A DNA stretch of 64,000 nucleotides from NCBI GenBank assembly GCA_016209015.1, contig JACQWY010000019.1, forward strand, positions 1 to 64,000. The letters are read 5' to 3'. A program made the translations under genes and the position numbers. Below are positions 1 to 64,000 of this stretch, piece after piece. The notes under the pieces are model-generated. The model had not been told where the DNA came from and did no database searches. It saw only the letters and a program-made list of their open reading frames with translations. Origin of the DNA: Gammaproteobacteria bacterium (GTDB taxonomy: Bacteria; Pseudomonadota; Gammaproteobacteria; Ga0077536). Each line of letters begins with the position of its first letter. Within the stretch, counting starts at the first letter, position 1.

Positions 1-3000
1 ACAGCACGGCGATGCCGCTCAGCCGGTTGCCGAACGACTCGTTGTTCTGGATCACCACCGCGTCGTAGTAGCCGACGACGCCGTCGCCGTTGTTGTCGAA
101 CACCCGGTTCTGCTCGATGACGAGCTTGTTCGTGGCATACGACTGCACCGCCGCGAAGATACCGCCCGATTTGTTGCCGTACACGTCGTTCGCATAGACG
201 TGGCCGCGCGGGCCGATCTGGATGCCCCAGCCGCCGTTGCGATAGACCTCGCTGCCCGTCACCGTCGCGTCCGCGCCGGTGAGCCACCTGCCGTCTGTCG
301 CGTTCCAGTAGACCTGCGAATCCGTCAGCGTGAAGAACTCGTTCGAGTTGTCGATCGAGAGGCCGCGGCTCGAATTGCCGTAGATCCGGCTGCCGGCGAT
401 CGTCAGGTGATCGGAGTCCGCCGTGTTGCCCGCGACCACGCCGTAGGCGCCGCCCGTGATCGAGAGATTCGACAACGTCACGTCGTCCGCGCCCTTCATT
501 TCGAAGACGTAGGCGCCGGTGTTCGTGTTCGCGCGATCGATGATCGTCGCATGCGTGGCGCCGACTGCGCCGCGGATTTCGACGCCCGTGTCGTCGGCAG
601 CGATCGAGATGTTCGTGCCGATCACGTAGCGGCCGGTGTCGACGAGGACCACGTCGCCGGCGTTCAGATCGTAGGTATCGAGCACGGAGCGGATCGAGGC
701 CTTCGGCAGATCCGGCGAGAGGCCGTCGTTCGCGTCGTTGCCGATCGCGGTCGTGTATTCGTCGCCGACCGTCGAATTGTCGTTGACGTAGTAGTAGTGG
801 ATCGGCAGCACGACCGAGAACGGCGCGTTCGTCACGTCGCTGACGGCCGGCGCGTCGACGGAAGTGATGCGGAGCTCGTAGTCCGTGCCCGCCGCGAAGA
901 CCGCGGGGTCGAGCAGCCACGCGTACGTGCCGTCGTTCGCCTCGTTGCCCGCGAGCAGCGTGAAGCTCGTGATGCCGCCGCCGCGGTATTCGATGTTCAC
1001 GTTGCCGCTGAAACCGGACGAACGCCAGCTCACCGTCGCCGTGCTGCCCTGGCCGAGGCGCTCGCCGCCGTTCGGCGCGAGGATCGTGACGTACTGCGCC
1101 GGGCTGCGTCCCGCCTGCGCGGTGTTGCCGTAAGCGCCGATGTTGATGTAACCGCCGTTCGGCGCGGGCTCACCGGCGAACGCGTCGCTCGCGCGGCCGC
1201 GATCGATGACCGGCGACTGCGCGCCGCTCACGAGATCCGCGGGCGTGAGGTAGACCGGGAGACCCGTCACGGTGCTGCGCACCGGCGCAAGCCCGCTGCC
1301 GCCCGCGAAGCCGCCGTAAGCCGAACGCTCGTGGAAGTCGTCGTCGCGGCCGTCCTGCGCGACGCTCACGTAGCCGAGCACGTTGTCCGCGCCGTCGACG
1401 TCGACGAGGTTCGGATCCGCGACGAGACTGTGCTGGTCCGTGAACGAGGCGGAATTCCAGGACGCGAGCGTCGTGCGATCGAGTCCCTGCCAGGTGCCGA
1501 GCACACCGCTCATGCCGGCGACGAACAGGTTGTAGTCGGAGCTGAATCCGACCTGGCTGTTCGAGGCGACCGCGAGTGCATAGCCCGCGTCGGCGCGCAG
1601 GATGTTGTCGAAGAGGCCGACGCCGGACGCATTCTCGAGCCGGACCGCGTCGCCCGTCGGCTGCCACACGGTGTTGCTGACGAACTGGAACGTGCTGCCG
1701 GTGATGTAGACGCCACGCTGCGTGTTCGCGTAGACGACGTTGTTGCGGCCGACGTTCGGTGTGCCGCTGTAGTCGTTGATGCGCAGGCCGACGGCGTTCA
1801 CGTTCAGCGCGTTCGAGTAGACGAGGTTGCCGATGACGTCGGTGTTGTCGACCTGGATGCCGTCGCCGGGATTGCCGTAGACGCGGTTGTTCAGCACGCC
1901 CGTGCCGAAATAGCTGTAGAGGCCGTTCGTGTTGTCGTACACGACGTTCTGCTTCACGCCGACGTTGCTGTAGGCGTAGATGCCCCAGGCGCCGTTCGCG
2001 TGGTGGCCGGAGACCGTGTTGCCGGCGACCATGCCGGCGTAATAGGCATAGATGCCGCCGTCACGATTGTTGTAGACGAGATTGCCGTCGACGGGTGCGG
2101 CCGACGCGTCGCCGATCAACGCGTTCGCGCCGGCGGACGTCATGTAGATGCCGGCGCGGTTCGAGTAGACGACGTTCCGCTGCACGACGACGTTGCCCGG
2201 GGAGCTGAGCGCGATGCCCCAGTCGCCGTTCGAGTAGCTGACGTTGTCGCTGACGGTGTTGACCGTCCCCGCGAGATTCAGGCCGGTCTTCGCATTGTCG
2301 TGCGCGACCGAGTTCGTGAGCGCGTCGATCGGGCCGTCGATCGCGATGCCGTAGCCGCCGTTGTCGAACGCGACGAGGTGATCGAAGTCGCCGAACGGCG
2401 CGCTCGTGTCGATCGAGATACCGTCGTTGAGGTGGCCGCTCGCGGTGATCCACGAGGCGTTGAACGAATCCGAGCCGTTGCGGACGTAGAGGCCGCGGTT
2501 CGCATTCTGCAGGGTCAGGTGCTGGACGGTCACGAAATCCGCGTCGTTCAGATCGACGAGCGGCCGCGAGCGATCGCCGGGTATCGCGGGGAACAGGCGC
2601 GCGATCGTAGCCGGATCGAGCGGACCGGTGATCGTGAAGCCCTCGTCGAGTCCCATGCCGGGGCCGGCGAGCAGGCTCACGTCGTTCGTGCCGGAGACCG
2701 CGATCGGATCGATCATCGGGTAGTCGCCGGTGTCGATGTACATGACCGAGCCCGCGACGAGATCGTAGGCGCGCAGCACGTTCACCGGATTCGGCTTCGG
2801 CGCGTCCGGCGTCTTGCCGGTATTGCGGTTCGCGCCGGTCGCGTTCGGCGTGTAGACGTCGCCGCTATTCGAGGCGTCGTCCACGTAGTAGTTCTGGCCG
2901 TCCTCGGGAACGGTGAACGTCTCCTGGCTGCGATCGATGACGGAAGGCTGCTGGACGAGCGAGACCTGGATGCGCAGTCCCTGCGTGCCGAAGTCGATGC

Positions 3001-6000
3001 CGCTGTTGCCGGGGATCCAGACGAAATCGCCGTCGTCGGGCGTCGCGGCCGCGATATTCAGCACGAGCTCGGGACCGTCCGCCGTGTCGCGCAGCAGATC
3101 GATGCGCACCGGGGAGCCGTTCACGTTGTTGACGGTCTCCCAACGGATCGTCAGCGGCTCGTCCTTCTCCCAGTCGGTGTAGAGATCCGGGAAGCGCAGC
3201 ATGATCCGGCGCGGCAGCTCCGGCGCGGTCTCGTGCGTGCCGGCACCATAAGCGCCGAGATCGGGAACGTAGGCGTCGGTCAGCGCGGTGACGTAGGCAT
3301 TGTCGAACCAGACGTCGTTCGTGCCGCCGGAATTGCGATCCGCGTCGAAGCGCAGTACCGCGTAGCGCGCGCCGATGGGCGCCGTGACACGGGCGCCGAC
3401 GAGCTCCCAGCGGTCCGCCGTGTTCTGCGCCTTCACGACCTGGTTGCGCAGCAGGTTGCCGTTCTGGTCGAGGAAGATCAGCGTCACGCTGCCTGCGTCG
3501 CGGGGATCCTCGGCGGCGGTGCGCACGCGCCCGCCGAATGCGAAGTCGAGGAGGCCCGAATCGATGAGCTGCGTGGAGTAGCCGGCGGCGACGAGATTGA
3601 TGCTCTGCTCCGCGAAGCCCTGTTCGATGCCGCCCGGCGCGTAGTACTTCGTGCCGTCGTAAGCCGCCGGGTTCGCGCTCGCGGTCGCACCGCCCGCGCT
3701 CACCGTCCAGCCCGTCGTCCCGTTCTCGAAGCTCGGGTTCTCGAGCCGGTTGACGTAGAACGGCGGCTGGGTCTGATCGAGCACCGCGTTCGAGGCCTCG
3801 ATGTCGGGGCTCGTGAAGCGGAGCCCCGCGACGGCGTCGAACAGGCGGTAATCGTCGCGGTCGAGATCCAGGAAGCGCGGCTCGGCCCAGGTCGGATTGA
3901 CGACCGTCGCGCCGATCGAATGCAGATCGTAGCGCGCGACGTCGGCCTGCCAGTCCAGAACGTCGAAGAAGTCCTTCGTCCAGTAGACGAGCTTGCCGGC
4001 GTCCGTCTTGTAGAGATTGTTGTAGTCGCTGTAGAAGCCGGCCTGCGAGTCGTTCGCGACGTAGAGGTCGTAACCGCCGGCGGCCCACAGGATGTTGCCC
4101 TGGAGCTCGACGTTCGACGAGACGTTCTGGATCCGGACGTTGTCGCCGGTCGCCGAGTAGAACGTGTTCTGGTAGACGCGGATGTCCTGGCTGTTGGAGA
4201 TGCGCAGGCCCGCGGTCGTGTTGCGGTAGACGACGTCGTGCCAGATTTTGAGCCCGTTCATGTCGGACGTGACGTCGATGCCGACGCCGTTCAGCCCGAT
4301 CCGGCTGTACTGGATGATGCCGCTGAAATGCGCGACGCCCGTGCCGTTGTGCTCGATGACGTTCGCGAAATCGAGCGTGGTGCCGCCGAGGATGCCGGAG
4401 CCGGAGACCCCGACCGTGTTGCCGTCCACGTTCTGCCGCTGGAACTGCGCGCCGACGGACTGGATGCCCGTGCCGTTGCCGGCGATGCGGTTCACGCCCG
4501 AGCCGGCGACGAAGCCGAGACCGTTCGTGGTGCCGGCGATCGTCGTGCGCACGCCGGTCGCGTTGTTCGCGATCAGATTGCCGGACAGCGCCGCCGCCGC
4601 GTCGTAACGCACGCCGGTCACGCCGTTCGTGATCGTATTGCCGTCGATGAGGCCACTGAAGGCGTTCGCTATGTCGAGGCCCGTGGCCGCGCCCGTCACG
4701 GTGTTGCCGCGGATGCGGCCGCTGGCTGCGACGTTGAACAGGATGCCGTTGCCGAAGGCCCCGATCGCGTTGTTGCTGACGAGCACGTTCGTGGCGCCCG
4801 CAGCGCCCGCGTCCGGCTCGAGATCGACGCCCGTGGTGCCCCCGATCTGGTTGTGGTCGATGACCGCGCCGGCGACCCCGCCGACGAGTTTCACGCCGCC
4901 CGAGAGCGTGCTGTAGACGAGCTGCGCGTTCGCGCCGCCGTTCAGCGTGACGAGACCGCCGACCGCTGATTCGCTGAGCGTGAAGCCGCTCGCGCCGTCG
5001 ACGGTGATGCCGCCGGTGACCGTGAGGCGTTGCAAGAGCACGCTCGACGCACCGCCCTGGACGGCGATCGCGCCGGTGATCTTCGCGCCCGGGGCGCCGA
5101 AGATCGCGACGCCGGCATCGTCCGCACTGATCGTGATGTTGCCCGCGAGGTTGCCGTTGACGACGATCGCATCGCCCGCGCCGAGATCGAAAGTATCGAG
5201 GATCGACTGCACGCCGGTCGCGGAATCCGCGACGAAGGTGCGCGTGATCGTTGCCGTCATGCCGCGCGCGTAGATCTCGGGCTGGCCGCTGAACGCGTCC
5301 TGCCAGACCACGCTGAGGCGGCCGGCGGTGTCGGTCGCGAGCGCGAGGTCCTGGGCCTTGCCGCCGGTGACCGAGAGGCCGCCCGGCTGCGCTTCGCCCG
5401 GCACTTCCTCGACGAAGTGACTGCCGTTCCAGCGCAGCGCGTAGAGATCGGTCGGCTGGTTGCCGAGCGGCGTGCGCATCCACACCACACGGAGCACGTT
5501 GCCGCCCGCAGAGAGCGTCGGCTGGGCCGGCACTTCCGGCGCGCCGAACACGTCGCGCGCCGTCAGCGTGCGCGCCACCGTCGTGTCGAAGCTCGCGGTC
5601 GCGACCGCCGCACCCTGATCCGAGAAGGTCTGCCAAGCGACGAACAGCGTGGCGTTCAGGTAGGCCGCGCTGGGGCTCGAGCTGTGCGTGATGCTGCCGG
5701 CGAGTCCCGCATCCGCGATGCCGCTGACGCCGGTACCGCTCGCCGAGCCGGAGAGCGCGCTCCAGGCTGCGCCCGCATATTCCTTCAGATAGACCTGGCG
5801 GATCCCGGCGTTGACCTGTGTCCACACTGCCGCGACCCGCGTCCCGTCGGTGGTCACGCTGAGGTCGCGGACGTCGGCGGCAGCGGTGCCGCCGCCGAGG
5901 CCGTTGCCCGTCGCACTGCCGGCACCGAGCTCCTGCCAGCTGCCGCCGGTGAAGATGCGCGCGTAGACGCGCTGGGCCCCGGCCGCGCCATCGAGCCAGA

Positions 6001-9000
6001 CCACGACCGGACCGTTCGCCGTCGCGACGACGTGCGCTTCGCCCGCCGTGCCGGTGCTCGAGATGCCGCCGCCCGTCTGCGAGCCGGCGAGCGCATTCCA
6101 GGTGCCGGCGACGCTGTCGTAGCGCGCGACATAGACGTCCGTCACGCCGTTGTGCACCGCCGTCCAGGCGACGATCGGCGCCCCGGCCGCGTCGACCGCG
6201 ACGCTCGGATTGAAGGCTGCGCTCACGCTCTGCGAGACGCCCGCGCCGAGCGCGTTGCCGCTCGCGCTGCCCGCGAGCTCGCGCCAACTGCCGGCTTGCA
6301 GTGCCGAGACGAAGATTTGCGGATTGCCGCTGCGGGTATCGGTCCAGGTGACGTACTGCACGCCGCCGCCGACCGCGACGCTCGGGTTCGTCGAGAGGCC
6401 GCCCGAGCCTGAGAGCCCGTTGCCCGCCGCCGCGCCCGCGAGGTCGCCGAAGCGGCCGCGCTCGACGACGCCGTCCGGGAGATTCGCCGCGGCGCGCGTG
6501 TCCGTGTAGTCGATCGCGTGCGGCGTCGGCGCCGCGGTCGCGGTGGGCGTGGCGAAGCTCGCGGTGTCCACCGCGTCCCCGAAATCGATCACATTGCTTG
6601 CGCCGTACAGCGCCGCGTTGCCGCCCTCGACCTGGTTGAAGCCGGCGGTGCCGAGGATCTTGTCGTCCCCGCCTTCGCCGAACAGGAGGTCGTTGCCGCC
6701 CTGCCCGTCGAGCTGATCCCCGCCCGAGCCGGCTTCGTTGCCGTTCGTGCCGAAATCACCGTAGAGGTAGTCGACGGCGTTGTCGTCGCCCGCGTCGCTC
6801 ACCGAATGGCCGTAGAGGATGTCGTTACCGGCGCCGCCGAGCAGCACGTCGGCGCCCGCGCCGCCGGCGATGAGGTCGTCACCCGCGCCGCCGTCGATGA
6901 GGTCGTTGCCGGCGTCGCCGTTCAGGACGTCGTTGCCCGCGTAAGCCCAGAGGCGGTCGTCGCCGAGACCGCCGGCGATCTGATCGCTGCCGTCGTCGGA
7001 ACCGTAGAGCAGATCGTCGCCCGCCCCACCGTCGATGACGTTGTTGCCGTAGCCGCCGTAGACGACGTCGTTGCCGCCGTTCGCGGTGATGCTGTCGTTG
7101 CCGTAACCGCCGTCGAGATAGTCGCTGCCACCCCCGGCCACGATCGTGTCGTCGCCCCATTCGCCGTAGAGCCGATCGGCCGCATTGTCGTCGGTCAGCG
7201 GTGAAGAAGGCTGATCGAAGCCGTAAATCGTGTCGTTGCCGAGATGGCCGTAGATCGTGTCCGCGCCGAGACCGCCGGTGACGAGGTCGTTGCCCGCGCC
7301 CGCGTCGATCCAGTCGTTGCCCGCGCCGCCGTGGACGTCGTCGGCGCCGCCCTGGGCGTAGATCGTGTCGTCGCCGCTGCCGCCGTCGATGTAGTCGCCG
7401 AAGCGGACGGCGTCGCTGAAATTCGGATCGGCGTCCGCGCCGTCCGGCGAACCGAAGATGACGTCGTTGCCCGCGCCGCCGAGCAGCATGTCGCCGACGC
7501 CGGAACCCGCGACCAGGAGATCGTTGCCGAAGCCGCCCTCGAGCGTATCCGCGCCGTCGCCGCCGTAGAGGGCATCGTCGCCGGAGCCGCCGAGGAGGTG
7601 ATCCTTGCCGCCGTGGCCGTAGGCCGTGACCGCGAGGGTCTGCGTCGAGGCGTCGAGCGTATCGTCGTCCTCGTCGCCGGTGAGCCGGATCGCGGTGCCG
7701 GCGAGCGTGCCGCGCAGCGCGGCCGTCGTGCCGACGCCTTTGTCCGCATTGCGGAAGTCGACGGCGAAGAACAGGCCGTTCAACGCGAGCACGCTGCCGT
7801 CCAGCAGCAGTGAATCGCCGGCCTGCAGTGTGATCGAACCAGCGAGCGCGCTGACCAGGTGGCCCGCGGCGACGATCAGATCCTCACCCGCGGCGGCGCT
7901 GTCCGTCGTCGTCAGGCGCAGTTCGCCGTTGCCCGCAACGGCCTCGTTGACGATCAGGCTCCCCGTCATCTCCTGGACGTAGACGTCGGTCGCGGCATGC
8001 ACGGTGACCGTACCGGCCCCGGAATACGCGGAGTCGATCTCGATGTCGTTCAGGAAGCTGCCGGCCGCGCCGGCGACCGCCGTGAACGTCAGGTTGTTGC
8101 CGAGCACGTCCGAGTCCGGATCGCCGATCGCGTCGACGAACGAGACCTGGGCGGTCAGCGTGACGTCGTGCTGCGTGGAGGTGATCGTGCCGAGGCGCAT
8201 GTCGCCCTCGGTCTCCGTCAGGATCACGTTGCCGTTCGTGTAGACGTCGATATGGCCCTGGCCGGTCAGGTTCGTGTTGCCGTGGATGTCGATTCGCGTG
8301 CCGCCGAAAGCCGCATCGACGATCACGTTGCCGCCTGCCTTGAGCATGACGATCTCGACGTGTGTGTCCTCGGGCGTGGTGCCGACGCCGAAGAAGCTGA
8401 TCGGCGCGACGAAAGCCGGACCGCTGCCGTCCGGCTTGTAGTGATCGACGTAGGTCGCGGTGGTTGCCGGCAGACCGCCGAAGGCCGCGTCCATGGAGGG
8501 CAGGTATTCGGTGACGTCGACGAGATAACCGCCCGGGGCGTTGCCGAGATCCGTCTGCACCCAGGTCTGCTCGAGCGTCAGCGCGATGCTGGCGCCGGCG
8601 TCGAGCGTACCGATGTTCAGTACGAACGGCGAGGTATCCGTGTCGCGATCGAGTCCGCGCACGTCGAACAGGATATTGCCGCCGGCCTGCGCGTCGAGGC
8701 TGGTCGGCCGGCCCGCGCTCTGCACGAGCTCGAGCTTGATCGGCGAAGCGGGCACGAAAACGGTCCCGGCGAAGAATCCCGGCTGGCCGATGTCGCCGGC
8801 CGCGGTGAAGCTCGCGCGGTTCGTGCGCACCTTGCCCGTCGCCGTGGCGCGGATATTCCCTCGCGCGGCGCTGACGTTCGTGGTACCGACCGGATTGTCG
8901 ATGAGGCCGTTCAGCACCACCGCCGCAGCGCCCAGCGTGCCCGCGTTCTGGATGTCGATCTTCGTCGGTCCGAAATCGTGAGCGATGTCGAAGCGGTAGT

Positions 9001-12000
9001 TGTTGACGTCGCCGTCGACGTCGACCGTCGCATGGCCCGTGCGATCGACCGGATCGATGCCGTTGATCCAGAGATCCTTCGACGAGAGATTCGTGAGCTC
9101 GACCGTTTCGTACGTATGGCGCACGATCAGCGTGCCGAGATCGCCGTCGATCGTGCCGACGGTCGGAATGCCGCCGATGACGATCGGATTGACTTCGAGT
9201 ACCGCGTGCCCGGTGTTGCCGTTGTTCGTGATGTCGTTGACCCAGATCCGGCTGCCCTGGTCCAGCGCGGTCAGACCTTCCTGGAGCACGATGTTGCCGG
9301 TCGCATCGACCAGGAGCTTCGGCGTCGGCGCGCTCAGGATGATCACGTCGCCGTTCATGGTGATGTGGCGGTCGTAGCTCTGCTCGACGTGCGGCGTGAA
9401 GTCGGCCTGATCGAACGGGTTCAGGGTGAAGCCGCTGGCGCCGCCGTGGGCATGGAATCCCATGTTCACGACCGCGGTGGTGACGTGCAGGTCTTTGCTC
9501 GCGAACGACGAGCCGTCGTCGGTGATGATCCGGGACAGCACGCGTTCGATGGTGTACGCATTCGCGTCCGGCCCGCCGAAAGCGCTGCCGCCATCGGCAT
9601 AGGCATAGCTGTCCATGCCGATGCCGTCGTGCTGGGCGATCGCGTCGAAACGATCGACGCCGGCGAGCGAGGCACCGCTCTTCGCGGTAATGAGCGCGAT
9701 CGAGGTGATGAAGGACCGCGAATTGGCATCCGGATCGGAATAGATGGCGGAAGCGGCGGAGGCCTCCGAATGCGAGTCGATTCGGGTATCGTTGACGAGG
9801 GCACGGACGAGCAGGTTGCGCTCGGAGCGCACCGTCGCGCCGCCGTCGAAGTTCACGGTAGTGTTCAGCGGGGCCGAGCTGAAATCCCCCGCCGCGGCAC
9901 CGAGCGCCCAGAAGGAATACGTGGAGCCGCCGGAACCGAGCCCCGCATAGGCGGACGAGTCACCGCTGGAGCGGCCCTTCGCGCCCATGCTGGCGGCAAT
10001 CGTGACGTCGCCGTCGGCGTGCAGGTTCGCGTTCGCGCCGATGTTCGTCAGCGTGATCGGCTTCGCCTCGACGATGGAATCCGCGCCGCCGATCGAAATG
10101 CCGCCGGCCGCTGCACCGGCGTGGGCGACGGCCGTCGCGACGTGGCGGTTGTCCGCGGTGACGCTCAGCGCGCCGCCGGCATCGAGTGCCGCCGCGCCGC
10201 CGATCGTCGCCTGCGAAGTCTGATTCATGTTGACGGTGGTCGCGGACTTGCCGACGCCGCCGAGCAGACCGCCGCCGCGCGTCCCGCTGTCCGCGCCCGC
10301 ATTGCCCATGACGTTCGCGCTGACACTGAGGTCTCCCGCACTCGTCAGCACCGCGCCATCGCCGGTGCCGGCCGTGGCGCTCGCCCCGTCGTTCACCGTC
10401 GCCTTGCCGCCGATGCCGCCGATGACGAGGCCGAAGGAGGCGCCGATGCCCGAGGCCGTCGAGATGCCGTCGCCGCCGAATTCGTTGGTGGCCGCGACGA
10501 TGCTGCCGGAGCCGATGAGGCGCTGCGCGCCGGACAGCGCGCCGGTGAGGTTGCGCGCGAGCCAATGCTGCCCGGTCACGCCGGCGCCGACGAGATCGAT
10601 GCCTTCACGGCCGATGTACTGGGTGCCGCCGACGCCAGTCGTGCCGACGTCGATGGCCGCACCGCCCGGCGTGGTGGCGAGCTTGAAGTGATCGGCGTCG
10701 ACGAGGTTCACGTAGTAGGTGCGGCCGTCCGTCAGGCCGACGATCGGCTGCTCGCCGCTTCGCGCGAGCGTGTGCTGGGTGATGTCCGCGTTCGCGTTGC
10801 GGACGAGATTCACGAAATTGCCGTTGCCCTGCGCATCGATGGCCGTCGTCGACAGCTTGATGGTCTGCGCGTCGACGCGGAAGACGTAATAGCTCTGACC
10901 GGCGACGAGCCCGCCGATCGCGGTGGCCGGCACATTCGTCGGCTTCTCGACGTTGACGTCGGCAATCGTGTAGACGACGAGGTCGTTGGTATTGAGTGAG
11001 TCGCCGTTCGATGCGGTCGGCGCGTAGATCTTGTCCGCGCTGTCGTCGACGGCCGAGCCCAGGAACACCGCGCGGCTGGGCGCACGATAAGTCACGGCCT
11101 GGTTGTTCGCGAAGCCGTGACTCGCCAGCGTGAAGGTATCGGTGGCGGCGTCGACGTTGCCCGCTGAGAACGCGCGAAGCGACTGCTGGACCTGGGCCAG
11201 CGACGTGCCGAGCTTGATGGTGCGATTGTCGATGACCCGCACGTAATAAGTCTGGCCGCTGACGAGACCGCCGACATTGCCGGAGGCATTCTGATTGCCG
11301 TAGACGAGCGTGGCGCCGGTGACGAGGCCGTGCGGCGTATCGAAGGTGATGGTATCGAGCGCGTCGTCCACGTTCTGCGAGAGGAACGGGTTGCCGAGCT
11401 TGATCGTCTGATCGCCGGTGACGATCACGCCATAGCTTTGCCCGTTCGTGATCCCGCCGATCGGCGCATTGCCGTTCGCGTTGTAGACCACGCGGTCGCC
11501 GGTCTGCAGGCCATGCGCCGCATTGAAGCTCAGCGTATCGGTGGCGGCATCGAGGCCGCCGATCGTGCCGTCCGAATAGCTGACCGGGCTGCCGCTCGTC
11601 GCGGCGATGTCGATCGCGCCACCGGCGCTCACGGTCGTCGGGTTCACGGTCGCCGAATTGACGAGCGCGGAGACGTTCGGATTGCTGTTCGCGGTGCCGG
11701 AAATCAGCCCGAAGGAGCCGCCGAGGCTCGCGTAGGCGGCGTGCACGCGCGCGTCGCCGTCGGCGCTCGCCGTCGCATGCAGCGTCAGATTACCGGTCGC
11801 GGCGACGTCCGCGCCGGTGTCGATATACGCCTTGACCGTCGGATTCGTGGTCGCCGTCGCGGTCGAGGCGCTGACGTTGACGACCAGCGAGACATCGGTC
11901 GAATCGTTATCCGTCTCCGCGTGATCGACGCCGTTCGCGTCCACGAAGACGCTGCCGCCCTGCACCGTCGCATTCGCGCCGATGCCGGCCTGATCCTTGC

Positions 12001-15000
12001 CGGAAGCCGTGGCTTTCGAATTCAGGAGGCCGAAGCCTGCCGCGCTGAAGCTGAAGCCGACGCCTTTCGCCTTCGCGACGTTCACGCCCTCGCTGCGCAG
12101 GGCAATGGCACCGGTCGCGGTCAGGACTGCGCCGGCGTTGATGCCGGCGTTCACCGTCGCGGTGGAATCCGCCTGCGCAATCGAGGCACTGATGGTGATC
12201 ACGCCGACCGCCGGCGCTTCGGCTTCCGCGAACGCGCCGCGCACGTCGCCGCCGGCGACGTGATTGATCGGTTGCAGCGTGATGGGATCGACTTCGTGGC
12301 CGGCGACGATGGTCACATCGCCGGTCACGTTGATATCGCCGCCGACAGTGGCCGCGACGTCCGGATTGACGGTGGCACGCGCCACGCTGACGCCGGCCGC
12401 GAGACCGCCGATGCTCAGACTGAAGACGTGCGTATCCGCGTTGTGGTCGGTACCCGCGTAGACGGCGAGGTTGCCGGTCGCGCTGATGTGCGAGCCGTCG
12501 CCGATCGCGGCATGGACGTCGGGCGTGATGTCGGCGAACGCGAAGTTGAACGTGCCGGCGCCGATGCCGCCCGCGACGGCATAGGTATCCATCTCGATGC
12601 CGACGTGCGAAGTGGCCTTGACGGTGATGTTGCCGACGTGGCCCGTGCCCTGGCCGATGTTCGTGTTGACGCCGATTCCGGCATAGGTGTCGAGCACGCT
12701 CGAATTGCCGACCGCGATGCGGCTGAACGAGGCCCCGATCGCGACGACGCCGCCCTCCACGCCGATGGTCAGGGCGCTGAAATCCTGCACGGTGGCGGCC
12801 GTGATGCCGATGCTCGCGGCGTTGTTCACCGTCGCGTAGTCGGCGATGTAGGCCTGGTTCGTGCTCTTGACCGTCATCACCGAGACGCCGACACCGAGAC
12901 CCACGAAGCCGCCGCCGAACGCGAAGGAATGCTGGTCGATGTGCTCCTCGAGCTTGCCGTTCACGGTGATGCCGCCGCCCGCGTCGAGCGTGCCGCCGGC
13001 CGCGGCGCGCGCGTTGTTCGCGACGTTCAGCACGCCGATCGCCGCACCCACGCCGACGAGACCGCCGCCGCCGCCGCCGACCACGAAATCCGCGGCGGAG
13101 CGATCCGTCGCGCCGAAGGCGATGCCGCCGCCGGCCGTGATCGTCGCGCCGTTCTCGCTGAACGCCTGCGTGCCGTTCGGCACGACGCCGCTCGAGAGCA
13201 GGCCGCGCAGGCTCGTACCGCTCGGGCCGGTGGTCTTCACGCTCGTCGAGGCCGATTTCGCGACCGCGCCCAGGCGCTCGTTCGCATCCGTCTTCGCGTC
13301 GCTCTGGTTGCCCTGGTTGTAGCCCGCGAGCAGATCGCCGACGCCGCTGTTCATCGAGCCGGCCTGGTCGGCCGCGCGCTGATCGACGCGCCCGCCGTTG
13401 CCGGACAGCGCATCGCCCGTGCGATTGCTGTTGTCGGAATAGCCCGCCGTCATCGGCGTGCCGATCGACCACACGGAGACCGCGCCCGCAATGCCGGCGA
13501 CGCCGCCGGCGATGCTGAACGTGAAGCCGGAGTTGTGATCGAGATGCGTCGCGCCGATCGCGACGTTGCGGGCCGCCGCGACGCTCGCGCCGGCGCGCAC
13601 GAACGCGCTCGTGTCGTTCTTGATGCTGCCGACGTCGACCGCGCCGGCGACGCCGACCCAGCCGGCGGCGATGCCGCCCGCGAAGGAGAACGTGTCGACG
13701 TGGTTGCCCGCGCGCACCGTGACGTCCTGAGTGCCCGTCGCGCCCGCGTTGTCGTTCGTGCGGTTCACCTGCGCGCCGTTGTCGATGTACGCGCTCGTGC
13801 CCGAGCTGATGAGGCTGACCGCGACACCCCCCGCGATGCCGACGACGCCGCCGCCGGCCGCGATCGCGAGATGGAAGACCTTTTCGTCCGAGGTCGCCTG
13901 CACGACGACGCCGTTCGCCGTCGTCGTGTCGAGCGAGGACGTGCCGTTCGCGCCGCCGGTCAGGACGTTCGAGATGCCCGTGCCCGCGCCGAGCGCGTCG
14001 ACGTGGGCGTTCGCGCCGATGAACGCCGAGGTCGCCTTCGTCATGCTCAGCACGCCGACCGAGGCGCCGATGCCGACGGAGCCGAAGCCGCCGGCGCCGG
14101 AGACGACGAGGATGTCCGTGCGATCGTCGGCGAGCACGGCGACGTCGCCGCCCGCGTAGACCGTCGCGCCCGAGTTGATGGACGCCGTCGTCGTGTTGTT
14201 GATGACGGGCACGGTGACCGCGCCTCCGATGCCGACCGTGCCGCCGCCGATGCCGGCGCTGATCGCGAGGATGTTCTCCGAGGCGACCGCGGTCACGCCG
14301 ACGTCGTTGCGCGCATTGACCGTCGCATTGCTGCCGATCCACGCCTGGGTCTTCATCGAGAGCGCGCTGACGCCGACGGCGGGCGCGATGCCCGCGCCGC
14401 CCGCGATCGCGAGCGCACCGGCGACCTCGAGATGATAGAAATCGCTGCCCGCGCCGACGACGACGGACTGGCTCGCGTTCGCCGTGCTCGTGTCCGCGTT
14501 CACCGTCGCACCGTCGCCGATCCAGGCCTTTGCCGTCGTGTCGAAGACGTTCACGCCGGCGCCGACGGCGATCGCCGCCGTGCCCGCGCCGCCGCCCGAC
14601 ATCGCGAAGTTCTTCACGCTGTCGCGGTTCGTCGCGCTCACCGCGAGGCCGCGGAAGCCTGCGTCGTGGGCGGCGCCGGCCGTGCGCAGGCCGCTGAACA
14701 TCGGGTCGTTGCGATCGTCGACGCCGTCGTGGTTCGTGTCGACTGTGCCGTCGGTGTTGCCGTCCTTGTCCGCGTCGACCATCTTGCCGATGTCCGGCGG
14801 GCCGAACTTCGCGTCGGAGGCGGTCGGGCGGTGGCCGTTCTTGATGTCGACGTTGCCGGGCTTCTGATCGGTGGCCGAAGCGTCGTAGCCGATCGCGAAG
14901 CCGCCGGTGTTCGCATCGATCGCGCTCCAGCCGTCGGCGGTGACGTTCGCGCCGTTGCCGATGAACGCCGAGACGCGCTTCGTGACGACGGGCACGCCGA

Positions 15001-18000
15001 CGGAGGCGCCGATACCGACCGTGCCGCCGCCGCCGATCGAGCCGACGACGTTCGTGAGGTCGAGCAGATCGTCGGCGCTGATCGCGATGCTGCCATGCGC
15101 GTGCACGTTGCCCGCGCCGCGCGAAGCGAGGAGATCCGCCGGATCGTCGCCGATGAACGCGCGCGTCGTGAGATCGACCACGACGACGCTCGCCGCGCCC
15201 GCGATGCCCGCCGTGCCGCCGCCGCCGCCGGCCGCGGCGATCATCACCAGCGTCTCGCTCTCGGTACCGAGAACCTGGAGATCTCCCGCGACGTCCGCCG
15301 ACACGCCGGAGCCCATCGAGGCTTCGGTGTTCTTCGTGATCTTCACGACGCTCACACCGGCACCGACACCCGCCGTGCTGGCCGCACCGATCGAGCCGCC
15401 GACGCCCACGATGTCCGTGCTGTCGTCCGCCTGCACGAGCACGTCGGGCGTGCCGAACAGCACGGGCTGGGCGAGAATCGTCACGCCGTCGCCGACGGCG
15501 GCGAGCGTGGTCTCGTTCAGGATATTGACCGCCGCGGAGGCCGCGATGCCGGCGCTGCCGCCGCCCGAGCCGCCCGCGGCGATCGTCACGAGGTCCTCGC
15601 TCGAATTCGCGGTGACGTCGAAACCCGCGCCGCGCGCGGTGACGGTCGAGAAGTCGCCGGCATAGGCCTCGACGGTGTCGTTGTGCACGAACGTCGTGTT
15701 GGAAATGCCGACGCCGGCATCGCTGCCGATCGAGATCTGGCCCGCGACCTGATCGAGCGTGACCGGACCTTCGGCGCTGATCGTCGCCTTGCCGCCCGCA
15801 GTGATCGTCGCACCGGGCGCGAGCACCGAGCTGCCGTGCTCGAGCGCGGCGTGCGTCGTGGTGTTGACGACGTAGACGCTCACCGAGCCGCCGACCGCGG
15901 CGCTGCCGCTCGCCGCTGCGGCGGCGGCGACGGAGATCAGATCCTCGTTCGAATGGGCGTCGACCGTCACGTCGCGGTTCGCCCTGACATGCGAGCCGCG
16001 GCCGACGGAAGCGCGCGTCGTCTTCGTGATGACGGCGACGTCGACGGCGCCCGCGACGGCGACGCCGGACGAACCGAACGCACCCGCGGCGGCACCCGCG
16101 ACGCTCGTGAGCTGCGTGCCGTCGAACGCGAGCACTTTCACGTCCTCGTCGGCGTGCGGGCTCGCGACGCTCTGGTTGACGTTCACGTTCTGGCCGACGA
16201 CCGCCTCGGTGTCGAGCGTGAAGACGTTCACGACGATGGAGCCCGCGACGCCCGTGTCGCCGTTGCTGACGCCCGCGCCGGCGGCGACGGAGGTGAGCAT
16301 GATGTCGCCGGGCAGCAGCGCCGCGGCCTCGCCCACGTCGAGGGCGAGCGGCGTGACCTGGGAGCCGGCGCTGATCGTCGTCGGGCCGGCGGCCTCGAGA
16401 TCCGCACCGTCGGAGACCGTCGCCTTCGTCGTGACGTCGATGATTTCGACCGTGACCGCGACACCGACGCCGGCCTTCTTGCCGATGCCGGCACCGCCCG
16501 CGATGCCCTGCAGGCCGAGATTGTTCGTCGCGATCACGGCGATCGCGTTCGACGCGGTGAGCACGGCACTCGTGCCGACCGTCGCCGTGTTCGCCATGCT
16601 GATGCGATTGACCACGACCGCGCCTGCGACGCCGTTGTCCTTGCCGCCGCCGGCAGCGAGCGAACGGCTCCTGAACTGGCTCTGGCCCGCGTCCGGGATC
16701 TTCGCGGCGACCGTGACGTCCGTGCCGGTGAGGTGCGCGTTCGCGCCGATGGTCGCGGTGTTGTGCACGTCCGCGACGTTGACGGAGACGGCCGCGCCGA
16801 CGCTCGTCGTCGTGTTCGAGATGTCGAAGGCGATGCCGGTCGCTTCGACCCGGGTGTCGACGTCGGCGAGCGCGACGACGCCGACCTTGCCGCCCGTCGA
16901 GGTCAGCGTGACGCCGGTCGCGACGTCGGCGAGGTTCGTCGCCTTCGCGTAACCGACGCCGACCGCGGCGGCGACCCCGACGTCCGCCGACTTGCTGCTC
17001 GACTGCGAGTTGCTGTTGCTGTTGCCCTGATCGACGCCGTCCTGCGCTTTCGGAACGGCCTTGTCGCCGCCGTTGTTCGGGTTGTCGTTGACCTGGTGGC
17101 TCGCCTCGTCGTCGGCCTTGCGGCCGTTCTGGTCGTTGCCCTGGGCGCTCGCCTTCACGAGGTTCGTGCTGCCCGCGGCGATCTCGGAATTGACGGCGAT
17201 GTCGCCGCCCGCGGTGATCGAGCGGGCCGCGCCGGCGTGCACGTTGTCGATGAGGATGTTGATCCCGACGGACGCGCCGACGCCGACCTGTCCGCCCGCG
17301 GCATCCGCGTCGGCCGAGGTCTCGGCCGCGGCAGCGTGCGCGGCGTGAATCGTGGCCGCGCCGGTCGCGGTGATTGCGTTGCCCGTGCCGAGATACGCGG
17401 TCTTCTCGTGATCGACGATCGCGAGCGCGACGCCCGCGCCGACGCCGACCCCGGAACCGCTGCCGGACGCACCCGCGCCCGCGCCGTTCTTCGCGACGGT
17501 CTTCACGTTGTGCGCGCCGGCGGCCTCGACGAGCACGTTGCCCGCGGTGCCGTTCAGCGTCGCGCCGTCGTCGACGGTGCTCGCGGTCGTGGTGTTGACG
17601 ACGTTCAGCGCGACGGACGCGCCCACGCCGACCGTGCCGCCGCTCGCGCCGTTGCCGTCCGGCATCGCTTCGGCGTCGGTGCGCGTGGTCGATTCCGTAC
17701 GGAGCTTCAGATCGCCGCCGTTCGTGCGCAGCGTGGCGAAGCCCGGCACGTCGGCCGTGGTGTTCACGGTCACGACGTTCAGCGAGAACGAGCCGGCGAC
17801 GCTGACCTTGTCCGAGCCCGCGCCCGATTTCGACAGCGCGGTGAACTGGTGCTCGGGCGTCGCTTCGCTGCCGCCGGTCTTCGCTTCGAGCGTGATCCCC
17901 TGCGCCGTGATGTTGCCGCCGGAGCCGATGAGCGCGGAGTTCGTGACGTCCGCGACGTTGATCGCGACCGCGGCGCCCACGCCGACCGAACCGTTCGCGG

Positions 18001-21000
18001 TCGCCGAGCCGTCGGCCTCGGCTTTCGCGTCGAGGTTCGCGGAGGACTGCATCGTGAGCACACCGTCGGCGGTGATCGCGCGGTTCACGCCGGTCGAGGC
18101 GATCGCCTTGCTGCTCGCGACGTTCACCGCGACCGCGCCGGCAACCGCGATCGAGCTCGAGCTGTTCGAGCCCTGCGAGTTCGTGTCGGCCGTCTCGGCC
18201 TTCGGATTCGACTTCGCCGTCGAGCTCGAACGCGCACCGCGGCTGCCGGCGACGCTGTCGCCGATGCCGCGCTGGCCCTGCGCCTGGTTGTCGACGCCCT
18301 TGGAATCCGAGTTGCTGTCGTTGTCCTTGCCGCCCTTCGCGCTCGCTTTCGCGGTCGAGGTCGAGGACTGCTGCGAATTCGCCGTGAGATTGATCGCGCC
18401 GTGCGCGGTGAGCGCACGATCGAGCGTCGCGCGCGTCGTGTCGGTCACGATGCCGACCGCGACGGAGGCGCCGATGGCCGCGTCGTCGCCCGTCGCCTTG
18501 CCGGTCGCGGTGGTCGTCGCCGTGCCGGCGTGAGTCGCGCCGACGGTGAGCGTGCCCGCGCTCGTGAAGCCGCCGCTGCCGAGGATCTCCGCCAGCGTGT
18601 CGAGATTCGCGACGGTCACGGCCGCGACCGGCACGATGCCCACGCCGCCGCCCGCGCCGCCCTGGGCGGTCGTCGTGATCGCGTTCTTCGAATCCGCGGC
18701 GAGACCGACCGCGCCGGCGGCGTTCAGCGTCGAGCCGCTGTCGATCCAGGCGTGCGTCGTCTCGTCGACGACGTCGATCGCGACCGACGCGCCGATGCCC
18801 GCGCTCGAGCCGCTCGTCTCGCCCTGCGGCAGTGCTTCGGCCTTGTCCGTGCTGTTCGAGCCGGCGTGGATCGTCACCGCACCGCCGCCCGTGGTCGTGA
18901 TCGCGACGCCGGGGTTCAGATGCGCTTCGGTGACGAGCTTGCTGTAGTTGATCGCGAGCGAGCCCGCGACGCCGACGCTGCCGCCGCCGGCGCCGGAAGT
19001 CGCCTTCGCGGAGAACGCGTCGACCGCGCTCACCGTCGGCATTTCCGCAGCGAGCGTGAGGCCCGCGCTCGTGAGGTTCGTGTTCGTGCCGATCTGCGCG
19101 CGGTTCGTGACGTCGCCGACGTTGATCGCGACCGCGGCCGCGATGCCGACGCCGCTGCTACCGCCGCCGCCACCGCCGCCGCCACCGCCACCGCCGTTGT
19201 TTGTCTGGCTGATCACGCTCGAGCCGTCGGCGCTCGCCGCGGCATCGACGTCCGCGATCGACTTCACGGCCGCCGCGCCCGTCGCCGTGATGATGCGTCC
19301 GCTGCCGATCAGCGCCTCGGTCTTGCTCTGCGCGATGTTCACCGAGACCGCGGCCGCGACGTTGACGGACGAGGATCCCGAGTTCGAGCCGCCGGCGTCG
19401 GCGGTCTTCGCCTGCGGCGTCGCGCCCGCGTTCGCGCTGTTGCGCGCGCCCTTCTGCGCCGCGATCGAGTCACCGGCATTGCGCTTGCCGGCCGTCTCGT
19501 TGTCGACGCCGTTCTGCTGCGTGCCGTCGTCGGACTTGCCGCCCTTGGCGCTCGCCTTCGTGCTCGTCGTGGTGTTCTGCTTCGTCGCCGCCGTCACGTT
19601 CAATGCGCCGCCGACGGTGAGCGCGCGGTCGACGAGCGCGTGCGTCGTGTCGACCACGGAGTTGAGCCCGAAGGCGATGCCGAGCGCGAGGCTGTCGCCC
19701 TGCGCCGCGCCTTCGGAGGACACGGTGGACGCGCCGGTATGCGCGGCGTTCACGGTCACGCTCTGCGCCGAGAGCCCGGTCGCGGCCGAATTGATTTCGG
19801 CGAACGTGTCCATCGTGTTGATCGTGATCGCGGCGGCCGGCGCGATCGCCGTGCCGCCCGCGGCTCCGCCCTTGACGGTCGTCGTGACCGTGTCGTTCGA
19901 GGTCGCCGAGACGTTCAGCGCGCCGGCGTTCGTGAGGCGCGCGCCGGACTCGAGCACCGCGCGCGCCGTGGCGTCCGCGATATTGAGCGCGAAGGACGCG
20001 CCGACGCCGACGCTGTTGTTGCCGCCGTCGAGCTTGGACGTCGCCTGGGCGGTATCCGTCGTCGTCGTCACCGACTTCACCGTCACGGGTGCGGCGGCGG
20101 TCAGGGTCACGTTCGCCGTCGCCGCGACGAGGGTCTCGGCCTTCGCGACGTCGACGTTCAGGGCGAATGCGCCGGCCACGCCGACATTGTCCGCGCCCGC
20201 GCCGGATGTCGCCTTGGCGCCGAACAGCGCGCTCGTCGCGTCTGCCTCGAGCGTGACGCTCGCCGCCGTGATGCTGCTCGTGCCGCCGAGTGTCACGCGG
20301 CTCGCGTAGGTCGCGAGGTTGATCGCCGCGGCGGCGCCGATGCCGATGCCGCCGCTCTGCGCGGCCGTGCCGTCGGCGACGGTGGAGAGGCTGCCCGTCG
20401 GGCCCGCGAGCAGCGCGACCGCATTGCCGGTGAAGGCACCGGCGGTGCCGATCGGTCCCGTGGTCGCGATGTTCAGCAGCGTGTCGCCGGTCACGCTCGT
20501 GACCGCGACCGCGGCGGCGAGGTTCAGCGAGCCGTCGCTCGTCTTCGCGTCGTTCGAGGACAACGCCTTCTTGCCCTCGGTATCGTTCGCGGCGCCGCTG
20601 TCCGAAGCGCCGCCCTGCGTCGCTTTCGCGTGCGTGTCGATCGTGCGGTTGCTGTTCGCGGCGAGCGTGATTGTGCTGCCGTGGAGCTGCGAGCTGTCCG
20701 CGATCTCGGTCTTCGTGTCGCCGGAGACGAGCGTGACGGCGACCGTACCGCCCAGCGCGCCGCCGGACGAGCTGCCGGACGTGCCGTCCGCCGAGGTCAG
20801 CGCGGTGACGGTATTCGTCGAGAGCACGGACAGTGCGCCCGTCGCGTTCAAATTCGAGGTGCCGCCGATTCGGACGTTCGCGGCGCTGGAGAGATGGGCG
20901 ATCGCGGCCGCGGCGTCCTTCGAGGAATCGTTCGAGGTGCTGTCGGGCGCGGCCGTCAGCGTGCTCGTCACGTTCGAACCCGCTTCGAGACCGAGCGTCC

Positions 21001-21946
21001 CGCTCGCGTTCAGCACGTTCGCGCCGGACAGCACGATCGAGGCCGTGCTGTTCGCGTCGACGAAACCGATCTTCAACTGGTCGTTGAAGAGCTGCGTGTC
21101 CTTGCTGTCGAGCGTGACCTTCGAGCTCGCATCGATACCGATGTTGCGCGCGTTGATCGTCGCGCCGAGCAGGTTCACCGCGGTCGTCGCGTTCGCCTGC
21201 ACGTCGGTGCCGAGGATCCCGCCGGTCGTCGTCTTGACCGCGGCGAGGCGCACGTCGTGCCCCGTTGCGTCGATCGTCGCGCCGCCCTGCAGGTCGATGT
21301 GCTCGGCGGACTGGATGTCGAGATCGCCGGCGAGCGCGAAGCCGCTCGAGACGAGCACGTCGTCCGTGCTGTTCACGAACAGGCCGCCGGCGAGATAGGG
21401 CTTGGGCCCCGTGCCGCCGATGACGAGCTGGTCGTCGCTGAGCGCCGGCACGTCGGTGCCGCCGTCGAAATCGATCTTGATGGCCCACGGCGCGTAGGTC
21501 GTGCTGCCGCCGTGATTGTCGTAATTGAGGTTGACGGTGAGCTTGTCGTTGAACACGGAGCCCGTGAACGCGACGAGGACGTTCTGGTCCAGCGCCTGGC
21601 TGCCGACGATGCTCGCGCCGTTGCGCAATTGCAGAGTGAGATTCGGGCCGCCGCTGTCGATGAGCTCGAGCGTGACGTCCGAGGCGCCGAGCGGCGCCGG
21701 CGAGTAATTCAATGTCGCGGTGAACGCGGGCGCGGGCAGCGGGGAGGTCGACAGCAGCAGGCGCTGCTCGAGGCTCTCGACGATGGGACGTTTGCGTACC
21801 GGGGGTCGATCCGCGGGCTCGTGGCCGAGCGCGGAGCCGACGCGACGCGCGACGGATTTCAGAAGACCCCAGGGTCCCGGCGTGGCGGACTCCAAAGCGG
21901 AGACTGACGGATCCCCGGTACTGCCCGAGATCTTGCGGCTATCCAT
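1..21946 (-). CDS. Giant LEPR-XLL / RTX / beta-helix repeat protein (3' end off the window)
   Basis: One minus-strand frame stays open from the ATG at 21946 to the window edge, at least 7,315 residues. I checked the register at the start, near 19.2, 14.8 and 6.9 kb and at the left edge, and it is the same frame. The start has a good ribosome site (GAGAGGG, 7 nt away). Modules in order: basic N-terminus with an LEPR-XLL-like motif, ESLEQRLLLS, at residues 57-66; about 4,600 residues of Gly/Ala/Val/Thr-rich beta-strand repeats; RTX calcium-binding nonapeptides (about 4775-5110); propeller-like repeats with WTDTRSGNPQIFV-type units (about 5130-5560); right-handed beta-helix segments (about 5570-5980, 6400-6900 and from 7050 onward); two Ig-like domains (about 6245-6340 and 6945-7040). 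Family knowledge: LEPR-XLL and RTX proteins are large secreted adhesins or matrix proteins, and RTX proteins usually leave by type I secretion. An adhesin or matrix role here is inference. The C-terminal secretion signal would lie beyond the left edge. Confidence 0.9.
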   Translation of the reverse strand, partial: MDSRKISGSTGDPSVSALESATPGPWGLLKSVARRVGSALGHEPADRPPVRKRPIVESLEQRLLLSTSPLPAPAFTATLNYSPAPLGASDVTLELIDSGGPNLTLQLRNGASIVGSQALDQNVLVAFTGSVFNDKLTVNLNYDNHGGSTTYAPWAIKIDFDGGTDVPALSDDQLVIGGTGPKPYLAGGLFVNSTDDVLVSSGFALAGDLDIQSAEHIDLQGGATIDATGHDVRLAAVKTTTGGILGTDVQANATTAVNLLGATINARNIGIDASSKVTLDSKDTQLFNDQLKIGFVDANSTASIVLSGANVLNASGTLGLEAGSNVTSTLTAAPDSTSNDSSKDAAAAIAHLSSAANVRIGGTSNLNATGALSVLSTNTVTALTSADGTSGSSSGGALGGTVAVTLVSGDTKTEIADSSQLHGSTITLAANSNRTIDTHAKATQGGASDSGAANDTEGKKALSSNDAKTSDGSLNLAAAVAVTSVTGDTLLNIATTGPIGTAGAFTGNAVALLAGPTGSLSTVADGTAAQSGGIGIGAAAAINLATYASRVTLGGTSSITAASVTLEADATSALFGAKATSGAGADNVGVAGAFALNVDVAKAETLVAATANVTLTAAAPVTVKSVTTTTDTAQATSKLDGGNNSVGVGASFALNIADATARAVLESGARLTNAGALNVSATSNDTVTTTVKGGAAGGTAIAPAAAITINTMDTFAEINSAATGLSAQSVTVNAAHTGASTVSSEGAAQGDSLALGIAFGLNSVVDTTHALVDRALTVGGALNVTAATKQNTTTSTKASAKGGKSDDGTQQNGVDNETAGKRNAGDSIAAQKGARNSANAGATPQAKTADAGGSNSGSSSVNVAAAVSVNIAQSKTEALIGSGRIITATGAAAVKSIADVDAAASADGSSVISQTNNGGGGGGGGGGGGSSGVGIAAAVAINVGDVTNRAQIGTNTNLTSAGLTLAAEMPTVSAVDAFSAKATSGAGGGSVGVAGSLAINYSKLVTEAHLNPGVAITTTGGGAVTIHAGSNSTDKAEALPQGETSGSSAGIGASVAIDVVDETTHAWIDSGSTLNAAGAVGLAADSKNAITTTAQGGAGGGVGIVPVAAVTVANLDTLAEILGSGGFTSAGTLTVGATHAGTATTTATGKATGDDAAIGASVAVGIVTDTTRATLDRALTAHGAINLTANSQQSSTSTAKASAKGGKDNDSNSDSKGVDNQAQGQRGIGDSVAGSRGARSSSTAKSNPKAETADTNSQGSNSSSSIAVAGAVAVNVASSKAIASTGVNRAITADGVLTMQSSANLDAKAEADGSATANGSVGVGAAVAINVADVTNSALIGSGGNITAQGITLEAKTGGSEATPEHQFTALSKSGAGSDKVSVAGSFSLNVVTVNTTADVPGFATLRTNGGDLKLRTESTTRTDAEAMPDGNGASGGTVGVGASVALNVVNTTTASTVDDGATLNGTAGNVLVEAAGAHNVKTVAKNGAGAGASGSGSGVGVGAGVALAIVDHEKTAYLGTGNAITATGAATIHAAHAAAAETSADADAAGGQVGVGASVGINILIDNVHAGAARSITAGGDIAVNSEIAAGSTNLVKASAQGNDQNGRKADDEASHQVNDNPNNGGDKAVPKAQDGVDQGNSNSNSQSSSKSADVGVAAAVGVGYAKATNLADVATGVTLTSTGGKVGVVALADVDTRVEATGIAFDISNTTTSVGAAVSVNVADVHNTATIGANAHLTGTDVTVAAKIPDAGQSQFRSRSLAAGGGKDNGVAGAVVVNRISMANTATVGTSAVLTASNAIAVIATNNLGLQGIAGGAGIGKKAGVGVAVTVEIIDVTTKATVSDGADLEAAGPTTISAGSQVTPLALDVGEAAALLPGDIMLTSVAAGAGVSNGDTGVAGSIVVNVFTLDTEAVVGQNVNVNQSVASPHADEDVKVLAFDGTQLTSVAGAAAGAFGSSGVAVAGAVDVAVITKTTRASVGRGSHVRANRDVTVDAHSNEDLISVAAAAAASGSAAVGGSVSVYVVNTTTHAALEHGSSVLAPGATITAGGKATISAEGPVTLDQVAGQISIGSDAGVGISNTTFVHNDTVEAYAGDFSTVTARGAGFDVTANSSEDLVTIAAGGSGGGSAGIAASAAVNILNETTLAAVGDGVTILAQPVLFGTPDVLVQADDSTDIVGVGGSIGAASTAGVGAGVSVVKITKNTEASMGSGVSADVAGDLQVLGTESETLVMIAAAGGGGGTAGIAGAASVVVVDLTTRAFIGDDPADLLASRGAGNVHAHGSIAISADDLLDLTNVVGSIGGGGTVGIGASVGVPVVTKRVSAFIGNGANVTADGWSAIDANTGGFAIGYDASATDQKPGNVDIKNGHRPTASDAKFGPPDIGKMVDADKDGNTDGTVDTNHDGVDDRNDPMFSGLRTAGAAHDAGFRGLAVSATNRDSVKNFAMSGGGAGTAAIAVGAGVNVFDTTAKAWIGDGATVNADTSTANASQSVVVGAGSDFYHLEVAGALAIAGGAGIAPAVGVSALSMKTQAWIGSNATVNARNDVGVTAVASENILAISAGIGGGTVGIGGAVTVPVINNTTTASINSGATVYAGGDVAVLADDRTDILVVSGAGGFGSVGIGASVGVLSMTKATSAFIGANAHVDALGAGTGISNVLTGGANGTSSLDTTTANGVVVQATSDEKVFHLAIAAGGGVVGIAGGVAVSLISSGTSAYIDNGAQVNRTNDNAGATGTQDVTVRAGNHVDTFSFAGGIAAGWVGVAGAVDVGSIKNDTSAFVRAGASVAAARNVAIGATHLDHNSGFTFSIAGGVAGIAGAVSVWSIGTPMTAGYSDNSNRTGDALSGNGGRVDQRAADQAGSMNSGVGDLLAGYNQGNQSDAKTDANERLGAVAKSASTSVKTTGPSGTSLRGLLSSGVVPNGTQAFSENGATITAGGGIAFGATDRSAADFVVGGGGGGLVGVGAAIGVLNVANNARAAAGGTLDAGGGITVNGKLEEHIDQHSFAFGGGFVGLGVGVSVMTVKSTNQAYIADYATVNNAASIGITAATVQDFSALTIGVEGGVVAIGASFSRIAVGNSSVLDTYAGIGVNTNIGQGTGHVGNITVKATSHVGIEMDTYAVAGGIGAGTFNFAFADITPDVHAAIGDGSHISATGNLAVYAGTDHNADTHVFSLSIGGLAAGVSVARATVNPDVAATVGGDINVTGDVTIVAGHEVDPITLQPINHVAGGDVRGAFAEAEAPAVGVITISASIAQADSTATVNAGINAGAVLTATGAIALRSEGVNVAKAKGVGFSFSAAGFGLLNSKATASGKDQAGIGANATVQGGSVFVDANGVDHAETDNDSTDVSLVVNVSASTATATTNPTVKAYIDTGADVAATGNLTLHATASADGDARVHAAYASLGGSFGLISGTANSNPNVSALVNSATVNPTTVSAGGAIDIAATSGSPVSYSDGTIGGLDAATDTLSFNAAHGLQTGDRVVYNANGNAPIGGITNGQSYGVIVTGDQTIKLGNPFLSQNVDDALDTITFDTPHGLVTGATLVYGNQNASGNVGGLVSGQTYYVRVIDNRTIKLGTSLAQVQQSLRAFSAGNVDAATDTFTLASHGFANNQAVTYRAPSRAVFLGSAVDDSADKIYAPTASNGDSLNTNDLVVYTIADVNVEKPTNVPATAIGGLVAGQSYYVFRVDAQTIKLSTTAIDAQGNGNFVNLVRNANADITQHTLARSGEQPIVGLTDGRTYYVNLVDADHFKLATTPGGAAIDVGTTGVGGTQYIGREGIDLVGAGVTGQHWLARNLTGALSGAQRLIGSGSIVAATNEFGGDGISTASGIGASFGLVIGGIGGKATVNDGASATAGTGDGAVLTSAGDLSVSANVMGNAGADSGTRGGGLLGGVGKSATTVNMNQTSQATIGGAAALDAGGALSVTADNRHVATAVAHAGAAAGGISIGGADSIVEAKPITLTNIGANANLHADGDVTIAASMGAKGRSSGDSSAYAGLGSGGSTYSFWALGAAAGDFSSAPLNTTVNFDGGATVRSERNLLVRALVNDTRIDSHSEASAASAIYSDPDANSRSFITSIALITAKSGASLAGVDRFDAIAQHDGIGMDSYAYADGGSAFGGPDANAYTIERVLSRIITDDGSSFASKDLHVTTAVVNMGFHAHGGASGFTLNPFDQADFTPHVEQSYDRHITMNGDVIILSAPTPKLLVDATGNIVLQEGLTALDQGSRIWVNDITNNGNTGHAVLEVNPIVIGGIPTVGTIDGDLGTLIVRHTYETVELTNLSSKDLWINGIDPVDRTGHATVDVDGDVNNYRFDIAHDFGPTKIDIQNAGTLGAAAVVLNGLIDNPVGTTNVSAARGNIRATATGKVRTNRASFTAAGDIGQPGFFAGTVFVPASPIKLELVQSAGRPTSLDAQAGGNILFDVRGLDRDTDTSPFVLNIGTLDAGASIALTLEQTWVQTDLGNAPGGYLVDVTEYLPSMDAAFGGLPATTATYVDHYKPDGSGPAFVAPISFFGVGTTPEDTHVEIVMLKAGGNVIVDAAFGGTRIDIHGNTNLTGQGHIDVYTNGNVILTETEGDMRLGTITSTQHDVTLTAQVSFVDAIGDPDSDVLGNNLTFTAVAGAAGSFLNDIEIDSAYSGAGTVTVHAATDVYVQEMTGSLIVNEAVAGNGELRLTTTDSAAAGEDLIVAAGHLVSALAGSITLQAGDSLLLDGSVLALNGLFFAVDFRNADKGVGTTAALRGTLAGTAIRLTGDEDDDTLDASTQTLAVTAYGHGGKDHLLGGSGDDALYGGDGADTLEGGFGNDLLVAGSGVGDMLLGGAGNDVIFGSPDGADADPNFSDAVRFGDYIDGGSGDDTIYAQGGADDVHGGAGNDWIDAGAGNDLVTGGLGADTIYGHLGNDTIYGFDQPSSPLTDDNAADRLYGEWGDDTIVAGGGSDYLDGGYGNDSITANGGNDVVYGGYGNNVIDGGAGDDLLYGSDDGSDQIAGGLGDDRLWAYAGNDVLNGDAGNDLIDGGAGDDLIAGGAGADVLLGGAGNDILYGHSVSDAGDDNAVDYLYGDFGTNGNEAGSGGDQLDGQGGNDLLFGEGGDDKILGTAGFNQVEGGNAALYGASNVIDFGDAVDTASFATPTATAAPTPHAIDYTDTRAAANLPDGVVERGRFGDLAGAAAGNGLSGSGGLSTNPSVAVGGGVQYVTWTDTRSGNPQIFVSALQAGSWRELAGSASGNALGAGVSQSVSAAFNPSVAVDAAGAPIVAWTAVHNGVTDVYVARYDSVAGTWNALAGSQTGGGISSTGTAGEAHVVATANGPVVVWLDGAAGAQRVYARIFTGGSWQELGAGSATGNGLGGGTAAADVRDLSVTTDGTRVAAVWTQVNAGIRQVYLKEYAGAAWSALSGSASGTGVSGIADAGLAGSITHSSSPSAAYLNATLFVAWQTFSDQGAAVATASFDTTVARTLTARDVFGAPEVPAQPTLSAGGNVLRVVWMRTPLGNQPTDLYALRWNGSHFVEEVPGEAQPGGLSVTGGKAQDLALATDTAGRLSVVWQDAFSGQPEIYARGMTATITRTFVADSATGVQSILDTFDLGAGDAIVVNGNLAGNITISADDAGVAIFGAPGAKITGAIAVQGGASSVLLQRLTVTGGITVDGASGFTLSESAVGGLVTLNGGANAQLVYSTLSGGVKLVGGVAGAVIDHNQIGGTTGVDLEPDAGAAGATNVLVSNNAIGAFGNGILFNVAASGRIRGNTVTGAATGLDIANAFSGLIDGNTITNGVTGVRYDAAAALSGNLIANNATGVRTTIAGTTNGLGFVAGSGVNRIAGNGTGIQSVGAQFQRQNVDGNTVGVSGSGILGGTTLDFANVIEHNGTGVAHFSGIIQYSRIGLNGVGIDVTSDMNGLKIWHDVVYRNTTAGLRISNSQDIRVYQNTFYSATGDNVRIQNVSSNVELQGNILWAAGGYDLYVANDSQAGFYSDYNNLYKTDAGKLVYWTKDFFDVLDWQADVARYDLHSIGATVVNPTWAEPRFLDLDRDDYRLFDAVAGLRFTSPDIEASNAVLDQTQPPFYVNRLENPSFENGTTGWTVSAGGATASANPAAYDGTKYYAPGGIEQGFAEQSINLVAAGYSTQLIDSGLLDFAFGGRVRTAAEDPRDAGSVTLIFLDQNGNLLRNQVVKAQNTADRWELVGARVTAPIGARYAVLRFDADRNSGGTNDVWFDNAYVTALTDAYVPDLGAYGAGTHETAPELPRRIMLRFPDLYTDWEKDEPLTIRWETVNNVNGSPVRIDLLRDTADGPELVLNIAAATPDDGDFVWIPGNSGIDFGTQGLRIQVSLVQQPSVIDRSQETFTVPEDGQNYYVDDASNSGDVYTPNATGANRNTGKTPDAPKPNPVNVLRAYDLVAGSVMYIDTGDYPMIDPIAVSGTNDVSLLAGPGMGLDEGFTITGPLDPATIARLFPAIPGDRSRPLVDLNDADFVTVQHLTLQNANRGLYVRNGSDSFNASWITASGHLNDGISIDTSAPFGDFDHLVAFDNGGYGIAIDGPIDALTNSVAHDNAKTGLNLAGTVNTVSDNVSYSNGDWGIALSSPGNVVVQRNVVYSNRAGIYMTSAGANALIGDASAAPVDGNLVYNNRDGGIYAYYAGMVAGNTVSGHHANGAWGIYAYSNVGVKQNVVYDNTNGLYSYFGTGVLNNRVYGNPGDGIQVDNTDVIGNLVYSNALNVNAVGLRINDYSGTPNVGRNNVVYANTQRGVYITGSTFQFVSNTVWQPTGDAVRLENASGVGLFDNILRADAGYALAVASNSQVGFSSDYNLFVAGMSGVLGTWQGLDRTTLASWNSASFTDQHSLVADPNLVDVDGADNVLGYVSVAQDGRDDDFHERSAYGGFAGGSGLAPVRSTVTGLPVYLTPADLVSGAQSPVIDRGRASDAFAGEPAPNGGYINIGAYGNTAQAGRSPAQYVTILAPNGGERLGQGSTATVSWRSSGFSGNVNIEYRGGGITSFTLLAGNEANDGTYAWLLDPAVFAAGTDYELRITSVDAPAVSDVTNAPFSVVLPIHYYYVNDNSTVGDEYTTAIGNDANDGLSPDLPKASIRSVLDTYDLNAGDVVLVDTGRYVIGTNISIAADDTGVEIRGAVGATHATIIDRANTNTGAYVFEMKGADDVTLSNLSITGGAYGVVAGNTADSDHLTIAGSRIYGNSSRGLSIDNSNEFFTLTDSQVYWNATDGRWLTGADATVTGSEVYRNGGWGIQIGPRGHVYANDVYGNKSGGIFAAVQSYATNKLVIEQNRVFDNNGDGVVGYYDAVVIQNNESFGNRLSGIAVL
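6620..7626 (-). repeat. RTX (hemolysin-type) calcium-binding nonapeptide repeats
   Basis: The translation contains a long run of GGxGxDxLx nonapeptides, such as GGSGDDALYGGDGADTLEGG near 7.6 kb and GGAGDDLIAGGAGADVLLGG near 6.87 kb. Repeats of this type form a parallel beta-roll that binds calcium and folds after export. The block contains roughly thirty units interrupted by short loops. It sits in the middle of the protein, whereas in many RTX proteins it is near the C-terminus. Confidence 0.9.
7900..21700 (-). repeat. Degenerate beta-strand repeat region of the giant protein
   Basis: The translated minus strand repeats a loose unit of roughly 150-200 residues. Each unit has a hydrophobic glycine-rich strand pair (VGVGASVALNVV, VGIAAAVAINVG, IGIGASVGVPVV and similar), then a short T/A-rich hairpin and a polar strand. 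Lys/Asn/Ser-rich linkers appear at intervals, for example near 19.45, 18.3 and 17.0 kb, and an uninterrupted run of twelve glycines is encoded near 19.17 kb. The units are divergent at the amino-acid level and show no long exact DNA copies, so they look old. This pattern is typical of elongated beta-solenoid stalks in adhesins. Confidence 0.75.
10640..11575 (-). repeat. Four to five tandem ~65-residue repeats ending in TIKL
   Basis: Inside the giant protein, successive segments share the scheme 'D.DTITF...HGL.TG..V.Y......IGGL..GQ.YYV...D..TIKL'. Clear copies start near 11.57, 11.38, 11.15 and 10.97 kb, and a shortened one ends near 10.66 kb with FKLA. The periodicity differs from the surrounding beta-strand repeats, so this looks like a separate module inserted into the stalk. 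I cannot name its family. Confidence 0.65.
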
Positions 21947-22002
21947 AATCGAACCCTCTCGAGCCGGGGCGCCGTCGTTCCGGGCGACGGGTCGGTCGGC
22001 TC
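21947..22002 (-). promoter_or_regulatory. Structured leader abutting the ribosome site of the giant gene
   Basis: Directly upstream of the Shine-Dalgarno sequence (21954-21960) the leader can fold into nested stems. The outer stem pairs 21961-21966 with 21997-22002 (GAGCCG/CGGCTC) and the inner stem pairs 21972-21977 with 21985-21990 (CCGTCG/CGACGG). The outer stem ends at the base next to the ribosome site, so it could influence translation. I recognise no known riboswitch family. Confidence 0.35.
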
Positions 22003-22173
22003 TACCCTTCCTTTTACCGCTCGACTGCGCCGCGGTCCCGCTGATCGCCTGCCGGATCAGTTTCCGGCCGACAGTGGGACGAGCGCGTCGATGCTTGATT
22101 TGGGGGGGATAATCGGGTTTTCAGCCGGGGCCCGCAATGGTGCCGGGCCCTCCTTGCGAAGATTTACCGAATC

Positions 22174-22486
22174 TCACGGAAGAGACGGCGCGCCGCGGCT
22201 CAGGCGGTGGAATCGCGCGGCCGGCGTGGCGAGCGAGACGACGCTCGCGGCCGCGCTGCCTTCGTAGCGTCCGGCGCGCCGGTGACCGGCCCGGAACGCG
22301 AGCCAGGCGGCGAGCGCAGCATCGGGCCGAAGTGAGCGCCGCCATGAACGCGAGCACGAGGAACGGGTTGACGACGCCGTGAGCGGCCATCGCGACGGCG
22401 CCGAGCAGGCCTGCGAAGCGCGTGAGCGCGCTGACGCGCCGGACGTGCCGGGACGGCGGGCTTGCGGCGGCCGGGGTTTCGCGCAT
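22174..22486 (-). pseudogene. Small membrane protein, possibly frameshifted
   Basis: From an ATG at 22486 (GAGAG 4 nt upstream) the frame reads MRETPAAASPPSRHV and then a membrane-like stretch, FAGLLGAVAMAAHGVV and FLVLAFMAAL, with normal high-GC third positions. Near 22330 the good codon pattern moves by one base to another frame. That frame reads AALAAWLAFRAGHRRAGRY and ends with TGA at 22174. Without a shift, the first frame continues as an Arg-rich tail with poor codon choice to 22121. The object could be a decayed gene, a sequencing indel, or a real short gene in the first frame. The product is not recognised. It is divergent from the DUF502 gene. Confidence 0.35.
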
Positions 22487-22557
22487 GATGCTCTCGACAG
22501 TCGGGACGACGCCGGCCGACCGGCGCCCCGCATTGTCTGGAGGAGGCACCTCGAGGC

Positions 22558-23235
22558 ATGTCCGAAGCCCAGCCGCGCCGCGGCTTCGCCCCGAATTTCC
22601 AGCGCAACATCGTCGCCGGCGTGCTGGCCCTGATGCCGTTGCTCGTCACGTGGTTCGCGTTCCGCTGGGTCGTCGAGCAGCTCGAGCGCCTGAGCCAGCC
22701 CTGGCTGCCGGCGTTGTCGGAATCGCTCGCCGCGACCTCGCCTCGGCTCGCCCGCGCATTGTTCAGTCCCTGGGTCGCGCTCCCGCTCCAGCTCGTGCTG
22801 ACGGTCGCGGCGCTCTACCTGCTCGGCTTCGCCACGACACGGGTTCTCGGCCAGCGGCTGTTCGCGGTGGTCGACGGGTTGTTCGCGCGCATTCCCCTGG
22901 CGAAGTCGGTCTACGGCGCGACGCGGCGGCTGCTCGCGAGCTTCCAGTCGAAACCGGAAGGCGTACAGCGCGTGGTGTTGATCGCGTTTCCCGCACCCGG
23001 CCTGAAGACGATCGGCTTCGTCACGAAGACACTCACCGACACCGTGACCGGCCGCCAGCTCGCGGTCGTGTTCGTGCCGACCGCACCGAACCCGACCTCG
23101 GGTTATCTCGAGATCGTCCCCCTCGAGGACCTGACCTCGACCGACTGGACGATGGACGAGGCGATGTCCTTCATCCTGACGGGCGGCGCGACCGCCCCGG
23201 ACACCGTCGACTACGGCACGAAGACCGTGGTGTGA
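22558..23235 (+). CDS. DUF502 family inner-membrane protein
   Basis: The 225-residue protein has two hydrophobic segments, at about residues 17-38 and 72-96, followed by a soluble domain. The conserved signatures of the DUF502 family are present: an R-x-P-L-A-K-S-V-Y-G-A-T-R-R-like stretch (RIPLAKSVYGATRR), then FPAPGLKTIGFVT and VFVPTAPNPTSGY. Length and order match the family, which has no established function and is common in proteobacteria and plants. The ATG follows GGAGGAGG by about 14 nt. The gene stands alone, with the YfiM-like gene facing it only 22 nt downstream. Confidence 0.85.
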   Translation: MSEAQPRRGFAPNFQRNIVAGVLALMPLLVTWFAFRWVVEQLERLSQPWLPALSESLAATSPRLARALFSPWVALPLQLVLTVAALYLLGFATTRVLGQRLFAVVDGLFARIPLAKSVYGATRRLLASFQSKPEGVQRVVLIAFPAPGLKTIGFVTKTLTDTVTGRQLAVVFVPTAPNPTSGYLEIVPLEDLTSTDWTMDEAMSFILTGGATAPDTVDYGTKTVV

Positions 23236-23257
23236 GCGCCCGCTTACCGGCGAACCC

Positions 23258-23635
23258 TTAGAATCTCGTGCCGAGCTCCAACCCGACGAACTTGTCTTTG
23301 TCGGTATGAACGACCGGTTTCAGAATGAACGAATCCGTGAGGTAGGCGCCGATCGCGGCGCCCAGGAAATCGGCGAGCAGGTCGCCGCCGGAGAAGCCCG
23401 AGGAGTTCGTGGAGTCCGCGATCTCGATGCACAGACCGGGCAGGGTGCCGAGGGCGGTGCCGACCAGGAAACGATGGTCGGGGACGTAGTGGTCCCCGAT
23501 TTTCGCGCCGAGTCCGCCGAGGAGCACGCCGCCGACGAAATGTGAGCGTTTGTCGGGGCCGAAATCGTCCCCCGCCGCCGTAGCCGCCGCCAGGCACGCG
23601 GCGAGGAAAATCGGGAACCGCCCGTTGTTCTTCAT
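23258..23635 (-). CDS. YfiM-like exported protein
   Basis: I chose the ATG at 23635 because the protein then begins with a signal peptide (MKNNGRFPIFLAACLAAATA, probable cleavage before DDFG) and GGAGGAGG lies 12 nt upstream; a longer in-frame start would add an Arg-rich, non-coding-looking leader. The mature part carries DKRSHFVGG, similar to the DKxxHF motif of E. coli YfiM/DUF2279 proteins, then glycine-rich amphipathic segments and an aromatic C-terminus, ELGTRF. The protein has 125 residues. It is probably periplasmic or outer-membrane associated. Function is unknown, and the YfiM resemblance rests on motif similarity only. Confidence 0.6.
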   Translation of the reverse strand: MKNNGRFPIFLAACLAAATAAGDDFGPDKRSHFVGGVLLGGLGAKIGDHYVPDHRFLVGTALGTLPGLCIEIADSTNSSGFSGGDLLADFLGAAIGAYLTDSFILKPVVHTDKDKFVGLELGTRF

Positions 23636-24000
23636 GCGCTGAACTTGCCTCCTCCGACACCGGACCCACCGAGGCCCGAGCCGCTCGTCCGACATCAAGC
23701 TTTCAATTTCAGTTGTATGCCTGCGATCGCTCGAGAGTTTTAGCGGATTGCCGGCGGGCGCGCTGCGCCGCAGCAGTCGGTGATCCGCCCTGGTCCTCCC
23801 AACGTGACGCAGTTCGGAAAACGGGCCGCGCCCGCGTGACTCAATTCGCGTTTCCCGTCGGGATCCCTTCCGAATGCCCGGTACGGGCTCGACACTCGAG
23901 TACACCGACGGGCCAAATTTGGAGCACGCCCTCGGGCGCTGCGTTCAATCGGATTTCGAGACTTGCAACGGCGCCGCCGATTCCAAGACGGCGCGCTTGG
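23636..24000. other. Non-coding interval, candidate small-RNA locus
   Basis: No convincing protein gene is visible on either strand; the open frames here have Arg-rich, biased compositions expected of shadows. On the plus strand the interval ends in a strong intrinsic terminator (24001-24035), although no plus-strand gene precedes it after 23235. I did not identify a confident promoter, and the sequence does not match 6S, 4.5S, tmRNA or RNase P RNA by their conserved motifs. Confidence 0.35.
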
Positions 24001-24035
24001 GGTCCTGCCGGTGCAAACCAGCGGGACCTCTTTTT
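24001..24035 (+). terminator. Orphan intrinsic terminator with GCAA tetraloop
   Basis: The stem pairs 24001-24012 with 24017-24028 around the loop GCAA, with one G-U pair and one C-A mismatch, and is followed by TC and TTTTT at 24031-24035. Its U-tract direction serves plus-strand transcripts, not the minus-strand tsaC gene that ends at 24052. The left arm (24001-24009) can also pair with 24041-24049, an alternative fold that would disrupt the terminator. Confidence 0.7.
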
Positions 24036-24051
24036 CAGCAGGCAGGATCTC

Positions 24052-25068
24052 TCAATGGCCGGCGCCGTGCGCGGCGCGGGCGAGGCGATCGCGGACGGCC
24101 GTCCACTCGGGCCCGTCGGGCGGTTCGGCGATGATCAGGCGACTGACACGAAGCGCGTCGAGCTGCCGCAGCGTCGCGTAGAGCTCGTGCGCATACTCGG
24201 CGGCCGAGGCCGGCGCGGCGACGCCGTAACAAGGCTCCTCCATGCCCTCCTTCCTCGACATCAATATCGCGACACTCGCCGCGGAGGCAAACACCGCAAG
24301 TGATTCCCCTCGCCCGAGCCGGGTCATCGCCCGGTCCACGAGCTCGGCGTCCGGCACGAGATCGAGCGCGGTGGACGGGGCGTAATGCGCCGGCAGCGAG
24401 CCCGACACGCGCGGCGCGTCCGCACCGCCGGCCGCGAGCGCCCTCCCCGCCGCCGCGGCGAGCCGGTCCGCGTCGATCATTCCCGGCCGCAGCAGACGCG
24501 GCACGTCACCCGTGACGTCGACGATCGTCGACTCGATGCCGACCTCGCAGCGCCCGCCGTCGAGGATGAGCGCGACGCGCGTGCCGAGCTCGGCGGCGAC
24601 ATCGGCGGCCGAAGTCGGACTGATCCGCCCGAAGCGGTTCGCGGACGGGGCGGCGAGACCCGCGATACCCGCGTCGCGGGCCGCGGCGAGCAGTGCGCGG
24701 GCGAGGGGATGGGCGGGACAGCGCAGACCCACCGTGTCCTGTCCGCCGCTCACGCCGTCACCGACGCGCGCGCTGCGTCTGAGGATCAAGGTGAGCGGCC
24801 CCGGCCAGAATTCGGCCATGAGGCGCTCAGCGAGCGGCGGCACGTCGGCGGTCCAGACGCCGACCGCGCCGGGATCGGCCACATGCACGATCAAGGGATG
24901 ATCCTGCGGGCGACCCTTCGCGGCGAAGATGCCGGCGACCGCGCCGGGATTTCCCGCGTCGGCGCCGAGTCCGTAGACCGTTTCGGTGGGGAAGGCCACG
25001 AGCTCTCCGGCCCGCAGCAGGGACACGGCGCGCCGGATCGCTTCCGGCCCGCTCTGGATTTCGATCAT
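24052..25068 (-). CDS. tsaC: L-threonylcarbamoyladenylate synthase (Sua5 type)
   Basis: The protein makes threonylcarbamoyl-AMP from threonine, bicarbonate and ATP, the first step of the t6A37 tRNA modification. The N-terminal YrdC domain is clear: FPTETVYGLGADA near residue 27, KGRPQDHPLIVHV, LRCPAHPLA and APSANRFGRISPT. After about residue 210 it continues through SGSLPAHYAPSTAL into a C-terminal Sua5 domain, giving 338 residues as in two-domain Sua5 rather than short TsaC. The ATG at 25068 was chosen over an upstream extension because it has GAGAGAA 5 nt upstream and begins exactly at the conserved domain. The small lipoprotein gene ends 10 nt upstream, suggesting co-transcription. Confidence 0.93.
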   Translation of the reverse strand: MIEIQSGPEAIRRAVSLLRAGELVAFPTETVYGLGADAGNPGAVAGIFAAKGRPQDHPLIVHVADPGAVGVWTADVPPLAERLMAEFWPGPLTLILRRSARVGDGVSGGQDTVGLRCPAHPLARALLAAARDAGIAGLAAPSANRFGRISPTSAADVAAELGTRVALILDGGRCEVGIESTIVDVTGDVPRLLRPGMIDADRLAAAAGRALAAGGADAPRVSGSLPAHYAPSTALDLVPDAELVDRAMTRLGRGESLAVFASAASVAILMSRKEGMEEPCYGVAAPASAAEYAHELYATLRQLDALRVSRLIIAEPPDGPEWTAVRDRLARAAHGAGH

Positions 25069-25078
25069 GTGCGTTCTC

Positions 25079-25303
25079 TCAATAGCCCTCGGCGCGCGCC
25101 GGCAGTTTACCGTCCGCGGCCTCGATCGCCTCGTCGGTCTTCGCCTGGCCGGCCGCCATGGCGGCGTCGACGCGCTGCTGGGTGTCCGTTTCGATGTTCT
25201 TCGGCATCGTGCCGAGCCCCTGGCCGGACGGCGCGGGCGGTTTGCCCTGTCCACAGCCCGCGAATGCGACGAGCAGGATGACGGCGAGGCGACGGTGGTG
25301 CAT
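25079..25303 (-). CDS. Small lipoprotein
   Basis: This 74-residue protein starts MHHRRLAVILLVAFAGC, a typical lipoprotein signal with the lipobox AFAGC (Cys17). The mature part is short, hydrophilic and Ala/Lys/Gln-rich, with no recognised domain. It lies directly upstream of tsaC on the same strand. Residues after the acylated cysteine are GQGK, so outer-membrane sorting is likely. Function is unknown. Confidence 0.6.
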   Translation of the reverse strand: MHHRRLAVILLVAFAGCGQGKPPAPSGQGLGTMPKNIETDTQQRVDAAMAAGQAKTDEAIEAADGKLPARAEGY

Positions 25304-25423
25304 GCGTTCACCCGATGGCGAGAGTTACTGCGGAAGCATAGCAGCCGCGCGCGCCGGCGAGTCGGCTCGAGGCGCTCGCGGCGCATGCCGATACCTTGTC
25401 AGCCCGTGTGACGGGCGCGTAGC

Positions 25424-25798
25424 ATGAAGCCCGGAACACTTTTCCCGCCGAAGACGATGCGTGTCGTGAACAAGCTCCTGATGATCGTGCTGATGTGCGC
25501 GGTGCCGCTCTACGGCTACGCCGCACTCGTCGAGCAATGCCGTTGCGAGCCGCCGGCAGTGGACATCACGCCGGCCGCGATGCCGTGTCACGGCGCGCAG
25601 ACCACGCATCATCCTGCACCCGCGAAACCCGCGCATTGCAAATTCGGCGAGAAGTGCCCGGCCGGCGGAGGCCTGAACCAGACCGCCGTGCTGTGGGCCG
25701 CGCCCGTCCTGCCCGCGAGTCCGCAACTCTTCCCCGCGCCTGTCGCGACCGTGCCCGTCGCCGTCACCAGCGCCGTCTGGCGACCGCCCCGCTCCTGA
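25424..25798 (+). CDS. Cys/His-rich small exported protein ahead of the Cus operon
   Basis: The frame is open from ATG 25424; an internal ATG at 25457 gives a better signal-peptide start (MRVVNKLLMIVLMCAVPLYGYA). The mature part has EQCRCEPP, MPCHGAQTTHH and AHCKFGEKC, a cluster of Cys, His and Met suited to soft metals. Small exported Cys/His-rich proteins of CopL/DUF2946-like style often precede copper or multi-metal efflux operons, and cusCBA begins 94 nt downstream. A metal chaperone or sensor role is inference; I cannot assign the family firmly. Confidence 0.6.
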   Translation: MKPGTLFPPKTMRVVNKLLMIVLMCAVPLYGYAALVEQCRCEPPAVDITPAAMPCHGAQTTHHPAPAKPAHCKFGEKCPAGGGLNQTAVLWAAPVLPASPQLFPAPVATVPVAVTSAVWRPPRS

Positions 25799-25891
25799 TC
25801 CGCCCGCGTTGAGTCCCGCGGCCGGGCCCGTGCCCGCCGCCCCGTATGCGCGCGCCGCCGTCGCGCGCCCGGACGATCCGGAGAGAGAGCC

Positions 25892-27121
25892 ATGTTTCGA
25901 TATGTGTTGTTGACGACGCTCGCGCTCGCGGGCGCCGCCCGTGCCGAACCGCTGACGTTCGGCGAAGCGCTCGCGCTCGCCGAACGCGGTGCACCCAGGA
26001 TCACCGCGGCCGACGAACGCCTCGCGGCCGCGCGCGCCGAGGCGATCCCCGCCACCGCGCTGCCCGATCCGAAGCTCATGGTCGGACTCGAGAACCTGCC
26101 GACCTCGGGTCCCGATCGCTTCAGCCCGGACGGCGACTTCATGACCATGCAGAAGCTCGGTTTCAGTCAGGACATCCCGAACGCCGCGAAACGGCGGGCG
26201 CGCGCCGCGGTCGCGCAGGCCGCGATCGACACAGCCGAAGCCGAACGTCGCGTGAAGCACCAGGAGGCGCGGCGCGACGCCGCCGTCGCGTGGGTGATGC
26301 GCTATCACCTCGAGCAGCGCGCCGTCATGTTCGACCGGCTCGACGACGAGAACGCGGTATTCGCCGCGGCGGTGAACGCCGCGCTCGGCGCCGGCAAGGG
26401 CACGGCCGCCGACGCGGTCGCGCCCCGGCAGGAGGCCGCGGAGATCGCCGATCGGCGCGACGAGCTCGCGGGCCAGGTCGCGCTCGCGCGGGCCGAGCTG
26501 ACGCGCGTGACCGGGGCACCGGCCGAGCGCCCGCTCGAAGGCGCGCCGCCGCCGGCGACGATCGATGCCGGCCGGCTGCGCGAACATCTCTATCATCATC
26601 CGGAGCTCGCCGCGTTCGGACCGATGTCCGAGCTCGCCGCCGCCGAAGTCAGGGAAGCCGAGGCGATGAAGCACCCGGACTGGAACGTCGAGCTCGCCTA
26701 TCAGCGGCGCGGCCCGGCGTATTCCGACATGGTGTCCGTTGCGCTGAGCGTCGACCTGCCGTTCTTCACCGCGAAGCGCCAGGACCCGCGGATCGCGGCC
26801 AAACAGCACGCACTCGCCGAAGTCGATGCCTCGCGCGCCGCGATGCTGCGCGACCATGCCGCCGAGCTGGAACGCGATCTCGCCGAATACGAAGCGCGTG
26901 CGCGCCAGCTCGGCCGGCTCACCGCCACGAAACTGCCGCTCGCCCGCGAGAAGGTCGAGCTCGCCACCGCGAGCTATGCGGCCGGCAAGCTCGATCTGAT
27001 GGCCGTCGTCACCGCGCGCCGCGAGCTCATCGAGACGGAGATCACGGAGAGCAAGATGAGGACCGAGCAGGCGGCGCTCGCTGCGAAGCTGCAATTCACC
27101 TACGTGGAGAACGAGCCATGA
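25892..27121 (+). CDS. cusC: Outer-membrane efflux factor, CusC/CzcC-like (TolC family)
   Basis: The 409-residue protein begins with a signal peptide (MFRYVLLTTLALAGAARA) and shows the two-fold repeated, Ala-rich coiled-coil composition of TolC-family channels, with LTFGEALALAERGAP at the start of the first repeat and a final TAxxSYxAGKLDLMAVVTARRELI segment typical of CusC/CzcC proteins. It should form the outer-membrane exit duct of a tripartite metal pump. The start has GGAGAGAG upstream. Its stop overlaps the next start by ATGA at 27118, so expression is coupled to cusB. Confidence 0.85.
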   Translation: MFRYVLLTTLALAGAARAEPLTFGEALALAERGAPRITAADERLAAARAEAIPATALPDPKLMVGLENLPTSGPDRFSPDGDFMTMQKLGFSQDIPNAAKRRARAAVAQAAIDTAEAERRVKHQEARRDAAVAWVMRYHLEQRAVMFDRLDDENAVFAAAVNAALGAGKGTAADAVAPRQEAAEIADRRDELAGQVALARAELTRVTGAPAERPLEGAPPPATIDAGRLREHLYHHPELAAFGPMSELAAAEVREAEAMKHPDWNVELAYQRRGPAYSDMVSVALSVDLPFFTAKRQDPRIAAKQHALAEVDASRAAMLRDHAAELERDLAEYEARARQLGRLTATKLPLAREKVELATASYAAGKLDLMAVVTARRELIETEITESKMRTEQAALAAKLQFTYVENEP

Positions 27122-28374
27122 GCACGGCCCCCATCAAGCTCCTCGCCGCGGCCGCGCTCGGCGCGGCGCTCACTGCAGCCGTGCTGCACTTCCAGCCGCG
27201 GCCGCAACAGCAGCACGACCAGCAGGCCGCGCCTGCGGCGGCGCAGAGCGCCCGCCGCGTACTGTACTGGTACGACCCGATGAAGCCGGATCAACATTTC
27301 GAGAAGCCCGGTAAATCGCCGTTCATGGACATGGCGCTGCTGCCCAGGTACGCCGACGAGGGTGCGTCGGACCCGGGCATCGCGATCGATCCGGGCTTGC
27401 AGCAGACGCTCGGTATCGCACTCGTCACGGTGGAACGCGGCACGCTCGAAGACGATCTCCGCGCCGTCGGCACGCTCGTCTACGACCCGCGGGCCGTCGC
27501 CGTCGTACAGGCGCGCGCGAACGGCTTCGTCGAGCGCGTCTACGATCACGCCCCGGGTGACGTGCTCGCCGCGGGTGCGCCGCTCGCGGACCTGCTGATC
27601 CCGGAGTGGGCCGGCGCCGAACGCGAGTTCATCGCGTTGCTCGGCACGCACGACGAAGCGCTGCTCGCGGCGGCGCGCAGCCGGCTCGCGCTCGCGGGCC
27701 TGCCGCCCGCGCTCATCCGCAGGATCGAGGAAACGCGCACCCCGCGCGACACCGTCACCGTGACGGCGCCGCTCGCCGGTGCGATCACGGCACTGAACGT
27801 CCGCGCCGGCATGACGGTGAGCGCCGGCCAGACGCTCGCCGAAATCGCGGCGCTCGATCGCGTGTGGCTCGAGGCCGCAGTGCCCGAAACGGAGGGCGCC
27901 GGTCTCGCGGCGGGAACGCCGCTCGAAGTGCGGCTGCGCGCGCGACCCGGCGAGGCCATCGCCGCACGGGTCGAGAGCGTGCTGCCGGCCGCGGATGCGA
28001 CGACGCGCACGCTCACGTTGCGCGCCGCGCTGCCGAATCCCGCACGCACGCTGCGCCCGGGCCTCCTCGCCGAGGTGACGATCAGGCGGCCCGCGGGCGA
28101 GCACCTGCTCGTTCCGTCGAACGCCGTCATCCGGCGCGGCGAGGAAAATATCGTGATCGTCGCCGACGATGCCGGCCGCCTGCATCCGCAGCTCGTCACG
28201 CTCGGCCGCGAGGCCGGTGAGCGCGTCGCAGTCGAAGCGGGCCTCGAGGCGGGGCAGCGGATCGTGCGTTCGGGCCAGTTCCTCATCGATTCGGAAGCGA
28301 ACCTGCGCGGCGTGCTCGCGCGCCTGCCGCAGGCACGGGAACCGCACACCGGGCACACGGACCACACGCCATGA
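27118..28374 (+). CDS. cusB: RND periplasmic adaptor, CusB-like
   Basis: The protein links the inner-membrane pump CusA to the outer-membrane duct. It has a single N-terminal hydrophobic anchor (residues 5-25), then a heavy-metal-binding domain at about 49-80 ([18 protein letters not shown]) with the Met-rich core typical of copper/silver adaptors. Lipoyl and barrel-sandwich segments follow, with [10 protein letters not shown] and [18 protein letters not shown]. Length, 418 residues, is normal. The C-terminus is His/Thr-rich (GHTDHTP), which may add metal ligands. It overlaps cusC and cusA by ATGA at each end. Confidence 0.88.
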
Positions 28375-31300
28375 TCGCCGCGATCATCCGCTGGTCGGTG
28401 CGCAATCGGCTGCTCGTACTGTTCGCGGCGCTCGGCCTCGGCGCGGCGGGCGTGTGGAGCGTGAAGACGACACCGATCGACGCGCTGCCGGATCTCTCCG
28501 ACGTCCAGGTGATCATCCGCGCGACCTACCCGGGCCAGGCGCCGCGCATCGTCGAGAACCAGGTGACGTATCCCCTCGCGACGACCATGCTCGCCGTGCC
28601 CGGCGCGCGCACGGTGCGCGGCTATTCGTTCTTCGGCGACGCCTACGTCTACGTCATCTTCGAGGACGGCACGGATCTCTACTGGGCGCGATCACGCGTG
28701 CTGGAGTACTTGAACCAGACCCAGGGCCGGCTGCCGGCCGGAGTCACCGCGGCGCTCGGGCCCGATGCGACGGGCGTCGGCTGGATCTACGAATACGCGC
28801 TCGTCGATCGCAGCGGCACGCACGATCCCGGCGAGCTGCGCGCGCTGCAGGACTGGCTGCTGAAGTTCGAGCTGAAAGGCCTGCCGAGCGTCGCCGAGGT
28901 CGCGACGATCGGCGGCATGGTGAAGCAGTATCAGGTCGTGCTCGACCCGGTGAAGCTCGCGGGCTACGGCATCACGCACGAACAGGTGATAGCCGCGCTG
29001 CGCGCGGCGAACCAGGAGACGGGCGGCGCCGTCGTCGAGCTCGCGGAAGCGGAATACATGGTACGCGCCTCGGGCTATCTCGAAGCGCTCGCGGATTTCC
29101 GCGCGATCCCGCTCGGCCGATCCGGCGGCGTCCCGATCACGCTCGGCGATGTCGCGCGCGTCGGCCTCGGACCAGAAATGCGCCGCGGCATCGCGGAGCT
29201 CGACGGCGAAGGCGAAGTCACGGGCGGCGTCGTGATCCTGCGCAGCGGCAAGAACGCGCGCGAGACGATCGCCGCGGTGAAGGGAAGGCTCGCCGAGATT
29301 GCGCCGACGCTGCCGCGCGGCGTGGAGATCGTGCCGGTCTACGATCGCGCGAAGCTCATCGATCGCGCGGTCGCGAATCTCACGCACAAGCTCGGCGAGG
29401 AATTCGTCGTCGTGGCCGTCGTCTGCGGCATCTTCCTCTGGCATCTGCGCTCGGCACTCGTCGCGATCATCTCCCTGCCGCTCGGCGTGCTGATCGCGTT
29501 CCTCGTCATGCGCCATCAGGGCCTGAATGCGAACATCATGTCGCTCGGCGGCATCGCGATCGCGATCGGCGCGATGGTCGATGCGGCGGTCGTGATGATC
29601 GAGAACGCACACAAGAAGCTCGAAGCCTGGCAGCACGCGCATCCCGGGGAGGTTCCCGACGATCGCACGCGCTGGCGGCTGACGACGGAAGCCGCGGAAG
29701 AGGTCGGACCGGCGCTCTTCTTCAGCCTGCTCGTGATCACGCTCTCTTTCGTGCCGGTGTTCACGCTGCAGGCCCAGGAGGGCCGGCTCTTCGGTCCGCT
29801 CGCGTTCACGAAGACCTACGCCATGGCGGCTGCGGCCGGACTCGCCGTGACGCTCGTGCCCGTGTTGATGGGCTATTGGATCCGCGGCCGCATTCCGGCC
29901 GAGACGGCGAACCCGATCAACCGCGTGCTGATCGCCGCCTATCGCCCGCTGCTCGAGGCGGTGCTCGGCGCGCCGCGGCTCACCTTGTTCGTCGCCGCGC
30001 TCGTCGCGGCGAGCGCGCTGTGGCCGTTACGCCAGCTCGACGTCGAATTCATGCCCGCGCTCGACGAAGGTGATTTGTTGTACATGCCGTCCGCGCTGCC
30101 GGGGCTTTCGGCCGCGAAAGCGGCCGAGCTCCTGCAGCAGACCGATCGCCTCATCAAGACCGTGCCCGAGGTCGCGACGGTCTTCGGCAAGGCCGGCCGC
30201 GCCGAGAGCGCGACGGATCCGGCGCCGATGGAAATGTTCGAGACGACGATCCAGTTCAAGCCGCGCGCCGAATGGCGACCCGGCATGACGCCCGAGAAGC
30301 TCGTCGCGGAGCTCGACCGCAGGGTACGCGTGCCCGGGCTCGCGAATCTCTGGGTGCCGCCGATCCGCAACCGCATCGACATGCTCGCGACCGGCATCAA
30401 GAGCCCGCTCGGCGTGAAGGTCGCGGGCAACGATCTCGAGGAGATCGACCGCGTGGCGGTCGACATCGAGCGCTACGCGCGTTCGCTGCCCGGCGTCGTC
30501 TCGGCGCTCGCGGAGCGCCTGCACGGCGGACGCTACGTCGACATCGACATCGATCGTGCGGCCGCGGCGCGCTACGGGCTGAACGTCGCGGACGTGCAGT
30601 CCGTCGTGGGGAGCGCGATCGGCGGGGAGAACGTCGGCGAGGTGATCGCCGGGCGCGCGCGCTTCCCGATCAACGTGCGTTATCCGCGCGAGCTCCGCGA
30701 TTCGCTGGACAAGCTTCGCGCGCTGCCCGTGCTCACACCCGATCGCCAGCAGATAACGCTCGGCACGGTCGCACGCATCGCGGTGCGCGAAGGACCGCCG
30801 ATGCTGAAGAGCGAAAATGCGCGGCCTTCGACCTGGGTGTACGTCGACGTGCGCGGCCGGCCGGTGTCGGACGTCGTCGCGGATCTCAAGGCCGCGCTCG
30901 GTCGCGACGTCGCGATTTCGCCCGGCGTGACGGTCGCCTATTCCGGCCAGTTCGAGTTCCTGGAGCGCGCTGCGGCACGCATGCGCGTCGTGGTGCCGGC
31001 GACGCTCGTCATCATCTTCGTGCTGCTCTACGTGACGTTCCGCGAAGTGGACGAGGCAGTGCTCATCATGGCGACACTGCCCTTCGCGCTCGCCGGGGGC
31101 GTGTGGTTCCTGTACTGGCAGGGCTATGCGCTGTCGGTCGCGGCCGCCGTCGGCTTCATCGCGCTCGCGGGCGTCGCGGCGGAGTTCGGCATCGTGATGC
31201 TCGTCTATCTCAAGCGCGCGCTCGCCGAGCATCACACGGGCGACGGACCGCCGCCGGTGGAGGTGCTGCTGGCCGCGATCCGCGAGGGCGCGGTGCTGCG

Positions 31301-31511
31301 CGTGCGGCCGAAGGCGATGACGGTGGCGGTGATCCTCGCGGGCCTGCTGCCGATCCTGTACGGCGGCGGCACGGGTGCCGAAGTGATGAGCCGGATCGCC
31401 GCGCCGATGGTCGGCGGAATGATTTCGGCGCCGCTCCTCTCGCTCTTCGTCGTGCCGGCGGCGTGGCGGCTGCTGCGCGCACGACGCGCCGGCAGTGCCG
31501 GGGCCGAATGA
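28371..31511 (+). CDS. cusA: Copper/silver RND efflux pump CusA
   Basis: This 1,046-residue inner-membrane proton antiporter belongs to the heavy-metal RND group. N-terminal TM1 is followed by [15 protein letters not shown], and the TM4 region has [15 protein letters not shown]. The three methionines that carry Cu(I)/Ag(I) through E. coli CusA (Met573, 623 and 672) are all present as Met572 (LLYMPS), Met622 (PMEMFE) and Met671 (RIDMLATG). This supports copper/silver rather than Co/Zn/Cd. It ends 3 nt from the end of the converging glgA. No metal-sensing regulator is next to the operon. Confidence 0.93.
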
Positions 31512-31514
31512 CGC

Positions 31515-32960
31515 TCAGCCGCGTGCCGCGGCGTTCGCGCGCTGATAGACCGCGACATAGGCGTGTGCGCTGCGCTCCCAGGAGAAATCGAGCACCATGC
31601 CGTTGCGTTGCAGCCGCGACCAGACGGCCGACTGGCGGTAAGCGTTGTAAGCGCGTTCGATCGCGGTGACGAGCGCTGCGCCGGAGGCCTCTTCGAACAG
31701 GAAGCCGGTGGCGTGCTCCATGTCGTCGTGGCGATCGACGACGCTGTCGAGCAGGCCGCCGGTGCGCCGTGCGATCGGGATCGTGCCGTAGCGCTGGCTG
31801 TAGAGCTGGCTCAGGCCGCAGGGCTCGAAACGCGAGGGCATGAGGAAGGCATCGGCGCCGGCGATCACGCGATGCGACAGCGCCGTGTCGTAACCGAAGC
31901 GCGCACCGATGCGCTCGGATTCCTCTTCCGCGACGCGCCCCACGGAGGCCACGAGCCAGGGGTCGCCGCTGCCGAGGATTACGCACTGCACCGGCTGGCC
32001 GCGCAGCGCCTCGAGCGCGGCGAGCACGAGGTCGACGCCTTTCTGCTCGGCGAGCCTGCTCACCATGCCGAGCAGCAACGTCTCGCGCTCCTGTGGCAGC
32101 TCGAAAGCCTGCTGCAACGCGCGTTTGTTCTCCGCCTTTTCGGCGAGGCTCGCGAGATTGTAGCGGACCGCCAGGTGCGGATCGGTCTCGGGATTCCAGA
32201 GCGCGTAGTCGATGCCGTTCAGGATTCCGATGAGACTCGAGGTGCGCGTGCGCAGCAGGCCGTCGAGCCCGCAGCCGTATTCGGGTCGCGTGATCTCCTC
32301 GGCGTAAGTCGGGCTCACGGTCGTGACGACGTCCGCATAGACGATGCCGCCCTTGATGAACGAGCACTGGCCGTGAAACTCCAGACGATCCTGATGCCAG
32401 AGATAAGCGGGGAGTCCGAGTGTCGAAAACTGGGTGTGCGAGCACAGCCCCTGGTAGGCGAGATTGTGAATCGTGAACACGAGCGCCGGCCGTTCCGGCA
32501 CACCCGCGAGCAGCGCGGGCACGAGCGCGGTCTGCCAGTCGTGACAGTGCACGACGTCCGGACGCCAGCCGTCCGGTGCGCCGCCCATCGCGAGCGCCGC
32601 GACAGCCCGGCAGAAGAACGCGAAGCGATGCGGATTGTCGGGCCAGTCGTTGCCGTGGGCGTCGCCGTAGAGTCCGCCTTCGCGTGCGAAGTAATCCGGG
32701 AAGTCGAGGAACCAGACTTCGAGTCCGGGCGCGAGACGACGCCGCACGACCGTCACGGGCTGCTCGCGCCCCTGCACCTGCAGCGTATGCGATCGATTGT
32801 CGTCCGCGGCGGGCGCGATGGAGGAATACGCGGGCATCACGAGGCGCACCTCGCAGCCGAGTTTCGCGAGTGCATGAGGCAGACTGCCGCAAACGTCGCC
32901 GAGGCCGCCGGTCTGAGCGAAGGGCTGGGCCTCGCTGGTTGCAAAAAGCACCTTGTGCAT
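31515..32960 (-). CDS. glgA: Glycogen synthase (ADP-glucose), GT5
   Basis: The enzyme extends alpha-1,4-glucan from ADP-glucose. The 481-residue chain has the N-terminal GT5 domain (HCHDWQTALVP, FTIHNLAYQG, GILNGIDY) and a GT1-like C-terminal domain (GMVSRLAEQKG, MPSRFEPCGLSQLY, ARRTGGLLDSV). The start ATG at 32960 matches the family's usual beginning; an upstream in-frame start would add 13 residues without support. Oddity: the canonical KxGGL nucleotide-sugar motif reads QTGGL here, with Gln16 replacing the usual lysine. The gene is divergent from glgP, 72 nt apart, so the two probably share a control region. Confidence 0.92.
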   Translation of the reverse strand: MHKVLFATSEAQPFAQTGGLGDVCGSLPHALAKLGCEVRLVMPAYSSIAPAADDNRSHTLQVQGREQPVTVVRRRLAPGLEVWFLDFPDYFAREGGLYGDAHGNDWPDNPHRFAFFCRAVAALAMGGAPDGWRPDVVHCHDWQTALVPALLAGVPERPALVFTIHNLAYQGLCSHTQFSTLGLPAYLWHQDRLEFHGQCSFIKGGIVYADVVTTVSPTYAEEITRPEYGCGLDGLLRTRTSSLIGILNGIDYALWNPETDPHLAVRYNLASLAEKAENKRALQQAFELPQERETLLLGMVSRLAEQKGVDLVLAALEALRGQPVQCVILGSGDPWLVASVGRVAEEESERIGARFGYDTALSHRVIAGADAFLMPSRFEPCGLSQLYSQRYGTIPIARRTGGLLDSVVDRHDDMEHATGFLFEEASGAALVTAIERAYNAYRQSAVWSRLQRNGMVLDFSWERSAHAYVAVYQRANAAARG

Positions 32961-33032
32961 CGCAAGATGATATCGCAGGGACTTTAGAGCCGCACGCAAA
33001 CAACTGCCAACACCAACCCCAAGAAGGTGGTC

Positions 33033-35588
33033 ATGAACGAAACCCGGATCGTTTTCGAAATTCGCCCGGTCATTCCCGCCGCGCTCGGCCGCATCGAAGA
33101 GCTCGCCGCCGATCTTTCGTACTGCTGGGATCGACGCATTCGCGATCTCTTCGCGAATCTCGACAGCGCGCTATGGGACGCATGCGGCCACAATCCGAAG
33201 GTGTTCCTGCGTCGCGTCTCGCAGCAGAAGCTCGATGCCGCGGCGGACAACACGGTGTTCGTTCAGGACTACGAAGCCGCGCTGTCGGGCTACGACTCCT
33301 ATCTCGCAAAGGCGGTCGACCCGCGCATCCGCGAAATCCTACAGCCCGACGAGGATCTGATCGTCTATTTCTGCGCCGAGTACGGCCTGCACGAGAGTCT
33401 GCCGCTCTACGCGGGCGGTCTCGGCGTGCTCGCCGGCGATCATTGCAAGGCGGCGAGCGATCTCGGCCTGCCGTTCATCGCCGTCGGGCTCTTCTATCGC
33501 ACGGGTTACCTGCGTCAGGAAATCGATGGCGGCGGCCGGCAGCAATTGCGCTACGTGCCCGTCAGCGGGGATGATCTGCCGTTCACGGAAGCGCGCGAGG
33601 CGAGCGGTCAGACGCTCCGGCTGCATATCGATCTGCTCGGCCGCGACGTCGCCGTCCGCGTCTGGGAAGGGCGCCTCGGGCACATCCGGCTCCTGCTCCT
33701 CGACACGGACCTCGAGACGAACACCGCGGAGGATCGGCGGATCACCTTCGAGCTCTACGGCGGCGACAAGGAGATGCGCATTGCCCAGGAGATCGTGCTC
33801 GGCGTGGGCGGCGTGCGTGCGCTGCGCGCGCTCGGCCTCGCACCCACCGTGTGGCACATCAACGAAGGCCATGCCGCGTTCATGGTGCTGGAGCGCATTC
33901 GCGAGCTGCGGCGCAAGGGCATCGACTTCCATGCGGCCCTCGAAGTCGTGGCCGCGGCGACCGTGTTCACGACCCACACCCCGGTGCCGGCGGGTCACGA
34001 CGTTTTCCCGCACGACTTGATGCGCCGCTATTTCCCGAAGCTCATCGAGGACCTCGGCATCGGCGAAGAGGGCCTGCTCGCGCTCGGCCAGAGCCCGCTC
34101 GCGGCCGACGGTTTCAACCAGACCGCACTCGCATTGCGCGGCGCGCGTTTCCGCAACGGCGTGAGCCGCGTTCACGGCGGCGTGGCGGCGAAGTGCGAAT
34201 CCTATGTCTGGCCCGACATTCCCACCGCGGAGAACCCGGTCGGCCACGTGACGAACGGCGTGCACCTGCACACCTATCTCGCGACGTCGTGGGTGAATCT
34301 GTTCGATCTGAGACTCGGGCGGCAGTGGCGCAACGAGATCTGCAACAAGGACTTCTGGCAGCGCATCGACACGCTGCCCGATCACACGTTCTGGAGCATC
34401 CGTCAGCTCCTGAAGCTCGATCTGTTGACCGACGTCCGCGAACGGCTCGCGCGCCAGTACGCACGCAACGGCATGAGCCCGGCGGAGATCACGCGCCGGC
34501 TGCAGACGCTGAAATCGGATCGCGACGTGATGCTGATCGGTTTCGCGCGCCGCTTCGCGACCTACAAGCGCGCGACGCTGCTCATCCATGATCGTGAGCG
34601 CCTCGCGCGCTTCCTCGGGGACGACGAGCGGCCTGTGATCATGCTCTTCGCCGGCAAGGCACATTCGCGCGACAGCGGCGGCCAGGAGCTCATCCGCGCG
34701 CTCTACGAGCTCTCGCTGACGCCGCAGTTCACCGGGCGGCTGTTCCTGATCGAGGACTACGACATCGCGCTCGCGCGGCGGCTCGTCTCCGGTGTGGACA
34801 TCTGGCTGAACACACCGGAATACCCGATGGAGGCGAGCGGCACCTCGGGCATGAAGGCCGCGATCAACGGCGCCGTGCATTGCTCCATCCTCGACGGCTG
34901 GTGGGCGGAGGGCTTCGAGGGCGACAACGGCTACGGCATCGTGCCGTACAGCGGGAGCCTGAGCCCCGACGAGCGCGATCGCGGCGATGCGGACTCCGTG
35001 ATGCGCGTGCTCGAGACCGAGGCGAAGCCGCTCTATTACGAGCGCAACGGCAACGGTTATTCGGCGGGCTGGGTGAAACTCGCGAAGGCTTCGATGCGTG
35101 CCGCGCTGCCGCAGTTCAACGCCGAACGGCAGGTCATCGAATACGCCGAGCGCTTCTATGCGCCTGCGGCCCAGCAGGCGCGCCGGCTGGCCGCGGACAA
35201 CTATCAGGCCGGACACGCGCTCGCCGACTGGAAGCGCCACGTGCTCGCGCACTGGCCGCAGGTCGCGGTGCGGCTGCTCGAAGGTCCGGGTTCACGCGTG
35301 ACAGCGGGTGCGTCGTTCCGGACCGCGGTCGGTGTGCGGCTCGGCGACTTGAACGCCGCGGACGTCCGCGTCGAGCTACAGCTCGGGCGCATCGCCGCCG
35401 GCCAGGTCTTCGAGCTGCTGGAGGAGCACAGCCTCTATCCGATCAACCGCGCGCCGGACGGCGAGACGGTCTTCGCGTTGACCTTGCAGCCCGCGATTTC
35501 GGGGCTCGTCGCGATGCGTGTGCGGATCTATCCGCAGCACGAGCTGCTCGCACACCGCTTCGAGCTCGGGCGCATGCTCTGGCTGTGA
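33033..35588 (+). CDS. glgP: Alpha-glucan phosphorylase (GT35, DUF3417-containing type)
   Basis: The enzyme releases glucose-1-phosphate from glycogen or maltodextrin. At 851 residues, it has the N-terminal DUF3417-like region (LAADLSYCWDRRIRDLF) and the catalytic core: YAGGLGVLAGDHCKAASDLG, WHINEGHAAF, HTPVPAGHD and the PLP region EASGTSGMKAAINGA near residue 610. The overall form is that of the shorter phosphorylase class found in many bacteria, not E. coli GlgP. ATG 33033 was preferred over GTG 33027 because AAGAAGG lies 5 nt upstream. It converges with glgC across a hairpin. Confidence 0.92.
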   Translation: MNETRIVFEIRPVIPAALGRIEELAADLSYCWDRRIRDLFANLDSALWDACGHNPKVFLRRVSQQKLDAAADNTVFVQDYEAALSGYDSYLAKAVDPRIREILQPDEDLIVYFCAEYGLHESLPLYAGGLGVLAGDHCKAASDLGLPFIAVGLFYRTGYLRQEIDGGGRQQLRYVPVSGDDLPFTEAREASGQTLRLHIDLLGRDVAVRVWEGRLGHIRLLLLDTDLETNTAEDRRITFELYGGDKEMRIAQEIVLGVGGVRALRALGLAPTVWHINEGHAAFMVLERIRELRRKGIDFHAALEVVAAATVFTTHTPVPAGHDVFPHDLMRRYFPKLIEDLGIGEEGLLALGQSPLAADGFNQTALALRGARFRNGVSRVHGGVAAKCESYVWPDIPTAENPVGHVTNGVHLHTYLATSWVNLFDLRLGRQWRNEICNKDFWQRIDTLPDHTFWSIRQLLKLDLLTDVRERLARQYARNGMSPAEITRRLQTLKSDRDVMLIGFARRFATYKRATLLIHDRERLARFLGDDERPVIMLFAGKAHSRDSGGQELIRALYELSLTPQFTGRLFLIEDYDIALARRLVSGVDIWLNTPEYPMEASGTSGMKAAINGAVHCSILDGWWAEGFEGDNGYGIVPYSGSLSPDERDRGDADSVMRVLETEAKPLYYERNGNGYSAGWVKLAKASMRAALPQFNAERQVIEYAERFYAPAAQQARRLAADNYQAGHALADWKRHVLAHWPQVAVRLLEGPGSRVTAGASFRTAVGVRLGDLNAADVRVELQLGRIAAGQVFELLEEHSLYPINRAPDGETVFALTLQPAISGLVAMRVRIYPQHELLAHRFELGRMLWL

Positions 35589-35600
35589 TGCGGAGCGCGG

Positions 35601-35623
35601 CGCGGGTAGGCGACCCGCGCCCC
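35601..35623. terminator. Hairpin between convergent glgP and glgC
   Basis: A perfect 9-bp stem (GGCGCGGGT/ACCCGCGCC) closes a 5-nt loop in the 39-nt space between the two stop codons. T-runs are weak on both sides (TTT only, at 35628-35630 on the plus strand), so it may act as a transcription-end or RNA-stabilising structure more than as a strong intrinsic terminator. Confidence 0.5.
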
Positions 35624-35627
35624 GGTT

Positions 35628-36893
35628 TCAACGCAGGAGATGGTGCTCCTGACCGAGCGTTTCCGGCGTCACGAGGATCACGCCGCCGGGACTGACGAAG
35701 AAGCGTTCTTTGTCGCGCGCGGGGTCCTGCCCGATGATCGTGTGCGGCGGGATCACGCAGCCCTTGTCGATGACCGCGTGCCGGATCTTGCAGCCGGGAC
35801 CGATGCTGACGTCGGGCAATACGACGCAGTCCTCGAGCTCGCTCTCGAGCTCCACGTGCACGTTCGAGAACAGCAGCGAGCGGGCGAGCCGGGCGCCCGC
35901 CACGATGCAGCCACCCGAGACCATCGAATCCACGGCGTGACCGCGCCGGCCGTCGTCGTCGAACACGAATTTCGCGGGCGGCGTCTGCTCCTGGTACGTC
36001 CAGATCGGCCAGTCGCGGTCGTAGAGGTTCAGTGCCGGCGTCACGCCGAGGAGCTCCATGTTCGCCCGGTAATAGGCGTCCACCGTGCCGACGTCGCGCC
36101 AGTACGCCGGCGCGTCGCCACCCGTTCCGCGGAAGGGATAGGCAAGCACGCGATAACGGCCGATGACCGAAGGGATGATGTCCTTGCCGAAGTCGTGACT
36201 CGAGCGCGGCGTGTCGCGATCCTTGATGAGCTGCTCGTAGAGGAACTGCGTGTTGAAGACGTAGATGCCCATCGAGGCGAGCGCGTAACCGTCGCGGCCC
36301 GGCATGCACTGCGGATGCTCGGGCTTCTCGTCGAATTTCTTCACCCGGAATTCGTCGTCGATCGTCATCACGCCGAAGGAGCGCGCATCCGCGACCGGTA
36401 CCTCGATGCAGCCAATCGTCATGTCGGCCCCGCTCTCGTCGTGGTAGGCGATCATCAGACCGTAGTCCATCTTGTAGATGTGATCGCCCGCGAGGACGAG
36501 CACGAACGAGGGATCGTGATCGCGCAGGATGTCGAGGTTCTGGTAGACCGCGTCCGCCGTGCCCGCGTACCACTCGTTGTCGACGCGCTGCGAAGCCGGG
36601 AGGATTTCCATGAACTCCCCGAGCTCGCTGCGCAGGAAGCCCCAGCCGCGATAGAGGTGGCGCAGGAGCGAGTGTGCCTTGTACTGGGTGAGCACGGCGA
36701 TGCGGCGCACGCCCGAGTTGACGCAGTTGGAGAGCGGAAAATCGATGATCCTGAACTTGCCGCCGAACGGCACCGCAGGCTTGGCCCGCCAGCGCGTCAG
36801 ACCCTGCAGGCGGTCACCGCGGCCCCCCGCGAGAATCAGTGCCAATGTGTCGCGAGTGAGTCGGCTGACGTAGCGTTTGTCGGCGCTTTCCAC
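35628..36893 (-). CDS. glgC: Glucose-1-phosphate adenylyltransferase (ADP-glucose pyrophosphorylase)
   Basis: The enzyme makes ADP-glucose from glucose-1-phosphate and ATP, releasing PPi, and is the committed step of glycogen synthesis. The 421-residue protein has the nucleotidyltransferase motif [13 protein letters not shown] with [11 protein letters not shown], then [22 protein letters not shown] and a left-handed beta-helix C-terminus ([19 protein letters not shown]). The start is GTG at 36893 with AGGAG 7 nt upstream. It supplies GlgA, encoded nearby. The allosteric Arg/Lys-rich N-terminus is present ([10 protein letters not shown]). Confidence 0.95.
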
Positions 36894-37175
36894 GAGTGGC
36901 TCCTGATGAAATCCGTTCCGAGACCAATGATATCACCCGCCCCCGCACGCGGTTCAGCGGAGCGACGGACCGGCGGACGGAGCACACTGCGCCGACGACG
37001 AACACGGCCGCGGGCGCTCGCGCCCCGGGATCCTTATCGACCGCTGGGCGGGACGACTGATCGGAAATGTTGAGGTCGGGGAGGACGTTTTACCGCCAGA
37101 CGGACGGCGGAGTGGCGAAGGCGCGAGGGAGAGAGGTTGCGCGTCCGGCCGCCGAGCGACCGGACGCGGACTGGA

Positions 37176-37490
37176 TCAGGCGGCGCGCTGCAGGCCCTGG
37201 GTATGCGCTTCGACGGGCTTGAGCGTTTCGACGGCAAGGGTCTCGATCGGCTCGCGCCGCTGTGTGCGCGGATCCGGCGTGCGCAGGGCGATCAGGCTGA
37301 CTTCGGCGACGCGGGTGAAGAGCAACGTGCCCACCGCGAAGCCGAAGGACAGGAAGAACGTCTTGAACATCAGGGCGTCGGGCAACACGCCCGGGAACCG
37401 GGTCACGCCGACGAGGGAAATCGCAGCTCCAATCAAACCAGCGAGTCCAACGGCGTCACTTACGGCGAAGAACCAATGTTTATTTTTCAT
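37176..37490 (-). CDS. Small two-helix membrane protein
   Basis: This 104-residue protein has two predicted membrane segments, at about residues 9-30 (VSDAVGLAGLIGAAISLVGV) and 43-66 (KTFFLSFGFAVGTLLFTRVAEV), and a polar tail with RTPDPRTQRREP. Codon use is normal for the region. I do not recognise a family. The upstream side contains two 14-bp palindromes (37539-37552 and 37647-37660) that could be control sites. It is on the same strand as the sox genes but 270 nt downstream of soxA. Confidence 0.55.
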   Translation of the reverse strand: MKNKHWFFAVSDAVGLAGLIGAAISLVGVTRFPGVLPDALMFKTFFLSFGFAVGTLLFTRVAEVSLIALRTPDPRTQRREPIETLAVETLKPVEAHTQGLQRAA

Positions 37491-37760
37491 CGAGCTTGCA
37501 TCTCTACTGTAATGATTTTTTTCATTTCTAAGCGCGTCCCGAACATGTTCGGAAAGCGTTCCTGACGGGGAGGGATGATAGCTTCGACAGGCGACCGATC
37601 TGTGATACGCGCCGCACTCGACCGGCCAGCAGGGGGATCTTTAACAGTATTTATAAATACGTCACACGTTTGGGCCGGATCTGCCCGCGGAGATCACGAA
37701 CGAGGCGGAGATTCCGCGAATAAGTGTGCATTCCCGAGATGTGATGAATGCCAAGCAGTC

Positions 37761-38600
37761 TCAACGATGCAGGCCTGGCGCGACGATCGGCAGTCCGTTC
37801 GCCATCACCGCGAGGAAATATTCGAGGTCCGAGAGCTCTTCGCTCTGCGCTGCGGGCGCTTCGGCGCCTGTCTGCTCGTAACATCCTTCGAAGCGTGCGT
37901 GCAGCGTGCCCATCCCGCCCCAGCTCAACCCGTAGACCGGGTAGTGATTGCCCACGCCGAGCAGCGGCATGAGCGGCTGCTCGCGCAGATGGTGACCGAC
38001 GGCCGTCACATGGCAATCGGCGCAGGAGAAATTCCGCTGCCCCCGTTTCGTGTAGAAGAGCGCGCGACCGGCTTCGTAATGACGCAGCGCGGCCGGCGTC
38101 GCGGGATCGGCGATCGCGAGCGGCTGGTCGCGCGCGACGAAGCCGAGATATGCGAGCAGCGCCTTCATCGGTGCACCCTCGACCGCGAGCTCACGTGCGC
38201 CGTGTGCAATCCGGCATGCGTTGACGGCGCGCGACAGGGTGGTCACCTCGCCACCATCCGCATCGATGCGCGGAAAACGGGCGGCGGCGCCTGCGCCGGC
38301 GTTCGGGAAACAGGCCTCCAGCGTCGCGCCGTCCGGCAGCGGCGCCGCGAATGCGGCGCGGCCTTCGTCGATCGCGAACTCATAGGGCGGGAACTCGTTG
38401 AGGTCCTCCCACTGCCGCTTCAAACCGGCATCGATCGCGTACGCGCCGAGCACGTAATCGGCAGGGGCGAGCTGCGGAAATCGTTCCGCGTAGGCGGCGC
38501 GGAACGCCGCGCGATCTGCAGCGGGGTCCGCGGCGGCGATGAGCGCGCACGCGAGCAGGCCACAGCAGACGAGCGCGCTAGAGCGTCGCGTCGAGCGCAT
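37761..38600 (-). CDS. soxA: SoxA, thiosulfate-binding cytochrome c subunit (single-heme type)
   Basis: With SoxX, SoxA attaches thiosulfate to the carrier SoxY in the periplasm. The 279-residue protein has a signal peptide, one CxxCH heme site (CADCH, residues 193-197) and the catalytic cysteine Cys240 in RFEGCYEQ, which serves as distal heme ligand and persulfide in the family. The place of the first heme in diheme SoxA is a remnant, NACRIAHG near 128, without CxxCH. The start overlaps soxZ by 23 nt. No soxB or soxCD follows. Confidence 0.93.
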   Translation of the reverse strand: MRSTRRSSALVCCGLLACALIAAADPAADRAAFRAAYAERFPQLAPADYVLGAYAIDAGLKRQWEDLNEFPPYEFAIDEGRAAFAAPLPDGATLEACFPNAGAGAAARFPRIDADGGEVTTLSRAVNACRIAHGARELAVEGAPMKALLAYLGFVARDQPLAIADPATPAALRHYEAGRALFYTKRGQRNFSCADCHVTAVGHHLREQPLMPLLGVGNHYPVYGLSWGGMGTLHARFEGCYEQTGAEAPAAQSEELSDLEYFLAVMANGLPIVAPGLHR

Positions 38601-38889
38601 CGCTCTCGCCGTGATTGTCCTCCCAGCGGATGCTCAGGTGGTCGCCTGCCCTGGCGCCGCCGAATTCGAAGGACAGATAGGGATCCTTCGCGATTCCGAA
38701 GCCCCAGTGCGCCGTAAACACGGCCGCGCCGTTGTGCTCGCAGCGCACGGTGTGGATGTAGTGCGGATCGCGCTGCGGCTGGCCCTCGCGCCCCAGGCTG
38801 CCGACGTCCATGGGATGGCGAATCAGCGCCCGCACGGTCGCCACGCCGTCCTTGATCGCGGTGCGCAGCTTGATGGTGCCGGTCGTCAC
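38578..38889 (-). CDS. soxZ: SoxZ, sulfur-carrier partner of SoxY
   Basis: SoxZ forms the SoxYZ heterodimer that carries sulfur intermediates. The 103-residue protein shows the family's KLRTAIKDGVATVRALIRHPM opening, KDPYLSFEFGG and SIRWEDNHGES, with no cysteine motif for catalysis and no signal peptide, as expected since it is exported with SoxY. The start is GTG at 38889, overlapping the soxY stop as GTGA, which indicates translational coupling. Confidence 0.93.
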   Translation of the reverse strand: MTTGTIKLRTAIKDGVATVRALIRHPMDVGSLGREGQPQRDPHYIHTVRCEHNGAAVFTAHWGFGIAKDPYLSFEFGGARAGDHLSIRWEDNHGESDALDATL

Positions 38890-39362
38890 GAGATCGTCCC
38901 GCAGCCGCCGACGGTGACGCGCACCGCTTTGCGCGCGATGTAGACGCCGTTCGCCGTGCGGACGACGGCACAGACGTCGCAGGATTCCGCGAGCTTCACC
39001 CGCGTCGCGACGAAGGGCCGGGTCGTCGGCCCGAGCTCGAAGGAGGCGAGCAGCGGCACGGGATTGCGGCTCGCGAGTATCGCAATCTCGCGCACCTCGG
39101 GCAGATCGACCGCTATCTTCACCGGCACTACCGCGCCGTTCTCCGCGAGCTCCGCCATGCCGATCGTGATCTTCTCGCTCGTCAGCGGCAGGGCATCGCC
39201 CGCGAGTGCGGCAATCGTCTCGTCGAGCTTCTCGGCGTGGAACGCGCGCACGGGGCGCGCGGCCAGCGCCGCGCGCCACGCGCCGAGCACGGGCAGGGTC
39301 GCGAGCGCCAGCAACCGGCCGAGCCAGCGACGGCGTGCGGAGTCGTGTCGCTCGGTGCTCAC
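38886..39362 (-). CDS. soxY: SoxY, sulfur-carrying subunit
   Basis: SoxY holds oxidising sulfur on a C-terminal cysteine. The 158-residue precursor has a twin-arginine-like signal (ARRRWLGRLLALATLP) and ends with VGGCGTIS. The carrier Cys154 thus lies in the expected GGCG swinging arm, but three residues follow rather than the usual GGCGG-type end. CDVCAVV near 128-131 adds two more cysteines. The start is GTG at 39362, overlapping soxX by GTGA. Confidence 0.92.
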   Translation of the reverse strand: MSTERHDSARRRWLGRLLALATLPVLGAWRAALAARPVRAFHAEKLDETIAALAGDALPLTSEKITIGMAELAENGAVVPVKIAVDLPEVREIAILASRNPVPLLASFELGPTTRPFVATRVKLAESCDVCAVVRTANGVYIARKAVRVTVGGCGTIS

Positions 39363-39733
39363 AGGGTGTAGAGGAACTGCACGAGTGCCTCGATTTCCTC
39401 GTCTTTCAGGATGCGGTGCCGGCCGTACGGCGGCATCAGTGTATCGGGATTGAAATCGCGGGCATCGCGGATCCGTGCGCGCAGGACTGCAGGGTCGGGG
39501 AAGCGGCGTCGCATGTCCGCGAGCCCCGGCCCGACGTCACCCGCCTGATCGGCCCCGGCGAGGGCGTGACACGACACGCAACTGCCCTTGTCCGGTGCGA
39601 GCGCGATGGCCCGCCCGGACGCGGCTGCTTCGGCATGGGAGACCAGGGGCAGGACGGCGAGCAGCGCGAGCGCCGCGCCGCGGCCGACGGAATCCGCGGG
39701 CCGGCGCGCTTCAGCCGCCGCGTCGTTCCTCAT
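39359..39733 (-). CDS. soxX: SoxX, monoheme cytochrome c
   Basis: SoxX is the electron-accepting subunit of the SoxXA complex. The 124-residue protein has a signal segment (residues 18-36), CxxCH at 52-56 (CVSCH), and Met100 in NPDTLMPPYG as the likely axial ligand, followed by the conserved LKDEEIEALVQFLYTL end. The ATG at 39733 lies within the end of bepA (23-nt overlap), so bepA and the sox genes probably form one transcript. Confidence 0.9.
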   Translation of the reverse strand: MRNDAAAEARRPADSVGRGAALALLAVLPLVSHAEAAASGRAIALAPDKGSCVSCHALAGADQAGDVGPGLADMRRRFPDPAVLRARIRDARDFNPDTLMPPYGRHRILKDEEIEALVQFLYTL

Positions 39734-41270
39734 CGCCTTCCCGCCGCTTTTTCTTCTTGCCGCCGTCCAGCGCGTCCATCTCGTTCGTGACGTCCTCCAT
39801 GCGGGCGTCGATGCGATGGCGCTGATAGTGCGTGATGCCCGGCGTGGTCTGGGCGATCCGCAGCTGCTCGAGCGCGAACTCGAGCTCGCCGACGCTGCGG
39901 TAGTACTCGGCGAGCGTGAAATGCGAATTGCCCTTGTCGCCCAGCTTCTCCTCGGATTCGGCCTTGAGCTTGTAGTAGCGGGGATCCCGGTGATCGGGAT
40001 CGCCGAAATCGCGGAGGATCTTGTGGGCGACGTCGGCCTTGTCGGTCTGGTTGAGCAGCGCGACGTAGCCATAGGTCGCCGCACGGCTGTCCGGAACCTT
40101 GGTGCGGGCGGCATTGAAGATTTCGAGCGCGCGCTCGTAATTGCCGGCCTTCTGCTCGAGGCGGGCCTCGGCGAGCGTGAACGCCACGATCTCCGGCTGC
40201 TCCTTGCGGAGCTTCGCGAGCTCGCGACGGGCGCGATCGAAATCGCCGGCGTCCGTGCAGGCGAGCGCATAGCCGTAATGAGCGATCGTGCGCTTCGCGG
40301 CCGTGCCGTTGTTCAACTGGGTCTCGTAGTAGGACTTCGCCTGGCCGGGATCGCTGGCGGCGGCGACATTGAGCTTCGTCCAGATGAGCGCGAAGTCGTA
40401 GCTGTCCTCGCGCACCGGCGCGGTCCCCATCTTCTCGGCGCGGTCCCGCGCTTCGGCGATACGGTTGACGGTGACCGGGTGAGTGCGCAGGTATTCCGGG
40501 ATTTGCTTCGGATCGGAGAAGCGGTTCGCGGCCTGCAGGCGTTCGAAGAATGCGCCCATCGCGTTCGGATCGTAGCCCGCCTCGTGCAGGAGCTGGATGC
40601 CGATACGATCCGCCTCGCGCTCGTTCTCACGCGTGAAATTGATCTGGTACTGCTGCTGAGCGGCGGTCACGGTCATCATCGCGCCCATGCCGGCCTGCGG
40701 GCTGATCGCGGCGAGCGCGAGCGCGCCGAGCAGCGCGGCGTAGGAGGGAATGCTCATGCGGCTCGCCGCCTCGATCATGCGCGCGCCGTGACGCTGGGTG
40801 AGGTGCGAGATTTCGTGCGCGAGCACGGAGGCGATTTCGCTCTCGTTGTGGGCCGCGAGGATGAGGCCCGTGTGCACGCCGACGTAGCCGCCCGGCACGG
40901 CGAAGGCGTTGATCACCGGACTGTCGAGCATGAAGAAGTGGAAGTCGCCGTAATAGCCCGAATACTTGCCGACGCTCATTCCGATCCGCTCGATGTAGTC
41001 CTCGACCTCCTCGTCCGTGACGACCGGCGCCTGATGGCGGACGTGACGCATGAACGCGTCGCCGAGCTGCTTCTCCTGCTCGGGCGAAATCAGCGCACCC
41101 GCCGAATCACCGAAATCGGGCAGGGTTTCGGTCGCGGTCTCCAGTGGGTTGTCTGCAGCCACGACGAGGATCGGCGAGCATAGTGCACAGGCGAGCGCGA
41201 GGCGGCGCAGCCGTGAACCCGGGCCCGGCGCGGCGTATCGATTTCGGGCACTTGGGAATGATGGAGTCAC
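39711..41270 (-). CDS. bepA: M48 zinc protease with TPR domain, BepA-like
   Basis: BepA-type proteases degrade or help to assemble outer-membrane proteins such as LptD. The 519-residue protein has a signal peptide (about 20-38), the M48 motif HEISH at residues 152-156 followed by the distal zinc Glu in ENEREADRIG, and four or so C-terminal TPR-like repeats, as in E. coli BepA. Family length is about 490. The start is GTG at 41270, and a GGCGG-like site lies upstream. It leads the sox gene string and probably has its own function there. Confidence 0.88.
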   Translation of the reverse strand: MTPSFPSARNRYAAPGPGSRLRRLALACALCSPILVVAADNPLETATETLPDFGDSAGALISPEQEKQLGDAFMRHVRHQAPVVTDEEVEDYIERIGMSVGKYSGYYGDFHFFMLDSPVINAFAVPGGYVGVHTGLILAAHNESEIASVLAHEISHLTQRHGARMIEAASRMSIPSYAALLGALALAAISPQAGMGAMMTVTAAQQQYQINFTRENEREADRIGIQLLHEAGYDPNAMGAFFERLQAANRFSDPKQIPEYLRTHPVTVNRIAEARDRAEKMGTAPVREDSYDFALIWTKLNVAAASDPGQAKSYYETQLNNGTAAKRTIAHYGYALACTDAGDFDRARRELAKLRKEQPEIVAFTLAEARLEQKAGNYERALEIFNAARTKVPDSRAATYGYVALLNQTDKADVAHKILRDFGDPDHRDPRYYKLKAESEEKLGDKGNSHFTLAEYYRSVGELEFALEQLRIAQTTPGITHYQRHRIDARMEDVTNEMDALDGGKKKKRREGDEERRGG

Positions 41271-41383
41271 GGGTTCCGCCTGGGATGGGACGAGCGATGC
41301 GGGCGATCATAGCGCCCACCGGGACAGACTGGCCATTCGAACGCGAGTTCAATATGTATAGGAATGTGTAGAAAGGCCTGAAT

Positions 41384-41521
41384 AAGTCCATCCTGGACTT
41401 TTCAGAGCACGGTCGGCAAGAAGCGTGGTTCTTGCCGACCTTACGTGAACAATGGCTTACGCCACTGTTCACGGCGGCACATCCTGTGCCGCCGGAAGCT
41501 CTGAACTTGTTCGGAGCTTCC
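41384..41521 (+). repeat. Array of five stem-loops upstream of pfp
   Basis: Five inverted repeats follow each other: 41384-41400 (AAGTCC, loop ATCCT, 6-bp stem); 41411-41440 (perfect 12-bp stem GGTCGGCAAGAA/TTCTTGCCGACC); 41445-41472 (GTGAACA stem with an inner GGC stem); 41473-41493 (perfect 8-bp GGCGGCAC/GTGCCGCC, loop ATCCT again); 41494-41521 (8-bp GGAAGCTC/GAGCTTCC). The last three touch without a spacer base. The array lies between the divergent bepA and pfp genes and would be in the pfp leader or could be a REP/MITE-like element. No coding frame spans it. Confidence 0.8.
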
Positions 41522-41600
41522 TATATTCTATGTACCCGATCGCTCCCAGGCGTTCGTGGTGCGCGCGGTTCTACGAGTGGAAGCTGACGGAGGCGAATCC

Positions 41601-42869
41601 ATGGCGGACAAACGGAATGCTTTCTATGCCCAGTCGGGCGGGGTCACGGCGGTCATCAATGCCACGGCCTGCGGCCTCATCCAGGCCGCGCGCGAACGTG
41701 GGGACGCGATCGGCAAGGTCTACGCGGGACGCAACGGCATCGTCGGCGCGCTGCAGGAGGACCTCATCGACACGTCCGCGGAATCCGACGCGGCGATCGC
41801 GGCGCTCCGCCACACGCCCGCCGGGGCCTTCGGCTCCGCGCGTTACAAGCTCAAGAAGGTGACCGAGAACCGGGCCGAGTACGAACGTCTCGTCGAAGTC
41901 TTCAAGGCCCACGACATCGGCTACTTCTTCTACAACGGCGGCGGCGACTCGCAGGACACTTCGCACAAGGTCGCCGAGATTTCGAAGGAGCTCGGCTATC
42001 CGCTGACCTGCATCGGCATCCCGAAGACCGTCGACAACGATCTGCCGATCACCGACAACTGCCCCGGCTTCGGCTCGGTCGCGAAATACGTGGCGGTGTC
42101 GATCCGCGAGGCGGGCTTCGACGTGGCCTCGATGGCCAAGACCTCGACGAAGGTCTTCATCCTCGAGGTCATGGGCCGCCATGCCGGCTGGATCGCGGCG
42201 GCGGGCGGCCTCGCCCACGAGGCCGAGGGCGACGATCCGCACCTCATTCTCTTTCCGGAGCTGACGTTCGACGAAGAGTCCTTCCTCGCGCGCGTCGACG
42301 AATGCGTGAAGCGCCACGGCTACTGCACGGTCGTCGCTTCCGAGGGCATCAAGAACGCGGAAGGCAAGTTCATCGCGGACGCCGGCACCCGCGACGCCTT
42401 CGGGCACGCTCAGCTCGGCGGCGTCGCGCCCGCGCTCGCCGCGCTCGTGAAGAGCCGCCTGAAGATGAAATACCACTGGGCGCTGGCCGACTACCTGCAG
42501 CGCGCCGCCCGCCACATCGCCTCGAAGACCGACGTCGAGCAGGCCTATGCGCTCGGCCGGGCCGCGCTCGAAACGGCGCTCGCGGGTCACAATGCGGTGA
42601 TGCCGACGATCGTCCGCCTGAGCGACGACCCTTATGCCTGGGAGATCGGCGAGGCGAAGCTCGCCGACGTCGCGAACGTCGAGAAGAAGATGCCCCGGGA
42701 TTTCATTACGCCGGACGGATACGGGATCACGCCGGCCTGCCGGCGCTATCTCGCGCCGCTGATCCAGGGCGAAGACTATCCCCCGTACAAAAACGGCCTG
42801 CCCGATTACGTCAAGCTGCGGAACGTCGGTGTGCCGAAAAAACTCGGCACCACATTTGCACTAGGCTGA
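41601..42869 (+). CDS. pfp: Pyrophosphate-dependent 6-phosphofructokinase
   Basis: The enzyme reversibly phosphorylates fructose-6-phosphate with PPi. The 422-residue protein has GGGDS at 113-117, whose aspartate in place of the ATP-type glycine marks PPi enzymes, and PKTVDND at 141-147, where Lys142 replaces the Gly of ATP enzymes and Asp145/Asp147 are catalytic. MGRHAGW at 191-197 binds the sugar phosphate. I chose ATG 41601 because GGAGG lies 7 nt upstream and the family begins there. Its partner H+-PPase follows 121 nt downstream, which fits a shared PPi pool. Confidence 0.93.
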
Positions 42870-42884
42870 AACCCAAGTAAAATC

Positions 42885-42936
42885 GGCCGCGCCCGGCCCG
42901 GGAGGCCCGGGCGCGACCTCGCACGAGGGCGCGGCC
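42885..42936 (+). promoter_or_regulatory. GC-rich stem in the pfp-hppA spacer
   Basis: A perfect 10-bp outer stem (GGCCGCGCCC/GGGCGCGGCC) encloses a further CCCGGG-based hairpin. No T-run follows, so it is not a typical terminator; transcription into hppA is likely to continue. The hppA ribosome site GGGAG and an uninterrupted six-T run lie 45 nt further downstream, just before the ATG. Confidence 0.4.
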
Positions 42937-42990
42937 ACAAGCGCCCCACACCATTCGATTCAAGACCGAGACCAACCGGGAGCTTTTTTC

Positions 42991-45012
42991 ATGTCCCCAA
43001 TCGTATTTGCGATACTTTGCGGGTTCATCGCCATCGCCTATGGCGTGTGGTCGATCCGCTGGATCCTGTCGCAGCCGCAGGGCAACGACCGGATGCGCGA
43101 AATCGCCGCGGCAATCCAGCAAGGCGCTGGCGCATATTTGAACCGGCAGTACACGACCATCGGCATCGTGGGTGTCGTGCTCGCCATCGTGCTGGCGGTC
43201 GGCCTCGACAGGTTCACCGCCGCGGGCTTCGTGCTCGGCGCGGTCCTGTCGGGCGCGACCGGCTACATCGGCATGTTCATTTCCGTCCGTGCGAACGTCC
43301 GTACCGCCCAGGCCGCGAGCAACGGCATGGCCGCGGCGCTGGCCGTCGCGTTCCGGGGCGGCGCGATCACCGGCATGCTGGTGGTGGGACTGGGGCTCCT
43401 GGGCGTCGCGGGCTACTTCGCGCTCGCGCCGTCCGTTCTCGGTGCGACGGAAGAACAGACGCTGCACGGCCTCGTCGGCCTAGCGTTCGGCGGCTCGCTC
43501 ATCTCCATCTTCGCGCGTCTCGGCGGCGGCATCTTCACGAAGGGCGCCGACGTCGGCGCAGACCTCGTGGGCAAGGTCGAAGCCGGCATCCCCGAGGACG
43601 ACCCGCGCAACCCGGCCGTCATCGCGGACAACGTGGGCGACAACGTCGGCGACTGCGCCGGCATGGCCGCCGACCTCTTCGAGACCTATGCGGTGACCGT
43701 GGTCGCCACGATGGTGCTCGGCGGGCTGATGAAGGCCACGATCGGCGAAAACGCGGTGCTCTATCCGCTCGTCCTCGGCGGTGCCTCCATCATCGCCTCG
43801 ATCGTCGGCACGTTCTTCGTGAAGGCGCCCGACCAGAAGATCATGAAGGCACTGTACAAGGGGGTCATCGTCTCCGGCGTGCTCGCCGCCATCGCGTTCT
43901 ACTTCATCACGGGGAACATGATGGGCGACAAATCGCTGCCGCTGTTCTACTGTGCGCTGACCGGCTTGGTGCTGACCGGCGTGATCGTGTGGATCACCGA
44001 GTACTACACCGGCACCGAGTACGGCCCCGTCAGACACGTGGCGGCCGCCTCGCAGACCGGCCATGCGACGAACATCATCGCGGGCCTCGGCGTGTCGATG
44101 AAAGCGACCGCACTGCCCGTACTCGCGGTGTGCGCGGCGATCTGGCTCGCGTTCCACTTCGGCACCCAGTTCGGCAGCGGCCTGTACGGCATCGCGATCG
44201 CGGCCACCTCCATGTTGTCGATGACGGGTATGGTCGTCGCGCTCGACGCGTACGGCCCGATCACCGACAACGCGGGCGGCATCGCCGAAATGGCCGAGCT
44301 GCCGAAGGAGATCCGCAATATCACGGATCCGCTGGATGCGGTCGGCAACACCACGAAGGCCGTGACCAAGGGTTACGCGATCGGCTCCGCCGGTCTCGCC
44401 TCGCTCGTGCTCTTCGCGGACTACACGCACAAGCTCGCGGAAGCCGGCAAGTCGATCACCTTCGATCTCTCCGATCACATGGTCATTATCGGCCTGTTCA
44501 TCGGCGGCATGGTGCCCTACCTCTTCGGCGCGATGGCGATGGAGGCGGTGGGCCGCGCGGCCGGTTCGGTCGTGAACGAGGTGCGCCGGCAGTTCCGCGA
44601 GATCAAGGGCATCATGGAAGGCACGGCGAAGCCGGATTACTCGCGCGCCGTCGACATGCTGACCAAGGCGGCGATCAAGGAGATGATCGTCCCTTCGATA
44701 CTGCCGATCCTCGTGCCGGTCGTGGTCGGCGTCGCGCTCGGCGCACAGGCCCTCGGCGGCGTGCTGATGGGCACCATCGTCACGGGCCTGTTCGTCGCGA
44801 TCTCCATGACGACGGGTGGCGGCGCCTGGGACAACGCGAAGAAGTACATCGAGGACGGCAATTTCGGCGGCAAGGGTTCCGACGCCCACAAGGCCGCCGT
44901 CACCGGCGACACCGTGGGCGACCCCTACAAGGACACCGCCGGCCCCGCCGTGAACCCGCTCATCAAGATCATCAACATCGTCGCGCTGCTGATCGTGCCC
45001 CTGCTCGGGTAA
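42991..45012 (+). CDS. hppA: Membrane-bound proton-pumping pyrophosphatase, K+-independent
   Basis: The pump couples PPi hydrolysis to proton export across the inner membrane. The 673-residue protein has about 16 membrane helices and the PPi-binding motifs DVGADLVGK at 187-195 and [12 protein letters not shown] at 213-224, plus the C-terminal [20 protein letters not shown]. The residues that separate K+-independent from K+-dependent enzymes read [10 protein letters not shown], with Lys456 and Thr459, the K+-independent signature. GGGAG precedes the ATG by 8 nt. With pfp it forms a PPi-using energy module. Confidence 0.96.
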
Positions 45013-45035
45013 GAACGGCTGCGCAAGCCTTCGAG

Positions 45036-45061
45036 AGCCCCGCTTCGGCGGGGCTTTTTTT
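45036..45061 (+). terminator. Intrinsic terminator of pfp-hppA
   Basis: A perfect 8-bp stem (AGCCCCGC/GCGGGGCT) closes a TTCG tetraloop, and seven consecutive Ts run from the last stem base at 45055 to 45061. It lies 24 nt after the hppA stop codon. Textbook intrinsic terminator. Confidence 0.95.
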
Positions 45062-45222
45062 GGTTGGCCGCCGGGGTCTGACGCGTGTGGGTGACTCGCG
45101 GCATGCGAGTAATCCACGCGGGTCGTACCCCGGCTTCCAGAGCGCCGAACGAAGAGGTCCCGAGAGCCGCAGCTCCGCGATCGATGCGCCTCCTTCGTCG
45201 GCCATCCTATCGAACGGCTATC

Positions 45223-47298
45223 TCACTCCCACCGCGCCCGCATGCGCTGCGTCAGATCGACCCGTACTCCGAAAGCCCGTGCCTCCGCGACACCCGTCGC
45301 AGCGGGCCACGCCACGTGCTCGAAGCGCGCGAGCAGGGATTCGGGGATGAACCGGCTGCGGCTGCCGTAGACGTGTCTGTCGCCGTGGCCGCTCTGCCCC
45401 GACACGTAGAAGCGTTGCGGCACGACGAGATCGAGCTGGTCCTTCGCACGCGTCATCGCGACGTAGAGCAGGCGACGTTCCTCTTCGATCTCCGCGCCCG
45501 TGCCGGTCGCGAGGTCCGACGGCAGGCAGCCGTCGACGACGTTCAACACCGAGACCGACGTCCACTCCTGTCCTTTCGCGGAATGTATCGTAGAGAGGAT
45601 GAGGTAATCCTCGTCGCGGAGCGGCACGCCCGCCTCGTCGCTCGTCGCCCCGGGCGGATCGAGCGTGAGCTCCGTCAGGAAGCGCTCGCGGTTCGGATAA
45701 GTCGCCGCGAGACGCGCGAGCTGACGGACGTCCGCGCCGCGCGGGTCCGCATCCTCGTAGAGACGCGGCAGCTCGCCGAGATACCAGGTGCACAGCCGCT
45801 CGAAATCCGCAGGCCAGCGCGCGCCTGCGGCGCCCGCGTCACCCAGTGCCGCAGCGAATGCGGCCCACGCGGGCAGGACGGCCGGCGGGATTCCGTCGGC
45901 ATCGTCGAAACGGCGTGAGGATTCTGCGGCGAGCGCATCGAGCACCTTGCCGGCGTGACGCGGTCCCAGGCCGGCGAGGAGCTGGATCGCGCGGAAGCCG
46001 GCGACGCGATCCCGCGGGTTCTGGGCGAAGCGCAGCGTCGCGAGCAGGTCCTTCACGTGCGCGGCCTCGAGGAATTTCAGCCCGCCGAATTTCACGTAGG
46101 GAATGTTGCGGCGGGTCAGCTCGAGCTCGAGGTGCGCGCTGTGGTGCGCGGTGCGGAACAACACCGCCTGCGCCTTGAGCGCGACACCCTCCTCGCGCCG
46201 CGCCAGAATGCGCTCGACGACGTAGTCCGCCTGTGCCGTTTCGTCACGGACGCTGACGAGACGCGGCTTGCCGCCCGCCGGACGCTCGCTGCGCAGATCT
46301 TTTGCGTAGCGTTCCGGCGCGAGCGCGATGACGGCGTTCGCCGCAGCGAGGATCGCGGGCGTCGATCGGTAATTTCGTTCCAGCGTGACGCGTGCCGCGG
46401 GTGGCGTGAAATGCGCGGGGAAATCGAGGATGTTACGCACTGACGCGCCGCGGAAGGCGTAGATCGCCTGCGCGTCGTCGCCCACGACCGTGACGCCGCG
46501 ACCATCCGGTTTCAGCGCGAGCAGGATCGTCGCCTGCAGCGCGTTCGTGTCCTGGTATTCATCCACGAGGACATGGCTGAAGCGCGCACCGAGCTCGGCG
46601 GCGAGCGCGGGCTCGGCCATCATCTCGGCCCAGTAGAGCAGCAGATCGTCGTAGTCGAGCACGCGCTGCGCGAGCTTCGCCTCGACATAGGCGCGGAACA
46701 GTCGCTTGAGCTCCGCTTCACAGCCGAGACACCACGGATAGCTCGCCTGCAGCACGGCATCCAGCGCGGCGCGCGTGTTGACGATCGCGGAATAGATCGC
46801 GAGGCAGGTGCCCTTCTGCGGAAAGCGTTTCGCCTGCGCGGACAGGCCGAGCTCGTGGCGCACGAGGTCCATGAGGTCCGCCGAGTCCGCGCGGTCGTGG
46901 ATAGTGAAGCCGGGCTCGAGCCCGATGCGCCCGGCGTATTCGCGCAAGAGCCGCGCGCCGACCGCGTGGAACGTGCCGCACCAGGCGAGCTTCGCAATCT
47001 GCGCGGCGAGGCGCTCGCCGGCGGTGGCCGCGACACGCTCCATGCGCCGGACCATGTCCTGCGCCGCGCGCCGCGAGAACGTGAGCAGCAGCATCGCGCC
47101 CGGATCGGCACCTTCGCGGATCAGGTGCACCATGCGGTGAACGAGCGTGCTGGTCTTGCCCGAGCCCGCACCGGCGATGACGAGCAGGGGGCGATCGCGT
47201 TCGTCGTCGCGTGCGCAGCCGAATTCCACGGCCGCCCGCTGCTCGGCGTTCAGGCCGGCAAGATAGTCGACGGCAGGCGCGATCTCGCGGATCGTCAT
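45223..47298 (-). CDS. UvrD/Rep-like ATP-dependent DNA helicase
   Basis: A superfamily 1A helicase of 691 residues: Walker A GAGSGKT at 43-49, motif II VDEYQDTN, motif III VVGDDAQAIYAFRGA, motif IV-like ERNYRST, motif V STIHSAKGQEW and motif VI RRLLYVAMTRAKDQL. The ATG at 47298 follows GGGAG by 6 nt; the longer open frame upstream has non-coding composition. It is smaller than UvrD/PcrA and lacks their extended C-terminus, so it is a UvrD-family paralogue. A LexA-like box overlaps its promoter area, suggesting SOS induction. Confidence 0.88.
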   Translation of the reverse strand: MTIREIAPAVDYLAGLNAEQRAAVEFGCARDDERDRPLLVIAGAGSGKTSTLVHRMVHLIREGADPGAMLLLTFSRRAAQDMVRRMERVAATAGERLAAQIAKLAWCGTFHAVGARLLREYAGRIGLEPGFTIHDRADSADLMDLVRHELGLSAQAKRFPQKGTCLAIYSAIVNTRAALDAVLQASYPWCLGCEAELKRLFRAYVEAKLAQRVLDYDDLLLYWAEMMAEPALAAELGARFSHVLVDEYQDTNALQATILLALKPDGRGVTVVGDDAQAIYAFRGASVRNILDFPAHFTPPAARVTLERNYRSTPAILAAANAVIALAPERYAKDLRSERPAGGKPRLVSVRDETAQADYVVERILARREEGVALKAQAVLFRTAHHSAHLELELTRRNIPYVKFGGLKFLEAAHVKDLLATLRFAQNPRDRVAGFRAIQLLAGLGPRHAGKVLDALAAESSRRFDDADGIPPAVLPAWAAFAAALGDAGAAGARWPADFERLCTWYLGELPRLYEDADPRGADVRQLARLAATYPNRERFLTELTLDPPGATSDEAGVPLRDEDYLILSTIHSAKGQEWTSVSVLNVVDGCLPSDLATGTGAEIEEERRLLYVAMTRAKDQLDLVVPQRFYVSGQSGHGDRHVYGSRSRFIPESLLARFEHVAWPAATGVAEARAFGVRVDLTQRMRARWE

Positions 47299-47317
47299 CG
47301 TATGCTCCCTTGGCGGA

Positions 47318-47333
47318 CTGTGATTATCTACAG
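47318..47333 (-). promoter_or_regulatory. LexA (SOS) box before the helicase
   Basis: The plus strand reads CTGTGATTATCTACAG, an exact CTG-N10-CAG palindrome frame with ACTGT...ACAGT half-sites. It agrees with the E. coli consensus CTGTATATATATACAG at 12 of 16 positions. It ends 20 nt before the helicase start. On the minus strand it overlaps a GATAAT-like -10 element, with TTGCGC as a weak -35 16 nt upstream. Confidence 0.65.
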
Positions 47334-47639
47334 TATTTGCCGTGGCGCAAAGCCGGGGCGGCGCGGGGGCCGCACGCGGTCGTGCGCAGCCCTGCGCGAG
47401 CCGTGGCGGGCGGCTTGTTCCGCGCATGATTTTTGTCAAGAATGGGCCCGTCGCGTTGCGGCAGGATTGCGTAAGATTCGGGGCAGGCGGCCGGGTCACC
47501 GGCGGTGCGGGTCTGCCGATGCGGCAGGTCTGCGTCCGGTATCATTCCACCTGGGGAGATTTCTTGCCGTCACGACGGCGGGTCGTCGACCCGACTGCGC
47601 CGCGAATCAAAAAAATTTTCGATGACTTAAGGAGTAATC
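47334..47639. other. Non-coding interval between helicase and the 61-residue gene
   Basis: No supported gene lies here; open frames are extensions of neighbours in Arg-rich composition. An AT-rich patch (47605-47639) with AAAAAAATTTT leads into the ribosome site of the small gene downstream. Confidence 0.4.
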
Positions 47640-47825
47640 ATGGATCCCCATTTCCAAAAAGCCGAAGAAATGCTCTCTCGCGTGCTCACGTCGCAGCACG
47701 ATCTCCTGAAGGGCTCCAGCTTCCACGAGGAATCCGGTGCGAACGTCGCCCGCTTCTGCATAGGCTTCATCCGTCACTACGCGGAAGAGTTGCGCAACAT
47801 CGAGGCCGCTTACCCCTCGAAGTAA
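47640..47825 (+). CDS. Conserved-looking 61-residue protein
   Basis: The ATG at 47640 has a strong ribosome site (TAAGGAG, 5 nt spacing), and the 61-residue product has balanced composition unlike the shadow frames around it. It begins MDPHFQKAEEMLSRVL and contains FCIGFIRHYAEELRNIE, probably two helices. There is no signal peptide or membrane segment. I cannot assign a family or function. It lies alone between the helicase and the end of maf. Confidence 0.65.
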   Translation: MDPHFQKAEEMLSRVLTSQHDLLKGSSFHEESGANVARFCIGFIRHYAEELRNIEAAYPSK

Positions 47826-47912
47826 GGGCTCCGCGCGGCGCCACGCCGCGTGGCCTCGCCGGCGTTTCGGTCACCCCAGTCGCCGGCGGGGCTGCCCCGC
47901 CCCGTCCAATAA

Positions 47913-48527
47913 TCAGACCCGTTGCCGCGGCGCCAGCGCGTACGACACGCCCGCCGCGACCAACAGTCCGGCCGTTTCCACGAGCGGCAATCCGACCACG
48001 TTCGACCAGCTTCCCTCGAGGCGATCCACGAATGCGCCCCCGAGCCCCTGCACCGCGTAACCGCCCGCCTTGTCGCGCGGTTCGCCGCTCGCCCAGTAGC
48101 AGCGGATTTCCTCCATCGTGATGACGCGCATGTGCACGCGTGTCCCCACACAGGTCTCCCCCGGCACGATTCCGGCGAGCGCGACACCCGTGTAGACCTC
48201 GTGCCAGCGGCCCGACAACCTGCCGAGCATGTCGCGCAATTCGGCTTCGTCGGCGGGCTTGCCGAGTATCGCGCCATCGACCACCACACTCGTGTCCGCG
48301 CCGAGCACCGGCGCACGCCCCGCACACAGCATGCGGCCCGCCGCCGCCTTTTCGCGGGCGAGGCGCAGCACGTAGTCGCGCGGGGCTTCACCGGGCGCGA
48401 CGTCTTCGTCGATGTCGATGTCGAGGAGCGCGAATTCCACGCCGAGCGTGCGCAACAGTTCGGCGCGGCGCGGCGAGCGCGAGGCAAGGTAGAGATCGGG
48501 ATCGCGATGTTCCGGCCGGAGGGTCAT
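47913..48527 (-). CDS. maf: Maf family nucleotide pyrophosphatase
   Basis: Maf proteins hydrolyse non-canonical or UTP/dTTP nucleotides to monophosphates, preventing their incorporation. This 204-residue protein has the LASRSPRRAELL opening, the GADTSVVVDG metal/catalytic motif near 76-85, GKPADEAEL, and DKAGGYAVQGLGGAFV. The IDIDEDVAPGE segment fits the YhdE (dTTP/UTP) branch rather than YceF, with moderate certainty. It follows rlmH by 1 nt and ends the leuS-rlmH gene string. Confidence 0.9.
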   Translation of the reverse strand: MTLRPEHRDPDLYLASRSPRRAELLRTLGVEFALLDIDIDEDVAPGEAPRDYVLRLAREKAAAGRMLCAGRAPVLGADTSVVVDGAILGKPADEAELRDMLGRLSGRWHEVYTGVALAGIVPGETCVGTRVHMRVITMEEIRCYWASGEPRDKAGGYAVQGLGGAFVDRLEGSWSNVVGLPLVETAGLLVAAGVSYALAPRQRV

Positions 48528-48528
48528 G

Positions 48529-48993
48529 TCAATCGCGGTGATAGGGGTGATTGTTCAAGACGGTCCACGCCCGGTAGAGCTGCTCGACGACGATCACCCG
48601 CACGAGCTGATGGGGCAGCGTGAGCGGCGAGAGCGACCAGCGCTCGGCCGCCCGTTGCAGCACACCGGGCGCGAGCCCCTCGGCGCCGCCGACGACGAGC
48701 ACGAGCTTCTGATGATGCTGCCGCCAGCGATCGAGCCGGGCTGCGAGCGCGCGCGTCGTATGCGCAGTGCCGCGTTCGTCGAGAGCGACGAGCGCCGCGT
48801 CCGCCGGCACCGCGCGCAGCAGCGCCGCGCCCTCGCGCTGGCGCTGTTCGTCGATCGAAGACGCCGTCGTGACGGGCGGGATCTCGCGTACGCTCAGAGT
48901 GAGCGCCTTCGGCATGCGTTGCTGGTATTCGCTGCAGGCTTCGCGCACCCACTCCGGCGGCTTGCGCGCGACGCAGAGGAGCTCGATCTGCAT
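48529..48993 (-). CDS. rlmH: 23S rRNA pseudouridine-1915 N3-methyltransferase
   Basis: RlmH is a SPOUT-class methyltransferase that modifies helix 69 of 23S rRNA. The start MQIELLCVARKPPEW at 48993 and the total of 154 residues match the family exactly. The SAM-binding knot is visible as VLVVGGAEGLAP and LPHQLVRVIVVEQLYRAW, ending NHPYHRD. It lies 7 nt after rsfS, in the standard gene order. Confidence 0.96.
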   Translation of the reverse strand: MQIELLCVARKPPEWVREACSEYQQRMPKALTLSVREIPPVTTASSIDEQRQREGAALLRAVPADAALVALDERGTAHTTRALAARLDRWRQHHQKLVLVVGGAEGLAPGVLQRAAERWSLSPLTLPHQLVRVIVVEQLYRAWTVLNNHPYHRD

Positions 48994-49000
48994 GCCCGCG

Positions 49001-49351
49001 TCAGGGTGCGACAGGGGCAGCGGGCGGGAAACCCCACAGCTTCTCGAGCTGGTAGAAGGCTCGCGTCTCGGCCTGCATGGCATGGACGATGACGTCCCCG
49101 AAATCGATGAGTATCCATTCCGCGGCCTGCTCGCCCTCGACGCCGAGGGGTTTGAGCTTCTTCTTCAGGCCCGCTTCCAGCACGTGATCGGACAGCGCCT
49201 TGACCTGCCGCGAGGATCTGCCGGTCGCGATGATCATGTAGTCCGTCATCGTCGTCAGCTTGCGCACGTCGAGGAGCTGGATCTCCGTCGCTTTCGCGTC
49301 GTCCAGGGCTTTGACGAACAGCTCGGCCAGCTTCTTGGGGGACATCGCCAT
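49001..49351 (-). CDS. rsfS: Ribosomal silencing factor RsfS
   Basis: RsfS binds L14 of the large subunit and blocks subunit joining when nutrients are scarce. The 116-residue protein contains KATEIQLLDVRKLT, DYMIIATGRSSRQVKAL, and WILIDFGDVIVHAM, the core signature. ATG 49351 and ATG 49345 are both possible; neither has a strong ribosome site. It sits between nadD and rlmH. Confidence 0.96.
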   Translation of the reverse strand: MAMSPKKLAELFVKALDDAKATEIQLLDVRKLTTMTDYMIIATGRSSRQVKALSDHVLEAGLKKKLKPLGVEGEQAAEWILIDFGDVIVHAMQAETRAFYQLEKLWGFPPAAPVAP

Positions 49352-49362
49352 AGTGATTCAAC

Positions 49363-50004
49363 TCATGAGGAACGATAGAGCCGTTCCCGCTCGATGATAG
49401 CAAGCACCGGGGCCGGAACGAGGTAGTCGATGCTGAGTCCGGCCTGGAGGCGGCGGCGGAGGTCGCTCGAGGAAATCGGCAGCAGCGGGATCTGCCGGAA
49501 ATGGATCCGGCCCGCGGGCGCCGCCGCGAGCGCCGCCGGGTCCTCGACGCGGGCGGCCGCGACGAATGCGTCGAGCTCCGCGCTCCAGCGGGGTTCGGCA
49601 TCCGGACGCGTCGCGACCACGAAATGCGCGAGCGCGCCGAGCTCCTGCCAGCGATGCCAGCCCGGCAGAGCGTTGAATGCGTCCATGCCGAGCACGAGGC
49701 ACAGCGGCCGCGCGCCGAATTCCGCACGCAGGGCGTTCAAAGTGTCGAAGGTATACGAGATGCCGGGCCTCTCGAGCTCCCGTGTGTCGACGACGAGTCC
49801 CGGCGCGACGGCGCCCGCGCGCAGCATCTCGACACGCAGCGCGCCGGCCGCCGCCGGCTGCGGGCGATGATTCGGCACGGCGGCGGGGATGAGGCGTACA
49901 TGATCGAAGCCGAGCGCCTCGCGAACCTCGACGGCGAGCCGCAGGTGACCGCAGTGCACCGGGTCGAACGTGCCGCCCAGGATCCCGATCGGCGCGCCGC
50001 TCAT
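49363..50004 (-). CDS. nadD: Nicotinate-nucleotide adenylyltransferase
   Basis: NadD converts nicotinate mononucleotide to deamido-NAD. The 213-residue protein shows GILGGTFDPVHCGHLRLA (residues 7-24) with the HxGH nucleotidyltransferase motif, then RLIPAAVPNHRP, and the SSSDLRRRL ATP-binding end. Length and motifs are normal. It lies 18 nt after proA. Confidence 0.96.
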   Translation of the reverse strand: MSGAPIGILGGTFDPVHCGHLRLAVEVREALGFDHVRLIPAAVPNHRPQPAAAGALRVEMLRAGAVAPGLVVDTRELERPGISYTFDTLNALRAEFGARPLCLVLGMDAFNALPGWHRWQELGALAHFVVATRPDAEPRWSAELDAFVAAARVEDPAALAAAPAGRIHFRQIPLLPISSSDLRRRLQAGLSIDYLVPAPVLAIIERERLYRSS

Positions 50005-50022
50005 GCGCGGGGCGCGTGTCCG

Positions 50023-51318
<1,296 letters not shown>

Positions 51319-51385
51319 GTCGAAATCTCGGAAGCCGCGCCGGCCTCATGGAGAATGGCCGGGCGGGGACTCACGGGGTCATGAT

Positions 51386-52441
51386 TCAGGCGCCGCGCGT
51401 GCGGGCCGGGCGTCCAGGCGCCGGCCGCAGCCGGGGGCCGCCGGCCAGCGCGAGCACGAGACACTCTAACTCATCCCAGGCGTTTCCACTACGCGCGCCC
51501 TTCACCACCCAATCGGCCTGGATGCTGTCGCGAAGCAGCGCGACGAGCGCCGGCGCGGTGTAGCGCGCGAGCAGACGCCGGACCATGCCCTGACGATTAC
51601 CCCACACCTTGTGACGCTGCATCGCGTTCTCCGCGCTGTCGCCGCGCGCGATCTCGACGGCCATCTCGGCGAGCGTGCGCAGCTCGCGGTTCAGCGCCCA
51701 GCCGATCATCACCGGCTCCGTGCCTTCCTCGGCGAGGCCGCGCACCATGCGCAGCGCCTTCGCGGTGTCGCCCGCGACGGCGACGTCGACGAGCTTGAAG
51801 AGATCGTAACGGGCATTGTCGGAGACGGCGGCGAGCGCGGTAGCCTCGTCGATGTCGGCGGCGTCCGACATCAGCGCGAGCTTGTCGAGCTCCTGGGCCG
51901 CGGCGAGCAGATTGCCCTCGGCGCGGATCGCGATGAGCTCGGTGGCCTCGGGGCTCAGGCGCTTGCCGAGGCCCGCTGCGCGCTCGCCGATCCAGCGCTT
52001 GAACGTCGGCGGGTCGAGCGGCTTGCAGGCGACGACGACGCCGCGGCCGTCGCAGGCCTTGAACCAGGCCGCCTGCTGCTCGGTGCGCTCGAGATTGCCG
52101 GCGGTGACGAGCAGCACGTCCTCGCTGGCGTCGCGCGCGGCGAGCTCGCTGATCACGGCCGCGCCGGTCTTGTCGGGCTTCTTGCCGGGAAGGTGGATTT
52201 CGACGAGCCGGCGTTCGGCGAACAGCGAGAGGTTCGCACTGCTCGCGAGCAGCGCCTGCCAGTCGAAGCCGGACTCGACATCGTAGCGCAGTCGCTCGCG
52301 GATGCCGGCGCGCTGGGTGGCGGCGCGGATGCGATCGGCGGCTTCGACGAGTTGCAGCGGCTCTTCGCCGAACAGCACGTAGACCGGCTTCGGGCCATCG
52401 CGTTCGAGCTGGGCCGCCAGACGTTCCGGGCTCAGCAGCAT
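51386..52441 (-). CDS. holA: DNA polymerase III delta subunit
   Basis: HolA opens the sliding clamp as part of the clamp loader. The 351-residue protein has YVLFGEEPLQLVEAADRIR at the start, SLFAERRLVEIHLPG, and conserved EAxELIAIRAEGNLLAAAQELDKL in domain II, ending with a Pro/Arg-rich tail. Length fits the family (about 340). Its start overlaps the lptE stop (TGATG). Confidence 0.93.
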   Translation of the reverse strand: MLLSPERLAAQLERDGPKPVYVLFGEEPLQLVEAADRIRAATQRAGIRERLRYDVESGFDWQALLASSANLSLFAERRLVEIHLPGKKPDKTGAAVISELAARDASEDVLLVTAGNLERTEQQAAWFKACDGRGVVVACKPLDPPTFKRWIGERAAGLGKRLSPEATELIAIRAEGNLLAAAQELDKLALMSDAADIDEATALAAVSDNARYDLFKLVDVAVAGDTAKALRMVRGLAEEGTEPVMIGWALNRELRTLAEMAVEIARGDSAENAMQRHKVWGNRQGMVRRLLARYTAPALVALLRDSIQADWVVKGARSGNAWDELECLVLALAGGPRLRPAPGRPARTRGA

Positions 52442-52998
52442 CAGTCGGCGGGCTTCGCGTGCTTCGACTTCTTCGGCTTCGGCTCGGGCTCCGCGGGCTT
52501 CTCGAAATCGAGCGTCTCAAGCCTGAGCACGAGCGCGCGCGCGGCGGTCTTGCCGAGCTCGAGCTTCGTGGTGATTTCCTGGGCTTCGGTGCCGAGCACG
52601 GAGATTTCGTCGAACACGAAATCCTCGACCCAGGACATCTTCTGATTGTTCACGAGCAGTTTGTTACCCGGTCCGCGCACGCTGACCGTGACTTCGAGCG
52701 TGAGCTCGACTTCGCGCACCTTGCCGGTCGTCGGATCGACGGAGAGCACGCGGCGCTCGAAGTTCTCGTTCGAGAGCTCGACGATGATGTTCGCCTTCTC
52801 GCGCGAGAACACCGAGTTGATGCTGTTATAGTAGAGCTCGTTGCGGAACGCGCCCGCGATCTGGACCGCGTTGTTCGTGACGAGATAGAGGTCTTTCAGT
52901 TTGCCGGAATCCGGTCCCGTGCCGCGCAGGTACCAGCCGCCGCAGCCGGAGGCGGCGAGCGCGAAGGCAAGGCAGAGGGAGACCAGGGCGCGGTGCAT
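52441..52998 (-). CDS. lptE: LPS-assembly lipoprotein LptE
   Basis: LptE plugs the LptD barrel and helps to insert lipopolysaccharide in the outer leaflet. The ATG at 52998 gives a lipoprotein signal (MHRALVSLCLAFALAASGC, lipobox AASGC, Cys19) followed by GGWYLRGTG, typical of LptE. The remaining fold (YYNSINSVFS, VELTLEVTVSVRGPG) fits the short beta-sheet protein, with an extra charged Lys/Pro-rich C-terminus. It lies 7 nt after leuS. Confidence 0.92.
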   Translation of the reverse strand: MHRALVSLCLAFALAASGCGGWYLRGTGPDSGKLKDLYLVTNNAVQIAGAFRNELYYNSINSVFSREKANIIVELSNENFERRVLSVDPTTGKVREVELTLEVTVSVRGPGNKLLVNNQKMSWVEDFVFDEISVLGTEAQEITTKLELGKTAARALVLRLETLDFEKPAEPEPKPKKSKHAKPAD

Positions 52999-53005
52999 GT
53001 CGGGA

Positions 53006-56028
<3,023 letters not shown>

Positions 56029-56064
56029 AAAAAGGCCGGCGCGGGTCGAGCGACCCGGCCGGCC
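56029..56064 (-). terminator. Intrinsic terminator after the ComEA-like gene
   Basis: Read on the minus strand, GGCCGG...CCGGCC with an inner CGGGTCG/CGACCCG stem is followed by TTTTT (56033-56029). It lies 45 nt after the stop codon of the ComEA-like gene at 56110, so it fits that gene. Confidence 0.8.
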
Positions 56065-56109
56065 GTCGCGCAATTCGCGCCAGGAGGGTCTCGTCGGGGA
56101 CAGGTCCGC

Positions 56110-56409
56110 TCAGGGTTTCGCTGCGCCGGCGCCCTGCGAGAGGCTCAGGCGCTCGCGATTCTTCTCGACAGTCTTCGCGCCCACGCCCTTGACGAGGGCG
56201 AGGTCATCGAGCGATTTGAACGGCCCGTGCTCCTTGCGATAGGCGACGATGGCCTCGGCTTTCGAGTTGCCGATGCCGACCATCACTTCGGCGATGCGGC
56301 TCGCGTCCGCGGAGTTGATGTCGACGGTCTCGGCGCAGGTCCCGATGAGCGACCAGCCGAGCAGGAGCGCGCCGGCGAGGCGGCTGACGATACGTGATGT
56401 GGTGGGCAT
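56110..56409 (-). CDS. ComEA-like helix-hairpin-helix protein
   Basis: The protein has a signal peptide (MPTTSRIVSRLAGALLLGWS...) and a helix-hairpin-helix domain: VDINSADASRIAEVMVGIG, KAEAIVAYRKEHGPFKSLDDL and VKGVGAKTVEKNRERL. This is the DNA-binding unit of ComEA, which captures incoming DNA in the periplasm. I chose ATG 56409 because GGAG lies 9 nt upstream; ATG 56424 also is in frame. At 99 residues it is a single-domain ComEA protein. A DNA-uptake role is inference. Confidence 0.88.
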   Translation of the reverse strand: MPTTSRIVSRLAGALLLGWSLIGTCAETVDINSADASRIAEVMVGIGNSKAEAIVAYRKEHGPFKSLDDLALVKGVGAKTVEKNRERLSLSQGAGAAKP

Positions 56410-56610
56410 AGCTGTAATCTCCATCCATGAAGCGTTCAGTTACGGGGTCTTCCTTGACGTCCCGCGCATTCGCGGCGGGCTCAGGAGGAGCTTACAAAAG
56501 CGGGGCCCGGGCGCCTATTTGCGCTTCGGTGTGCGACGGGTCGGCGCCTGTGAATTCTTCCCGGGCGATCGTCGCAAACGCTGATGCGCAATCGTCCGCC
56601 GTCGTCTGTG

Positions 56611-56628
56611 CTTTCATAAACATGTCAC
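56611..56628 (+). promoter_or_regulatory. Pho box of phoB
   Basis: The sequence CTTTCATAAACATGTCAC agrees with the consensus CTGTCATAAATCTGTCAC at 15 of 18 positions, with both TGTCA-like direct repeats present. It ends 15 nt before the phoB ATG, so it is close to or within the promoter and leader. It predicts autoregulation by PhoB. Confidence 0.8.
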
Positions 56629-56643
56629 ATTCGGGAGCCTAGA

Positions 56644-57384
56644 ATGCCCGCGTTCAGCGAAGACCTGCCGGCCGGGGGGCCCGATAAGCGAGTGAGTGGA
56701 AACATCCTCATCGTCGACGACGAGCCCGGGATCCGGCAGATGCTGGCATTCACGCTCGCGGGCGACGGCTATGCCTATAGCGAAGCCGGCGACGTCGAGA
56801 CCGCGCACGGCGCGCTGACCCGCCACCGGCCCGACCTCATCCTCCTCGACTGGATGCTGCCCGGCATCAGCGGCATCGATTTCGCGCGGCGCCTGAAGCG
56901 CGATCCGAAGACGAGCGAAATCCCGATCATCATGCTCACCGCGAAAGGCGAGGAGAGCGACAAGATCCGCGGCCTCGACACCGGCGCGGACGATTACATC
57001 ACGAAGCCCTTCTCGACCCGCGAGCTGCTCGCCCGCGTGCGCGCGGTGCTCCGCCGCAGCCGGCCCGAGACGGACACGGACGTCATCGAGGTCGAGCGGC
57101 TCAAGCTCGACACGCTGACTCACCGCGTCACCGCGGGCGATCGCCCGCTCGACCTCAGCCCCACGGAATTCCGGCTCCTGCACTTCTTCGTCACGCATCC
57201 CGAGCGCGTCTACAGCCGCAGCCAGCTCCTCGATTCCGTGTGGGGCGATCACGCCTACATCGAGGAGCGGACGGTGGACGTGCACATCCGGCGGCTGCGC
57301 AAGGTGCTCGCCGCGCACCAGTGCGACCAATACGTCCAGACCGTGCGCAGCGTCGGCTACCGCTTCTCCACGCGCCCGGACTGA
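56644..57384 (+). CDS. phoB: Phosphate response regulator PhoB
   Basis: PhoB activates phosphate-starvation genes. The receiver domain has Asp25/Asp26, the phospho-acceptor Asp69 (LLDWMLPG), Thr99 and Lys121 (KPFS). The C-terminal OmpR-type winged helix reads [22 protein letters not shown] and [12 protein letters not shown]...VRSVGYRFS. The protein has 246 residues, including an N-terminal extension of about 17 residues ([17 protein letters not shown]) beyond the usual start. GGGAG lies 6 nt upstream. phoR follows 78 nt downstream. Confidence 0.95.
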
Positions 57385-57462
57385 GCGCGCGCCGGGCCCG
57401 GCCTCCAAAAAGGCGCAGGCGCGGGCCATAATAGCGGCGTCTCCCGGTCCCGGAGCGAAACG

Positions 57463-58776
57463 ATGCTGCCGAAAGACATCTGGCGCCTGTCCCTGATCGC
57501 CGCGCTCGCCGTGGTCATCGGGGCGGTCGGCGGCTTTCCCGGCACGGCGCTCGCCGTGGCGGGCGCGATCTACATCGCCTGGACGCACCGCAATCTCCGC
57601 CGGTTGCTGAGCTGGGTACGCGATCCGAAGAACCACGAGCCACCCGAGCACGAGGGCATCTTCGAAGAGCTGACGCTCGAGATCGACTACCTGCGCGAGC
57701 GCCACAAGAAGCGCAAAAAGAAGCTCCAGAACTATCTCAAGCAGTTCCAGCAGGCGACGCGCGCGCTGCCCGATGCGACCGTCGTGCTCGACGAGGACGG
57801 CGCGGTGCAGTGGGCGAACGATGCGGCAGGACGCTACCTCGGCATCCGCTGGCCCGACGACGTGAACCAGCGCATCACGAACCTCGTCCGCCTGCCGGCG
57901 TTGCGCGATTTCGTGCTGGAACGCGACGAGACGAAGACGATCGAGATCACGAGTCCGACCGATCCGAACCGGCATCTCAGCGTGCTGCTCGCGCCGTACA
58001 GCCGCAATCAATGGCTGTTCGTGGCGCGCGACGTGACCCAGCTCCACCGTGCGAACCAGATCCGCAGCGATTTCGTCGCGAACGTCTCACACGAGCTGCG
58101 CACGCCGATCACCGTCTTCCGCGGCTATCTCGAAACCATGGAACGCCAGACGGAGGTTTGCCCGCCGACCTGGCGCACGCCGCTCGTGCACATGGCCGAA
58201 CACGCCGAGCGCATGCAGCTCCTCGTCGAAGAGCTGCTGCTGCTCTCGCGGCTCGAGCAGGAACCCGAGGTGAAGGATCCGCAGCCGGTCGCGGTCGGCG
58301 AGATGCTGGCGGAGATTCAGAAGCAGGCGCGGCGCCTGAGCGGCGGGCGCGAGCACATCTTCACGCTCGAGGCCGAGGCCGCCCTGCGCATCCTGGGGGC
58401 GGAGCAGGAGATCTACAGCGCCTTCTCGAATCTCGTCTTCAACGCCGTGCATTACACGCCGACGAAGGGCGTCATCAAGATCCGCTGGTTCAAGGACGCG
58501 GCCGGCGCGCATTTCGAAGTGCAGGACAACGGCATAGGCATCGCCGAGGAGCATCTCGACCGCATCACCGAGCGCTTCTACCGCGTGGACGTCTCACGCG
58601 CCCGCGCCTATGGCGGCACGGGACTCGGCCTCTCGATCGTCAAGCACGTGCTCGCGCGTCACGGTGCGACGCTCGCCATCAAGAGCCGGCTCGGTGAGGG
58701 CAGCACGTTCCGCTGTGATTTCCCGCCGGAGGCGATCGTCAGCCCGGAGGTCGTGCGGCTGAGCCGGATTTCTTGA
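57463..58776 (+). CDS. phoR: Phosphate sensor histidine kinase PhoR
   Basis: PhoR phosphorylates PhoB under phosphate limitation, with PstSCAB-PhoU input. The 437-residue protein has an N-terminal hydrophobic double segment (about 10-42), a charged coiled region (DYLRERHKKRKKKLQNYLKQ), a PAS domain (LPDATVVLDEDGAVQWAND), HisKA with His210 in FVANVSHELRTPITVF, and an HATPase domain (NLVFNAVHYTP, VQDNGIGI, GTGLGLSIVKHVL). There is no large periplasmic domain, as in E. coli PhoR. Confidence 0.95.
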   Translation: MLPKDIWRLSLIAALAVVIGAVGGFPGTALAVAGAIYIAWTHRNLRRLLSWVRDPKNHEPPEHEGIFEELTLEIDYLRERHKKRKKKLQNYLKQFQQATRALPDATVVLDEDGAVQWANDAAGRYLGIRWPDDVNQRITNLVRLPALRDFVLERDETKTIEITSPTDPNRHLSVLLAPYSRNQWLFVARDVTQLHRANQIRSDFVANVSHELRTPITVFRGYLETMERQTEVCPPTWRTPLVHMAEHAERMQLLVEELLLLSRLEQEPEVKDPQPVAVGEMLAEIQKQARRLSGGREHIFTLEAEAALRILGAEQEIYSAFSNLVFNAVHYTPTKGVIKIRWFKDAAGAHFEVQDNGIGIAEEHLDRITERFYRVDVSRARAYGGTGLGLSIVKHVLARHGATLAIKSRLGEGSTFRCDFPPEAIVSPEVVRLSRIS

Positions 58777-58869
58777 GGAGAGGGAAGGGGTGTGCCGACG
58801 GAGGCGGCGCATCGATCGCGTCTTCTTCGATGTTCCGCTATCCCTCCGAGAGACGCTCTGCTCCCGAAA

Positions 58870-58964
58870 AAAGGAAAAAAGGGGTCAGATTTATTTAGCC
58901 GAAGCACAGGCGCAGGGCGGGTGCGCTGATAACGGCTAAATAAATCTGACCCCTTTTTTCCTTT
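58870..58964. repeat. 32-bp perfect inverted repeat between phoR and phoU
   Basis: Left arm 58870-58901 and right arm 58933-58964 are exact reverse complements, separated by 31 nt. The arms contain an A/T-tract next to GGGGTCAGATTTATTT. It fits a bidirectional terminator: the left-arm A-run and right-arm T-run flank a strong stem, with a TTTTTT run on the plus strand (58954-58959) and the matching run on the minus strand. The arm sequence also looks like a dispersed REP/MITE-type element. Confidence 0.85.
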
Positions 58965-58977
58965 CCGAATCTCGCGG

Positions 58978-59724
58978 CTACTCCGTCTGCGGACCCTGCA
59001 CTTCCCCGCGCCGCCGCTTGAACTCTTCCGCGATCTCGTCGCGGCGGACGTGGCGCACGTCCTTGCCCTCGACCAGGTAGATCGCGTTCTCGCAGATGTT
59101 GTCGGCATGGTCGCCGATGCGCTCGAAAGCGCGCACCGCGAGGACGGCGTCGAGGACGCGGGTGATGCTGCGGGGGTCTTCCATCATGTAGGTGATGAGC
59201 TGGCGCATCACCGCCTCCATCTCCTTGTCGACTTCCGGATCCTCCTGCGAGACGACGAGCGCAGCCTCGGAATCCATGCGGGCGAAGGCATCGAGCGCGG
59301 CGCGCAGCATGCGCTTCACGTGGTGGCCCATGGAGAGCACGCCGACGTAGTAGGACTTCGGGCTGCCGGCCGTCACGAAATTCACGACGATGCGCGCGAC
59401 CTTCTCCACCTCGTCGCCGATACGCTCGAGGTCGGTGATGATCTTGCTGACGGAAAGCACGAGGCGCAGATCGCTCGCCGCGGGCTGGCGGCGCAGCAGG
59501 ATGCCGGTGCACTCGTCGTCGATCTCGACTTCGAGCGCGTTGACCTTGTAGTCGCTGCCCGCGACGTATTCGGCTTCCTCGAGGTCGCCCTTCGAGAGCG
59601 CATCGAGGACGCGCGTCAGATGGTCCTCGACGAGGCCGCCCATGGCGAGCACCTTGGAGCGGATGTCCTCGAGCTCCTTGTCGAATTGATGCGAGATGTG
59701 ATGCGTCAACCGCGATATTGCCAT
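58978..59724 (-). CDS. phoU: PhoU phosphate-signalling protein
   Basis: PhoU links the Pst transporter to PhoR and keeps the regulon off when phosphate is plentiful. The 248-residue all-helical protein has two repeats with the family's metal-binding motifs, SDLRLVLSVSKIITDLERIGDEVEKVA and AVRAFERIGDHADNICENAIYL. Its N-terminus, HHISHQFDKELEDIRSKVLAMGGLVE, is typical. It is 70 nt downstream of pstB. Confidence 0.96.
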   Translation of the reverse strand: MAISRLTHHISHQFDKELEDIRSKVLAMGGLVEDHLTRVLDALSKGDLEEAEYVAGSDYKVNALEVEIDDECTGILLRRQPAASDLRLVLSVSKIITDLERIGDEVEKVARIVVNFVTAGSPKSYYVGVLSMGHHVKRMLRAALDAFARMDSEAALVVSQEDPEVDKEMEAVMRQLITYMMEDPRSITRVLDAVLAVRAFERIGDHADNICENAIYLVEGKDVRHVRRDEIAEEFKRRRGEVQGPQTE

Positions 59725-59794
59725 GGCAGTTTCGACTCGCTAGTGGGGTGCGCGTTCCGCGACCGCACCCGTGATGGCCATGAAACGCCGCCGC

Positions 59795-60676
59795 TCAGCC
59801 ATAGCGGCCGGTGATGTAGTCTTCGGTCTGCTTCTGGCGTGGCGTGGTGAACAGCGTCTTCGTCTGTCCGAACTCGATCAGATCGCCCATGTACATGAAC
59901 GCCGTGTAGTCGGACACGCGGGCGGCCTGCTGCATGTTGTGGGTGACGATCACGATCGTGTATTCCTGCTTGAGCTCGTAGATGAGCTCCTCGATTTTCA
60001 GCGTCGACAGGGGATCGAGGGCCGAGGCCGGCTCGTCGAGCAGCAGCACCTCGGGTTCGATCGCCACCGCGCGCGCGATCACGAGACGCTGCTGCTGACC
60101 GCCTGAGAGGCGCAGCGCGTTGTCGTGCACCCGATCCTTCACTTCATCCCATAGTGCAGCGCGCCGGAGCGCGCGTTCCACGGCCTTGTCCAGCGTGCGA
60201 CGATTGTTCACACCCTGGATGCGCAGCCCGTAGGCGACGTTCTCGTAGATGCTCTTCGGGAAGGGGTTCGGCTTCTGGAACACCATGCCGACGCGCCGAC
60301 GGAGGTCCGCGACGTTGACCGCCGGGTCGAAGATGTTGTTACCGTGCAGCAGGATCCGGCCTTCGATGCGCACGCCCACGATGAGCTCGTTCATGCGATT
60401 GAAGCACCGCAGCAGCGTGGACTTGCCGCAGCCGCTCGGGCCGATGAAAGCGGTCACCCGCTTTTCGGGGATGACCATGTTGATGTCGTGCAGCGCCCGC
60501 TTCGGACCGTAGTAGAGCGACAGGTCCTTCACCGCCAGGCATTCTTTCACCCCGGCATCGGCACCAGGCTCCGCCAGGCCTTCCCGCAAGGCCCGAAAAT
60601 CGACCCCGTGGGTCATGGGAGTGGATTCTTTCACCGTATCGGACTCGATTGCGCTCGGCCTAGTGATCGGCTGCAT
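59795..60676 (-). CDS. pstB: Phosphate ABC transporter ATP-binding protein PstB
   Basis: PstB powers phosphate import. The 293-residue protein has Walker [10 protein letters not shown] at 79-87, the signature [14 protein letters not shown], and [15 protein letters not shown]. The start ATG at 60676 overlaps the end of pstA by 17 nt and has an AGAGAGAAG site upstream; a second ATG at 60616 lacks a site. The N-terminal extension of about 45 residues before the ABC domain is unusual but not unique. Confidence 0.95.
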
Positions 60677-62342
60677 TGTACTTCTCTCTAAGGCGATTTC
60701 GAATCGAGATCGCCGCGAGGTTCAGGGCCATGATGATCGCGACGAGCAGCAGCGCCGTGGCATAGACCAGCGGTCGTGCGGCCTCAACGTTCGGACTCTG
60801 GAAACCGACGTCGTAGATGTGGAAACCGAGGTGCATGAACTTTCGGTCCAAATGCACGTATGGAAAGTTCCCATCGAGCGGCAGCGAAGGCGCGAGCTTC
60901 ACGACACCGACCATCATGAGCGGCGCGACCTCGCCCGCGGCGCGCGCCACGGCGAGGATGAGGCCCGTCATCATCGCGGGCGTCGCCATCGGCAGCACGA
61001 TGCGCCACAAGGTCTCGGCCTTCGTCGCGCCGAGCGCCAGGCTGCCCTCGCGGATCGCGCGCGGGATACGGGCGAGGCCCTCCTCGGTCGCGACGATCAC
61101 GACCGGGACAGTCAGGATCGAGAGCGTGAGTGAGGACCATAGGAGGCCTGGGGTGCCGAACGTCGGCGCGGGCAGACGCTCAGGAAAGAGCAACGCGTCG
61201 ATCGAGCCGCCGACGAAATAGACGAAGAAACCGAGGCCGAACACGCCGTAGACGACCGACGGCACGCCGGCGAGGTTGTTGACCGCGATGCGGATGGCGC
61301 CGGTCAGCGGACCCTGGGTAGCGTATTCCCGCAGGTAGATCGCCGCGATCACGCCGAAGGGTGTCGCGAAGAGCGACATGATGATGACCATCAGCACCGT
61401 GCCGAAGATCGCCGGGAATACACCGCCTTCGGTATTCGCCTCGCGCGGCTCGTCGAACAGAAATTCACGCAGCTTCGAGCAGTAGTGGACAATCTTCTGC
61501 GGGATGTTCATCGCATTCGGCTGCGCGACGCGGACGAGCTTGGCGAAAGGTATCTCCTTCTCCTCGCCGCCCGCGGTGCGGAAGAGGAGGGTGTCGCGCG
61601 CGATCTCCTGGTTCAGTTTCGCGAGATGCTCGTTCGCCTTCGTGTACTCCTGTTCGAGCTCGAGCTTCCGCGCGTGGAGCGTCGCCACGGCCGCGGCGTC
61701 CGCGCGACCGTCCAGCTCGAGCTTGTGCTGCTTGAGACGCAGCCGCTCGATCCCGTAATTGATGCCGCCGATGACGTCCTTTTCGATGTGCTTGATCTCG
61801 GCCCTGAGACCACGCTTGCGCTCGAGCCGTGCCGCGAGCTCGGGCCAGAGCTGCGCGCCCTGCGCGACCGACTTGCCGTTCTCGCGGACATCGGCGAGGA
61901 AACCGTAGAGGTTGCCCCATTCCTCGCGTTCGACGACGAGCGCATCCGCAGGCTGCGTGGTCGCGACGATCTGCGGCACGCCGAGCCACTTGAAGTCGAA
62001 ACCCGTCAGATCGCGGTTGCCCGCCTTGATCAGGAGCCGGCGGACTTCCGTCAGATTCTCCGGAATCACCTCGCCCGCGGCGCGGGCGCGGGTCGCGCTG
62101 ACGGTTTCCTCTTCGGCGATTTCGCCGAGCAGCGGGACACCGGGCCCCTGCGCAGTCGGCGCGAGCTCGAAGCGCCAGATTTCGCCGGGCCAGAACTGGC
62201 CGAGGCCACGCGCGGCAATGAGCAGCAGCAGACCGAAGACCATCACGAGCGAGAGGCTCACGGAGCCCGCGGCGAGCCAGACCCAGGGGCTGCCGCTGTT
62301 CGCCCAGCCCTTCAGCGTCGAGCCGGTGCTAGAGGTTGCCAT
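60660..62342 (-). CDS. pstA: Phosphate ABC transporter permease PstA, long form
   Basis: PstA forms the membrane channel with PstC. At 560 residues it is nearly twice E. coli PstA (296). The extra length is an insert between TM1 (about 25-47) and the permease core, roughly residues 50-290. It contains a charged helical region, [20 protein letters not shown] and [20 protein letters not shown], that should be coiled coil and periplasmic. The core has [26 protein letters not shown] and the EAA loop [20 protein letters not shown]. It overlaps pstC and pstB. Confidence 0.93.
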
Positions 62343-64000
62343 AGCGGACCCTGAGGCGCTGGCGCACGATTTCGGCGACGGTGTTGAACGCGAAGGTGAT
62401 CATGAACAGCACGAGCGCGGCGAGGAACAGGACGCGGTAGTGCGTGCTGCCGACCGCGGATTCCGGCATCTCGACGGCGATATTCGCCGATAGCGCGCGA
62501 AAGCCCTTGAAGATGCTGAAGTCCATGACCGGCGTGTTGCCCGTCGACATGAGCACGATCATCGTCTCGCCGACGGCGCGGCCGAGGCCGATCATCACCG
62601 CCGAGAAGATGCCGGGGCTCGCGGTCAGGAGCACGACGCGCGTCACCGTCTGCCAGGGCGTCGCGCCGAGCGCGAGCGAGCCGTTCGTCAGATGCTGCGG
62701 CACGCTGAACACCGCGTCCTCGCTGATCGAGTAGATGTTCGGAATGACCGCGAAGCCCATCGCGACGCCGACGACGAGCGAGTTGCGCTGATCGTAGGTC
62801 CACCCGAAATGGGAGTTCAGCCACATCGGCAGATTGCCGCCGAACCACGCGGTTTCCATCGGCGCGGAGAGATTCATCGACGCCCAGATGACGAAACCGA
62901 CGACCGGCAGGAGCATCATGGCCTCCGTTCCGGCCGGCACGCGATGGCGCAGCGCCGAGGGCAGATAGTTCCAGATCAGCGAGGCGGCGATCATCGATAC
63001 CGGCAGGCAGAAGATGGCGAGAAAGATGCCGGCGAGGTGCAGCTCGACGAGCGGCGCGAGCCAGAGTCCGGCGAGGAAGCCCAGGATGACGGTCGGCAGG
63101 GCGGCCATGATCTCGATCGAGGGCTTGATCACCGTGCGCAGGCGCGGCGACATGAAATACGCGGTGTAGACCGCGCCGAAGATCGCGATCGGCACGGCGA
63201 AGAAGCAGGCGTAGAACGCCGCCTTGATCGTGCCGAAAACGAGCGGGGTCAAGCTGAACTTCGGTTCGAAGTCGCTCGCGGCCGACGACGACTGCCAGAT
63301 GAACTCCGGCTGATTGCGGCTCTCGTACCAGACCTGTCCCCACAGTGCGCGCCACGACACCTCGGGATGATCGTTCTTCACGGCGAGCCGCCCGAGACGG
63401 CGCTCCGCGCCAATGACGCCGAGGCCGTCGGCGCGCGGCGTGTAAGCGAGGAGCCGCGCCCCGGGCACACCGGACGCGCGATCGACGAGCATGCGTTCCG
63501 AGGTCGTGTGGTAAATCGCGAGCCGGCCGGAGGCATCGAGCGCGGCGAAGCCCTTGCGGGCGTACTCGGGCTCGATGGCGACGACGGGTGCGCTGAAGTC
63601 GGAGAACGAGCGGATGCGCTTGAAGCGGAGATTGTTCTCGCGATCGCGTACCTGGAACCACTGCGAGATGCGGCCGCCCGAATCGCCGACGAGGAAGGAC
63701 ACACCGCCGGCGAGCGGCTCGACGGCCGTAATGCGCTTGCCGGCCTCGGTCGCGAGGATGCGCTCGACGAGCGCCGGCTTCGCCTTGTCGCGGATGTCGT
63801 AATAGCTCACGTGGCCGTTCGCGGCTGCCGCGAGCAGCATCGTCTGCTCGGAATTCAGGCTCAGGAACACGAGATCCTTGTCCTGGATCGGCACCTCGAC
63901 GGCGGACTTCTCGAGCGTTTTCTCGTCCTCGAGCATGTTCACCGTCACGCTCAGATGCGTGAGCACGAGGCGGCCGGCCGCCGACCAGGCGACGACGGTC
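62329..64000 (-). CDS. pstC: Phosphate ABC transporter permease PstC, long form (5' end off the window)
   Basis: The frame is open to the right edge, so the start lies beyond 64000; 556 residues are visible. The C-terminal half is a PstC permease (SLTPLVFGTIKAAFYACFFAVPIA, PSIEIMAALPTVILGFLAGLW, the EAA loop [19 protein letters not shown]). The N-terminal visible part (about 230 residues) is instead soluble and beta-propeller-like: LVFLSLNSEQTMLLAAAANGHVSYYDI, AVEPLAGGVSFLVGDSGGRISQWF. E. coli PstC has only 319 residues, so this is the long PstC type with a large extra-membrane domain. The gene ends 14 nt inside pstA. Confidence 0.92.
   Translation of the reverse strand, partial: TVVAWSAAGRLVLTHLSVTVNMLEDEKTLEKSAVEVPIQDKDLVFLSLNSEQTMLLAAAANGHVSYYDIRDKAKPALVERILATEAGKRITAVEPLAGGVSFLVGDSGGRISQWFQVRDRENNLRFKRIRSFSDFSAPVVAIEPEYARKGFAALDASGRLAIYHTTSERMLVDRASGVPGARLLAYTPRADGLGVIGAERRLGRLAVKNDHPEVSWRALWGQVWYESRNQPEFIWQSSSAASDFEPKFSLTPLVFGTIKAAFYACFFAVPIAIFGAVYTAYFMSPRLRTVIKPSIEIMAALPTVILGFLAGLWLAPLVELHLAGIFLAIFCLPVSMIAASLIWNYLPSALRHRVPAGTEAMMLLPVVGFVIWASMNLSAPMETAWFGGNLPMWLNSHFGWTYDQRNSLVVGVAMGFAVIPNIYSISEDAVFSVPQHLTNGSLALGATPWQTVTRVVLLTASPGIFSAVMIGLGRAVGETMIVLMSTGNTPVMDFSIFKGFRALSANIAVEMPESAVGSTHYRVLFLAALVLFMITFAFNTVAEIVRQRLRVRYGNL

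Follow-up and report, generated by a model that had tools for sequence, protein, structure and literature searches.

A five-hairpin element of very probable IS5 type upstream of pfp in a gammaproteobacterial genome and in distant relatives

The window analysed here, a stretch of 64,000 nucleotides from contig JACQWY010000019.1 of a Gammaproteobacteria bacterium, carries upstream of pfp an array of five hairpins which is very probably a non-autonomous IS5-type transposable element (MITE). The assignment follows from the IS5-type ends and target of the element, from two insertions whose empty sites could be located, and from the closed genome G159, where copies of the element coexist with transposases of an IS with similar ends. 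As a MITE, the element is of a known kind. MITEs are commonly taken to be local derivatives of a single IS that do not last long. A five-hairpin plan kept over class-level distances, with compensated stems, offers a test of whether MITEs of DDE transposons can persist for long as parasites whose structure is under selection.

The window copy and its neighbourhood

Folding placed all five stem-loops where the sequence-only reading had put them, the last three following one another without a spacer. The stem lengths proposed there (6, 12, 12, 8 and 8 bp) hold for a 12-bp stem, but several stems are longer (7, 13, 10 and 13 bp). The proposed extent of 138 bases does contain the hairpins, but the repeat unit is larger and runs from 41371 to 41521, a span that takes in a worn left terminal repeat. 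The array had also been judged too regular to be due to chance, and this agrees with the RNA fold of positions 41370-41540, at -93.7 kcal/mol against -47.5 +/- 4.0 for shuffled sequences (z -11.5; 0 of 200 shuffles as low). The copy at 41371-41521 matches the covariance model of the element with 134.6 bits over model positions 1-152. Its parts, as compared with intact copies, and the neighbouring gene are as follows.

41367..41370, no strand: left flank TGTA, the expected target duplication site, which differs from the right flank TATA (41522-41525)
41371..41521, plus strand: copy of the five-hairpin mobile element (MITE), 151 bp, about 97% identity to the genome consensus
41371..41386, plus strand: left terminal inverted repeat, worn, GAAAGGCCTGAATAAG against the consensus GGAAGCTCTGAATAAG of intact copies
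41384..41400, plus strand: hairpin 1, loop ATCCT region; inner stem 41384-41390/41394-41400, 7 bp
41411..41440, plus strand: hairpin 2; stem 41411-41422/41429-41440, 12 bp
41444..41473, plus strand: hairpin 3; stem 41444-41456/41461-41473, 13 bp with one mismatch
41472..41494, plus strand: hairpin 4, loop ATCCT region; stem 41472-41481/41485-41494, 10 bp
41494..41521, plus strand: hairpin 5; stem 41494-41506/41509-41521, 13 bp with one mismatch
41506..41521, minus strand: right terminal inverted repeat with one change, TTCGGAGCTTCC for TTCAGAGCTTCC of intact copies
41601..42869, plus strand: pfp, PPi-dependent phosphofructokinase, neighbour outside the element (PF00365; NF010675, 648 bits)

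In intact copies the stem of hairpin 1 runs on through GCTCTGAA/TTCAGAGC. In hairpin 5 the right terminal repeat and its mirror together form a palindrome, and this hairpin is terminator-like on the plus strand. The loops of hairpins 1 and 4 both read CATCCTG in the window copy, so that two loops do share ATCCT, as had been noticed. This identity is due to a one-base deletion in the window copy: the loop of hairpin 4 is CATCCCTG in other copies, with the consensus ATCCCT. Judged by this missing base, by three changes in the left end and one in the right end, and by its unlike flanks (TGTA and TATA), the window copy is old and has decayed slightly.

The intergenic region around the array is divergent, with an M48 peptidase gene on the minus strand to one side and pfp on the plus strand to the other; the likely ATG of pfp, at 41601, is 79 bases downstream of the array. 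The identification of this gene as PPi-PFK from its sequence is upheld by the NF010675 match. Across 41601-45012, pfp is followed directly by a gene for a membrane-bound pyrophosphatase, the two forming a pyrophosphate-linked pair.

The sequence-only reading had offered an RNA control element of pfp as one explanation. A structured RNA leader acting in cis would agree with the short distance to the start codon, with folding far beyond chance and with the terminator resemblance of hairpin 5, but it is very improbable. The five-hairpin element was absent within 1.5 kb of all 29 other pfp loci in the family, the window's locus being the only one of 30 to carry it, and a dedicated pfp RNA switch is therefore unsupported. 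Moreover, about 70 unrelated genomic sites carry the element, a search of Rfam at gathering and loose thresholds returned no matching family, and the stem mismatches, with equal counts of G.T and A.C, do not point to selection acting on a single RNA strand. The placement of the element before pfp is incidental, and the window copy may still affect pfp secondarily, for instance by acting as a terminator.

Copies in the source genome and in other genomes

A BLAST search of the source genome (5.7 Mb in 65 contigs) with positions 41370-41535 as query revealed at least about 40 near-full copies with 93-99% identity, 40 of the 136 candidates having been scored. The 16-base end GGAAGCTCTGAATAAG, allowing up to one mismatch, was matched 121 times in this genome against 0 times for the reversed pattern. 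At least 70 copies or fragments could be placed, at unrelated sites. A genome search for copies had been suggested by the sequence-only reading, which counted a dispersed repeat at many unrelated sites against its own proposal; such dispersal is what the search found. Intact copies are about 152 bp long, from GGAAGCTCTGAATAAG to CTTGTTCAGAGCTTCC. Their ends are 16-bp inverted repeats (GGAAGCTCTGAAYAAG), and the 4-bp duplications of the target are mostly YTAR: among the 29 source-genome copies with both ends, 26 have identical 4-bp flanks, and 25 of these 26 are YTAR. The element is thus short, non-coding and multi-copy, as MITEs are. Neighbouring genes are convergent at 20 copies and divergent at 4 (heuristic gene calls), the pfp copy being among the few divergent ones, and copies in tandem gene contexts show no orientation bias (12 versus 16).

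In the closed genome G159 the end pattern was found 144 times in forward and 138 times in reverse orientation, which corresponds to about 140 elements. Perfect 4-bp duplications flank 28 of 30 copies there, 24 of these 28 being YTAR, and the neighbouring genes are convergent at 8 copies versus divergent at 4, weakly in the same direction as in the source genome. Across several genomes, YTAR flanks 33 of 39 distinct elements, all of which had been selected for a 4-bp duplication. Additionally, two insertions of genome G295 are missing from G184, a genome of the same genus, at a locus which is otherwise collinear with 86-94% identity. The mobility that had been suspected from the sequence is borne out by these empty sites as well as by the many copies, the terminal inverted repeats and the 4-bp target duplications. 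Plasmids and phages gave no match to the element.

About 22 copies of the source genome lack almost exactly one 16-bp end, with breaks at consensus positions 14-18, 21 or 135-138 (as examples, L022, L023, L038 and L042 lack the right end, and L020, L210, L211 and L215 the left end). Without exception, the end that is missing faces the higher coordinates of contigs whose orientation is arbitrary, and no such skew exists in closed G159 (144 versus 138); the one-ended copies are therefore probably an assembly artefact and were rejected as a biological signal.

IS5-type ends and candidate transposases

The target of IS5 is YTAR (PMC10359306), and the ends of E. coli IS5 are GGAAGGTGCGAACAAG and GGAAGGTGCGAATAAG. 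The ends GGAAGGTGCGAAYAAG of E. coli IS5A, a member of the IS5 group of the IS5 family, have 12 of 16 bases in common with the element in left-to-left pairing, and both share the C/T variation at base 13 and a 4-bp YTAR target duplication. IS5-type ISs of relatives have YTAR duplications and ends closer to the element than those of E. coli IS5, nearly identical to its own, such as L120 (GGAAGCTCTGAACAAG, with TTAA), L116 (GGAACTTCTGAACAAG, with TTAA) and L117 (GGAACGTCTGAACAAG, with TTAG). Unlike IS5, the element is only about 150 bp long, has no coding sequence and contains five internal hairpins that are absent from every IS5-type IS examined. The model found no match inside the bodies of 52 IS5 loci, with which only the ends are in common. 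A derivation of the element's internal part from IS5 bodies, which is optional among MITEs, was rejected on this result, and the element is therefore not a simple deletion derivative.

Genome G159 has five IS5-type transposase genes (NF033581, 353 bits), carried by an IS with the ends GGATGCTCTGAACAAG/GGAACTTCTGCAAAAG, which are similar to those of the element, and one copy of the element sits precisely within the CTAA duplication that flanks an IS of this type (NF033581). An IS5-type transposase was present in 19 of 77 element-bearing genomes versus 25 of 292 element-free genomes (Fisher p = 3e-4, kinship ignored). It accompanies the element in G159, G008, G116 and others, and is absent from closed G054 and from the source genome, where searches with PF01609 and InsH found no parental IS5-type transposase. 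Because these two genomes lack the enzyme, mobilisation by IS5-type transposases can only be inferred, and we do so from the similar ends, the same target, the co-occurrence and the presence of an element inside the target duplication of such an IS. On these grounds it is likely that IS5-type DDE transposases move the element in trans. Insertion of intact copies at YTAR, with duplication of those 4 bp, is itself shown.

The array had also been called REP-like, a term which stands as an analogy only, since an IS5-type MITE with target duplications is not a REP. REPIN hairpins show compensatory changes, and REPINs and the element are both hairpin-forming mobile DNA with such changes (PMC3116915). 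REPINs have RAYT tyrosine transposases and one hairpin, whereas the element has five hairpins and DDE-type insertion scars. That it is a REP or REPIN moved by a REP-associated tyrosine transposase is hardly credible: its high copy number, intergenic sites and compensatory hairpin changes are as in REPINs, but the clean 4-bp target duplications with empty sites, the IS5-type ends and the absence of a GTAG/GGAG foot from the consensus all argue against it.

Conservation of the five-hairpin plan and its possible causes

A combination of BLAST and pattern searches recovered the same layout, 145-153 bp long, in many genomes, and 35 representative elements fold into the same set of five hairpins, small exceptions aside. 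In a MAFFT alignment that was not fitted to structure, 89% of the cells are paired and 32 of 60 pairs show changes on both sides. Such changes amount to 185 cells, against 55 with shuffles, which do not keep relatedness, and at most 75 with slid structures, a control that leans toward structure because the structure string was taken from folds of the aligned sequences themselves. As an example, one pair is A-U in 18, G-C in 12 and C-G in 5 sequences. The five hairpins are thus shown to be a heritable feature of the family, in which stem sequences differ between lineages and pairing is kept. The loops of hairpins 1, 2 and 4 are far more conserved than the stems (TCC in 1 and 4, GYG in 2), a pattern suggestive of some factor that recognises them.

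With the covariance model, 77 of the 369 gammaproteobacterial genomes sampled proved to contain the family, in 57 of 272 genera. A sample of the phylum yielded it in 47 of 299 genomes, most of which belong to a single small-genome family outside Gammaproteobacteria, whose elements again show the ends, the order of hairpins and the YTAR flanks. Other bacterial MITEs, namely Correia/NEMIS, ERIC, RUP and the Coxiella QMITEs (PMC10969869), are likewise short, with terminal inverted repeats, target duplication, many intergenic copies and strong predicted secondary structure. To our knowledge, those families are each confined to one genus or family, whereas the element extends over these 57 genera and beyond the class, its five-hairpin plan being fixed and its stems compensated. 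No description of the element family was found in the open literature searched.

Selection on one RNA strand is expected to leave more G.U pairs than A.C mismatches. The stems of 79 elements contain 90 G.T and 91 A.C mismatches, compared with 13 and 0 in a tRNA control that is small and whose detector favours paired stems. Since the two types are equal, pairing appears to be maintained without strand preference, as expected for DNA palindromes, for template-switch correction or for RNA roles that are blind to orientation. A selected role of the hairpins at the DNA level, in mobility or persistence, is the reading that we prefer, and it is quite possible, if somewhat short of an even chance. 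The probable reason would be that DNA in hairpin or cruciform form helps the element to move or persist, and template-switch correction between arms may contribute to keeping the stems paired. More tentatively, we suggest that one ancient non-autonomous lineage, its five-hairpin plan selected as DNA, may have spread within Gammaproteobacteria and outside the class as a parasite of successive IS5-type transposases, the hairpins taking part in its mobility.

The paired changes could also be unselected, if template switching between arms perfects the palindromes and the transposase spreads the copies. Both the symmetric mismatch types and source-genome copies that differ by a paired change in hairpin 2, T-A to C-G (L032 versus L005), are in line with this. 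We consider it rather unlikely, as it leaves the persistence of five hairpins across classes, with their order, length and conserved loops, unexplained, and as a C.A mismatch in hairpin 2 stands uncorrected throughout the subfamily L012, L019, L039, L040, L048 and L049. An element working as RNA in either orientation, as a bidirectional terminator or an mRNA-stabilising array, would also select for hairpins, and with no orientation bias among copies, selection on either strand would yield symmetric mismatches. The convergent excess in the source genome fits such a role, but it is only 8 to 4 in G159 and promoter avoidance accounts for the same bias; moreover, the loops are conserved strand-specifically, which an RNA role indifferent to strand would not require, and most copies lack a U-tract, so that we hold it to be unlikely. 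Far less probable still is a titration of CsrA/RsmA by GGA loops of minus-strand transcripts (AGGGA/ATGGA in hairpin 4). The TCC of loops 1 and 4, which reads GGA on the opposite strand, is conserved in most elements while the stems vary, but only two of the five hairpins carry the motif and the signature of an RNA strand is absent.

The element also cautions that covariation by itself, however strong, can mark mobile DNA palindromes instead of an RNA, and a count of G.T versus A.C mismatches helps to tell the two apart. Elements of this sort can be a trap for RNA-discovery screens, and short-read assemblies may break at them.

Variants of the layout were also seen. Longer elements of 202-205 bp (L323-L325 in G159, L088, L101 and L104) have an extra module in or beside hairpin 1, 2 or 4, made of hairpins with TCC loops (GTCGCTCC...GCGAC and CATCC hairpins), which has the look of another dispersed hairpin repeat, nested inside the five-hairpin one. 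Finally, G054 contains tandem arrays of the element (G054:C1:2569141-2569521 and 13931-14534) with a period of about 124 bp and a common 12-base end repeat, which probably arose when the left end recombined with its mirror copy in hairpin 5.
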